Shown here piece after piece: positions 1 through 39,435 of a stretch of DNA of 39,435 bases. This DNA comes from Phycisphaera sp. TMED9 (GTDB lineage: Bacteria; Planctomycetota; Phycisphaerae; Phycisphaerales; SM1A02). Within the stretch, counting starts at the first letter, position 1. Every line of letters starts with the position of its first letter. The stretch is taken from the NCBI GenBank assembly GCA_002167845.2, contig NHBO02000015.1:1-39435 (forward strand), given 5' to 3'. Both the position numbers and the translations under genes were made by a program. The notes beneath the pieces were generated by a model, which ran no database searches, was not told the origin of the DNA, and saw only the letters and a program-made list of their open reading frames with translations.

Positions 1-202
1 CGCTGTCGTCGAGCACGCCGGTCGCCAACTGATAGAGCAGCGGCTGAAACAGCGTGTGGTTCATCCGGTCGACGAGCACCACGTTCGCATTCGCACGCCG
101 AAGCGCACGGACACAACTCACGCCTCCGAATCCACCCCCCACGACCACGACGTTGGGGCGACCGTCCACATGTTCCGGCGAGCGATGAAATGAGGCGGTC
201 AT
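1..202 (-). CDS. ndh: Type II NADH dehydrogenase (NDH-2), N-terminal part, cut by the window edge
   Basis: Only the first 67 codons are present; the gene runs off the left edge. The protein carries an FAD-binding dinucleotide motif, [10 protein letters not shown], at about residues 17-26, followed by [20 protein letters not shown] at about 41-60. That second block is the NDH-2 signature, in which the end of the second beta strand leads into the conserved N-H-x-L-F-Q-P-L-L-Y-Q. Family members are about 430 residues long and transfer electrons from NADH to quinone at the inner face of the membrane without pumping protons. The ATG at 202 gives a short tail before the Rossmann fold, as is usual. 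It lies 93 bases after an unrelated secreted-protein gene on the same strand. A related FAD oxidoreductase such as a sulfide:quinone reductase is less likely, given the FQPLLYQ block. Confidence 0.88.
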
Positions 203-295
203 GGCGTCTCCAAGAGAACGTTCGATCGATGAAACCGTGCCGTGTCGCGGCGGGCACCGGTGCATCACCCCGGATCCCTGGTCAACGGATCCGGA

Positions 296-1975
296 TCACT
301 TCATCCCCTGCCAGGTCACGATCGGCACGTGGCCGAGTGCCATGCCCTTCGGCGGCGTCACGAAAAGCGCCGGGTCGAAGCTCGCCAGTTCACCGCCGGT
401 TCGCTCCGGGAGGTACTGGTCGTCGATCTTCCAGTGCCGGTGCATCTTGACGATCATCCGCTGCAAGGCGTTCCGCTGGGTGGGCGTCCAGTCGAACTGC
501 TGGAAGCACGGCTGATCGATGAAGCGATACCAGTAGTACCGCACCGTCGAACCGTCGGCGAGCACCGTCTCGAAAGGGCCCGCTTTCGGACCGGGCGCCG
601 CCCACGATCCCTTCAACGGTTCCGCCGAATACGGCTCGGGCTTCGGCCGCGGACCGGGGAAGACCTTCTGCACCAGCCCGGTGTCCGCCGGCACGTCCGC
701 CTCGGTGATTCGCGCCCGCGTCTCGCCTTCGTCGCGGAAGTAGGTGGGAAATCGCGCGACACCGTCCTTGATCACGCTGGAGTCGTTCCATTGAAGGCCG
801 AAGACGTTGCCGGGAAACACCGTCGGCGTCGCCAGCCCGTTGACGCCGGTGATCTTCTTCTTGTCCTGGCGGTAGGTCACCGCTCCGGTGCCGACCGTCG
901 GCGTCATCGCCCCGGCGGGATCGAAGGCTCCACTCGGCGCGGGGCCTCCTTTCCGCCAACGAAGCACGTCGTCGTACAACGCGGACTTCGCGTACATCGT
1001 GACATCTCGCACCAGGACGGTGCGCCCCTCCTCGTCGACCGGAAACTGCAACTGCGGGATCTTCGTGAAGACCTCCCCGCCTTCGGTCGTCATGCGAAAT
1101 TCAGGAACGGTGTTGATCTCCATCGACCCCGCCATGCCGCCCGCCGCGGGCCGCGCATCAAGGCAACGCCCATGGTCGAAGTGGAAGTCCCGAGAGATCC
1201 GACTCCAGCATTCGGGCAGGTAGTAGGCGAGCGGCCCCTTGAAGTTCTTCGCGTCGAGGAAGATCGTCCAGCTCTGGTTTCCGGTGGGCTGCGGGTCGTC
1301 CCGCGGTTCGGTCAACGGCAACGCCATCCAGGCGTAGCCGAGCAACTCGCCCATCGGGTTTCCCTCGAAGGTCATTCCGTCGGGTGGAATCAAGAGTCGG
1401 TTGCTGACCTGCGCGATGCCGAGCATGTCGTCGGGCAACGGCTCGCTGCTGTGGAAGAACGGCCAGCCCGGCGACGCGACCTCGGTGCTGTAACAGTTGG
1501 GCGTCGCGTTCAGACTGAACTTCGGCGGACCGTAGTGGAAACGATTCCCCGCCCAGTAGCCGAGGCCGCCCTCCATGGTCTGGAAGACGCTTCCGTAGGT
1601 CGGCCCGCGCTCCGGCCAGTTGTCGCGGGCGATGGTGCCCGGCGGACACAGCGGCTCGGTGCGATTGTCGCTGTTGTCGGGCGTGATCCAGGTCGAAGGC
1701 AGCCCGATCTGGAAGTTCCGGATCGGGCGATCGATCAACGACCAGACCGACGCGTGGAACCCGGCGCCGTAGCGGTGGGTCTCCGGACTCGCACCGGCGT
1801 GACTTCCGATGTAACCGTGCAAGCCTCGATGCGCCAGTTCGATCTCGGGTGCCCCAGCATCGGCCGGCGCGTCCTGGGCCTGCGCCAGGCTTCGATCGCC
1901 GACAACCGACAGTAGAACCATCAATGCCGCGGCGCTGGAGATCGTTGTCCGAAGCAGAGAGACATTCGTGTGCAT
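296..1975 (-). CDS. Secreted protein of unknown function, 559 aa
   Basis: I do not recognise this family. The start at 1975 was chosen because it begins a clear signal peptide (MHTNVSLLRTTISSAAALMV, then a cleavage region near SLAQAQDA). The open frame continues 41 codons upstream, but that extension has no signal-like character. The mature protein is rich in Trp, Tyr and Pro, has no membrane segments after the leader, and contains only a few cysteines. There is no obvious catalytic motif, dockerin-like loop or repeat. Export to the periplasm or beyond is inferred from the leader. No good Shine-Dalgarno precedes the start. It is divergent from the NTF2-like gene that begins at 2190, so the roughly 210 bases between them should hold both promoters. 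The long frame with natural composition makes a real gene very likely. Confidence 0.75.
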   Translation of the reverse strand: MHTNVSLLRTTISSAAALMVLLSVVGDRSLAQAQDAPADAGAPEIELAHRGLHGYIGSHAGASPETHRYGAGFHASVWSLIDRPIRNFQIGLPSTWITPDNSDNRTEPLCPPGTIARDNWPERGPTYGSVFQTMEGGLGYWAGNRFHYGPPKFSLNATPNCYSTEVASPGWPFFHSSEPLPDDMLGIAQVSNRLLIPPDGMTFEGNPMGELLGYAWMALPLTEPRDDPQPTGNQSWTIFLDAKNFKGPLAYYLPECWSRISRDFHFDHGRCLDARPAAGGMAGSMEINTVPEFRMTTEGGEVFTKIPQLQFPVDEEGRTVLVRDVTMYAKSALYDDVLRWRKGGPAPSGAFDPAGAMTPTVGTGAVTYRQDKKKITGVNGLATPTVFPGNVFGLQWNDSSVIKDGVARFPTYFRDEGETRARITEADVPADTGLVQKVFPGPRPKPEPYSAEPLKGSWAAPGPKAGPFETVLADGSTVRYYWYRFIDQPCFQQFDWTPTQRNALQRMIVKMHRHWKIDDQYLPERTGGELASFDPALFVTPPKGMALGHVPIVTWQGMK

Positions 1976-2189
1976 GTGTTTTCCCAAGGAATCGAAGAAC
2001 CGGAAGGCATCACCACAAGCGGCTCCATGCCACCACGACGGCGATGGACATGGTGTCAGCGGACCAGAGGATGCAGACGCGCTTCGCGACGATCTCATGG
2101 CCTCGGACCAAGAGAGTACACTCGATTTTGGACCAGAGAGCCGAGCCGTCGTCCGATGGCTCCTCTATTCAAAAACACTGGAGAAAGTC

Positions 2190-2717
2190 ATGCTCACGCT
2201 TCGCAACGTTCAAATCGCCGTTGTTCTTCTTTCGCTTGCGCTCATCGGCCCCGCCCTTTCGGTCATCGCCTCCACCGCCGTTGGACCTCAACTCACCGCC
2301 GAGACGGATGCCGAGGAAATCATGACGATGATCCTCGCCCACCAGGCACAGTCGAATCGAGAGAACCGACAGGTCAAGGGTGTCATCTCGAAGGATGGAT
2401 CGGTGGAGTTCTGGTCGAGCGGAGGCCTTCGCCAGCACGTCGAGAACGGCGCCGAACTTCCCAGCTACACGAACCTGAACATCATCGCCAAGGACATCGA
2501 GATCACTTCGGTCGTCCCCGGGCAGGCCGCCGTCGCCACGTACTACGCCGAGGGCTCGCTCCAGGCGAAGGGCGGTTCGCCGGTCAGCAACTACCTGACC
2601 CGCGTGACCATCGTGTTCGTGAAGGAAGGCGACGAGTGGAAGCGTCGCGCCGCACACTGGTCACCCATCGTCGGCGGCGCCGGCACCACTCAGACGGTGA
2701 TCGACAAGAAGAACTGA
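2190..2717 (+). CDS. Exported NTF2/SnoaL-like (DUF4440-type) protein
   Basis: A 175-residue protein. An N-terminal hydrophobic segment (MLTLRNVQIAVVLLSLALIG and onward, about residues 1-30) acts as a signal peptide or anchor. The C-terminal half resembles the SnoaL/DUF4440 cone fold: the strand ATYYAEGSL, a strand with TRVTIVFVKEGDEWKR, and the closing AHWSPI, which is typical of DUF4440 proteins. Such domains bind small ligands or act as simple isomerases or hydrolases; the substrate here is unknown. The start at 2190 is preceded by GGAGAAAG at a good distance, which rules out the longer upstream frame. A strong hairpin follows the stop codon, so it is probably transcribed alone. The fold assignment is fairly secure; the function is not. 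Confidence 0.75.
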   Translation: MLTLRNVQIAVVLLSLALIGPALSVIASTAVGPQLTAETDAEEIMTMILAHQAQSNRENRQVKGVISKDGSVEFWSSGGLRQHVENGAELPSYTNLNIIAKDIEITSVVPGQAAVATYYAEGSLQAKGGSPVSNYLTRVTIVFVKEGDEWKRRAAHWSPIVGGAGTTQTVIDKKN

Positions 2718-2739
2718 TCAGCCCACGTTCGACGCATTC

Positions 2740-2772
2740 GACATCGCCCCCGGCATCGCCGGGGGCGATGTC
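2740..2772 (+). terminator. Perfect 15-bp GC-rich hairpin after the NTF2-like gene
   Basis: Two perfectly complementary 15-base arms (2740-2754 and 2758-2772) flank a 3-base loop. The hairpin begins 22 bases after the stop codon at 2717. The bases after it (ATTCTTGG) are only weakly T-rich, so it is a strong hairpin with a poor U-tract. The likely role is transcription termination or protection of the mRNA 3' end. Confidence 0.65.
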
Positions 2773-2907
2773 ATTCTTGGCCCACGGACAGGCTGGTGTC
2801 CTTGGTCATGCCGTGTCTTCAACACCCCCCCGCCGGGTCGGCGAGCGATCATCGTGGATCTCCGATATCGTCTTTTTTCTCAATCACGCCCCCACCAGGA
2901 GAAAGCC

Positions 2908-3918
2908 ATGTCGAGCTCGCTGCGCGTCCGCCGAAAGAGTGCCACCTTCGTCTGGGACATGGTCCGAGACGACATGACGCTGCTCGCCTACCCCTTCATT
3001 CGGATCGCCGCCGGGATCGTCCTGCTGATCGCGATGTGGTCGCTGATCTTCGACATGCCGGCGATGCAGGTCGGCGACACCCTGCGCGATGCCGGCGGGG
3101 CCATGCTCGCGGAATCGGGCCAAACGAAGGCCGAAGACGCGTCAATGACGCCGCAGGATCAGAAGGTCCAAAAGGAGATCGGCGTTCTCTTCGATCACAC
3201 GCACTTCGGCTACTTGATCCTGTTCTTCATCATCAACGCCTTGATCGGCGTGATCTCGATCGGCGCGGTCAACGCGGCGGGCCTCGCCATCGCCAGAAAC
3301 GATCGGCGTGGTCTCGCCTACGGATACACCCAGGCGCTCCTTCGACTTCCCCAGCTGCTGGGGTGGTGGGCGGTCACCATGGTGGTCGGGGTGGTGCTCG
3401 GCATGCTCGAGCGAATCCGATTCGCCGGCCCGATCATCGCCATCCTGGTCGGCGCCGCCTGGTCGGTCCTGACGTTCTTCTCGATCACCGCGATCATGGC
3501 CACCGGCGTGAATCCGATCTCCGCGGTCGGTCGGTCGAAGAAGACCATCGGCGACTGCATCCACAAGGCCCGGGGCACACAGACCGACGTCGACTGGCGC
3601 ACGCTCCGGATCGGGCTTCGCGCGGGCGGGCCGCTCCTGATGATCTCCAGCCTGCTGGCGATCGGCTGCATCGTGATGCTGTTCCTCGACATCAAGTTCA
3701 TTCACGACGGGAGCCCTGCCGTGACCGCCGGGATCTTCGGTGCCTTCGTGGTGGTGATGATCGTGAACGGCGCGTTCCTGGCCGCCCTCGGAGCGGTGCT
3801 CAAGTCCGTGCTCTACGTCTGGGCCGAGGAGGGCTCCGTTCCCGAGGGTGTCAAGGAAGACGACTTCGAGAGCGCGTTCGTCAACGGCGGCATGGCAGCG
3901 AAAATGCTCGGGACCTGA
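2908..3918 (+). CDS. Multi-pass membrane protein, DUF6159-like
   Basis: A 336-residue integral membrane protein. Hydrophobic segments lie at about residues 31-50 (around FIRIAAGIVLLIAMWSLIF), 105-130 (YLILFFIINALIGVISIGAV), 155-175 and 180-210, and two more towards the C-terminus (LLMISSLLAIGCIVMLFLDI and AGIFGAFVVVMIVNGAFLA). The cytosolic start MSSSLRVRRKSATFVWDMVR, followed by D-x-x-L-L-A-Y-P, resembles the DUF6159 family of uncharacterised bacterial membrane proteins. ATG 2908 is preceded by AGGAGA at good spacing, so the longer frame from 2854 is rejected. It sits 31 bases upstream of the cation transporter on the same strand and may be co-transcribed with it. The function is unknown. 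Confidence 0.75.
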   Translation: MSSSLRVRRKSATFVWDMVRDDMTLLAYPFIRIAAGIVLLIAMWSLIFDMPAMQVGDTLRDAGGAMLAESGQTKAEDASMTPQDQKVQKEIGVLFDHTHFGYLILFFIINALIGVISIGAVNAAGLAIARNDRRGLAYGYTQALLRLPQLLGWWAVTMVVGVVLGMLERIRFAGPIIAILVGAAWSVLTFFSITAIMATGVNPISAVGRSKKTIGDCIHKARGTQTDVDWRTLRIGLRAGGPLLMISSLLAIGCIVMLFLDIKFIHDGSPAVTAGIFGAFVVVMIVNGAFLAALGAVLKSVLYVWAEEGSVPEGVKEDDFESAFVNGGMAAKMLGT

Positions 3919-3949
3919 CACGCAGGAGCCCGAGCGGTACCCTGACCGC

Positions 3950-4903
3950 ATGGCATCCGGCAACAAGACCATCATCTACGCCGCCCTGATCGGCAATTCA
4001 CTGATCTCGATCACCAAATTCGTGGCTGCGGGCATCACCGGCTCGTCCGCGATGATGGCGGAGGGGATCCACTCCCTCGTCGATACCGGGAACCAAGGAC
4101 TCCTGCTCTTCGGGATCAAGAAGGCGAAGGCGCCCGCCGATGCCCGCCATCCCTTCGGCCACGGCAAGGAGATCTACTTCTGGTCGTTCGTGGTGGCGAT
4201 CCTGATCTTCGCACTCGGCTCCGGCATCGCGCTCTACGAGGGCTTCCACCGGGTCATGCATCCGGAGCCCGTCTCGAGCCCGATGGTCAACTACGTGGTG
4301 CTCGTGCTCGCGATGTTGTTCGAGGGTGTCGCCTGGTATCTCGCGTACAAGGAGTTCCGTCGGTTCCAGGGACCGAGGTCCCTGCCGGCCGCGGTGCAGG
4401 CCTCAAAGGACCCGACCACCTTCGTGGTGCTCTTCGAGGACACCGCGGCGATGCTCGGACTGTTCGTCGCCTTCATCGGTCTGGTCCTGAACCAATGGCT
4501 CGAGATGCCGATCTTCGACGGAATCGCCACGCTCTGCATCGGGGTGATTCTCGCCTTCACCGCGGTCTGGATGGCGGTGCGGACGAAGTCACTGCTGATC
4601 GGCGAGGCCGCGGATCCCGAGCTCATCGAAGACGTGCGTTCGCGGGCCGCCGAGGTCGACGCGATCGTGAGCGTCAACGAAGTACTGACCCTGCACATGG
4701 GACCGAACTTCGTCCTTCTCAATGTGAGCGTGGACTTCCACGACGAGCTCCGGGCCGGCGACGTGGAAGCGGCCATCGACCGGCTCACCCAGGAGATTCG
4801 AAAAGCACACCCCGACGTGAAGCGGGTCTTCATGGAGGCGGAGTGCCGAAGCGCCGCAAGCGGCGCATCGCTCCCGGAACGACCGCCGGCCGAATCGGAA
4901 TGA
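3950..4903 (+). CDS. Cation diffusion facilitator (CDF) transporter, ZnT9-like
   Basis: A 317-residue CDF antiporter that probably exports a divalent cation (Zn, or another such as Fe, Co or Mn) in exchange for protons. The second membrane segment has SAMMAEGIHSLVDTGNQ (about 33-49), giving the HxxxD metal site at H41/D45, followed by HPFGHGKEIYFW (67-78). The matching site in the fifth segment reads FEDTAAMLG (163-171) rather than the HxxxD seen in zinc exporters such as YiiP. Glu-Asp at this place is typical of the ZnT9/SLC30A9-like branch, so the metal should not be assumed to be zinc. A cytosolic C-terminal domain follows (from about 220). ATG 3950 starts the conserved region, but the only purine-rich upstream site (AGGAG) is over 20 bases away. 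Confidence 0.9.
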   Translation: MASGNKTIIYAALIGNSLISITKFVAAGITGSSAMMAEGIHSLVDTGNQGLLLFGIKKAKAPADARHPFGHGKEIYFWSFVVAILIFALGSGIALYEGFHRVMHPEPVSSPMVNYVVLVLAMLFEGVAWYLAYKEFRRFQGPRSLPAAVQASKDPTTFVVLFEDTAAMLGLFVAFIGLVLNQWLEMPIFDGIATLCIGVILAFTAVWMAVRTKSLLIGEAADPELIEDVRSRAAEVDAIVSVNEVLTLHMGPNFVLLNVSVDFHDELRAGDVEAAIDRLTQEIRKAHPDVKRVFMEAECRSAASGASLPERPPAESE

Positions 4904-5097
4904 ACGCCAACGACGGGGCCCGCGCGCTCCGGAAGACGGAGAATCCGGGAGGATGCGGATGCCCCGGACGTCGCGCACAGCCCGACGGATTCGATTCTCG
5001 GCCGAGCGGAAGGCTCCTGCCGATGCCGCAATGACGCTCTGAAACGGAAGTGCCGACTTGAGTGCATCGGAACAGCGAACACGACGAACTCCCTTCC

Positions 5098-5334
5098 ATG
5101 TCCTCTCCCAATGTCGACGACATGTTCGGAATCGTCACTTCGACGGCCTACTGGATGGCGAAGCAACTCCCTTATCGGGTGCCCCGGGCTCCCCTGATCC
5201 GGGCGGGTGCCACCGCTTTGGCGGATGCGATCGCCACCCATGATCCCACCATGCCGGTCGGACTCGAGACCTGGTGCAGAGAACATGTCCGTCGGGCCAT
5301 TCGAGAGGTCATCGCCGGCCGGTTCGAAGTCTGA
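5098..5334 (+). CDS. Small protein resembling sigma-70 regions 1.2-2.2 only
   Basis: A 78-residue protein. Residues from about 10 onward align by eye with FliA/SigB-type sigma factors: an A-x-x-x-A-K-Q-L-P-x-x-V helix, LIRAGATALADAIATHDP (compare D-L-x-Q-A-G-x-x-G-L-x-x-A-x-x-x-[FY]-D-P), then GLETWCREHVRRAIREVI (compare F-x-T-Y-A-x-x-R-I-R-G-A-I-x-D-x-[LI]-R). These correspond to regions 1.2 to 2.2, the part that binds the RNA polymerase beta-prime coiled coil. Regions 2.3-2.4 (DNA melting and -10 recognition), 3 and 4 are absent, because a stop follows directly. An in-frame ATG at 5062 would add 12 residues; neither start has a clear ribosome site. A terminator lies about 110 bases downstream. 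It may be a degraded sigma factor or a small polymerase-binding regulator. The resemblance is remote and was not tested by search. Confidence 0.55.
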   Translation: MSSPNVDDMFGIVTSTAYWMAKQLPYRVPRAPLIRAGATALADAIATHDPTMPVGLETWCREHVRRAIREVIAGRFEV

Positions 5335-5441
5335 ATCCGCATCAGTCGCTCGAGCCGGACGCACGCCTCGGATCAGATCCAAGACAACGCAACAACCGAC
5401 GGGGGGCACTTCGACATGCACCCGTTGTCTCCGTCCGCTTC

Positions 5442-5469
5442 CCCCGCCGGTGCATGCGGGGTTTTTCTT
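5442..5469 (+). terminator. Intrinsic terminator
   Basis: The stem CCCCGC / GCGGGG (5442-5447 and 5456-5461) has an 8-base loop and is followed directly by TTTTTCTT. This is a classic rho-independent terminator on the plus strand. It closes the transcript of the small sigma-like gene and separates it from the DUF1080 gene. Confidence 0.8.
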
Positions 5470-5586
5470 CCGGCAGTGTGCATCAGGGCGATCCCTCGTC
5501 GTCGTCTCGACCGGGCGATGCTACTCTCCATTCACCGCCCGCCGGGGCCACCATCTGAATTCACCCAACTCGAACGAGGTTCATCG

Positions 5587-6327
5587 ATGCCCTTCAAGAC
5601 CACATCACTCACCGCCCTCGTCGCCGGCCTGCTTCTCGCCGGGTCCTTGAACACCGTCGATGCCTCTCGGGCCCAATCAGCACCCCCGGCACCCGCCGCC
5701 ATGGTCGACGGCAGCGAGCCGGGATTCCGCGACCTCGTCGAGGCCGACTTCACCAATGTCAACGGGAAGCCCGACACCTGGACGTGGAATGGGAATGCGG
5801 TCGCATGCACTGGCGACCCGGTCAGCGTCATTCGATCCGTCAAGCCGTACACGAACTTCGAGATGGTCTGCGAATGGCGACATCTCAAGGACGCGGGAAA
5901 CTCCGGGATCTTCCTCTGGTCGCCGATCGAATCCATGAATCGACTCAAGGGGCCGGGGCTTCCCGAGGGCATCGAGGTCCAGGTGCTCGACCTCGGCTAC
6001 AAGGCCGCGTACGAAAAGGGTGGCAACAAGGCCAACTGGTTCACCTGCCACGGTGATGTCTTCCCGGTCGGCGCGTCGACCATGAAACCCTTCGCCCCGA
6101 TGGCGCCCAACAAGCGAAGAAGCTTTCCCACGCAGGAGACCACCCGCGACACCGGCGAATGGAACCACTACTACATCCGGGCGATCAACGGTGAAGTCCG
6201 CCTCTGGGTGAACGGCGTCGAAGTCTCCGGCGGGAACCAGTGCTCGCCCGCGACCGGATATCTGGCGTTGGAAAGCGAAGGTTCGCCGATCGATTTTCGG
6301 AATCTCCGGATCAGGGAACTTCCCTGA
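5587..6327 (+). CDS. Secreted DUF1080 (3-keto-disaccharide hydrolase-like) protein
   Basis: A 246-residue protein with a signal peptide (MPFKTTSLTALVAGLLLAGS, cleavage near ASRAQS). The rest is a DUF1080 concanavalin-like jelly roll. Recognisable blocks are the strand TWTWNGNAVACTGDPVSVIR, the strand FEMVCEWRHLKDAGNSGIFL with the conserved N-S-G-I, the P-E-G-I-E-V-Q-V-L-D motif, GEWNHYYIRAINGEVRLWVN and a closing GYLALESEGSPIDFRNLRIR. DUF1080 proteins are abundant in planctomycetes and are thought to bind or hydrolyse glycans; some cleave 3-keto-disaccharides. ATG 5587 has GAGG upstream and begins the leader, so the frame's extension back to 5416 is not used. The GNAT gene starts at the base after the stop codon, so co-expression is likely. 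Confidence 0.88.
   Translation: MPFKTTSLTALVAGLLLAGSLNTVDASRAQSAPPAPAAMVDGSEPGFRDLVEADFTNVNGKPDTWTWNGNAVACTGDPVSVIRSVKPYTNFEMVCEWRHLKDAGNSGIFLWSPIESMNRLKGPGLPEGIEVQVLDLGYKAAYEKGGNKANWFTCHGDVFPVGASTMKPFAPMAPNKRRSFPTQETTRDTGEWNHYYIRAINGEVRLWVNGVEVSGGNQCSPATGYLALESEGSPIDFRNLRIRELP
6311..6327 (+). promoter_or_regulatory. Palindrome over the DUF1080 stop and the GNAT ribosome site
   Basis: TCAGGGAACTTCCCTGA is a perfect palindrome around one central C. As RNA it can form a 7-bp stem with the loop ACT. It contains the purine stretch AGGGAA, the only ribosome binding site candidate for the GNAT gene starting at 6328, and it ends in the DUF1080 stop codon. Ribosomes finishing DUF1080 would melt it, which would couple translation of the two genes. 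This role is inferred. Confidence 0.35.
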
Positions 6328-7260
6328 ATGGGTTCGACCCCGGACATCGTGTGGAACGCCCTGGAAGGCGACGACCAGATCCCCGTTTTTCTGGATGCAG
6401 TCTCCACGCTCTACCGCGACGTCCTCGATCGACTGCCCACCGACGATCGCCCGTTCTTCTTCGATTACTGGCTGCGCCTGTTCAACATCGCCTCGACACA
6501 CGTGGCGACGGCCGATGGCCTTCCGCATGCGATCGTCACCCAGCCGTTCCGACCCGGAACCCACGAATTCCGTTGGGAGACGGCGACCCTCGCGTGCAGT
6601 GACGAACTCCACGGTCGGCTCGTCCTCCCACCGGGTGTCGACTCCGGACAGAGCTTCCGGATGTCCGTGATCGGCACCGCCGACCGGACGTCCTCGCCAC
6701 TCCTGGGTTTTCAGGGCCGAGAGAACCAGCGTGGCTATGCACGTTCGCTGACGGCGTGCCCCTTCGAAACCGAAGCAGACGCGCCCTGGTCGATCCGCCC
6801 GGTCCGGCGTGAGGATTTCGAGGAGGCCATCGACCTCCTGAGGCGAAGCGAGCTCAGCGACGAGGATCCTGATCCTGATCTTTCGGAGAGCAGCGAGGAA
6901 CTTCGTCAGGTGATCGAGAATGATGCCGGCTGGTGCTGGGTGGCCAGCCGCGTCGGTGAATCAAGCCTGTGCGGCATCGCCTGCTACGCCGCGATGCATC
7001 TTCCGGATGCGGGTGTTCCGGCCGTGTTGATTTCCGACATTGCCGTCGATCCGGATCACCGGAGACAGGGCCTCGCACAGTTCCTGCAGCGTCAGGCATT
7101 CGCCTGCCTGCGCGACCTCGGACTGCGCTGGGTCTTCGGTTGCATCGAACCTGACAACGACGCTTCATGTGGCCAGGCCGAACGTCTCGGGCGTGAACTC
7201 TGGTTTCGCTGTGTCCGCTTTCATGCAATTTCCGAACCGAAAGGCCAAGGTGAGACATGA
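6328..7260 (+). CDS. GNAT-family N-acetyltransferase with an unassigned N-terminal region
   Basis: A 310-residue protein. The C-terminal half, from about residue 155 ([20 protein letters not shown]), is a GNAT fold. The acetyl-CoA pyrophosphate loop is visible as [20 protein letters not shown], matching the R/Q-x-x-G-x-G/A pattern, and the ending [17 protein letters not shown] fits the last GNAT strands. The first 150 residues ([20 protein letters not shown] and onward, with the strand [20 protein letters not shown]) match nothing I recognise and may be a partner or substrate domain. The ATG immediately follows the DUF1080 stop and the end overlaps the next gene by ATGA (7257-7260), so the three genes behave as one translation-coupled run. 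The acetyl acceptor is unknown. Confidence 0.8.
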
Positions 7261-8198
7261 GACCACTTGATTCGCGTTCACGGATCGTGATCGCCGGGGG
7301 AAGTGGCTTTCTCGGTCGGAGTCTTGCTCGGCATTTCGTCGATCAACACGACTGCCGCGTGACCCTGCTCTCGCGGAACCGGCCGCGGCAGGAGGGCCCG
7401 TGGTCTTTCCAGCCATGGGATGCGCGCACCCTCGATGACTGGTCGAGCGTCCTCGATGGTGCGGATGCGCTGGTCAATCTCGTCGGCCGTACCGTCGACT
7501 GCATCAAGACCCCCGATCATCGTGATGAAATCCTGCGTTCACGCGTCGAGTCCACTCGGGTCCTGGGCGAGGCGATGAATCGGATCGACACGCCGCCTCC
7601 GGTCTGGGTCCAGATGTCCACGGCGCACATCTATGGTGATCCTCCAACCACGGTCTGTGATGAAGACTCCGCCTTCGGTACGGGCCTCGCGCCCGAAGTC
7701 GGCGTCGCGTGGGAGCAGGCATTCGCCGAAGGTCGCCCGCAATCGGTGCGGGGCGTCGTTCTTCGGACGAGTTTCGTGGTCGGCCGCGGCGGAGGCGCCC
7801 TTGCCCGACTGGGCCTCCTCGCCCGGATCGGTCTCGGTGGTCGCGTGGGTTCCGGAGAACAGGGGATGAGCTGGTTGCATCAGACGGACATGAACCGGAT
7901 CTTCGAACGGGCGATCGTCGACGAATCGATGCGAGGCGCGTACATCGCGACCGCTCCGAACCCGGTCTCGAACACCGTCTTCATGCGAGCCCTGCGCAAG
8001 GCGGTGCGAATGCCGATCGGGTTGCCCGCCTTCGAGTGGATGGTCCGGATCGGCGCTCCGCTTCTGATGCGGACCGATCCCGAACTGGCGCTCTACGGAC
8101 GCTACTGCGTGCCCCGGCGGTTGCTGGAAGAAGGATTCACCTTCGAATTCGAAGACGTCGAACCGGCACTGCAAAACCTCTGCAAGCGAACCGGTTGA
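7257..8198 (+). CDS. TIGR01777 (YfcH-type) epimerase/dehydratase, extended SDR
   Basis: A 313-residue NAD(P)-dependent extended SDR. The nucleotide motif [15 protein letters not shown] lies at about residues 13-27, and [10 protein letters not shown] around 75-84 is the YfcH family motif (usually V-x-L-A-G). [16 protein letters not shown] and the active-site strand [13 protein letters not shown], with Ser and Tyr in typical positions, follow. The block [15 protein letters not shown] and then [17 protein letters not shown] match the R-x-G-x-V-L and W-I-H-x-x-D segments of this family. A shortened DUF1731-like tail ends the protein. Its start overlaps the GNAT stop by four bases. The physiological substrate of YfcH proteins is not established. 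The 3' end is overlapped on the other strand by an FG-GAP-like fragment. Confidence 0.87.
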
Positions 8199-8488
8199 AG
8201 GTTGATCACCCTGCCGGTGTCAGATGACCAGGCTGGCTCTTCCGCGGTGCCGGCGTTCTCTATTCGGTAGCAGCCGTCGGGCCGCGAACCGATCATCAGG
8301 TCGAGGTCGCCATCGGCGTCCATGTCATGAAGTTCCCCGCCGACTCGGATCGGTACCGGGGGAGCGAAACGCGGAAGCGCACCTCCCCCTGCAGGGCTGC
8401 GAAAAACGAAGCGATGGTGAAGGCCACCGTCATGATGGGGCTCCCTGGCCTCCACACCGCACGGTATCGCTGGCGCGAACCGGGGCAC
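8102..8488 (-). pseudogene. FG-GAP/VCBS repeat fragment, possibly a decayed gene
   Basis: This 128-codon frame reads GTG at 8488, just two bases after the stop of the kinase/lyase gene. Residues 41-87 (8228-8368) look like a complete FG-GAP unit: [20 protein letters not shown], then [20 protein letters not shown], then TAEEPAW. It has the D-x-D-x-D-G-D-x-D calcium loop and the E-N-x-G-T-x-x-x-P-x-W ending of VCBS proteins. There is no leader, only one unit is present, and the last 30 or so codons run across the end of the opposite-strand epimerase gene with unnatural composition. I read it as the remnant of a larger propeller protein. A short coupled gene cannot be excluded. Confidence 0.4.
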
Positions 8489-8490
8489 GT

Positions 8491-10824
8491 TCAGGCGATA
8501 TCGTCGAGGACGTCGTCGAGAAGCCGCATGGCCATGTCGACATCATCATGTTCGATCACCATCGGAGGCTTGATCTTGATGACGTTGTGCCGCGGCCCAT
8601 CGGTACTCAGGAGCACGCCGCGATCCCGCATCGCATTGACGATCAGGCTGGCTTCCTCCGGCGCAGGCTCCTGACTGGTGCGATCCCGGACGAGTTCGAT
8701 GCCGAGGAAGAGTCCACGACCCCGCACATCGCCGATCAGCTCGTGGCGGTCCATCAGTGATCGAAGCCCGGACTTGAAGTGGTCGCCGAGAATGCGGGCC
8801 CGTTCCTGGAGGCCTTCCTCCTCGATCACGTCGAGGACGGCTTTCCCGACCGCGCAACTCACCGGATTGCCGCCGAAGGTCGAGAAGAACTCCATGCCGT
8901 TGGCGAACGAGTCGGCGATCGCGCGAGTGGTCACCACCGCACCGATGGGATGACCGTTTCCGATCGGCTTCCCCATCACCACGATGTCGGGCACGACGGC
9001 GTCGCCACCATCCGCCCCGTCGAGTTCGAATCCCCAGAACGAGTCACCGACCCGTCCGAACCCGACCTGGACCTCATCCGCGACACAGAGCCCACCCGCA
9101 TTTCGAACGTGCTTGAACGCGGCCGCCAGGTATCCGTTCGGAAGTGGAATCTGCCCGCCGCAGGAGAGAATCGGCTCTGCGAAGAACGCGGCGATGGACC
9201 TCCCTGAAGCGCAAGCCTCACCGACGGTGGTCGCGAGTTCGAGTGCATAGGCCGCACCGACATCGTCACCGTCGCCGCGAATCAGTCCTCGGTACCGATC
9301 GGGTACTGGAGCGACGTGCACCCAATCCGGTCGGCCACCACCACCCGGCCCGTCGAACTTGTACGGGCTCATCTGGACGCAATTGCCCGCATGGCCGTGA
9401 TACGCGCCGTCGATCACCAGGGCATCCTTCGCTCCCGTCGCAGCCCTGGCAATGCGCAACGCGAGTTCATTGGCCTCCGATCCGGAGTTCACGAGAAAGA
9501 CCGTGTCCAGTGGATCGGGGAGGCGAGCCGCCAGCATCTCCGCGTACTCGACGAAGCCTTCATGGAGATATCGCGTGTTGGTGTTGAGCGTCGCCGCCTG
9601 ATTCGAGATCGCTTCAACCACCCGAGGGTGGCAGTGCCCGACATGGCAGACGTTGTTCACCAGATCGAGATATGAACGGCCATCTGCGGCGATCAGATAC
9701 TGCCCGCAGCCTTCGACCATGTGCAAGGGCTCGTCGTAGCTCACGGAAAGATTGGCCCCGGTGACCGCACGGCGTCTCTGAAGGAGCAACTCATCCGTCG
9801 ACCGATCCCGGCGGTTCGTCGTTCCGAGCTGGCCACACAACAAGGACCTGCCGGAACCGGGCGTGATCGCCGCCAGCGCCTCGATCGTGCGCCAGGTCGT
9901 CTCTTCATGCGAGTACCAGGTGGCATGCTCGGGTGATTCCGCTCGGCGGGCGGCGCCGATGAGCGCGCTGGTCGCCAGACGGGACCGAAGCAAAGGGAAG
10001 AGCGCTTGCTGCTCTTCCTCGAGCAAGGGCCGGAAGTCGTGATACCCGGAGACGATCGACGCCGCGAGTTCGAGATTCGGCGGAGTCCCATGCTGGGCCG
10101 CGTAGGCGAGGGTGATTCCGAGATCTTGAACGAATGCACCCCGCAACGTGTCGCCGAAATCGATCAGGCCCGCGACTCGGTCACCCTCCACCAGGATGTT
10201 CTCGTCGTTCGCGTCGCCATGAAGCATGCCGCGGGGACACTTCGCGATCAGCGGTTCCACGAGCGATGCCTGCTCCTGCATGACCATCTCGAGAATCGTT
10301 CGTCTCGACTTCGACTCGACGTGACCGATCGACTGACGATGCCTGCTGCAGGTCGCGATGTCCCACGAGTGAGACCGACTCGCGCCGGTGTGATCGAAAT
10401 CGGCGAGCGCGGCATGAACCTCGGCGAGCATCCGGCCGATCGACCGCCCGAGAGTCGGCGTGGCGACGGCCTCTCTCCATGCGGATCCCGGCAGGAAACG
10501 TTGCATGCGGGCGGAGGCATCCACGCCGTCCATGACGAATCGCACGATTCGCACGCCCTCTCGATCGGGAATGACCGAGGGCACCGCGATTCCGGCGGTT
10601 TCGAGCGTGTCGAGGACCGCCTCCTCGAGCTCGACGTCGGCGGACTCATCCGTGGTGATCTTGAGCACCGACTTTCGTCCGTCTTCGAACTGCACCAGAA
10701 GATTGAGGTTCTCCCCCGGAAGACGCGAGATCTCACCACCGGACTGCCAATGCCCGGCCAGGAGCTCCTCTATCGCGGTCCTATCGGCGATGGATGCATC
10801 ATTCGAATTCGGTTCGGCGTCCAT
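8491..10824 (-). CDS. Fused APH-type kinase and class III PLP phospho-lyase (HYKK + PHYKPL-like)
   Basis: A 777-residue two-domain protein. Residues 15-330 are an aminoglycoside-phosphotransferase-fold kinase, with K55 in SVLKIT, the catalytic loop [10 protein letters not shown] (201-210) and the metal motif DFGD (222-225). Residues 345-777 are a class III aminotransferase fold, with SGSEANE (447-453), DEVQ (583-586) and the PLP lysine K619 in [12 protein letters not shown]. The M-G-K-P-x-G-N-G-H-P motif is that of the AGXT2L phospho-lyases. In animals the separate proteins AGPHD1 (hydroxylysine kinase) and AGXT2L2 (5-phosphohydroxylysine phospho-lyase) act in sequence, so this fusion plausibly does both steps; ethanolamine phosphate is an alternative substrate. 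The ATG has GGAG upstream. It is downstream of aroC in a minus-strand run with a 33-base gap. Confidence 0.88.
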
Positions 10825-10857
10825 GTCGAAGGACTCCAGGAGAAGGCCTCATGGACC

Positions 10858-12042
10858 TCATTCGGACTTCGGCAGGGCTCGCGCGAGTTCGAGGTACGAC
10901 GCGAACTGCGACCTGACTTCCGCCATCGAGTCGCCACCGAATTTCTCCCGGGCGGCGCGGGCGATCTCCAGCGCGACGACGTTCTCCGCAACCACGCTCG
11001 CGGCCGCGATCGCACTGATGTCACTTCGTTCGTACTGGCTCTCTTCCGGCGACCGACTGACGAGATTCACACTCGGCAGCCCACGAAGCAGGGTCGAGAT
11101 CGGCTTCATCGTTCCTCGGACCACGACCGGCATTCCGTTGGTCATGCCACCTTCGAGGCCGCCGGCGTTGTTGCTCGGTCGCGTGAAACCGAGGTGTGCG
11201 CTCTCCGCCTTCGCGGCGTCGAAGTGAATCGGATCGTGGACCTGGGATCCGTTCCGATTCGCACACTCGGTTCCCAGTCCGATCTCGACCGCCTTGAACG
11301 CCTGGATCCCCATGATCGCGCCGGCGATTCGAGCATCGAGACGCTCGTCCCATTGAACACAGGAACCGAGTCCCGGCGGACATCCGAAAGCATGAACCTC
11401 GACGAAGCCACCGACGGTGTCCTTGTCGATCTTCGCCTGTCGGATCGACGCGATCATTCGCTCGCTTGCGTCGTGGTCGGGCATGTACACGGCACTCGCA
11501 TCGCGTGCGTCGCGGAGCGACTTCCAATTCGATTCCGTGACTTCGATCGAAGACATCGCTTCGGGATCGGGGCCACCGCCCCGGACGAAGCCGAAGATCT
11601 CGATTCCGAGTTCTCGGAGGAAGCATCGCGCCAGCGCACCCATCGCGGTGCGACCTGCCGTCTCCCGTGCACTCGCGCGTTCCAGGGTCTCACGACAATC
11701 CGGGGTCAGCCATTTGATGCTGCCCGCCAGGTCGGCGTGCCCCGGGCGTGGCCGTTCCACCGGAGGAGTTCGCTCCAGATCGTCGAGCCGGCTGTCCTTG
11801 TTCGGGACCAGAATGGCGACGGGCGCACCCGTGGTCCGGCCGAGCCTGACCCCGCCGAGAAACTCGGCGTGGTCGCTTTCGATCCGCATTCGACCACCTC
11901 GGCCGTATCCACCCTGCCTTCTGACGAGTTCGGAGTCGATCAACTCGGCGTCGACCTCCACGCCTCGAGGAAGCCCCTCGAGAAGCGAGACGACACCCGG
12001 CCCATGGGACTCACCGGCGGTTCGATAAGAGAGCAATGCCAT
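10858..12042 (-). CDS. aroC: Chorismate synthase
   Basis: A 394-residue protein that makes chorismate from EPSP using reduced FMN, the last step of the shikimate pathway. Family signatures are complete: LLSYRTAGESHGPGVVSLLE at the N-terminus, RRQGGYGRGGRMRIESDHAE, TTGAPVAILVPNKD, RPRPGHADLAGSIKW, RASARETAGRTAMGALAR, and near the end GGLEGGMTNGMPVVVRGTMK and then SDISAIAAASVVAEN. The frame has an ATG six codons earlier (12060), but chorismate synthases begin close to the T-A-G-E-S-H-G motif, so 12042 is preferred. It lies 48 bases after the lipoprotein gene and 33 bases before the kinase/lyase fusion. The other shikimate enzyme here (AroD-AroE) is about 2.4 kb away on the same strand. Confidence 0.97.
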   Translation of the reverse strand: MALLSYRTAGESHGPGVVSLLEGLPRGVEVDAELIDSELVRRQGGYGRGGRMRIESDHAEFLGGVRLGRTTGAPVAILVPNKDSRLDDLERTPPVERPRPGHADLAGSIKWLTPDCRETLERASARETAGRTAMGALARCFLRELGIEIFGFVRGGGPDPEAMSSIEVTESNWKSLRDARDASAVYMPDHDASERMIASIRQAKIDKDTVGGFVEVHAFGCPPGLGSCVQWDERLDARIAGAIMGIQAFKAVEIGLGTECANRNGSQVHDPIHFDAAKAESAHLGFTRPSNNAGGLEGGMTNGMPVVVRGTMKPISTLLRGLPSVNLVSRSPEESQYERSDISAIAAASVVAENVVALEIARAAREKFGGDSMAEVRSQFASYLELARALPKSE

Positions 12043-12090
12043 TCCCGGATGGTACGTCATGCCGACGGTTCCAACCCGGAACGGAGACGA

Positions 12091-12561
12091 TCAGTCGCTT
12101 TCCCGGAGCCGTTTGGCCAGATCTTCCGCCTGCTCCTCCGTCATCTTCTCGCCGGCGATGATGAACTTCCTTGAGAGGGGGCCCTGCAGAATCGGTGTGG
12201 TGGCGATCCGGCCGTCCACGAAGACCGCGATCGGCCTCGAGAGCCAGCCGGTCGTGAATGCCTCCATCGCGTTGGTCGCGGCATCATTCAGATCGATCAG
12301 GACGGCATTGCGGCCAAGATCGTCCAAGACCGGCTCGGCGATCAGCACTCCAGAGGCGTCCACCACGATGTCCGGAGAGATCCAGACCCGGGTTCCGCCG
12401 ATCACCGAGTCGGATCTGGTCCATCCATCCATGGGATCGATGGAGGCGGCGCGAATCTCGAAGATCGATGCGTCCGCATCGGGAACGCTGGTGCATCCCA
12501 TGGGCAGGGCCGCCGCGAATCCCAGTACGAGACAGGCGAGGGTGTTCAAACAGTGCGACAT
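12091..12561 (-). CDS. Small lipoprotein with a SecD P1-head-like domain
   Basis: A 156-residue protein. The leader ends in ALPMGCTS, an imperfect lipobox, so it is probably a lipoprotein with Cys near residue 23. The C-terminal 75 residues resemble the head of the SecD P1 domain: AVLIDLNDAATNAMEAFTTG, then RPIAVFVDGRIATTPILQGP, then FIIAGEKMTEEQAEDLAKRL, matching the SecD pattern G-R-x-L-A-I-x-L-D-G-x-x-x-x-A-P followed by I-x-G-x-[FM]-T-x-x-E-A-x-x-L-A. No SecD membrane region is present, so it cannot be a translocase. The start at 12561 has GGAG nine bases upstream; an in-frame TTG at 12576 is less likely. It heads the run leading into aroC. Its function is unknown. Confidence 0.7.
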   Translation of the reverse strand: MSHCLNTLACLVLGFAAALPMGCTSVPDADASIFEIRAASIDPMDGWTRSDSVIGGTRVWISPDIVVDASGVLIAEPVLDDLGRNAVLIDLNDAATNAMEAFTTGWLSRPIAVFVDGRIATTPILQGPLSRKFIIAGEKMTEEQAEDLAKRLRESD

Positions 12562-12716
12562 CGTTGGTGACTCCAAGGGATTCTGCCAGCGGGATCCAGC
12601 CCACTCCTTCCCTACGATATCAACCGCAATCGATTCGTTCCGCCGTTCTTCGACGAAGCGCTCGAATGCTCCGTACGCTGCGGGTCACGATTTCCCTCTT
12701 TCGCACTGGATGGCTC

Positions 12717-13538
12717 ATGGACGACGGCACGAAGAATCGAAGACGCACCGCCTTGGTGACGGGAGCGAGCGCTGGAATCGGCGAGGCGTTCGCCTCCCAT
12801 CTCGCCGCCCGCGGGTTCGATCTGGTGCTCACGTCGAGACGGCTGGATGTCCTTCAGAGCCTCGCGGAACGATTGCAGGCCGAACATCAGGTCGATTGCC
12901 GCGTGATTCCCGCCGACCTCGCCGACCCAGACTCGCCACGCCGCATCTTCTACGAACTCGCTCGAGACGAGATCGAGATCGACGTGCTGGTGAACAATGC
13001 CGGGCTCGGCCTGCAAAAGACGTTGTTGACCCACGATTGGCGAGAGATCGCCGCCTTCATGGAGATCATGGCCGTCGCCTGGCTTCATCTTTCGAAGCTC
13101 GCACTCCCCGGCATGTTGGATCGGGGTTACGGACGAATCGCAAACGTCGCGTCACTGGCGGCCTTCGCGCCCGAGCCTCCGGGCGGCCTGTACTCGGGCA
13201 TCAAGGCCCAGATGGTCACCACGAGCCGTGGACTCCGAAGGGAGTGCCTCGGAACGGGCGTCCATGTCACCGCCGTCTGCCCTGGCTACACGCACACCGA
13301 ATTCCACAGCCGCCTGGGAATCCCGGACCTGCCGAAGAAGATGCCGCAGTGGATGTGGCAGAATGCCGACGCCGTGGTCACGGAAGCCTGGCGGGCGTGT
13401 GAAAAGAACCGACCCGTGGTCGTGACCGGGAAAGTGAACAAGATGTTCCGATTGCTGCTGGCCTTGATGCCCGACGGCCTGGCGGAAAAGAGCATGCCGA
13501 AATCGATTTCCAAGATTCGGAATCGTGGTCGGGAATGA
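12717..13538 (+). CDS. Short-chain dehydrogenase/reductase (classical SDR)
   Basis: A 273-residue NAD(P)-dependent oxidoreductase. The motifs are TALVTGASAGIGEAFASHLA with TGxxxGIG at 15-22, VLVNNAGLG at 90-98, and the catalytic set S146 in IANVASLAAF and Y159-x-x-x-K163 in GLYSGIKAQM. VCPGYTHTEFH follows, the P-G-x-x-x-T segment after the active site. The Arg pair after the second strand (LTSRR, 39-42) suggests NADPH. ATG 12717 starts a natural hydrophilic lead-in. The open frame continues far upstream and an ATG at 12666 is possible, but that stretch looks non-coding and no ribosome site distinguishes them. It is divergent from the lipoprotein gene. The substrate is unknown. Confidence 0.87.
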   Translation: MDDGTKNRRRTALVTGASAGIGEAFASHLAARGFDLVLTSRRLDVLQSLAERLQAEHQVDCRVIPADLADPDSPRRIFYELARDEIEIDVLVNNAGLGLQKTLLTHDWREIAAFMEIMAVAWLHLSKLALPGMLDRGYGRIANVASLAAFAPEPPGGLYSGIKAQMVTTSRGLRRECLGTGVHVTAVCPGYTHTEFHSRLGIPDLPKKMPQWMWQNADAVVTEAWRACEKNRPVVVTGKVNKMFRLLLALMPDGLAEKSMPKSISKIRNRGRE

Positions 13539-13559
13539 TGCTCGACCGGCGAGCGGGCG

Positions 13560-14285
13560 TCAGCCGATCCAACGAGGCCAGAAGATCTGAAACCGTGGAT
13601 CGCGGCGTGAATCGAATCGCAATCGAATCACGCGGTCCATTCCCACGATCCGAACTTCGATTCGATCCGATGAATTCGGCTCATGAAAGACCATCGTGAC
13701 CGTGCTCTGCCGTGATCGCTCTCGCCCTGATTCGGTCCGAATGCTCCCCGGTCCCACTTCGATGGCCTCATTGCGGCGAGTCGCGGAGGGAGTCGGCGGT
13801 GATCTTCTACCCAGCACATGCCGCGAGAAGAATCGCGACCAGCGATTTCCCGGAAGGACCGTCGGATCCTCACCCCAGTTCGTCTTGATCACCGCGGGAA
13901 GCAGATGCGACGCCGATCCCGTGGCTTCCGAGTCGGGAATCAATCGCTCCAAACGTCGATCGACGATCATCCTGATTTCGCAGCGACGACCAAGCTCGAC
14001 CGCATGGCGCTCCAATTCTTCGCGAATCACACCTTCCGCCATCGGACGTCGATCGCCTCGCGGGAAGGGAAACACCGTCAGCGTCTGACGAATCCTCATC
14101 CATTCATCGAAGCCTGGCGCCGCCGGGTCAAGGATCACGGACTTCTCGAGCAAGCGATCCACGTCCACGAGCAACCGATCAGGGTCCATCCGCCAGGCCA
14201 CCGGTGGCATCGCAGCGACGGCACCACGTTCAGCGACGGCGGCTTCGGTGCTCCCCGATCGGGATGTCGAGTCTGCTGATGTCAT
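13560..14285 (-). CDS. Hypothetical protein, 241 aa
   Basis: I do not recognise this protein. It is Arg-rich and hydrophilic, with no leader and no membrane segment. A helical region (DPDRLLVDVDRLLEKSVILD) is followed by WMRIRQTLTVFPFPRGDRRP and by EGVIREELERHAVELGRRCE. The C-terminal third contains beta-like alternation (STVTMVFHEP, IEVRIVGMDRVIRLRF). Start 14285 was chosen over the frame's first ATG (14348), whose extra 21 residues look unnatural; neither start has a convincing ribosome site. It is downstream of aroD-aroE on the same strand by 144 bases and ends 21 bases from the convergent SDR. Its frame is the longest and most protein-like of the overlapping frames here, though it could still be spurious. 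Confidence 0.55.
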   Translation of the reverse strand: MTSADSTSRSGSTEAAVAERGAVAAMPPVAWRMDPDRLLVDVDRLLEKSVILDPAAPGFDEWMRIRQTLTVFPFPRGDRRPMAEGVIREELERHAVELGRRCEIRMIVDRRLERLIPDSEATGSASHLLPAVIKTNWGEDPTVLPGNRWSRFFSRHVLGRRSPPTPSATRRNEAIEVGPGSIRTESGRERSRQSTVTMVFHEPNSSDRIEVRIVGMDRVIRLRFDSRRDPRFQIFWPRWIG

Positions 14286-14429
14286 TCGACGTCTCACGCT
14301 GACGTGGGAATCTCTCGGCCCAAGCCTACCAACGACCGGAAAGGTCATCGAACCAGAAACCGCCGCATGCTCGCGGAGCCATCGAAAAACCGGTTTTTGA
14401 CGTGATGCGGACTCGGCAAGGAACCGGCG

Positions 14430-16025
14430 TCAGGAAGAAATGGCCGATGTGAAGAGACCGTCGGGTGCCGACCGTCCGGTCCAGATCTTGAATTGCGATT
14501 CCGCTTGCGCCACGAACATCGCCGACCCATCGATGATTCGAGCGCCGTCCGCCTCGGCCTTCCGGAGAAGCGGAGTCATGCGAGGGGCATACACCGTGTC
14601 CATCACCGTGACCGAATCACCAAGGCGAATGGACTCCGGAAGAATCGACTGCTCCGCCGCATCACCGCCGGCCATCCCCACCGACGTGCAATTGATGATG
14701 GCGTCAAATGACGGCACTTCCGCGGTTTCAATGTCGCCGCCGACCGTCACGTCGCCGTGATCCTTGAACGCATCTCGAAGCGCGTCGGCTCTGGCTTGCG
14801 TGCGATTGAAGATCACGACTCCGGCCCCGACATCCAGAAGACCGCACGTCACCGCCCGCGCCACGCCCCCGGCGCCGAAGACCGCGACCCGGGTACCACG
14901 CAATTGCTCCGTCGAACCGCCCATTCCCTTCGCAAGAACTCGTACCGCTGCATCGGCGTCGGTGTTGGCACAGGCGAGTGAACCATCCTCGAGCACTGCC
15001 AACGTATTGGCGGCGCCGATCCGGCGGGCCGATTCCTCCACGACCCCTCCCGCTTCCTGAACGAAGCGAAGAAGATGCTCCTTGTGGGGAAGCGTCACAC
15101 TGCACCCGCTGAAGTCGAGGTCTGGATGCTCGATCAGCTGAATCATGCTGGCCTTGAACGACTCCCACCCGGGAGAGACGGGGAGCGGAACATAGACCGC
15201 GTCGATGTCCAACGCATCGAACCCCTGATTGTGCACCAGAGGGCCGAGGGAATGCGCGACCGGATGACCGACCACGCCGTAGACCCGGGTCGATGATCCG
15301 ATCCGGTCGAAGCGATAGCGTTCGCGAAGCTGACGGACCGTGAGTTGACCGGGCGCCGTCGCGCCTCCGGTCTCCGACGCGGCGAAGGTCAGGAAGCCAC
15401 CGAACTTCGGGGCCAGAATCCGGCTCAGCTCGCCGAATTCGCCCATGCAAAGCGCAATCATCGGCTTCTGACGCTCCTTGAGCAGATCGAACATCTCCAG
15501 GTTGTCTCGAACGCTCCTCGCGGTGAAGACGATTTTTCCGACCGCACAGGCGTCACTTTCGATCATGTCCGCGACACGGGAGAGCAGATTCGCGGGCCGT
15601 CCGCCGAAGTCGTGACTGGACAGCACCAATCTGGCCGAAATGTCCCGCACTTGAGATTCGTGGTCGATCGCGAGGCGGACCTTCTGACGAAGATTGGCGC
15701 TCCGCTGCCAGGCCGCGAGTTCGAGATCGAAGTACGCCGGCGGATGCTCCGACGTCCCCATCGCCTCGAGCATCGAGATGCGGGTCTGTTCATCCCCATC
15801 CCAGGTTCCGCCTTCATCTTCCGCCCTGATGGTGGCGATACACGGCGCCGGGCTCTTTTCGAGCAGCTCCAGCATCGCCGGAAGCCCCTCCGGGTGCTCC
15901 GCGAGCGCATCGAGCCTCCACTCGATCATCCGGGCCCCCTGATCGACCGAATCCGCGGCGCGATCGATCGCGTGGGGGACGTCCAACGGGGCGTCGACGA
16001 AGATGGAGACACAGATGAACGTCAT
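14430..16025 (-). CDS. aroDE: Fused 3-dehydroquinate dehydratase (type I) and shikimate dehydrogenase
   Basis: A 531-residue bifunctional enzyme for two consecutive shikimate steps. Residues 1-235 are a type I dehydroquinase: EWRLDAL (35-41), the catalytic H138 in LVLSSHDFGG, the Schiff-base lysine K164 in AVGKIVFTAR, and PKFGGFLTFAA. Residues 240-531 are shikimate dehydrogenase: GVVGHPVAHSLGPLVHNQGF (250-269), K315 in SVTLPHKEH, NTDADA (354-359) and the NADP loop FGAGGVARAV. In the substrate motif the second serine of the usual S-x-S-P-x-x-H-N is Gly261. The order and fusion are like the plant DHQ-SDH enzyme and some other bacteria. It is divergent from the split-barrel gene at 16128; the 102-base gap must hold the promoters. 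Confidence 0.94.
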   Translation of the reverse strand: MTFICVSIFVDAPLDVPHAIDRAADSVDQGARMIEWRLDALAEHPEGLPAMLELLEKSPAPCIATIRAEDEGGTWDGDEQTRISMLEAMGTSEHPPAYFDLELAAWQRSANLRQKVRLAIDHESQVRDISARLVLSSHDFGGRPANLLSRVADMIESDACAVGKIVFTARSVRDNLEMFDLLKERQKPMIALCMGEFGELSRILAPKFGGFLTFAASETGGATAPGQLTVRQLRERYRFDRIGSSTRVYGVVGHPVAHSLGPLVHNQGFDALDIDAVYVPLPVSPGWESFKASMIQLIEHPDLDFSGCSVTLPHKEHLLRFVQEAGGVVEESARRIGAANTLAVLEDGSLACANTDADAAVRVLAKGMGGSTEQLRGTRVAVFGAGGVARAVTCGLLDVGAGVVIFNRTQARADALRDAFKDHGDVTVGGDIETAEVPSFDAIINCTSVGMAGGDAAEQSILPESIRLGDSVTVMDTVYAPRMTPLLRKAEADGARIIDGSAMFVAQAESQFKIWTGRSAPDGLFTSAISS

Positions 16026-16127
16026 GGCGACAGTGTAGGTCGAGACGGCGGACGCTTGTTCCCCCGATCATCTTTTCGCACGATGGACTGGAGCGCGGAT
16101 TCCGGAGATTCCCGGGCGAGGGAAAGC

Positions 16128-16787
16128 GTGGCCAAGGTACACTTCCACACCGTGATTGATCTTCCTCCCGACATTCGAGCGGCCGTGGCATTCCTCAGAG
16201 GCAACCTCTCGGGACTGATTCGATTCGACACCGAGTACATGCCGATCCGCATCGTCATGGCACCTGATGGGCAGATCGTCGCTTCGGTGATGGAGTCGAT
16301 GCTCAGATCAACCGACTGCGCCCTGTACCTCCCCGAGGAGCCCGAGGACCAGGAACAGGATGTCCTACAACTCATGGTCTCACTCGAGCGATTCGAGGAA
16401 GACGGGGAACATGGCCATCTCGCAGATCGATGGCGGATCTATCACGGCGACCCGCCGGATGTCCGCTGGGCGTTGATGGCGATCGACTTCTGCAAGTTCG
16501 GGCAACTCGCGATCGATGGCGAGGCGATGATGGTTCCAAACTCGCTCTCCGAAGACGAAGCAGCGGTCTGCCGCCTCATGAACCAGGATCGGACCGCCGA
16601 TCTCCGCACCCTCGCCCTCCGGTATCAGGAGATCGAGATCGAAGAGCCCCGGATGGTCGGCGTTGACCCGCTCGGCTTCGATATCCGAGGCCGCTTCGAA
16701 GTCGTCCGCGTCGCCAGTGATCGAAATCTGACGTCCGGCGAAGATGCGATCGCCCTCATCGATGAGCTGCTGGCCTCGTCCGGCTGA
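16128..16787 (+). CDS. FMN-binding split-barrel-like protein with DUF2470-like C-terminus
   Basis: A 219-residue protein if the GTG at 16128 is used. That start is preceded by GAGGGAAAG at good spacing; an in-frame ATG at 16083 lacks such a site and would add a low-complexity lead-in. The N-terminal two-thirds (LIRFDTEYMPIRIVMAPDGQ, then VASVMESMLRSTDCALYLPE, then LADRWRIYHGD) looks like the beta barrel of pyridoxamine-oxidase-like proteins. The C-terminal part has MNQDRTADLRTLALRYQ, VGVDPLGFDIRGR and VRVASDRNLTSGEDAIALID, which resembles DUF2470, a domain found in HugZ-type haem-utilisation proteins. No haem or flavin ligand can be named with confidence. A TTG-started dehydrogenase follows 40 bases later. 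Confidence 0.65.
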   Translation: MAKVHFHTVIDLPPDIRAAVAFLRGNLSGLIRFDTEYMPIRIVMAPDGQIVASVMESMLRSTDCALYLPEEPEDQEQDVLQLMVSLERFEEDGEHGHLADRWRIYHGDPPDVRWALMAIDFCKFGQLAIDGEAMMVPNSLSEDEAAVCRLMNQDRTADLRTLALRYQEIEIEEPRMVGVDPLGFDIRGRFEVVRVASDRNLTSGEDAIALIDELLASSG

Positions 16788-16827
16788 TCTCCAAGACCCG
16801 GCATCCACGACCTGAGGGAGCCACGCC

Positions 16828-17811
16828 TTGCCCATTCATGTGCTTCTGAACTGCGTCGGCGATCCGACTCGGATGCTGGTGCAAGCCGGCCTTGCCACGG
16901 ACGAGGTCATCGTGACTCCGAATGCCGCCGAACTCGCAGCATCTGATCTCCATCGCCTGATCCGTGGGGCGACCGCGATCCTCGCCCCCCTCACCATCCA
17001 GATCGACGGAGACCTGCTCGATGCCGCCGGAGACGATCTGAAAGTCGTCGCCAACTATGCGGTCGGCGTGGACAACATCGATCTGGAGGCCTGTTCGACC
17101 AGGGGTGTCATCGTCTGCAACGGACCACCTCCGATGGTCGAGCCGACCGCGGACATCGCCTGGGCCCTCGTCCTCGCGACGGCGCGTCGACTTCGCGAGG
17201 GGATCACGCTCGCCGAATCCGGTTCGTGGCGCGGCTATGAACCGGATCTCCTGCTCGGACATCGACTGACCGGCGGCACACTCCTCGTCGTCGGCGCCGG
17301 TCGGATCGGCGCGGCCGTGGCCCGGCGGTCGATCGGCTGGGGAATGACCGTGCACTACACCGCACGATCGGAAAAGCCGCATCTCCACGAGCCCCCCATC
17401 GCCGCATCACGCGTCACCCTCGAAGAAGGTCTGCCGCTCGCGGATGCCGTGGTGCTGACCACGAGCCTGAACTCGTCGACTCGACACCTGATGAACGAGC
17501 GAACCATCGGAATGATGAAGCCCGAAGCGGTCCTGGTGAACGTGAGCCGCGGACCCGTGGTCGACGAAGCCGCCCTGGCCGCGGCCCTGCGTGACGGACG
17601 AATCCACGGGGCCGGCCTCGATGTCTTCGAGCAGGAGCCCCGGATCCACCCGGACCTGCTCACCGCCCCGAACGTCATCGTGCTCCCCCACATCGGATCG
17701 GCGACGGTCGAAGATCGCACCGACCTGACGCGGATTTCGGTGGAGAACATTCTGGCGGTGCTCGCCGAGAAGGAGCCGGCGTTCCGAGTACGAATCGACC
17801 CGGCGTCCTGA
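16828..17811 (+). CDS. D-2-hydroxyacid dehydrogenase (glyoxylate/hydroxypyruvate reductase-like)
   Basis: A 327-residue NAD(P)-dependent enzyme reducing 2-keto acids. Motifs are NYAVGVDNIDLEACSTRGV (76-94), the coenzyme loop VVGAGRIG (154-161), and the catalytic set R241 (VNVSRGPVVDE), E270 (DVFEQEP) and H288 (LPHIGSAT). The closest group by eye is glyoxylate/hydroxypyruvate reductase; no ACT or serine-binding domain is present, so it is not a long SerA. The start is a TTG at 16828 with GGGAG seven bases upstream; the next ATG (residue 16) would delete the first strand of the fold. The PAH gene follows 100 bases later. Phenylpyruvate or hydroxyphenylpyruvate would be a natural substrate in this neighbourhood, but that is inference. 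Confidence 0.88.
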   Translation: MPIHVLLNCVGDPTRMLVQAGLATDEVIVTPNAAELAASDLHRLIRGATAILAPLTIQIDGDLLDAAGDDLKVVANYAVGVDNIDLEACSTRGVIVCNGPPPMVEPTADIAWALVLATARRLREGITLAESGSWRGYEPDLLLGHRLTGGTLLVVGAGRIGAAVARRSIGWGMTVHYTARSEKPHLHEPPIAASRVTLEEGLPLADAVVLTTSLNSSTRHLMNERTIGMMKPEAVLVNVSRGPVVDEAALAAALRDGRIHGAGLDVFEQEPRIHPDLLTAPNVIVLPHIGSATVEDRTDLTRISVENILAVLAEKEPAFRVRIDPAS

Positions 17812-17911
17812 CTCCGACCGAAAGAACCCGACCGACCGAGATCAGGGACAAACCCATCGGAGTTCTCCTCTATCATGGGCCGCGTCCCGACGACCATCAG
17901 GAAACGACGCC

Positions 17912-18766
17912 ATGAAGATGCCCAATCTCAACAATGCCATGATCGACGGTGCCGAGGCCAAGACGGCCCAGGCCTATGCCGACCAGTTCGGAAAACCGGG
18001 ATTCGACGATCCTCGGAAGTTCTACATCGATCAGCACTACGCCGGGTACACCGAAGAAAACCAGGAAGTCTGGCAGACCCTGTACGACGGCCAGATGGAC
18101 TTCCTCAGAGATCGAGCATCGGATGTCTACCTGAACGGCGCTCGCGCGATCAATCTGGTTCGAGATCACATTCCGCACCTTCAAGGCGAGCACTCGATCA
18201 ATCGATTCCTCAAGGATCTCACCGGCTGGGAGAGCTGTGCGGTTCCGGGGTACCTCCCCGCCAAGGCGTTCTTCGCGTGTCTCTCCCGACGCGAGTTTCC
18301 CACCACGGTCGTGATTCGATCGAAGCAGGCCATCGAGTACCTTCCCGAGCCGGACATCTTCCATGACGTCTTCGGCCATGTACCACTTCACGCCGACCCG
18401 ACCTTCGCGGACTTCCTTCAGACCTACGGCAAGGCGGCGTTGACCGCCACCGATGAAGAAGACATGACGAGACTGGCTCGCCTGTTCTGGTTCACCGTCG
18501 AGTTCGGACTGATTCGCGAGAACGGCGAACTGAAACTCTACGGATCCGGCTTGATCTCCTCTCCGGGGGAGAGCATCCATGCCTTGGAGAGCGAAGACGT
18601 CGACCGTCGTCCTTTCGACCTTGACCGGGTCTGCGACACCGACTTCGAAATCGACCACTACCAGCCGATTCTCTACGTGCTCGATTCCTTCGAACAACTT
18701 CGAGACGCGATGAATCAGTACGCCAATCGGATCCTCGAAAAGCACGGGGCGACGGCCGGAGGCTGA
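17912..18766 (+). CDS. phhA: Phenylalanine 4-monooxygenase (aromatic amino acid hydroxylase)
   Basis: A 284-residue single-domain bacterial enzyme that uses tetrahydropterin and O2 to hydroxylate phenylalanine to tyrosine. The iron ligands are visible: H151 and H156 in IFHDVFGHVPLHADPTFADF and E197 in RLFWFTVEFGLI. Other family blocks are CAVPGYLPAKAFFACLSRRE (about 109-128), EYLPEPDIFHD and LKLYGSGLISSPGES. There is no N-terminal ACT regulatory domain, as usual in bacteria. ATG 17912 has AGGAAA upstream. A GC-rich hairpin follows the stop. Tryptophan as substrate is possible, but the length and motifs fit PhhA best. It shares the neighbourhood with aroC and aroD-aroE. Confidence 0.93.
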   Translation: MKMPNLNNAMIDGAEAKTAQAYADQFGKPGFDDPRKFYIDQHYAGYTEENQEVWQTLYDGQMDFLRDRASDVYLNGARAINLVRDHIPHLQGEHSINRFLKDLTGWESCAVPGYLPAKAFFACLSRREFPTTVVIRSKQAIEYLPEPDIFHDVFGHVPLHADPTFADFLQTYGKAALTATDEEDMTRLARLFWFTVEFGLIRENGELKLYGSGLISSPGESIHALESEDVDRRPFDLDRVCDTDFEIDHYQPILYVLDSFEQLRDAMNQYANRILEKHGATAGG

Positions 18767-18773
18767 TCTCCCT

Positions 18774-18795
18774 TTCGCCTCGACCTCGAGGCGAA
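18774..18795 (+). terminator. Hairpin after phhA, no U-tract
   Basis: The 9-base arms TTCGCCTCG (18774-18782) and CGAGGCGAA (18787-18795) flank ACCT, starting seven bases after the phhA stop. No T-run follows, so termination is uncertain; it may stabilise the mRNA end. Confidence 0.4.
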
Positions 18796-18854
18796 CGACG
18801 ACACCGTTCACCCTCGGGCCTCCCGACCGCTCGAACCCACCAGAGAACCAACCG

Positions 18855-20090
18855 ATGCCACCACGAACCGTCTCGCTCAAGACGCCCTCCATTCCCATCG
18901 CCGAGTTTGCGCAGAGACGCGAGAAGGTGGCGAAAGCGCTGAAGAATCGAATCGGCTTGATCTTCGCCGGTGATTCGAATGCGGCGTTGCACGGCGCCTA
19001 TCGGCCGAATCCTCATTTCGAGTATCTCACCGGCATCACCGACGAGCCCGGCGCGATGCTCCTGCTCGACCCCACCGCGCCCAGCGGACGACAGGCGACG
19101 CTCTTCTTGAAGTCTCTTGATCCGGAAGTCGAGAAGTGGGACGGCCTCCGCGAAGAGATCGGCACGCCGCTTCGACAGCGATACGGCATCTCCCAGATCC
19201 ATCGGATGTCTCGCCTCGGAAGAGAACTCGACGGGTGTCTCACCCGGACGAGGAAGTTCGGCTGTCTGCACTCCTTCGCATTCCTCGGCCAGGAGGTGTC
19301 GCCGGATCTTCGAGTGTTCCGCGACGTCGCGGACCGTTACTTGAACATCGAGATCGAAGACTGCACCTCGGTCTTGTCCGTGATGCGATCGGTCAAGAGC
19401 AAGGCCGAACAGTCCATGATCCGGGAAGCCTGCGAGATATCCCGGACTTCCTACGACCGCATGCTTCGAACCGTGAAGCCGGGCATGACCGAATGGGACG
19501 TGATGGAGACGCTCGAGCATGGCTACCGATCCAACGGATCACGCGGGCCTGGCTACAACTCCATCGTGGGCGCGGGACTGAACGGCACCGTTCTTCACTA
19601 CACCGCGAACAAGGCGCCCATCGCGGACGGCGACCTCATCGTGATCGACTCCGGCGCCGACTACCGGGGTTACACCGCGGATGTGACCCGCACGATCCCC
19701 GCCAACGGTCGATTCTCCAAACGACAGAAGGAGATCTACGAACTGGTCTTGAAGGCGCTGATGGCGTCGATCAAGGTCGCCAGAGCGGGATGCACCTTCG
19801 CTCAGATCGACAAAGCCTCGCGGGACATCATCAACAAGGCGGGATACGGCGATCGGTTCTTCCACGGAATCGGTCATCATCTCGGACTCGAAGTGCATGA
19901 CATCACCCCCAAGGGGCCGCTCAAGGCGGGGGCGGTGATCACCATCGAGCCAGGAATCTATCTCCCGGATGAGAACTTCGGAGTCCGTATCGAAGACGAC
20001 GTCCTTCTGACGAAGGATGGCTGCATCAATCTGACTCGGGACATTCCGAAGACGGTCTCGGCGGTGGAAAAGGCGATGGCGGATCGCTGA
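18855..20090 (+). CDS. pepP: Xaa-Pro aminopeptidase (M24B, PepP-like)
   Basis: A 411-residue cytosolic metallopeptidase that removes N-terminal residues preceding proline. It has an AMP_N domain at about 15-150 (RREKVAKALKNRIGLIFAGD, FEYLTGITDEPGAMLLLDP) and a pita-bread catalytic domain at about 175-405. The two-metal site is complete: D265 (VIDSGADY), D276 (YTADVTRT), H341 (FHGIGHHLGLEVHD), E365 (TIEPGIYL) and E380 (GVRIEDD). H348 fits the catalytic histidine. ATG 18855 begins a normal AMP_N lead. It lies 88 bases after phhA with a hairpin between them and ends 15 bases from a convergent secreted-protein gene. Confidence 0.93.
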   Translation: MPPRTVSLKTPSIPIAEFAQRREKVAKALKNRIGLIFAGDSNAALHGAYRPNPHFEYLTGITDEPGAMLLLDPTAPSGRQATLFLKSLDPEVEKWDGLREEIGTPLRQRYGISQIHRMSRLGRELDGCLTRTRKFGCLHSFAFLGQEVSPDLRVFRDVADRYLNIEIEDCTSVLSVMRSVKSKAEQSMIREACEISRTSYDRMLRTVKPGMTEWDVMETLEHGYRSNGSRGPGYNSIVGAGLNGTVLHYTANKAPIADGDLIVIDSGADYRGYTADVTRTIPANGRFSKRQKEIYELVLKALMASIKVARAGCTFAQIDKASRDIINKAGYGDRFFHGIGHHLGLEVHDITPKGPLKAGAVITIEPGIYLPDENFGVRIEDDVLLTKDGCINLTRDIPKTVSAVEKAMADR

Positions 20091-20105
20091 GCCGGTCGTT
20101 CGCGG

Positions 20106-20960
20106 TCAGTTGGATGGCGTCGAGGCTGCATCGCCTGCGTCGGAAGCCTCGCCCGCAAGATTCGGAACCGCGTAGACCTCCGCCCATTCCGCCGCGAGAC
20201 TTGTGTAACTCGGGAATTCCCGTCGTCCCACCGTGGCCACGAGAACCTTCGGCGGCCGAGAGGTCAACGTCGACTCCGAGACGACCTCCACGTGGCGGCG
20301 AGATTCTCCATCACCGTAGGACCCCTTCACCCCACGAAGAAGGCCGGTCGGCACGTCGATCCAGACCGCGAGCGCCGTCGCCCGATCCGCGGAGTGGAAT
20401 TCGATCACAACGCACGGCCCGCCGTCCGACCACACCTGCGTGGATGTCTCCACGGTGCCTCCGGGCCCGATGAGCGAGAAGAAGGGCGCGAAGGCCTCGT
20501 CGGCATCCCGGGCGAGACGAAGCCTCACTTCGATCGGCATCTTCGAGAACGGCCATATTCGATCGAGCACCTCGAGTTTCGAAGACGACGTTCCAGAGGT
20601 TCGCTCCTTGATGATTCGTCCCGGAAAGTACGGCGACTCCGCATAGACGTCCTCGCCGATCAGCGTCCAACCCGCCGTCGACGTGATCACCTTCAGATCA
20701 CCGGTCGGCGACAGGATCACTCGAGCTCGCTCCATTCGTACCACGCCGCCGGCAGAATCAGTCCATCGGGCATTGGTGAGCGTGGTCATTCCCGGGGCCG
20801 CGTGATACTGCGCCCGAACCGACTCCATCGCTGCGGCCGCGTCTTCGGTGACCGCCGGTGGCGGCTCGGTGGCCGAGGGTGACGACCCCATCACCGACAG
20901 AACGAAGGACGTGAGAAGAATGGCGGGGGCACTCATGAAGCGACTCCAGAACGAATGCAT
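20106..20960 (-). CDS. Secreted protein, possibly LolA/DUF2092-like
   Basis: A 284-residue exported protein. The leader is MHSFWSRFMSAPAILLTSFV with cleavage near SSPSATEP. The mature part has long amphipathic strands (GGVVRMERARVILSPTGDLK, GWTLIGEDVYAESPYFPGRI, VETSTQVWSDGGPCVVIEFH, ALAVWIDVPTGLLRGVKGSY). This order is reminiscent of the half-barrel of LolA and DUF2092 proteins, which carry lipids or lipoproteins. An internal ATG at 20936 has a better ribosome site (GGAG), but using it removes the only positive charges of the leader, so 20960 is kept. It is the last gene of a minus-strand run with the DUF5658 and glycosyltransferase genes. The fold call is tentative. Confidence 0.65.
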   Translation of the reverse strand: MHSFWSRFMSAPAILLTSFVLSVMGSSPSATEPPPAVTEDAAAAMESVRAQYHAAPGMTTLTNARWTDSAGGVVRMERARVILSPTGDLKVITSTAGWTLIGEDVYAESPYFPGRIIKERTSGTSSSKLEVLDRIWPFSKMPIEVRLRLARDADEAFAPFFSLIGPGGTVETSTQVWSDGGPCVVIEFHSADRATALAVWIDVPTGLLRGVKGSYGDGESRRHVEVVSESTLTSRPPKVLVATVGRREFPSYTSLAAEWAEVYAVPNLAGEASDAGDAASTPSN

Positions 20961-21008
20961 CTGATAGGGGAAGAGAGAAGAGTCCCTCGCATCGGGATGC
21001 GCGGTGAC

Positions 21009-21440
21009 TCAGCCGAGCTCATCGGCGTGCATGATCAACAACGTGACCGACCAGACCGGAGGGAAGGAACTGATCAACACTCCGAACCAGATGAGCAGAT
21101 GAGCCACTCGCGGGCGAACTCGGGACACCACTTCGCAGGCAATGATGACGAAGAGAATCAACCCGAACTTGAAGAGGATGGCCCCGTTCAGCCCCCAGGC
21201 GTCGATCACCAGCTTCGCGACCGGATTCACTTCTTCGCCCCCGTCTCGAAGAATCACCCAGGTCAACATGATGTCGAGACTGCTGACGAAGAGCAGCCAG
21301 ACATACAACTCGGGGAATCGCATCTCAGGGAGATCGAGAAGTCCCGGCTTCGAAGGATCCGACGATATCGAGGTGATCGGCGCCCGTCCGGGCTTCGGCT
21401 CCCCGCCCGCTCGCTCGTGTTTTGATCGCCCTGGTGACAT
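21009..21440 (-). CDS. DUF5658 family membrane protein
   Basis: A 143-residue protein. A hydrophilic N-terminal region of about 45 residues is followed by three hydrophobic segments: ELYVWLLFVSSLDIMLTWVI, GAILFKFGLILFVIIACEVV and HLLIWFGVLISSFPPVWSVT. The conserved L-D-x-x-x-T-W-x-x-x and EVNPVAKLVIDAWG elements are those of DUF5658, a small membrane family of unknown function common in planctomycetes. The long open frame continues upstream to 21803, but that stretch is the shadow of the glycosyltransferase gene; ATG 21440 starts the natural protein. It is 44 bases downstream of the glycosyltransferase stop. Confidence 0.78.
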   Translation of the reverse strand: MSPGRSKHERAGGEPKPGRAPITSISSDPSKPGLLDLPEMRFPELYVWLLFVSSLDIMLTWVILRDGGEEVNPVAKLVIDAWGLNGAILFKFGLILFVIIACEVVSRVRPRVAHLLIWFGVLISSFPPVWSVTLLIMHADELG

Positions 21441-21484
21441 GGCTGAATCCCATTCCGGAGCCGCACTGCGCAACGCCGTCGTGG

Positions 21485-22576
21485 TCAGTCTACGAGACCG
21501 GCAGGTCGTCGGTTTCTTCCCGACGCATCCTTTGTTCCGCCGCCCGTACTCCCGGCGTTCTTCATCTTCTGAGGATCGACCTCGAAGGTCTCCACCGACC
21601 AGAATGGCGTGCCTTCCGCTCGCTGGGTGGATTCCGGCCGCCACGCGGACACCCAGACCCGCCGCGTGGCGATTCCCGGAATGAAGCTCAAGACAAGCAG
21701 ACCCGCGGCCTTGAGGTCTCCCATCCGGACCGCTTTCAGAAAAACCCGACGCCCCTCGGATGGAGACCCGGAGCCCAATCGCTTGCCGCACTTGCGAAGC
21801 CAATCGCGAATGTAGACCCGCAGCGCGTGCCGGGCGGCAGACGGAATCTGGAGTTCGGGCCTTCCAGTCAAGTCGCGATCCAGGTCTTCAAGCGATGGAA
21901 TCATCGAACGGGCGGCATCCACTTCATCACCTGTGACCGCCGCCGAGTGCATTCGATACCGGCCCAGAGGCTCGACGTGTTCGACCAATGGCCCCATCGC
22001 CACCAACATCGCAGGCAGGTAGCAGGCTTCCCCGCCACCGAGCTGACCTTCGATGTACGGCCGGGCTCCAAGGCGGGCCAGCGCGTCGCGCCGAGCACAG
22101 TAGAAACTCGGCAAGATCGGGAGGCTGCGATTGGCCACGAGGCTGAAGCTCGATGCGTCATGAATCGCCGATGCGTCATCGATGACGTCCTCGAAGGGAA
22201 CCGGAAACTCCACGGGATGACTGAAGCATCGATATCGCGTGAAGCCGGCGAGTGCTTCCGGATGGGCTTCCATCATCCTGACCATCCGCTCGAGATACGA
22301 GGGGTGCCAGAGATCATCTGCATCGAGAAGGAAGATGAGATCGGAATCCGCTGCTTCGATTCCGTCGTTCCGAGCCGCGCAGATACCACCGTTCGCGCGA
22401 ACGATGACCCGGCTCACGATCGGATGTCGTTCCGCCACTGCCGCCGTCTCGTCGGACGACCCGTCATCGATCACGATGACCTCATCCGGCTTCCGGACCT
22501 GACTCGCGAGGGAGTCGAGGGTCTCCGGGAGCAGAGAGACGGCGTTGTAGGCTGGGATGACGACCGCGACCCGCAT
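21485..22576 (-). CDS. Family 2 glycosyltransferase
   Basis: A 363-residue GT-A enzyme that moves a sugar from a nucleotide donor, probably for surface glycans. Motifs are MRVAVVIPAYNAVSLLPETL at the N-terminus, VIVIDDGSSDET (33-44), NGGICAARNDGIEAADSDLI and the metal site FLLDADDLW (82-90) with D85-x-D87. No membrane segment is present; a C-terminal region of about 100 residues is basic and helical. ATG 22576 is preceded by GGAAGG five bases upstream, and the family begins at exactly this point, so the frame's upstream extension (to 22660) is rejected. It sits 141 bases downstream of thiC on the same strand. Confidence 0.88.
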   Translation of the reverse strand: MRVAVVIPAYNAVSLLPETLDSLASQVRKPDEVIVIDDGSSDETAAVAERHPIVSRVIVRANGGICAARNDGIEAADSDLIFLLDADDLWHPSYLERMVRMMEAHPEALAGFTRYRCFSHPVEFPVPFEDVIDDASAIHDASSFSLVANRSLPILPSFYCARRDALARLGARPYIEGQLGGGEACYLPAMLVAMGPLVEHVEPLGRYRMHSAAVTGDEVDAARSMIPSLEDLDRDLTGRPELQIPSAARHALRVYIRDWLRKCGKRLGSGSPSEGRRVFLKAVRMGDLKAAGLLVLSFIPGIATRRVWVSAWRPESTQRAEGTPFWSVETFEVDPQKMKNAGSTGGGTKDASGRNRRPAGLVD

Positions 22577-22717
22577 GCGTGCCTTCCAGTTTCGGATCCC
22601 ACCCCACCGAAAAGATACCTCGCAATGCAAACGAGGCCTCAGAAAGACCGGAATTGCCATGCGGGTCGTGACAATTGGCCTCCTTCTCGGACGCCCTGAC
22701 CCGACACGGAGACAGCT

Positions 22718-24583
22718 TCAGAGAATCGGGTCGTGACTGGGGAGGTTATGGGCGGGCGCCGTATTCAACTGCACCAGTGTCTCACCCTGAATTCGTTTCG
22801 CTTCGTCAGGCTCCACGTAGTCGGAGTGGCATGACGCCTTCCCATCCTCGTTCGGCAGATCCTTCTTCGCCTTGCTCGCCAGTTTGTGGATCTCTTCAGG
22901 ACTGAGAACGCCCCGCTTCTCGAGAATCTCCCGCTGTTCGTCGGTCAGTGCTTCAGAGCGGACCGCCTTGCCGCGATCGAACCCTTCGGCCTTGCCGCTG
23001 GCGAATTCCTGGATCTCCTTGGAGATTCGAACGCTACACCAGTCGTGACCGCACATGGCACAGAAGTCGGTGTCGACGTCGAGATCTTCGTCGTGATACG
23101 CCCGCGCGGTATCGGGATCGAACGAAAGATCGAAGTGCTTCTGCCAGTTCAAGGCGGCACGAGCCTTGGTCAATTCGTCATCGTTGTCGCGGGTTCCGGG
23201 AATCCCGAGCGCCACATCCGCGGCGTGAGCGGCGATGCGATACGCGATGCAACCCTGCTTCACGTCATCCCGCTTCGGAAGACCGAGATGCTCCTTCGGC
23301 GTGACGTAGCAGAGCATCGAGGCGCCGTGATACGCCGCGGCCGTTGCGCCGATGCAGGACGTGATGTGGTCGTATCCCGGGAACATGTCGGTGACCAGGG
23401 GGCCAAGCACGTAGAACGGCGCCCCGTGGCAGAGGCGACGTTGGAGTTTCATGTTGAACTCGATCTGATCGAACGGAACGTGGCCGGGGCCTTCGATCAT
23501 GACCTGGACACCGCAACGCCAGGCCCGCTCGGTGAGTTCGCCGAGACTCTCCAGTTCGCCGAGCTGAGCGGCGTCGGTGGCGTCGGCGAGACCACCGGGA
23601 CGAAGACCGTCACCGATCGAGAAGGTCACGTCATGCAGACGCATGATTCCACAGATCTTCTCCCATGCGGTGTACATCGGGTTTTCCGCATCATGCGTGA
23701 GCATCCACTTCGCAAGAAGCGATCCGCCACGGCTCACGATTCCGATGAGACGGTCTCGCACCAGCGGGATGTGCGCCTTGCGGACACCCGCGTGGATCGT
23801 GAAGTAGTCGACACCCTGCTTCGCCTGATGTTCGAGCGTCTCCAGAATCATCGATTCGTCGAGATCTTCGATCTTCCTTCCGATGATCATCGAGTAGATG
23901 GGCACGGTCCCGATCGGAACCGTGGAGTTCTTGAGGATCGCCATCCGGGTCGCGTCAAGATCGCCGCCGGTGGAGAGATCCATCACGGTGTCCGCGGCCC
24001 ATCGTTCGGCCCACTTGAGTTTCTCGACTTCCTCGTCGGTCGAGCTGCTGACCGGCGACGCCCCCATGTTGGCGTTGACCTTGGTCTTCGAGGCGCGGCC
24101 GATCGCCATCGGATCAAGTTCGAAGTCGAGGTGATTTCGATTCGCCGGAATCACCAGCCGCCCCGAAGCGACTTCGTCGCGGACCTGGAACGGCGTGAGA
24201 TGTTCTTCACGCTCGGCGACTCTGGCCATCTCGGGTGTGACGGTGCCAAGTCGGGCATGCTCGAGCTGCGTGATCGGCTCGAAGCCGGAAACCGGGACCG
24301 CGCGAATCCACTCGCCGATGCCCGTCTGATTGTGCCCACCGCACCCGGCGTCCGGGCCATCGGCCGCTTCGATCGTCCAGCCTTCGGGAAGGAAGTCCCA
24401 TGCGGTCGATGCACTCGGCTCGGGCATGCCCGGGGTGTCCGGCGAACTGAAACTGAGCGGCCCACCGATGTCGGCGCGATGCGCAAACGAACCGGGGGTC
24501 GTTCCCTGTCCCGTCGATGAGGGATCACTGGCCCCGTGAATCGGAAATCGCCAAGTGGGGTTGTCGGTGGAGGGTGTGATCAT
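22718..24583 (-). CDS. thiC: Phosphomethylpyrimidine synthase ThiC
   Basis: A 621-residue radical-SAM-type enzyme that converts aminoimidazole ribotide to HMP phosphate for thiamine synthesis. The [4Fe-4S] ligands are C508, C511 and C516 in DFCAMCGHDWCSVRIS near the C-terminus. Family blocks include KTKVNANMGASPV, WAADTVMDLSTGGDLDATR, PVGT-type VPIGTVPIYS, YFTIHAGVR, FSIGDGLRPGGLADATD, VQVMIEGPGHVPFDQI and the substrate block GPLVTDMFPGYDHITSCIGA. Start 24583 is preferred over the frame's first ATG (24712), because the intervening 43 codons are the antisense-free riboswitch and leader sequence rather than protein. A TPP riboswitch lies just upstream, so expression should fall when thiamine pyrophosphate is plentiful. 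Confidence 0.95.
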   Translation of the reverse strand: MITPSTDNPTWRFPIHGASDPSSTGQGTTPGSFAHRADIGGPLSFSSPDTPGMPEPSASTAWDFLPEGWTIEAADGPDAGCGGHNQTGIGEWIRAVPVSGFEPITQLEHARLGTVTPEMARVAEREEHLTPFQVRDEVASGRLVIPANRNHLDFELDPMAIGRASKTKVNANMGASPVSSSTDEEVEKLKWAERWAADTVMDLSTGGDLDATRMAILKNSTVPIGTVPIYSMIIGRKIEDLDESMILETLEHQAKQGVDYFTIHAGVRKAHIPLVRDRLIGIVSRGGSLLAKWMLTHDAENPMYTAWEKICGIMRLHDVTFSIGDGLRPGGLADATDAAQLGELESLGELTERAWRCGVQVMIEGPGHVPFDQIEFNMKLQRRLCHGAPFYVLGPLVTDMFPGYDHITSCIGATAAAYHGASMLCYVTPKEHLGLPKRDDVKQGCIAYRIAAHAADVALGIPGTRDNDDELTKARAALNWQKHFDLSFDPDTARAYHDEDLDVDTDFCAMCGHDWCSVRISKEIQEFASGKAEGFDRGKAVRSEALTDEQREILEKRGVLSPEEIHKLASKAKKDLPNEDGKASCHSDYVEPDEAKRIQGETLVQLNTAPAHNLPSHDPIL

Positions 24584-24642
24584 CTCGGGCTCCGCTCGGG
24601 CCGCATGGCCGATGGGGCTGGTCGCCAGCGCGGAGGGTCCGG

Positions 24643-24658
24643 GACGCCTTCTGGCGTC
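24643..24658 (-). terminator. Hairpin between TPP aptamer and thiC start
   Basis: GACGCC / GGCGTC arms with a 4-base loop lie six bases downstream of the aptamer on the minus strand. It could be part of the expression platform, as an attenuator or anti-sequestering stem. No U-tract follows, so its exact role is open. Confidence 0.4.
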
Positions 24659-24664
24659 TTCGGG

Positions 24665-24750
24665 CCACATTCCCTCCGCCGGTACCAGCCGGATCAGGTT
24701 CAACGGGTGCATCTCAGTCCACGGTTTCTTCGCCGCGACGCCCCGAGTGG
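24665..24750 (-). promoter_or_regulatory. TPP riboswitch (THI element) upstream of thiC
   Basis: Read on the minus strand, the sequence begins CCACTCGGGG, then CTGAGA at 24717-24712, then ACCCGTTGAACCTGATCC, GGCTGGTACCGGCGGAGGGA and ATGTGG. These are the conserved strands of the TPP aptamer in order: the P1/P2 CGGGG, the pyrimidine-sensor CUGAGA, the A-C-C-C-x-x-x-G-A-A-C-C-U-G-A-U-C pyrophosphate arm, and the GGAGGGA closing strand. It directly precedes thiC, the gene most often under this control. Confidence 0.93.
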
Positions 24751-24829
24751 CGATGGCACTCTAGCACGCCCGCGCCTCCCGTTCCCGTTCCGTGACTTCC
24801 ACCGTCAGTCCCTCCCCTAGAATTCCCGG

Positions 24830-25804
24830 ATGCCCGGATCCGATTCATCCCGACCGAACCTCGACGCCATCCGAACCGCTGCACGGAGGATCGAGCCCCA
24901 CGTTCATCGAACGCCCGTCCTCACGTGCCAGGCCATCGACGAAGTGGCGGGTTGCGAGGTCTTCCTCAAGTGTGAGAACCTTCAGAAGGTGGGCGCGTTC
25001 AAGGCGAGAGGCGCGAGTAATGCGGTGTTCTCGCTCACCGATGCCGAAGCCGAACCCGGTGTCGTGACGCATTCGTCGGGCAATCACGCCCAGGCACTGG
25101 CCTGGGCCGCCGGCCGCCGGGGCATTCCGGCGCACATCGTCATGCCGACCAATGCGCCGGCGGTCAAGAAGAAGGCGGTGCTGGGCTACGGCGGCATCGT
25201 GCACGACTGCGAGCCGACGCTCGAGAGTCGTTTGGAGACCTGCCGCAAGGTCGCCGAAGACACCGGCGGGACCGTGATCCCTCCGTACGACGACGACCGA
25301 GTCATCGCCGGCCAGGGAACCATCGGACTCGAACTCCTCGGACAAGTACCGGATCTCGACGCCATCGTGGTCCCGGTCGGCGGCGGTGGCATGATCGCCG
25401 GTATCGCGATCTGTGCTAAAGCGCTCTCGCCGCGACTGGAGATTCTGGGAGCCGAACCCGAACTCGTCGACGACGCCGCCCGATCACGACTCAGCGGCCG
25501 GATCGAGCCACACGCCGGAGATCCGACCCGCACCATCGCCGACGGCCTCCGCACCACGCTCGGGAAACGGACTTTTCCAGTGATCCGGGAACTCGTCGAC
25601 GACATCATCACGGTGCCGGAGACGGAGATCCGCCAGGGGCTGCGACTGGTGATGGAGCGAGCCAAGCTGGTGATCGAACCCAGCGCCGCCGTCGGCATCG
25701 CGGCAACCCGCAGCCCGGCCTTCCGAGCAAGGGGGCACCGACGAATCGGCGTCGTTCTCTGCGGTGGAAATCTCGATCTCGATGCGCTTCCGAGCCTGCT
25801 CTGA
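24830..25804 (+). CDS. Serine/threonine dehydratase or serine racemase (PLP fold type II)
   Basis: A 324-residue PLP enzyme. K58 in LQKVGAFKARGA is the cofactor lysine, SSGNHAQALAWAA (82-94) binds the substrate carboxylate, and VPVGGGGMIAGI (181-192) binds the PLP phosphate. The C-terminal ACT domains of biosynthetic IlvA are absent, so this is the short catabolic TdcB/serine-racemase type, which deaminates threonine or serine to a 2-keto acid. ATG 24830 lacks a clear ribosome site but matches the family start (SRPNLDAIRTAARRIEPHVH). It is divergent from thiC, with the riboswitch in the gap, and ends 31 bases from a convergent dockerin-like gene. Confidence 0.9.
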   Translation: MPGSDSSRPNLDAIRTAARRIEPHVHRTPVLTCQAIDEVAGCEVFLKCENLQKVGAFKARGASNAVFSLTDAEAEPGVVTHSSGNHAQALAWAAGRRGIPAHIVMPTNAPAVKKKAVLGYGGIVHDCEPTLESRLETCRKVAEDTGGTVIPPYDDDRVIAGQGTIGLELLGQVPDLDAIVVPVGGGGMIAGIAICAKALSPRLEILGAEPELVDDAARSRLSGRIEPHAGDPTRTIADGLRTTLGKRTFPVIRELVDDIITVPETEIRQGLRLVMERAKLVIEPSAAVGIAATRSPAFRARGHRRIGVVLCGGNLDLDALPSLL

Positions 25805-25835
25805 TCAGCCGACGGAAAACGATGGTGAAGGGCGA

Positions 25836-26885
25836 TCAGGCGGTCCAATCTCCGAAGAGAAGACCGAGATCAGCGCCATTGACCAGACCATCTTCGTTGA
25901 TGTCTTCCGGGCATCCCTCGCACACCCCCCAGGCGCCGATCAACAGCCCCAGGTCGGCGCCATTCACGACGCCGTCGTGATTGAAGTCGGCCGGGCTATA
26001 GGCCGTCTCCGCGAAAGCGACGAGCAGCATCGAGAGCTCAAGATCCGACGCGAACGTCTCGACCGTGCCGTCCAGCAACAGATCGGCCAGTTCGTCACCG
26101 GGCGGAAGGGTCGGAAGCGAAAGCGGAATCTGTTCGAAGGGCGGGAAGTCGACCGGCTGTTCTCCGGACACCGAGAGGTCGCTCGCCATCTCAAGGCGAC
26201 TCTCCTCGCCCCCGATGATCAACTCGCCTGCAATGGGCAGGAGGACGGGGAGCTCGAAGGGCTGAGGGCCGGTCCCGAAGTCCCCTTCCATGGTCAGGGT
26301 TCCGGGGAGACCACCGGTGAAGGTGAATCCATCGCGGCTCTCGATCACGTCGATCACCGTCGGCCCCACGGAAGAGAGCACCATCTGCGTGATCGTCCCC
26401 TCCTGCAATGGAATCGGAATCTCGAATCCACCGGGATAGAGCGAGAACGGGCTGAAGGTTCTGAAGGTCTGGTAGATCATCACCAGATCGACCGAGACCG
26501 TCGTGCTCCCGCCTGCGAGAACGTCGATCTGAAAAGCATCGACCGTGAAAGAACCGTCCTGGAGCGACGACAAGTCGGCGTCCACGGATCCTGAAGGTTG
26601 AAACTGCCCCGCTCCCGCCACGAGTTCAAAGTTGGCCGTGTAGTCGATGGGGTTGTTCCCACTCCCGCCGAACAAGCCGGGCCGGGTCTGCGTTCCCTCT
26701 GGATTGGTCTTTGCGTCGTAGTCGCCGATCAGCGTTCCCGCGAAGGGTATCGAGATCGAGAAGGCCTGCTGGTAGGAGCTCTCCTTCGACTCGATGACGA
26801 AATCATCGGCGGCCGCCGATCCCGCGATCGGCATCGACAAGGCGAGAAACAAAGACGAACGAACGGTCGTGGTGGTGAGAGGCAT
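25836..26885 (-). CDS. Secreted protein with two C-terminal dockerin-like repeats
   Basis: A 349-residue exported protein. The leader is MPLTTTTVRSSLFLALSMPI with cleavage near AGSAAADD. Residues 30-290 form an all-beta region with no recognisable enzyme motif. It includes AGTLIGDYDAKTNPEGTQTR, SGSVDADLSSLQDG and FTVDAFQIDVLAG, which line up with the neighbouring gene at 26950 (GVFIGDFDPQANPFGTETRP, TGSIDADWD, INTFDIELGV), so the two are tandem paralogues. Residues 300-349 contain two calcium-loop helices, DFNHDGVVNGADLGLLIGAW and DINEDGLVNGADLGLLFGDW, of the planctomycete dockerin-like type. No cohesin is visible nearby. The role may be surface or matrix attachment; that is inference. Confidence 0.82.
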   Translation of the reverse strand: MPLTTTTVRSSLFLALSMPIAGSAAADDFVIESKESSYQQAFSISIPFAGTLIGDYDAKTNPEGTQTRPGLFGGSGNNPIDYTANFELVAGAGQFQPSGSVDADLSSLQDGSFTVDAFQIDVLAGGSTTVSVDLVMIYQTFRTFSPFSLYPGGFEIPIPLQEGTITQMVLSSVGPTVIDVIESRDGFTFTGGLPGTLTMEGDFGTGPQPFELPVLLPIAGELIIGGEESRLEMASDLSVSGEQPVDFPPFEQIPLSLPTLPPGDELADLLLDGTVETFASDLELSMLLVAFAETAYSPADFNHDGVVNGADLGLLIGAWGVCEGCPEDINEDGLVNGADLGLLFGDWTA

Positions 26886-26949
26886 TTATTTCTCCGTCGA
26901 CATTGTGGACAATCCCGCCATGAATACAACCGAATACTGAGATGATGGC

Positions 26950-28002
26950 TCAGTCGTCCTGATCCGACGACCACGCAACCAGCAACCTGGCCAGATCTCC
27001 CGACCCGATGATGCCATTTCGATCGAGGTCGGCGACATTGCGTCCGGTATTGCCCCACTCGAGCAGAAGGATGCCGAGATCGATGGCGTCCACGCGACCA
27101 TTGCCGTCAAGGTCCGGATCCGGAAGTGGGCCCATGACCGAGGCGATCCCCAGATCGACGAAGAGCTCGAATTCTGGAGGGCGACTGGTTCCAGAAAACA
27201 CGAGCGCCGCGTCCTCTTCTGCTTCTGATGTCTCGACGAAGAACGGCAAGGTCGAGATCGGAGAGAACACCGTTCCCGCACCTTCTCCCACGGATGAGAA
27301 GAAGCCGAGTTCAAGCCGAGGTCCCTGATCGAGGTACAGGACTCCATTGGTCGGAAGAGCGACCAGCGCCGTCCGCTCCACGACCCCACCCGCCGTCTGG
27401 ATCTTGAAGTGCAGCATCCCCTCAACGTTCGCGAAGATCACCCAGATATCCTCGGTGATACGAAGAAGATCCGCCGGATTCGGCCCCTCGGACTGAAAGC
27501 GCATCTGAAGAAGATCCGCATCGTCGAGCAGAACCGATTCGGGGATCCCATCCGGGAATCGCCACTCGGGGCGAACGGTCACGAAAGGTGAGGAGACCCC
27601 GTCGATCGACTGCTCGAAGGGGACCGACGCAAGCCCACTCACGCCGAGCTCGATGTCGAAGGTGTTGATCACCATCGAAGCCGTGGGAAGGTCCCAGTCC
27701 GCATCGATCGATCCGGTGGGTCGAAGATCGTCCCAGGATCCACTCAGCAGGAGTGATCCGAACGTCGGAATCGGAATGTTTCCTCGCGTGGCCGAGGTTG
27801 GTCGAGTCTCGGTGCCGAAGGGATTGGCCTGCGGATCGAAGTCGCCGATGAAGACGCCTTCGATCGGAACGTCGACTCCCAATTCTCCCCGGAAGAAACT
27901 GGACCCGGGAAGCAGCAGGAACTCTTCGGCGCACACCGGAGCGCCCGAGACTGCGACGACCGGGAACATCAACGCGAGATGGAGACGGAATTCGAGGAGC
28001 AT
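26950..28002 (-). CDS. Secreted protein with two degenerate dockerin-like repeats, paralogue of its neighbour
   Basis: A 350-residue exported protein with a leader MLLEFRLHLALMFPVVAVSG and cleavage near APVCAEEF. The beta-rich middle shares the motif G-x-x-I-G-D-[YF]-D-x-x-x-N-P-x-G-T-x-T-R-P with the gene at 25836, plus the later S-[IV]-D-A-D block, which indicates an old tandem duplication. The C-terminus (295-350) has two loops, DLDGNGRVDAIDLGILLLEW and DLDRNGIIGSGDLARLLVAW, less regular than those of its neighbours. An internal Met (residue 12) could start a shorter leader; no strong ribosome site is seen for either. It lies 64 bases upstream of the gene at 25836 on the same strand. The function is unknown. 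Confidence 0.8.
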   Translation of the reverse strand: MLLEFRLHLALMFPVVAVSGAPVCAEEFLLLPGSSFFRGELGVDVPIEGVFIGDFDPQANPFGTETRPTSATRGNIPIPTFGSLLLSGSWDDLRPTGSIDADWDLPTASMVINTFDIELGVSGLASVPFEQSIDGVSSPFVTVRPEWRFPDGIPESVLLDDADLLQMRFQSEGPNPADLLRITEDIWVIFANVEGMLHFKIQTAGGVVERTALVALPTNGVLYLDQGPRLELGFFSSVGEGAGTVFSPISTLPFFVETSEAEEDAALVFSGTSRPPEFELFVDLGIASVMGPLPDPDLDGNGRVDAIDLGILLLEWGNTGRNVADLDRNGIIGSGDLARLLVAWSSDQDD

Positions 28003-28106
28003 GAATGAGTCAGAGTCGCTGGATGTTGACGGGTCCTGACCGCACCGGCGGTCGCCGGATCTTTTCGAGACGATTCATGGTCTGGGTTCAAGGAATCATC
28101 CTGAAC

Positions 28107-29180
28107 TCAGGGACAGACGCCCCAGCCCACGAAGAGCAGACCCAGATCCTGCCCATCGACGATGCCATCCCCATCGAGGTCCGCCGGGCACGGATCCGGA
28201 CAGACGCCCCAGGCCACGAACAACAGACCCAGATCCTGTCCATCGACGACGCCGTCTCCATTGACGTCCCCGCTGCAGTCAACGGGGTTGCAGTCGAGCT
28301 GAAGGAGGTATTGGAGCCCGTACTCGCGCGGAAGCGGTTCCTCGTCGTCGTCCGGTGGATTTTCAGGGTCGATCTCGTCACAGGGAAGACCGGACCGGAG
28401 CGAACGACCTGAAACGCCGGCTTCGACCACGAGATACCACTGGCCTTGCGGCAACACGAAGGACCAGTCACCCGACGTGCACGGGTCGACGTGGTATTGG
28501 CCGATCGTCCGGATCGGTCCTTCACAGTCACCAGCCACCAGAAGCATCCTCGCGGGAAACTCGGAGGAGAGCGTCGCGGTCCAGCTGCCGTCGGTGGTCG
28601 TCGGAAGTCGAAACCAGTCGACGTCGCGTGGCACCGTCGTGGTGGTCTTTCCGTGAATCCGATCCCCACACTGGATGATCGACGACACCGGCTCAAGGGC
28701 ATCCTGCGAGCAGCCGTCGTTGATTCGTTCGAGACAGGGTTCGTCTTCGAGGATCGCATCGGACGGCGGCTCGATCGGACACTCGATCGTCGAACCGCAC
28801 CATCCCTCGGCTTCCGCGACGCAGATCGAGTCCCATGTTCCGTAGCCGCAGAAGGGATCGTGCAATCGAACGAGTTCACAGCAGGATTCATCAAGACATC
28901 CGGGGGTGTCGTGCACCTCGAGGCACTCCCCCAGATTCGGGCAGTCGATGTCTCCACAGAGTTCGGTCGCCTGTTTCACACAGGTCTCGTCCCAGGAGAC
29001 CTCGCAACAGAACGCATCGTTCTCGCACACGAGTTCACAGCACCCCGGCTGGAGACACCCCGGTTCACCGTGCGGCTCGTCGCATGGTGGAAGTGACGGC
29101 CCGCACTCCTGCTGTGCAGCGGCGCCGAGCGTGATCGAGGCGGTCATCGCGAGGACGATGGAGCGTGGGACCAGACTCAT
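28107..29180 (-). CDS. Secreted Cys-rich repeat protein with two dockerin-like repeats
   Basis: A 357-residue exported protein with a leader MSLVPRSIVLAMTASITLGA. Residues 26-132 hold two copies of a Cys-rich unit of about 43 residues: C-x-x-P-H-G-E-P-G-C-L then CCELVCENDAFCCEVSWDET-C, and H-D-T-P-G-C-L then CCELVRLHDPFCGYGTWDSI-C, each with W-D-x-x-C-V-x-x-A. The cysteines probably pair as disulfides. A beta domain follows (DRIHGKTTTTVPRDVDWFRL, WTATLSSEFPARMLLVAGDC), resembling the pre-peptidase C-terminal type of domain. Residues 302-357 end in DVNGDGVVDGQDLGLLFVAW and DLDGDGIVDGQDLGLLFVGW. Its ATG overlaps the stop of the FG-GAP gene (ATGA, 29177-29180), so the two are probably translated together. 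The function is unknown. Confidence 0.82.
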   Translation of the reverse strand: MSLVPRSIVLAMTASITLGAAAQQECGPSLPPCDEPHGEPGCLQPGCCELVCENDAFCCEVSWDETCVKQATELCGDIDCPNLGECLEVHDTPGCLDESCCELVRLHDPFCGYGTWDSICVAEAEGWCGSTIECPIEPPSDAILEDEPCLERINDGCSQDALEPVSSIIQCGDRIHGKTTTTVPRDVDWFRLPTTTDGSWTATLSSEFPARMLLVAGDCEGPIRTIGQYHVDPCTSGDWSFVLPQGQWYLVVEAGVSGRSLRSGLPCDEIDPENPPDDDEEPLPREYGLQYLLQLDCNPVDCSGDVNGDGVVDGQDLGLLFVAWGVCPDPCPADLDGDGIVDGQDLGLLFVGWGVCP

Positions 29181-30637
29181 CGTCGTCGACTCTCAATCGG
29201 ACCTCGGACGGGCTCGCCACGAGGCGTTTCCCCACTCCGCATTCGTGTGAGAAACAGGGCGATGTCGGCACCACTCACCACGCCATCGCCATCAAGATCC
29301 GCCACTTGGGCCCGATCAACCCCAGGCGAGACCGACGAAACCCGTGAATCGACCGGTGCTGCCACGCGTCCGACGAATCCATCACCACAACCGCTGGCCT
29401 GCGGCGTGAGGTTGGGAAGAACCCAGAGGCTGTTGGACACGAGTTCGACGGCCAGAACGTCTAGATCGCAGTCACCATCAAGATCGGCGACCGCAAGCCC
29501 TCGGAAGAAACTGTCATTGGCGATCTGCTGAGGCGGTTCGAAACGGATCACGCCGTCTCCGCCGGCGGAGATCGGCTCGGTCCGATTGTCGAGCACCATC
29601 ACCGGACCGGGAAGGGCATGCCCGACGATCACGTCCAGATCCTCGTCTCCGTCGAGATCACCCATCGCCGCCGCGTAGGCGTAGCCGAGTCCCGTCGAGG
29701 GAAAGGCGGCATCGCGATCGAATTCGATGGAAGCGGTCGAGCCCTGATTCTCGAAGATGCCGACGTGCGACGACTCGCCGATCAGAATGAGCGGTACGAG
29801 GACGTCTTCGTCGCCATCCTGATCGAGATCGCCGACCGCGAGGTCGGTCATGCCGCCGATCTGGCCATTCACCCGCGAGGGGCGCCAGCCTTCCGCCGGG
29901 TCGAAGGTCGCATCGCCCCGATTGCGACAGATGAAGATCCGACTCGCGCCCGTTGCGACGATCACCAGGTCGCGATCGCCGTCGGCGTCGAAGTCAGCGG
30001 TTCCGATGCTCTGCGGGAACGGGATGCTGACCGATGACCGACTGATCACGAGCGGCGCCGCCGGATCGAATCCGCCTTCGCCGTCATTCAGGAGGATCTC
30101 GATGATCGGAAGCCGGTGGTTCATCGCGGCGATGTCCGGGTCGCCGTCGCCGTCGAGATCGTCGACCACCACCGCCCGAGGTTCGCGACCCAGCGCGATC
30201 TCCTCGAACTCGCCGAAGGTGCCGTCGCCGTTTCCATGAAGGATCGAAAGCCTGCCCCGAAGTGCTCGAACCGCGAAGCAGAGATCGAGGTGACCGTCGC
30301 CGTCGAGATCGACGATCTCCACCCAGTCGGTCTGACCGCCGGTCACCAATTCGATCGGCGTTCCGAGGACGCCATCGTCATTGAGCATCAGATACGCGAA
30401 GCCCTCGCTGTTCCGGCCCGGGACCACCACGTCCACGTCACCATCGCCGTCCACATCACCGACCGCCACCGCGGTCGGCGAGTGCGGCGTCGGCATGGTG
30501 ATGACCTGCGGCGGGCCGAAGAGAAAAGGCCCGTCACCGAAGGCGGTGGAATCACCGAGCATCATCAGACTCGTGGCAAACGCCGAAGCGAGGATGAGGC
30601 GGGAAACCGATCGAATGATCCGACGAACTGGCCGCAC
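29177..30637 (-). CDS. Secreted FG-GAP/VCBS repeat protein with a terminal dockerin-like loop
   Basis: A 486-residue exported protein. The start is a GTG at 30637 preceded by ACGGAG at good spacing; it begins an Arg-rich leader (MRPVRRIIRSVSRLILASAF). The frame's upstream extension to 30835 is not used. Seven calcium-loop repeats make up a likely seven-bladed integrin-type propeller: GDVDGDGDVDVVV, VDLDGDGHLDLCF, DDLDGDGDPDIAA, ADFDADGDRDLVI, GDLDQDGDEDVLV, GDLDGDEDLDVIV and ADLDGDCDLDVLA. One dockerin-like loop (DLDGDGVVSGADIALFLTRM) is near the end, followed by a basic tail. Such proteins usually bind ligands or glycans at the cell surface. Its stop overlaps the start of the Cys-rich gene. 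Confidence 0.88.
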   Translation of the reverse strand: MRPVRRIIRSVSRLILASAFATSLMMLGDSTAFGDGPFLFGPPQVITMPTPHSPTAVAVGDVDGDGDVDVVVPGRNSEGFAYLMLNDDGVLGTPIELVTGGQTDWVEIVDLDGDGHLDLCFAVRALRGRLSILHGNGDGTFGEFEEIALGREPRAVVVDDLDGDGDPDIAAMNHRLPIIEILLNDGEGGFDPAAPLVISRSSVSIPFPQSIGTADFDADGDRDLVIVATGASRIFICRNRGDATFDPAEGWRPSRVNGQIGGMTDLAVGDLDQDGDEDVLVPLILIGESSHVGIFENQGSTASIEFDRDAAFPSTGLGYAYAAAMGDLDGDEDLDVIVGHALPGPVMVLDNRTEPISAGGDGVIRFEPPQQIANDSFFRGLAVADLDGDCDLDVLAVELVSNSLWVLPNLTPQASGCGDGFVGRVAAPVDSRVSSVSPGVDRAQVADLDGDGVVSGADIALFLTRMRSGETPRGEPVRGPIESRRR

Positions 30638-30929
30638 GAAGAACTCCGTCAGGAGACCGAAGAATGGTGCCGGGAATCGACGATCCCGGACCACCGACGA
30701 GAACGATCGAGTGTAGGTCGCCGAGGAGCCCGATCGGCGCGCGATCTTCGGAGCGAGACCGAAATAGGTCGAGCGGATCGGTTTCTGGACGTCTGACGTC
30801 CCGGAACCAACAGGACCGAGGGCGAACAAGCTCACCCCCGCTCATCTCGAGGAATGATTCGTCCCGGATGGCCTCCGAGTTCTCCAAAAACAAGACGCCG
30901 GTTGATTCGGCATCCGAAGCGTGCCCCGA

Positions 30930-33770
30930 TCATCCCTGCCGGGCGATCAGACGCTCCACCGCCTCCAGCCGCTTCGAGTGGCGAGGCTGGTCCGGTTCGA
31001 GAATCACCAGGGCTTCGATGTGACGACGAGCCGATTCGAGATCTCCGATCTCGACGGCGCACGCGGCGGCGAGTTCGCGGTTGGCGGCGTGATACGGGTT
31101 CATTCGAACCGCCCGCTCCGCCGCGGTCTGGGCTTCTTCCTTCTCCCCCGTCTGCCGCGAAAGCCTGGCGATCTCCAGCGCGAAACTGTTGTCCTTCTCA
31201 CTTCGGAGATCGAGTTCCCGAAGGTGCGGGATCGCGCGAGCCGGATCGTCGCCTTCAAGAAGATCGCGAGCCAGCACCCGGTGCGGATACGGATCGACGG
31301 GACGGACTTCCGCGTATCGCTCGAGCATCGTACGGACGTCGTCGCTCACGACCTCGTCGGCACGGAGCGTTCGTCGCAGGGTCAACTCGAGCAGGTCGGG
31401 ATGATCGGGGAACTCGACCAGGAGCTCCCGAAGCGCCTCGTCGTCGATCTCCACCGGAGGCCGTTCGAGCTTCGGCCAACCCTCACCCGTGGTTCGAATC
31501 TGTTCCGGCGACTCACCCGGTCGCAACGGGCGACCGATCTCGCCGGCGATCAACGCCGCGATTCGTTCGAGCCGAAGTCGACGGGCATCTTCGAGTCGCT
31601 CGGCCTGCACCGCGTCACGCATTCGCACCCGATCGGCCAACACGTCGAGCGACGGTTCGGGATCCAGGCCCCAGGCCTTGACCTGCTCCCCCGCCCACGC
31701 CACGAAGTCGCGATGGAAGTCCGCTCTGGAGATTCCCAACGCCCGGGGGATCGCGTCCTTTTCCTGCACGCCGTCGAAGTAGAGCGCGATCAGATCCACG
31801 AGGGCGTCATCGCCCCACCGCTCGTTCATGAACTCGACCATCCAGTCGCCTTGCGCGTAGGCGAAACCCCGGTCACTCGGCCTCTTGGGACGAACGAAGG
31901 CCCAGTTGATCTCGTCAAGATCGAAGAGGTCGTCCTGACGCCACCGCTCGGCCAGTTGCCGAGTGGTCGCGTACTTCCGGGGGACGCCTTCGATGCTCAC
32001 CGCCGCCGCCTCCGTCAACCAGTGCGGGATCCGATTGCGGGTCTGACTCAGGGTGATGGTGTGCGCGTATTCATGCCGCAGGACCTTGAGCCAGTCGAAC
32101 AGGCCGAGGTGCTTCGTCGGCGGACCTTCTCGCGGAACCTCGATCGCGATCAAGGGGCCGGTGCAGGCCGCGATGGTGTGAATCGCAGGCATGCCGGTGA
32201 TGCGAACCGCGAAGAACTGGTGGTCGGGCATCAACTCGATCACCGTCTTCTGATCCGGTTCGTGCTTGAATCGCGCGACGAGGTCGGCGTGCATCGCTTC
32301 AAGCGGGCCGAGCATCCCCTTCGCGACCACCGCATCCTCGCCGGCCCGGTACTTCAGGATGAAGTTCTCGCTCTCCAGCACTTCAAACGACTCGATCTCC
32401 TCGAGGAGAAACTCGCTGAACGCCGCGCGGGTGTTGTAGGGATCGAGCTCCGTCGCGACGTCCAGCGCCACTCGCGCCGCGCCGTCGCGACCGGACTGCA
32501 TCTCCAGGAGGCCCAGCTCGACGTGCGGCGCCGCCCACGCGGGACGGCGACGAATCGCCTCGGCCAATGCCATCGCCGCCTCTTCGTACTGCCGATCGAA
32601 GGAGAGCGCCGAGCCGACTTCGTACCAACCGAAGGGCGACCCCGGCTCGACCTCGTCCAGACGAGACAACCAGTCGGCGCCATCGGTACGGTCGTAGCGA
32701 ACCGCCGCGGTGGCCGCCCGCAATGCGATGGCATCCGGCATTCGCGGGTGCTCGGCGAGCAGGTCGTCGAGAAGGTCGGCCGCAAGATCCGGATCGTTCC
32801 GAGTGAGTGCGCTGCGAGCTCTGATGAGCGTGGCGAGCGGATGGCTCGACGCGAAGCCGGGAGCGTCCGGAGAAAGAAGCGCGGCGAGTCGATCCAAGGT
32901 CGCCGCCGCCCGCTCCGCGGAGTCGAAGTCGAATCCACGAATCGCGAGCAGGCCGAGTTCGAACCACGCCTCCGCTCGACGAGGGTCCAGCGCCAGCGTC
33001 TCGTGGAGGGCCGGAACTCCTTCGCTCGCGTTCGCGCGTTCGATCAGAAGGCGTCCCTCCAGCAGGCGGGGCGCCGCGTCCAGTCGATCAATCGACGTGC
33101 GGACCTCGCCAAGGTCGTCCAGCATCGTCTGGAAGTCATCAGGTCGTCCACCACCCGCCTGAAGGCGGATCCGCATCGCATCGATGCCCGCAAGACGGCC
33201 CGCCAGACTGGGAGGCGACTCCGATTTCGCCGCGGCGATCGCCGCGGAAGCGGTTTCGAGGGCTTCTTCCCGGCGACCGAGCGACTGCAACAGCGCGGCC
33301 CGGAGTTCGAGCGCGACGGCGGTCGTCTGTTCTTCGATCGGCAGACCGTCGAGCAGTTCCAGCCCTTCGACCGAACGCCCGAGCCGGCGCATCGCCTCGG
33401 CTCGGTCGGTGGTCGACGCCGCAGGATCATCCGCGACCAGATCCCAGCGGGCGATGATCATCGCGGCGGCGGCCTTGCTCGCGGGCTTCGACTGGAGGTC
33501 TTCCGACCCCCAGGTCCCGTGCCGAAGCCGCATGTCCGATCGTTCTTCCGGCGTGAGCCACTCGGCCTTCATGGCCTCGACCAGCAAGGGCGACGGCGCG
33601 ACGGCTCGCGGAACGAGCTCCCTGGCTTCCTGGCGAGCGACGGCGTCCTCGGCGCCGCTCGTCCAGATCGTCACGGCAAGAAGCGATCCGAAGACGATCC
33701 GACTGACGCGTGATCTCCTCGGCGGAAGATCTGGCCACCGGCCTTGAGATGAGCGGTTCGCCGAAGTCAC
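30930..33770 (-). CDS. Exported TPR protein with a gluzincin (HEXXH) protease domain
   Basis: A 946-residue protein. The GTG at 33770 overlaps the previous stop (GTGA) and has GGAGGA upstream. A positively charged region precedes the hydrophobic stretch IVFGSLLAVTIWTSG, so it is exported. TPR-like helical repeats lie at about 100-450 (for example AEAWFELGLLAIRGFDFDSA, APHVELGLLEMQSGRDGAAR) and again at about 830-946. Between them, at about 465-700, is a metallopeptidase-like domain with KVLRHEYAHTITL, HEYAH at 566-570, and a downstream Glu (E587) in IPHWLTEAAAVS. HEXXH followed by a Glu ligand defines the gluzincins; the layout is like DUF1570-type proteins. The substrate is unknown. The frame's longer start at 33821 would lie inside the upstream gene. 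Confidence 0.85.
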   Translation of the reverse strand: MTSANRSSQGRWPDLPPRRSRVSRIVFGSLLAVTIWTSGAEDAVARQEARELVPRAVAPSPLLVEAMKAEWLTPEERSDMRLRHGTWGSEDLQSKPASKAAAAMIIARWDLVADDPAASTTDRAEAMRRLGRSVEGLELLDGLPIEEQTTAVALELRAALLQSLGRREEALETASAAIAAAKSESPPSLAGRLAGIDAMRIRLQAGGGRPDDFQTMLDDLGEVRTSIDRLDAAPRLLEGRLLIERANASEGVPALHETLALDPRRAEAWFELGLLAIRGFDFDSAERAAATLDRLAALLSPDAPGFASSHPLATLIRARSALTRNDPDLAADLLDDLLAEHPRMPDAIALRAATAAVRYDRTDGADWLSRLDEVEPGSPFGWYEVGSALSFDRQYEEAAMALAEAIRRRPAWAAPHVELGLLEMQSGRDGAARVALDVATELDPYNTRAAFSEFLLEEIESFEVLESENFILKYRAGEDAVVAKGMLGPLEAMHADLVARFKHEPDQKTVIELMPDHQFFAVRITGMPAIHTIAACTGPLIAIEVPREGPPTKHLGLFDWLKVLRHEYAHTITLSQTRNRIPHWLTEAAAVSIEGVPRKYATTRQLAERWRQDDLFDLDEINWAFVRPKRPSDRGFAYAQGDWMVEFMNERWGDDALVDLIALYFDGVQEKDAIPRALGISRADFHRDFVAWAGEQVKAWGLDPEPSLDVLADRVRMRDAVQAERLEDARRLRLERIAALIAGEIGRPLRPGESPEQIRTTGEGWPKLERPPVEIDDEALRELLVEFPDHPDLLELTLRRTLRADEVVSDDVRTMLERYAEVRPVDPYPHRVLARDLLEGDDPARAIPHLRELDLRSEKDNSFALEIARLSRQTGEKEEAQTAAERAVRMNPYHAANRELAAACAVEIGDLESARRHIEALVILEPDQPRHSKRLEAVERLIARQG

Positions 33771-34699
33771 TTGGATTCGATCCTCCAGGCTTTCGGATCG
33801 ACATCCGGTGCGTTCAACCATCGGCGGCCTTCCTCATCGACACCCGCGTTGATGGAAGGGTCGAAGAATCTGACCGACGTTCGATCCCCGTCCCGCTCGT
33901 GGATTTCGACCGCGACCGGAAGGTGAGTCCCCTTCCGAACCCAGAGATCGATGCCGATGATCTTTCGAGCGTCCGCCATTTCGGTACCGGGCCGAGGCAC
34001 CAGATGGAGCCCCACGACGCCCTCGGCATCCTTGAGCACTCGAGGCGGAATCGGCGGCGCCGTGGTCACGTCGAAGTACTTGAGAATGTCTTCTTTTCGC
34101 TGGCCGATCGGAAGTGGAATCGGCCCCTCCCCCAGACGAAGCGGATCGCGCCGGGCGTCCGGGTCGACCACGCGGCGGCGCACGAGTCGCTTCGCCTCGT
34201 GGTCGTAGTCGCTGAGCACGCCATCGACCAGAACGAAGTGCTCCAACCGTTCGCGAGCTCGACCGCTCGGTTCGATCGACCGTTCGAAGACGATCGCCGC
34301 CCGACGATGCTGAGTCTTCTCCGAATCCGTTTCCGCCGGCGGAGGCATCACGAGATAGACGCGGCCGAAACGCTTTTCGGTCTCATCCGCCAGATCGTCA
34401 TAGGAGTCCATTCGAACCCGCGAAGAAAAGTCCTCGAGCGAGGCGCTCTGCGCATCGATGGCGTCAAGCAGCGTCATGACGGCCGGGTCGCTCGGCGGGT
34501 CGGCCTGCTCGGGACCACTCGAGACGGCGCCGGCCGCGATTCGAACCGCCAACGGACTCTCCGCGGGTGTGCAGCACGGTGGGAGCGACTCGGAACCCAC
34601 CGCATCGTCATCGACCTGATTCGCCGCCTGATGGGCGAATGCCGACCCCGTTGCAAAGGACAGTACGAAGACGAGATTGGCGGCTTGGCGAAGAACCAA
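33767..34699 (-). CDS. Exported LolA-like protein
   Basis: A 310-residue protein. The start is taken as the TTG at 34699, preceded by GGGAG seven bases upstream, because it begins the leader MVLRQAANLVFVLSFATGSA-FAHQ. The longer frame to 34918 has a non-natural lead-in. After a short Cys-containing linker (ESLPPCCTPAE) the mature part resembles an outer-membrane lipoprotein carrier half-barrel: LEDFSSRVRMDSYDDLADET, GRVYLVMPPP, YDHEAKRLVRRRVVDPDARR, then IPLPIGQRKEDILKYFDVTT, and GIDLWVRKGTHLPVAVEIHE. This is the order seen in LolA and related exported proteins. It overlaps the TPR-protease gene by four bases, so the two proteins probably act together. The fold call is moderate and the function unknown. 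Confidence 0.75.
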   Translation of the reverse strand: MVLRQAANLVFVLSFATGSAFAHQAANQVDDDAVGSESLPPCCTPAESPLAVRIAAGAVSSGPEQADPPSDPAVMTLLDAIDAQSASLEDFSSRVRMDSYDDLADETEKRFGRVYLVMPPPAETDSEKTQHRRAAIVFERSIEPSGRARERLEHFVLVDGVLSDYDHEAKRLVRRRVVDPDARRDPLRLGEGPIPLPIGQRKEDILKYFDVTTAPPIPPRVLKDAEGVVGLHLVPRPGTEMADARKIIGIDLWVRKGTHLPVAVEIHERDGDRTSVRFFDPSINAGVDEEGRRWLNAPDVDPKAWRIESK

Positions 34700-34930
34700 C
34701 TTGAGACTCCCTGTTGGCCGCCGTTCAGGGCGGCCACGCTCTGATGATTCGCACGATCCGACTCCGAGACCACTCCGATCCTGGAAGATCCACCGAGCGG
34801 GGTCGATTGTCGCACGATGAGGGGCCGTCGGGGAGGATGTGCGGGCCGAATTCGTGAGCGGCGCTGAAGGAAGTATCGGCGATCGACCCCTTCGAACCGT
34901 TCTCCAACCGATCATCAAGGGACTTCAAGC

Positions 34931-35347
34931 ATGCCCACGCCCTCGCAATCCACGCTCGTCACGCAACCCGACGGCCGACGCCGCCTGGAAACCCCCTCGC
35001 CGTGGGAGCCCAGGATGGGATACAGCCGTGCGGTGCAGGCCGGTCCGATGATCTGGGTCTCCGGCTGCGTCGGAACGAATCCCGACGGAACGTATCCACC
35101 AGACCTCGCCGATCAGACCCGGCGGTGCGTCGAACGAATCAGCGACGCCCTGGACGCACTCGATGCGACACTCGCCCAGGTCGTCAAGGTTCGAATCTAC
35201 GTCACCGACATCTCACGCTGGGAGGAGATCGCCTCGATCATGGGATCGACCTTCGCGGACATCCGACCAGCGAACGTGATGGTCGAAGTGGCCGGGCTCG
35301 TCGATGAGGCGATGGTGGAGATCGAAGCGGAAGCGTGGGTCGGCTGA
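34931..35347 (+). CDS. RidA (YjgF/YER057c/UK114) family protein
   Basis: A 138-residue protein. RidA proteins hydrolyse reactive enamine/imine intermediates released by PLP enzymes such as threonine/serine dehydratase. Family blocks are YSRAVQAGPMIWVSGCVGTN, D-Q-T-R-R-C-V-E-R-I (a helix like E-Q-T-x-x-x-L-x-N-I), VVKVRIYVTDISRWEEI and RPANVMVEVAGLVDEAMVEI. The R-P-A segment carries the catalytic arginine in its usual place. The ending MVEIEAEAWVG is standard. ATG 34931 has AAGGGA upstream. It is divergent from the LolA-like gene and ends 19 bases from the convergent ribB gene. A short Ser/Thr dehydratase is encoded at 24830 in the same window, but not next to it. Confidence 0.9.
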   Translation: MPTPSQSTLVTQPDGRRRLETPSPWEPRMGYSRAVQAGPMIWVSGCVGTNPDGTYPPDLADQTRRCVERISDALDALDATLAQVVKVRIYVTDISRWEEIASIMGSTFADIRPANVMVEVAGLVDEAMVEIEAEAWVG

Positions 35348-35366
35348 CCCGGTGAACGACCTTCGA

Positions 35367-36566
35367 TCAGCGGATCGAGACCGACTCCGTGATCTCAAGA
35401 CCGAATCCGTGCAACGTCGGCCAGGGGCGGGGGTGATTCGTGACCAGACGGAGTTTCGAGAGTCCGAGATCCCGAAGGATCTGGCTTCCGATTCCCAGCT
35501 CTCGCTGATCCATCGGCATCACCTTCGATCCGACACCGTCGGGCCGAGCAAGGTCGGGGGCGTTGACATCTTCGCTCCGACGACTGACCTCGTGCAGGGC
35601 GCCTGAGATTTCGAAGTTCCCCGACTCCGGACGCATGTACACCAGTGCACCCCGGCCATCTTCGCTGATCATCCGGAGCGTGGCGCGAAGGTCTTCCTGG
35701 CTGGAGTGGGACGACTCAAGGCCTTGCACCCCGAAGATGTCGCCGAGAAGGTCCCGACGATGCACCCGGACCAACGTCGGGTCGACCTGCTCCACCGGAG
35801 TTCCATCGGCGTTTCGGTCTCCCACCCCGCCGGCACAGAGCGCGATGTGCGGCAGTGCATCGATGGTGCTTCGCCACGCGAAGAGCGTGAACCGACCCTC
35901 GGGAATATCGATCTCACGTCCATCGATCGGCGCGATTCGTTCGACCAGCGCTTCTTCACCCAACCGGTACTCGATGATCTGCTCGACGGAACACATCTTC
36001 AGTTCATGTTCAACGCAGAGCTCTTCGAGATCCGGGAGCCGGGCCATTTCGCCGTCGGCCTTCACGACCTCGATGATCGCCGCGGCGGGATGCAGCCCGG
36101 CGAGACGACAGAGGTCGACCGAACCCTCGGTCTGGCCGGTTCGAACCAGAACGCCACCCTCCCGAGCTCGAAGCGGATTGATGTGTCCGGGACGGACCAG
36201 ATCATCCGAGCGAGTCGACGGGTCGGCCAGCAACTTGATCGTGGCCGCTCGATCGGCGGCGCTGATCCCGGTGGTCACACCATGCCGTGGATGTCCATCG
36301 ACGCTGATGGTGAAGGGCGTCTGCCGCAGACTCGTGTTGATGGCGCCCTGCGGCCCGAGCTCGAGCCGTTCACACGAATCCCCATCGAGTGCGACGCAGA
36401 GATAGCCGCCGCCGATGCGGGCGAGGAAGTTGACGGCTTCGGGCGTCGCGAACTCGGCCGCGATCACGAAGTCGCCCTCGTTCTCACGGTTCTCGTCGTC
36501 GACCAGCACGATGACTCGGCCGGCCCGAAGGTCGTTGATGATTTCAGGAATGGGATCGAATGGCAT
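35367..36566 (-). CDS. ribB: 3,4-dihydroxy-2-butanone-4-phosphate synthase with a degenerate GTP cyclohydrolase II domain
   Basis: A 399-residue protein for riboflavin synthesis. Residues 1-203 are an intact RibB domain, with VDDENRENEGDFVIAAEFAT (22-41), H-P-R-H-G-V-T-T-G-I-S (92-102), RPGHINPLRAREGGVLVRTG (125-144) and Q-T-E-G-S-V-D-L. Residues 205-399 have the RibA fold but not its zinc site. The usual C-x10-C-x-C is replaced, since RVHRRDLLGDIFGVQGLESS (267-286) and then HSSQ lack all three Cys and carry a four-residue insertion. The R-G-Q-E-G-R-G-I-G-L loop has become RPESGNF. The final D-x-R-x-x-G-I-G-x-Q-I-L segment (353-364) remains. So step one of the GTP branch is probably not catalysed here. 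The start at 36566 matches the family; the frame continues upstream. Confidence 0.92.
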   Translation of the reverse strand: MPFDPIPEIINDLRAGRVIVLVDDENRENEGDFVIAAEFATPEAVNFLARIGGGYLCVALDGDSCERLELGPQGAINTSLRQTPFTISVDGHPRHGVTTGISAADRAATIKLLADPSTRSDDLVRPGHINPLRAREGGVLVRTGQTEGSVDLCRLAGLHPAAAIIEVVKADGEMARLPDLEELCVEHELKMCSVEQIIEYRLGEEALVERIAPIDGREIDIPEGRFTLFAWRSTIDALPHIALCAGGVGDRNADGTPVEQVDPTLVRVHRRDLLGDIFGVQGLESSHSSQEDLRATLRMISEDGRGALVYMRPESGNFEISGALHEVSRRSEDVNAPDLARPDGVGSKVMPMDQRELGIGSQILRDLGLSKLRLVTNHPRPWPTLHGFGLEITESVSIR

Positions 36567-36640
36567 TCGGGAAATTGTAACCAAGACCACCGCGAGCCAC
36601 CTCCCCGGAAAGGATCCCATCCCGGGCGTACCATGCCCGA

Positions 36641-37819
36641 ATGACCGCCAAGAACCAATTTCGCGCCCTCGCCGCCGACCGCCGCCGGCACGAGCGAATC
36701 GCCCTCGAACTCACCTCGTTTCCCACCGCTGCCGGACGGGAGCATCGCGTCCAGGCATATCTGGACCGATGGCTCGCGGCTCGATCGCGCAGTCTGGTCT
36801 GGCGACGAGACGACGATGGAAATCTCCTGATCAACTCGAAGCGGCGGCCGGCCACTCGAACCGCACCGCTGCTCATCACCGCACATCTCGATCATCCTGC
36901 ATTCGTGGTGAGCCGAATCATCGACGATCGCACGATCGAGGCGGAGTTCCGGGGCGGCGTGCACGACCCGTACTTCGACGCCGCCCGACTCGAATTCCAC
37001 GACGCCGCGGACCAGGTGGTGAAAGGACGCATCGAGTCGCTTGCCCCGATCTCGAAGACCCGCCTGTTCAAGGTGGCGACCGTCCGCCTCGCCAAACGGC
37101 ATCCAGCGCTTGCGCTCGGGGACATCGGACGCTGGTCGTTCCCCGCACCCGCGATCACCGGCAAAGGCGATGCCCGGCTGCTGAAGACGCACGCATGCGA
37201 CGACCTCGCGGCGGCGGCGGCGGCACTCTGCGCCTTCGATCGGATCAGAAAGCATCGTGGAATGGAGCACGTCGGCCTGTTGTTCACGGTCGCCGAAGAA
37301 GTCGGATTCGTCGGTGCCATCGGCGCGGCCACCAACGGACTGGTCAAGAAGAACGCGCGACTGGTCTGCCTCGAGAACAGTCGCTCGTTTCCGGAGAGCC
37401 CGATCGGCGGCGGTCCGATCGTCCGAGTCGGTGATCGCATGACGGTCTTCAGTCCGGATCTCACCAACGACATCTCCGGCCTGATGATGGCGCACGCCGC
37501 GGACCATTCCTCGTTCCACTGGCAACGGAAGCTGATGGCCGGCGGCGCGTGCGAAGCGACCGCGTTCTCCGCCTTCGGATTCCAGTCGACCTGCCTCTGC
37601 CTCCCGCTGGGGAACTACCACAACATGCAGGCGATCGACGAAGTCCAGGCCGGACGACGCCCGGCCCGGGTCGGGCGCGAATTCGTCTCGATCGCCGACT
37701 ATCACGGCCTCATCGAGATGCTCGAGGTCGTCGCCGCGGGCCTCGACCGGAAGACCAGATCGGACCTCTCCCGTCGACTGAAAAAGCTTCGGAGTCGAAA
37801 CAAGGCGGTCCTGAGCTGA
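36641..37819 (+). CDS. M42/M20-like zinc aminopeptidase
   Basis: A 392-residue metallopeptidase of the M42 (glutamyl/tetrahedral aminopeptidase) type. The two-metal site is visible: H82-x-D84 in ITAHLDHPAF, D187 in KTHACDDLAAAAAA, E219-E220 in FTVAEEVGFVGA, an acidic residue in VCLENSRS and a late His in GNYHNMQA. These enzymes remove N-terminal residues from short peptides in the cytosol; there is no leader. ATG 36641 opens 74 bases from the divergent ribB start. No clear ribosome site is seen. The C-terminus is basic. It could also be a deacetylase-type M20 enzyme, but the H-A-C-D-D and A-E-E-V-G order favours M42. Confidence 0.85.
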   Translation: MTAKNQFRALAADRRRHERIALELTSFPTAAGREHRVQAYLDRWLAARSRSLVWRRDDDGNLLINSKRRPATRTAPLLITAHLDHPAFVVSRIIDDRTIEAEFRGGVHDPYFDAARLEFHDAADQVVKGRIESLAPISKTRLFKVATVRLAKRHPALALGDIGRWSFPAPAITGKGDARLLKTHACDDLAAAAAALCAFDRIRKHRGMEHVGLLFTVAEEVGFVGAIGAATNGLVKKNARLVCLENSRSFPESPIGGGPIVRVGDRMTVFSPDLTNDISGLMMAHAADHSSFHWQRKLMAGGACEATAFSAFGFQSTCLCLPLGNYHNMQAIDEVQAGRRPARVGREFVSIADYHGLIEMLEVVAAGLDRKTRSDLSRRLKKLRSRNKAVLS

Positions 37820-37947
37820 CCGCGACGGGGTGATCTCGCCCACCACGGACTATCGGACATGATCATTCGGAATCTCGGTGGACTTGTCCGGTTCCTGATC
37901 TACGATCAGACCGGCATAAAAATTCTTCGTCCCGGGATTCGACGGAA

Positions 37948-39435
37948 ATGACTCGAGCTTCAGCGATGACAATTGCGGGCGTACTTGCGGCGACTGCTCT
38001 TGCGATGCCGCTCCACGCATCGCATGCCGATGACGAAGGACGGCGCTCCGCCACCCGTGTCACCAGAGAAGCCTCTCCTCCACTCGCAGCGAGCAGCGGC
38101 ACCGAGTCGCCATTTTCGGACAACCTCGAGATTCTCGCGGAGGACCTGATTCGCGGCCAGGCGAACGTCACGATCGTCGGCGACAGCGTGAATACCTTCG
38201 GCAACACGAACTCGATGTTCAAGGGATACCTCCTCGCCTGGCAACCACATCGCTGGCGACAGATCCACACCGCCGTCTCCACCAGCAGCAATGCCACGGG
38301 CGCGTGGTTGCAGATCTCGGGCAGCGGCAACTACATGCTCCTCCGGCCTGGCGAAGGGGTCGGCGATTTCGAACCGTTCGCCGGAACCCACACCTGGTTG
38401 ATGCGAGTGCTCTGGGGGGACGGCTGGACCGGACGGGCGCTCTCGGCGGGATTCAATGAACTCAGCTGGGTCTTCGACTCCGGGATGCTCCGAGATGCCG
38501 ACGGCAATCAGCGTTTCCTTCACACCGAAGACACGTACCGACACCGTGCGATGATCGTGGCGGGCACCGATCCCATGTTTCGGTCGACCTGGACGGTCCG
38601 TTCCCGTAATTCATCGAATGGAAATTCCTGGCACACCTACCTGCCCAACACACCTTTCAATCCGACCCCGGAGCCGGGACTGTGCTGGTTCGATGACATG
38701 CTGGAGGGAAGCACCGCAGGAGAGGGGCACCAGGGAACGGCTTTGTACTCCGACAACCAGGGGGCCTTCGGTCCCGAAGAGAGGATCGGCCTCTGCGGGA
38801 CGGTCATCACCAACCAGAGCCTCGACCAGGGACTCGGACTCACCTACATCGGAAAAGGAGGATGGCGAGCGGAGAATCATCGCTATCCCTTCGGCCATCC
38901 CGATGTTCCGATCATCAACTCCGCGACCATCTATCCCGGCTCGTACAGCAACGAAGCGCTCCGGCGTCACTTCCTGGCCCACGAAACCACGCATGTGATG
39001 ATCTGGATCGGTACCAACAACAGCGGCATCGACGCGAATTTTCCGGAACGAACGATCGAAGACATGCGCGAGATTCTGATTCGGTATCGCGAAGTCCACG
39101 AATCCGCGAGACTGGAGAATCCCGCCCTGCCACCGATCAAGTTCCTGCTCATCGCGCCGTACGCGTCGGCGATCAATCCATTTTTCCAGGCATACGCCCT
39201 GGGCCTGAGAACACTGGCTGGGGGAGACACCGCGGTGGTCGATCTCGACGGGATCGTTCGCGACCAGATCGGTGAATGGGATCAATGGAACACCGATCTT
39301 CTCCTCGACAGCACCCACCCGAATGTCGAAGGCGCGAAGTTCTTTGCCTCGCGGATCTGGCGAGAGTTGATCAACGCGGCCGGGCCGACCGCCGATCTCA
39401 ACCGCGACGGCGTGGTGGATGGTGCTGATTTCGGA
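37948..39435 (+). CDS. Secreted SGNH/GDSL hydrolase with dockerin-like tail, cut by the window edge
   Basis: The 496 codons present have no stop before the edge. The leader is MTRASAMTIAGVLAATALAM with cleavage near LHASHADD. The catalytic nucleophile is S80 in VTIVGDSVNTFGN (block I), block III is IGTNNSG (about 354-360) and block V is LLDSTHPNVEGAKFF with D454 and H457. This is the SGNH esterase triad, so the protein probably removes acyl or acetyl groups from a glycan or lipid outside the cell. The middle (about 90-330) is a long beta-rich insert unlike simple GDSL enzymes. The last 13 residues (DLNRDGVVDGADF) begin a dockerin-like loop of the same type as in the 25.8-30.6 kb genes. Confidence 0.88.
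   Translation, partial: MTRASAMTIAGVLAATALAMPLHASHADDEGRRSATRVTREASPPLAASSGTESPFSDNLEILAEDLIRGQANVTIVGDSVNTFGNTNSMFKGYLLAWQPHRWRQIHTAVSTSSNATGAWLQISGSGNYMLLRPGEGVGDFEPFAGTHTWLMRVLWGDGWTGRALSAGFNELSWVFDSGMLRDADGNQRFLHTEDTYRHRAMIVAGTDPMFRSTWTVRSRNSSNGNSWHTYLPNTPFNPTPEPGLCWFDDMLEGSTAGEGHQGTALYSDNQGAFGPEERIGLCGTVITNQSLDQGLGLTYIGKGGWRAENHRYPFGHPDVPIINSATIYPGSYSNEALRRHFLAHETTHVMIWIGTNNSGIDANFPERTIEDMREILIRYREVHESARLENPALPPIKFLLIAPYASAINPFFQAYALGLRTLAGGDTAVVDLDGIVRDQIGEWDQWNTDLLLDSTHPNVEGAKFFASRIWRELINAAGPTADLNRDGVVDGADFG

Follow-up and report, generated by a model that had tools for sequence, protein, structure and literature searches.

The window, by which we mean the whole 39,435-nucleotide stretch of Phycisphaera sp. 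TMED9 DNA analysed here, carries six consecutive genes on the minus strand at 25836-34699, as confirmed from the open reading frames. The genes and their main features are:

33767..34699, minus strand: LolA-fold exported protein, 310 aa, its stop running into the start codon of the following gene (GTGA); AlphaFold, Foldseek and locus comparison
30930..33770, minus strand: TPR, Peptidase_MA_2-like (HEXXH, gluzincin), TPR protein; Pfam, alignment A4 and presence in relatives
32010..32075, minus strand: catalytic stretch of this protease, HEYAHT...WLTE; invariant columns of alignment A4
29177..30835, minus strand: FG-GAP/VCBS repeat protein with 7 matched stretches, a probable beta-propeller; Pfam FG-GAP_3, E = 2e-42
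29249..29302, minus strand: lone dockerin-like half-loop close to the FG-GAP protein's C-terminus; sequence and a weak profile match
28107..29180, minus strand: Cys-rich protein with two Cys repeats, a PPC-like region (by eye) and a paired tail; alignment A6
28110..28271, minus strand: paired dockerin-like tail of the Cys-rich protein; A3 profile, E = 3.7e-23
26950..28002, minus strand: dock2, a divergent duplicate of the beta-protein with a paired tail; BLASTP to dock1 and distribution
25836..26885, minus strand: dock1, a long-stranded beta-protein ending in a paired tail and serving as the orthologue for the tag-swap comparison; A5 family and model
25839..25994, minus strand: paired dockerin-like tail of dock1; A3 profile (E = 6.4e-23), Pfam Dockerin_1 and model

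Two junctions carry the 4-base overlaps that the first-pass annotation had reported (GTGA at 33767-33770, LolA-like/TPR; ATGA at 29177-29180, FG-GAP/Cys-rich). N-terminal signal-like segments, judged by eye, are present in six of six products, in agreement with its view that all are exported. The internal duplication that it described is also real: dock1 and dock2 share 26% identity across 346 aa (BLASTP E = 6e-26), the mark of an old event, and dock2 is restricted to part of its own genus. Of the four calcium-loop C-termini that had been claimed, three are full paired tails (dock1, dock2 and the Cys-rich protein), while the FG-GAP protein has one half-loop, which is followed by a basic stretch and is absent from most of its relatives. 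Scanning for promoters and terminators yielded 0 promoter-like sites and terminators at chance level.

The LolA-like assignment was borne out by fold, without sequence-profile support. Foldseek searches of the PDB with an AlphaFold model of the first protein (pLDDT 84) returned LolA and RseB as top matches, the best being P. aeruginosa LolA (E = 5e-12, TM 0.75 on the target); the Pfam LolA profile (PF03548) did not match the window protein and hit a single one of 30 homologues (E = 0.03). Judged by the model, the protein has a LolA fold. The second gene, with a GTG start at 33770 (an alternative upstream ATG at 33821 is possible), encodes an HEXXH protease between TPRs, as had been proposed. 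Pfam TPRs accompany a Peptidase_MA_2 match (29.4 bits, cut-off 32.4, E = 8.6e-7), and H583, E584, H587 and E604, counted from the ATG at 33821, are invariant in 18 aligned homologues (alignment A4); both the HEXXH motif and the downstream Glu of a gluzincin are conserved. This protease occurs in 54 of 61 related genomes and, across the phylum, in 129 of 199 sampled genomes. Its pairing with the LolA-like gene is conserved order-wide: at 81 of 96 loci the protease gene is immediately preceded, on the same strand, by the LolA-like gene (at 7 of the remaining 15, the contig extends less than 2 kb in that direction), the gene overlap is kept in 36 of 68 cases among relatives, and the two are fused in one 1260-aa frame in L076/L156. 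From the fold and domain make-up, the pair most likely provides periplasmic handling or quality control for hydrophobic or exported clients. It represents an uncharacterised planctomycete system that is widely conserved.

The FG-GAP and Cys-rich genes are tightly joined. Where they are separate and adjacent, they share an NTGA overlap in 21 of 21 cases; they are fused at L050, L074, L100, L142, L150 and L155, and also, away from the protease, at L176 and L177. Because the two genes always overlap or fuse where they are paired at the locus, their products would seem to behave as two parts of one assembly. Pfam has no match for the Cys repeats of the window's Cys-rich protein. Its family (A6) reaches up to 44 paralogous matches per genome in family f1 and is almost absent from the order's other families, which points to a lineage-specific repeat expansion. 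The third cassette protein, dock1, is modelled with long strands (pLDDT 84.7) and with tail helices at residues 309-317 and 337-345. Foldseek found no convincing match in the PDB for the dock body, with TM under 0.3 among the best-ranked matches. The body (A5 family) is nearly single-copy; among 400 genomes from the order, 213 encode it.

The first-pass annotation had suggested synteny across Phycisphaerae as a check. We scored neighbourhoods with HMMs from 40 genomes and 80 named contigs, and found that many genera retain the order ribBA, lolA, TPR protease, cassette, dehydratase, thiC. At about 27 loci, a few of which end at contig edges, the FG-GAP, Cys-rich and dock genes follow the protease, either in that order or as dock, FG-GAP, Cys-rich. 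At six other loci (L105, L106, L108, L109, L116 and L117), the flanks are unchanged and the dehydratase gene comes straight after that of the protease. In relatives, then, the cassette is variously reordered, fused or absent as a unit, and therefore conserved synteny holds. Since order, unit content, co-reordering, fusions and overlaps are all conserved, the scattering of genes that the first-pass annotation had named as counter-evidence is not what we see, and by its arrangement the six-gene block is more than a chance run. Order, fusions and overlaps together give strong evidence for coupling within each unit (LolA-like protein and protease; cassette) and weaker evidence for coupling between them. 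The coherent module proposed earlier thus survives as a conserved block that did not arise by chance, made up of two separable units, and not as one six-gene machine. A further locus, L174 (genome G020), has no protease gene in this place: FG-GAP, Cys-rich and dock come immediately after the LolA-like gene, and the cassette thus survives without the protease. Could the conserved order simply be neighbourhood inertia, a stable chromosomal region holding genes of unrelated function? The flanking housekeeping genes ribBA and thiC and the dehydratase gene are conserved there too, and several genomes have the dock gene at another place, as such a reading would have it. However, the LolA-like and protease genes remain together even where the flanking genes are gone, the FG-GAP and Cys-rich genes fuse or invariably overlap, and the cassette is reordered yet together, or missing whole. 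We therefore regard inertia as an unlikely explanation.

The paired tails reach far beyond this locus. The A3 profile detects at least 110 of them in the window's own genome; on this profile evidence, the tails are genome-wide and not particular to the block, and we rejected the idea that they mark this operon. Paired calcium loops with ligands at positions 1, 3, 5 and 12 are present in a 22-tail alignment and its position table. Against Pfam Dockerin_1 (PF00404, cut-off 22.9), dock1 scores 24.0 bits, over the cut-off, and dock2 (19.0) and the Cys-rich protein (15.4) fall below it; against the GC-type dockerin model NF041540 (cut-off 29), dock1 scores 15.5, and dock2 and the Cys-rich protein have no match. 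Elsewhere in the window, a GDSL lipase/acylhydrolase (PF13472; 37948-39435, plus strand), which runs off the right edge, ends in a dockerin-like loop, ADLNRDGVVDGADFG. In relatives from the same genus, a tailed ORF lies about 5.6 kb away from the protease gene, on the other strand. At L236-L239, several calcium ligands of the dock tails are lost (e.g. ADLAEPLGALDFSDV), with the tail position and final G-C-P kept; the shape of the tag is retained there, its calcium perhaps not.

The first-pass annotation suggested that the loops act as sorting or attachment tags. New support for this comes from a tag swap on dock orthologues and from the likeness of tails within a genome. We built a tree of 113 dock bodies and read their C-termini in the available loci. 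Dockerin-like pairs of a lineage-specific type end 109 of the bodies (two of these are truncated by contig ends): mostly the A-W-G type in family f1 and the F-x-x-A-F...G-C-P type in family f2, where one dock orthologue (L162) passes NF041540 (39.7 vs. 29). Three bodies end instead in a PEP-CTERM-like signal, two in family f4 (L163, L164) and one in an f2 genome (L264), and one body (L161) has neither type of end. L163, with the end VPAPGAAGLLLLGLGGVAGRRRRR, exceeds the NCBIfam PEP_CTERM cut-off (TIGR02595, 18.3 vs. 16); L164 scores 13.9, below that cut-off of 16, and L264 is below curated cut-offs, with no TIGR02595 match listed. The three form one clade (support 93) nested within dockerin-tailed relatives and amount to one replacement event in the 113-body sample, affecting one body family in three genomes of two families. 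A search for further swaps among all available loci found them in the dock family only.

Exosortase is encoded in 60 of 61 genomes, and PEP-CTERM counts run from 35 to 115 in most f5 and f6 genomes and from 0 to 11 in f1. The window's own genome has few PEP-CTERM matches (7, all weak) despite two exosortases (PF09721; C10:19250-20074 and C90:4125-4916). The exceptional L161 comes from a single-contig f1 genome (G016) in which the A3 profile matches one tail, where other f1 genomes have at least 46; its dock orthologue has no tail and carries another type of C-terminal domain. This genome would represent a natural loss of the tag system, useful for a gene-by-gene comparison in search of the receptor.

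Within a genome, the tails of unrelated proteins resemble each other. At the 23 loci with both proteins, the likeness of Cys-protein and dock tails was 0.516 in the same genome and 0.433 across genomes (p = 1e-4); after dereplication (n = 12), the values were 0.534 and 0.434 (p = 5e-5). Orthologous tails compared across genomes reached 0.462 and 0.480, below the same-genome value for unrelated proteins. As a control, the Cys repeats of the same proteins showed no same-genome effect (p = 0.31). Position by position, we compared 21 tails of the window's own genome with 34 of G023, both sets selected as best profile matches; the biggest shifts were at positions 14, 10, 18 and 15, and the calcium ligands at 1, 3, 5 and 12 were unshifted. 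Position 14 is G in 30 of 42 own-genome half-loops and in 0 of 68 from G023. In the dock1 model, positions 10, 14 and 18 are predicted to lie on one helix face (helix 309-317). Positions 10, 11, 17, 18 and 22 are the known dockerin recognition positions, and 10 and 18 in our tails coincide with them under the same numbering (PMC6780208). Codon identity at shared residues equalled the pool expectation (0.491 vs. 0.479; 0.444 vs. 0.439), and therefore the likeness is kept at the protein level and does not stem from recent copying; recent gene conversion was rejected on this test. Amino-acid composition was likewise rejected as the source of the code, with body G and N frequencies nearly equal in both genomes.

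These comparisons also bear on whether the tails have a partner at all. They might be partnerless, calcium-stabilised end caps, alike through descent or folding environment, with the PEP-CTERM case a chance domain replacement; the replacement is indeed seen in one clade only, and no partner is known. This account has difficulty with unrelated tails that are more alike within a genome than orthologous tails are between genomes, with control repeats that show no such effect, with a shift confined to one helix face while the calcium ligands stay in place, and with the near-equal body composition. We consider it improbable. The lineage-specific residues could, even so, stem from folding conditions that the tails have in common, and not from a receptor.

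If the tails do dock, the partner might be an ordinary cohesin, too divergent for Pfam or encoded in the missing part of the assembly. Retention of the calcium ligands, with shifts at recognition positions 10 and 18, would suit such a partner, and some freshwater planctomycetes encode cohesin/dockerin sets, for which a cohesin-based 'planctosome' has been proposed (PMC6461901). The first-pass annotation had seen no cohesin, and PF00963 indeed has no match in the window's own genome at E <= 1, on which ground we rejected the cellulosome model; that genome is 94.5% complete, and therefore the absence is not absolute. Against a divergent cohesin, PF00963 exceeds its cut-off in 5 of 61 relatives, and these do not follow the tail counts. 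We consider an ordinary cohesin an unlikely partner.

The protease, in turn, had been cast as the processor of the tails, and this role we reject, because the presence of the protease is decoupled from tail counts across genomes. It is kept in twelve genomes with 0-4 A3-type tails (G016, G037, G039, G042, G043, G045, G046, G047, G048, G051, G055 and G059) and goes undetected in genomes with 21 to at least 109, the upper figures, near 109, being lower bounds; among the latter are G020, G025 and G029 (68-99 tails) and G049 (80). The A3 profile was built from the window's own genome and under-detects the f2 tail type, and therefore the low counts in G037, G042 and G046 mean few own-type tails only. 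A single assembly or sorting module made up of all six genes, in which the TPR-protease cleaves the calcium-loop tails, is accordingly very improbable: the genes are adjacent, co-oriented and partly overlapping in a conserved order, but the protease is phylum-wide, is kept where A3-type tails are few and goes undetected in several tail-rich genomes, one of which (G020) retains the LolA-like gene and the cassette without a protease gene between.

The reading that we favour, with moderate confidence, is that the locus joins a LolA/protease pair to a surface cassette, and that the tails are a genome-wide, non-cellulosomal address tag read by a common receptor. The pair would be ancient and translationally coupled, combining a LolA-fold carrier with a TPR-gluzincin protease; the cassette would supply surface or extracellular proteins (FG-GAP, Cys-rich and long-stranded beta-protein). 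Tailed proteins would be exported by their N-terminal signals, and the calcium-loop tail would then dock such proteins onto a shared receptor at the surface, one that Pfam does not recognise as a cohesin. Most economically, one receptor or one receptor family per genome would read the tag, each lineage's receptor imposing its own residues on the helix face (10, 14 and 18). In one clade, the PEP-CTERM-like signal would do the tag's job instead. More tentatively, Phycisphaerales may possess a second C-terminal sorting or anchoring system, interchangeable with exosortase/PEP-CTERM, in which a calcium tag on about 100 exported proteins coevolves with a common receptor; the code behind this proposal was read in two genomes position by position and at 23 loci. 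A tag replaced by a known sorting signal, together with a coevolving recognition face, turns the role of these dockerins into a testable sorting question. The PEP-CTERM replacement on orthologous bodies hints at the purpose of calcium-loop tails, and the genome-specific residues at 10, 14 and 18 offer a handle for finding the receptor.

Dockerin-like modules outside cellulosomes are widespread, with function unknown (PMC5244752, citing Peer 2009). In the open-access literature, to which our search was directed, dockerin and exosortase occur together in PMC5244752, and we found no paper joining dockerin, PEP-CTERM and planctomycetes. As far as could be checked in that literature, the tag interchange and the genome-specific code are new. 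The kind of tail is known: the NCBIfam name 'GC-type dockerin domain-anchored protein' (NF041540) indicates that curators already suspect anchoring. That family likewise has a paired calcium-loop tail at the C-terminus of exported planctomycete proteins, and f2 orthologues of dock1 can exceed its cut-off, as L162 does. In contrast, the window tails fall below the cut-off, carry an A-W-G motif and have W-G-x-C-P or W-S/T, not G-C, as their final residues.

With the type I dockerins of cellulosomes (PF00404), our tails have in common the tandem calcium-ligand pattern D1-N3-D5-D12, and recognition positions 10 and 18 are among those that vary between genomes here; unlike in cellulosomes, no cohesin was found in the genome, the block proteins are not cellulases, and the tails number 110 or more. 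The 'planctosome' (PMC6461901) likewise places dockerin modules outside cellulose degradation in the same phylum, but that model needs cohesin-bearing scaffolds, none of which PF00963 found here. PEP-CTERM/exosortase (PF07589/TIGR02595, PF09721) also puts a C-terminal tag on many exported proteins, and it replaces the tail on dock orthologues. The PEP-CTERM signal consists of a hydrophobic stretch and a basic end and is read by a membrane enzyme, whereas the tail is a soluble calcium-loop pair with no transmembrane segment. The LolA-fold protein shares the half-barrel of LolA/RseB, but differs from them in having no Pfam LolA match and in forming a pair with a TPR-protease, to which it is fused in one case. 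Finally, BepA-type proteins are periplasmic metalloproteases that combine TPRs with an HEXXH motif; unlike these, the window protease has TPRs on both sides of its Peptidase_MA_2-like domain.
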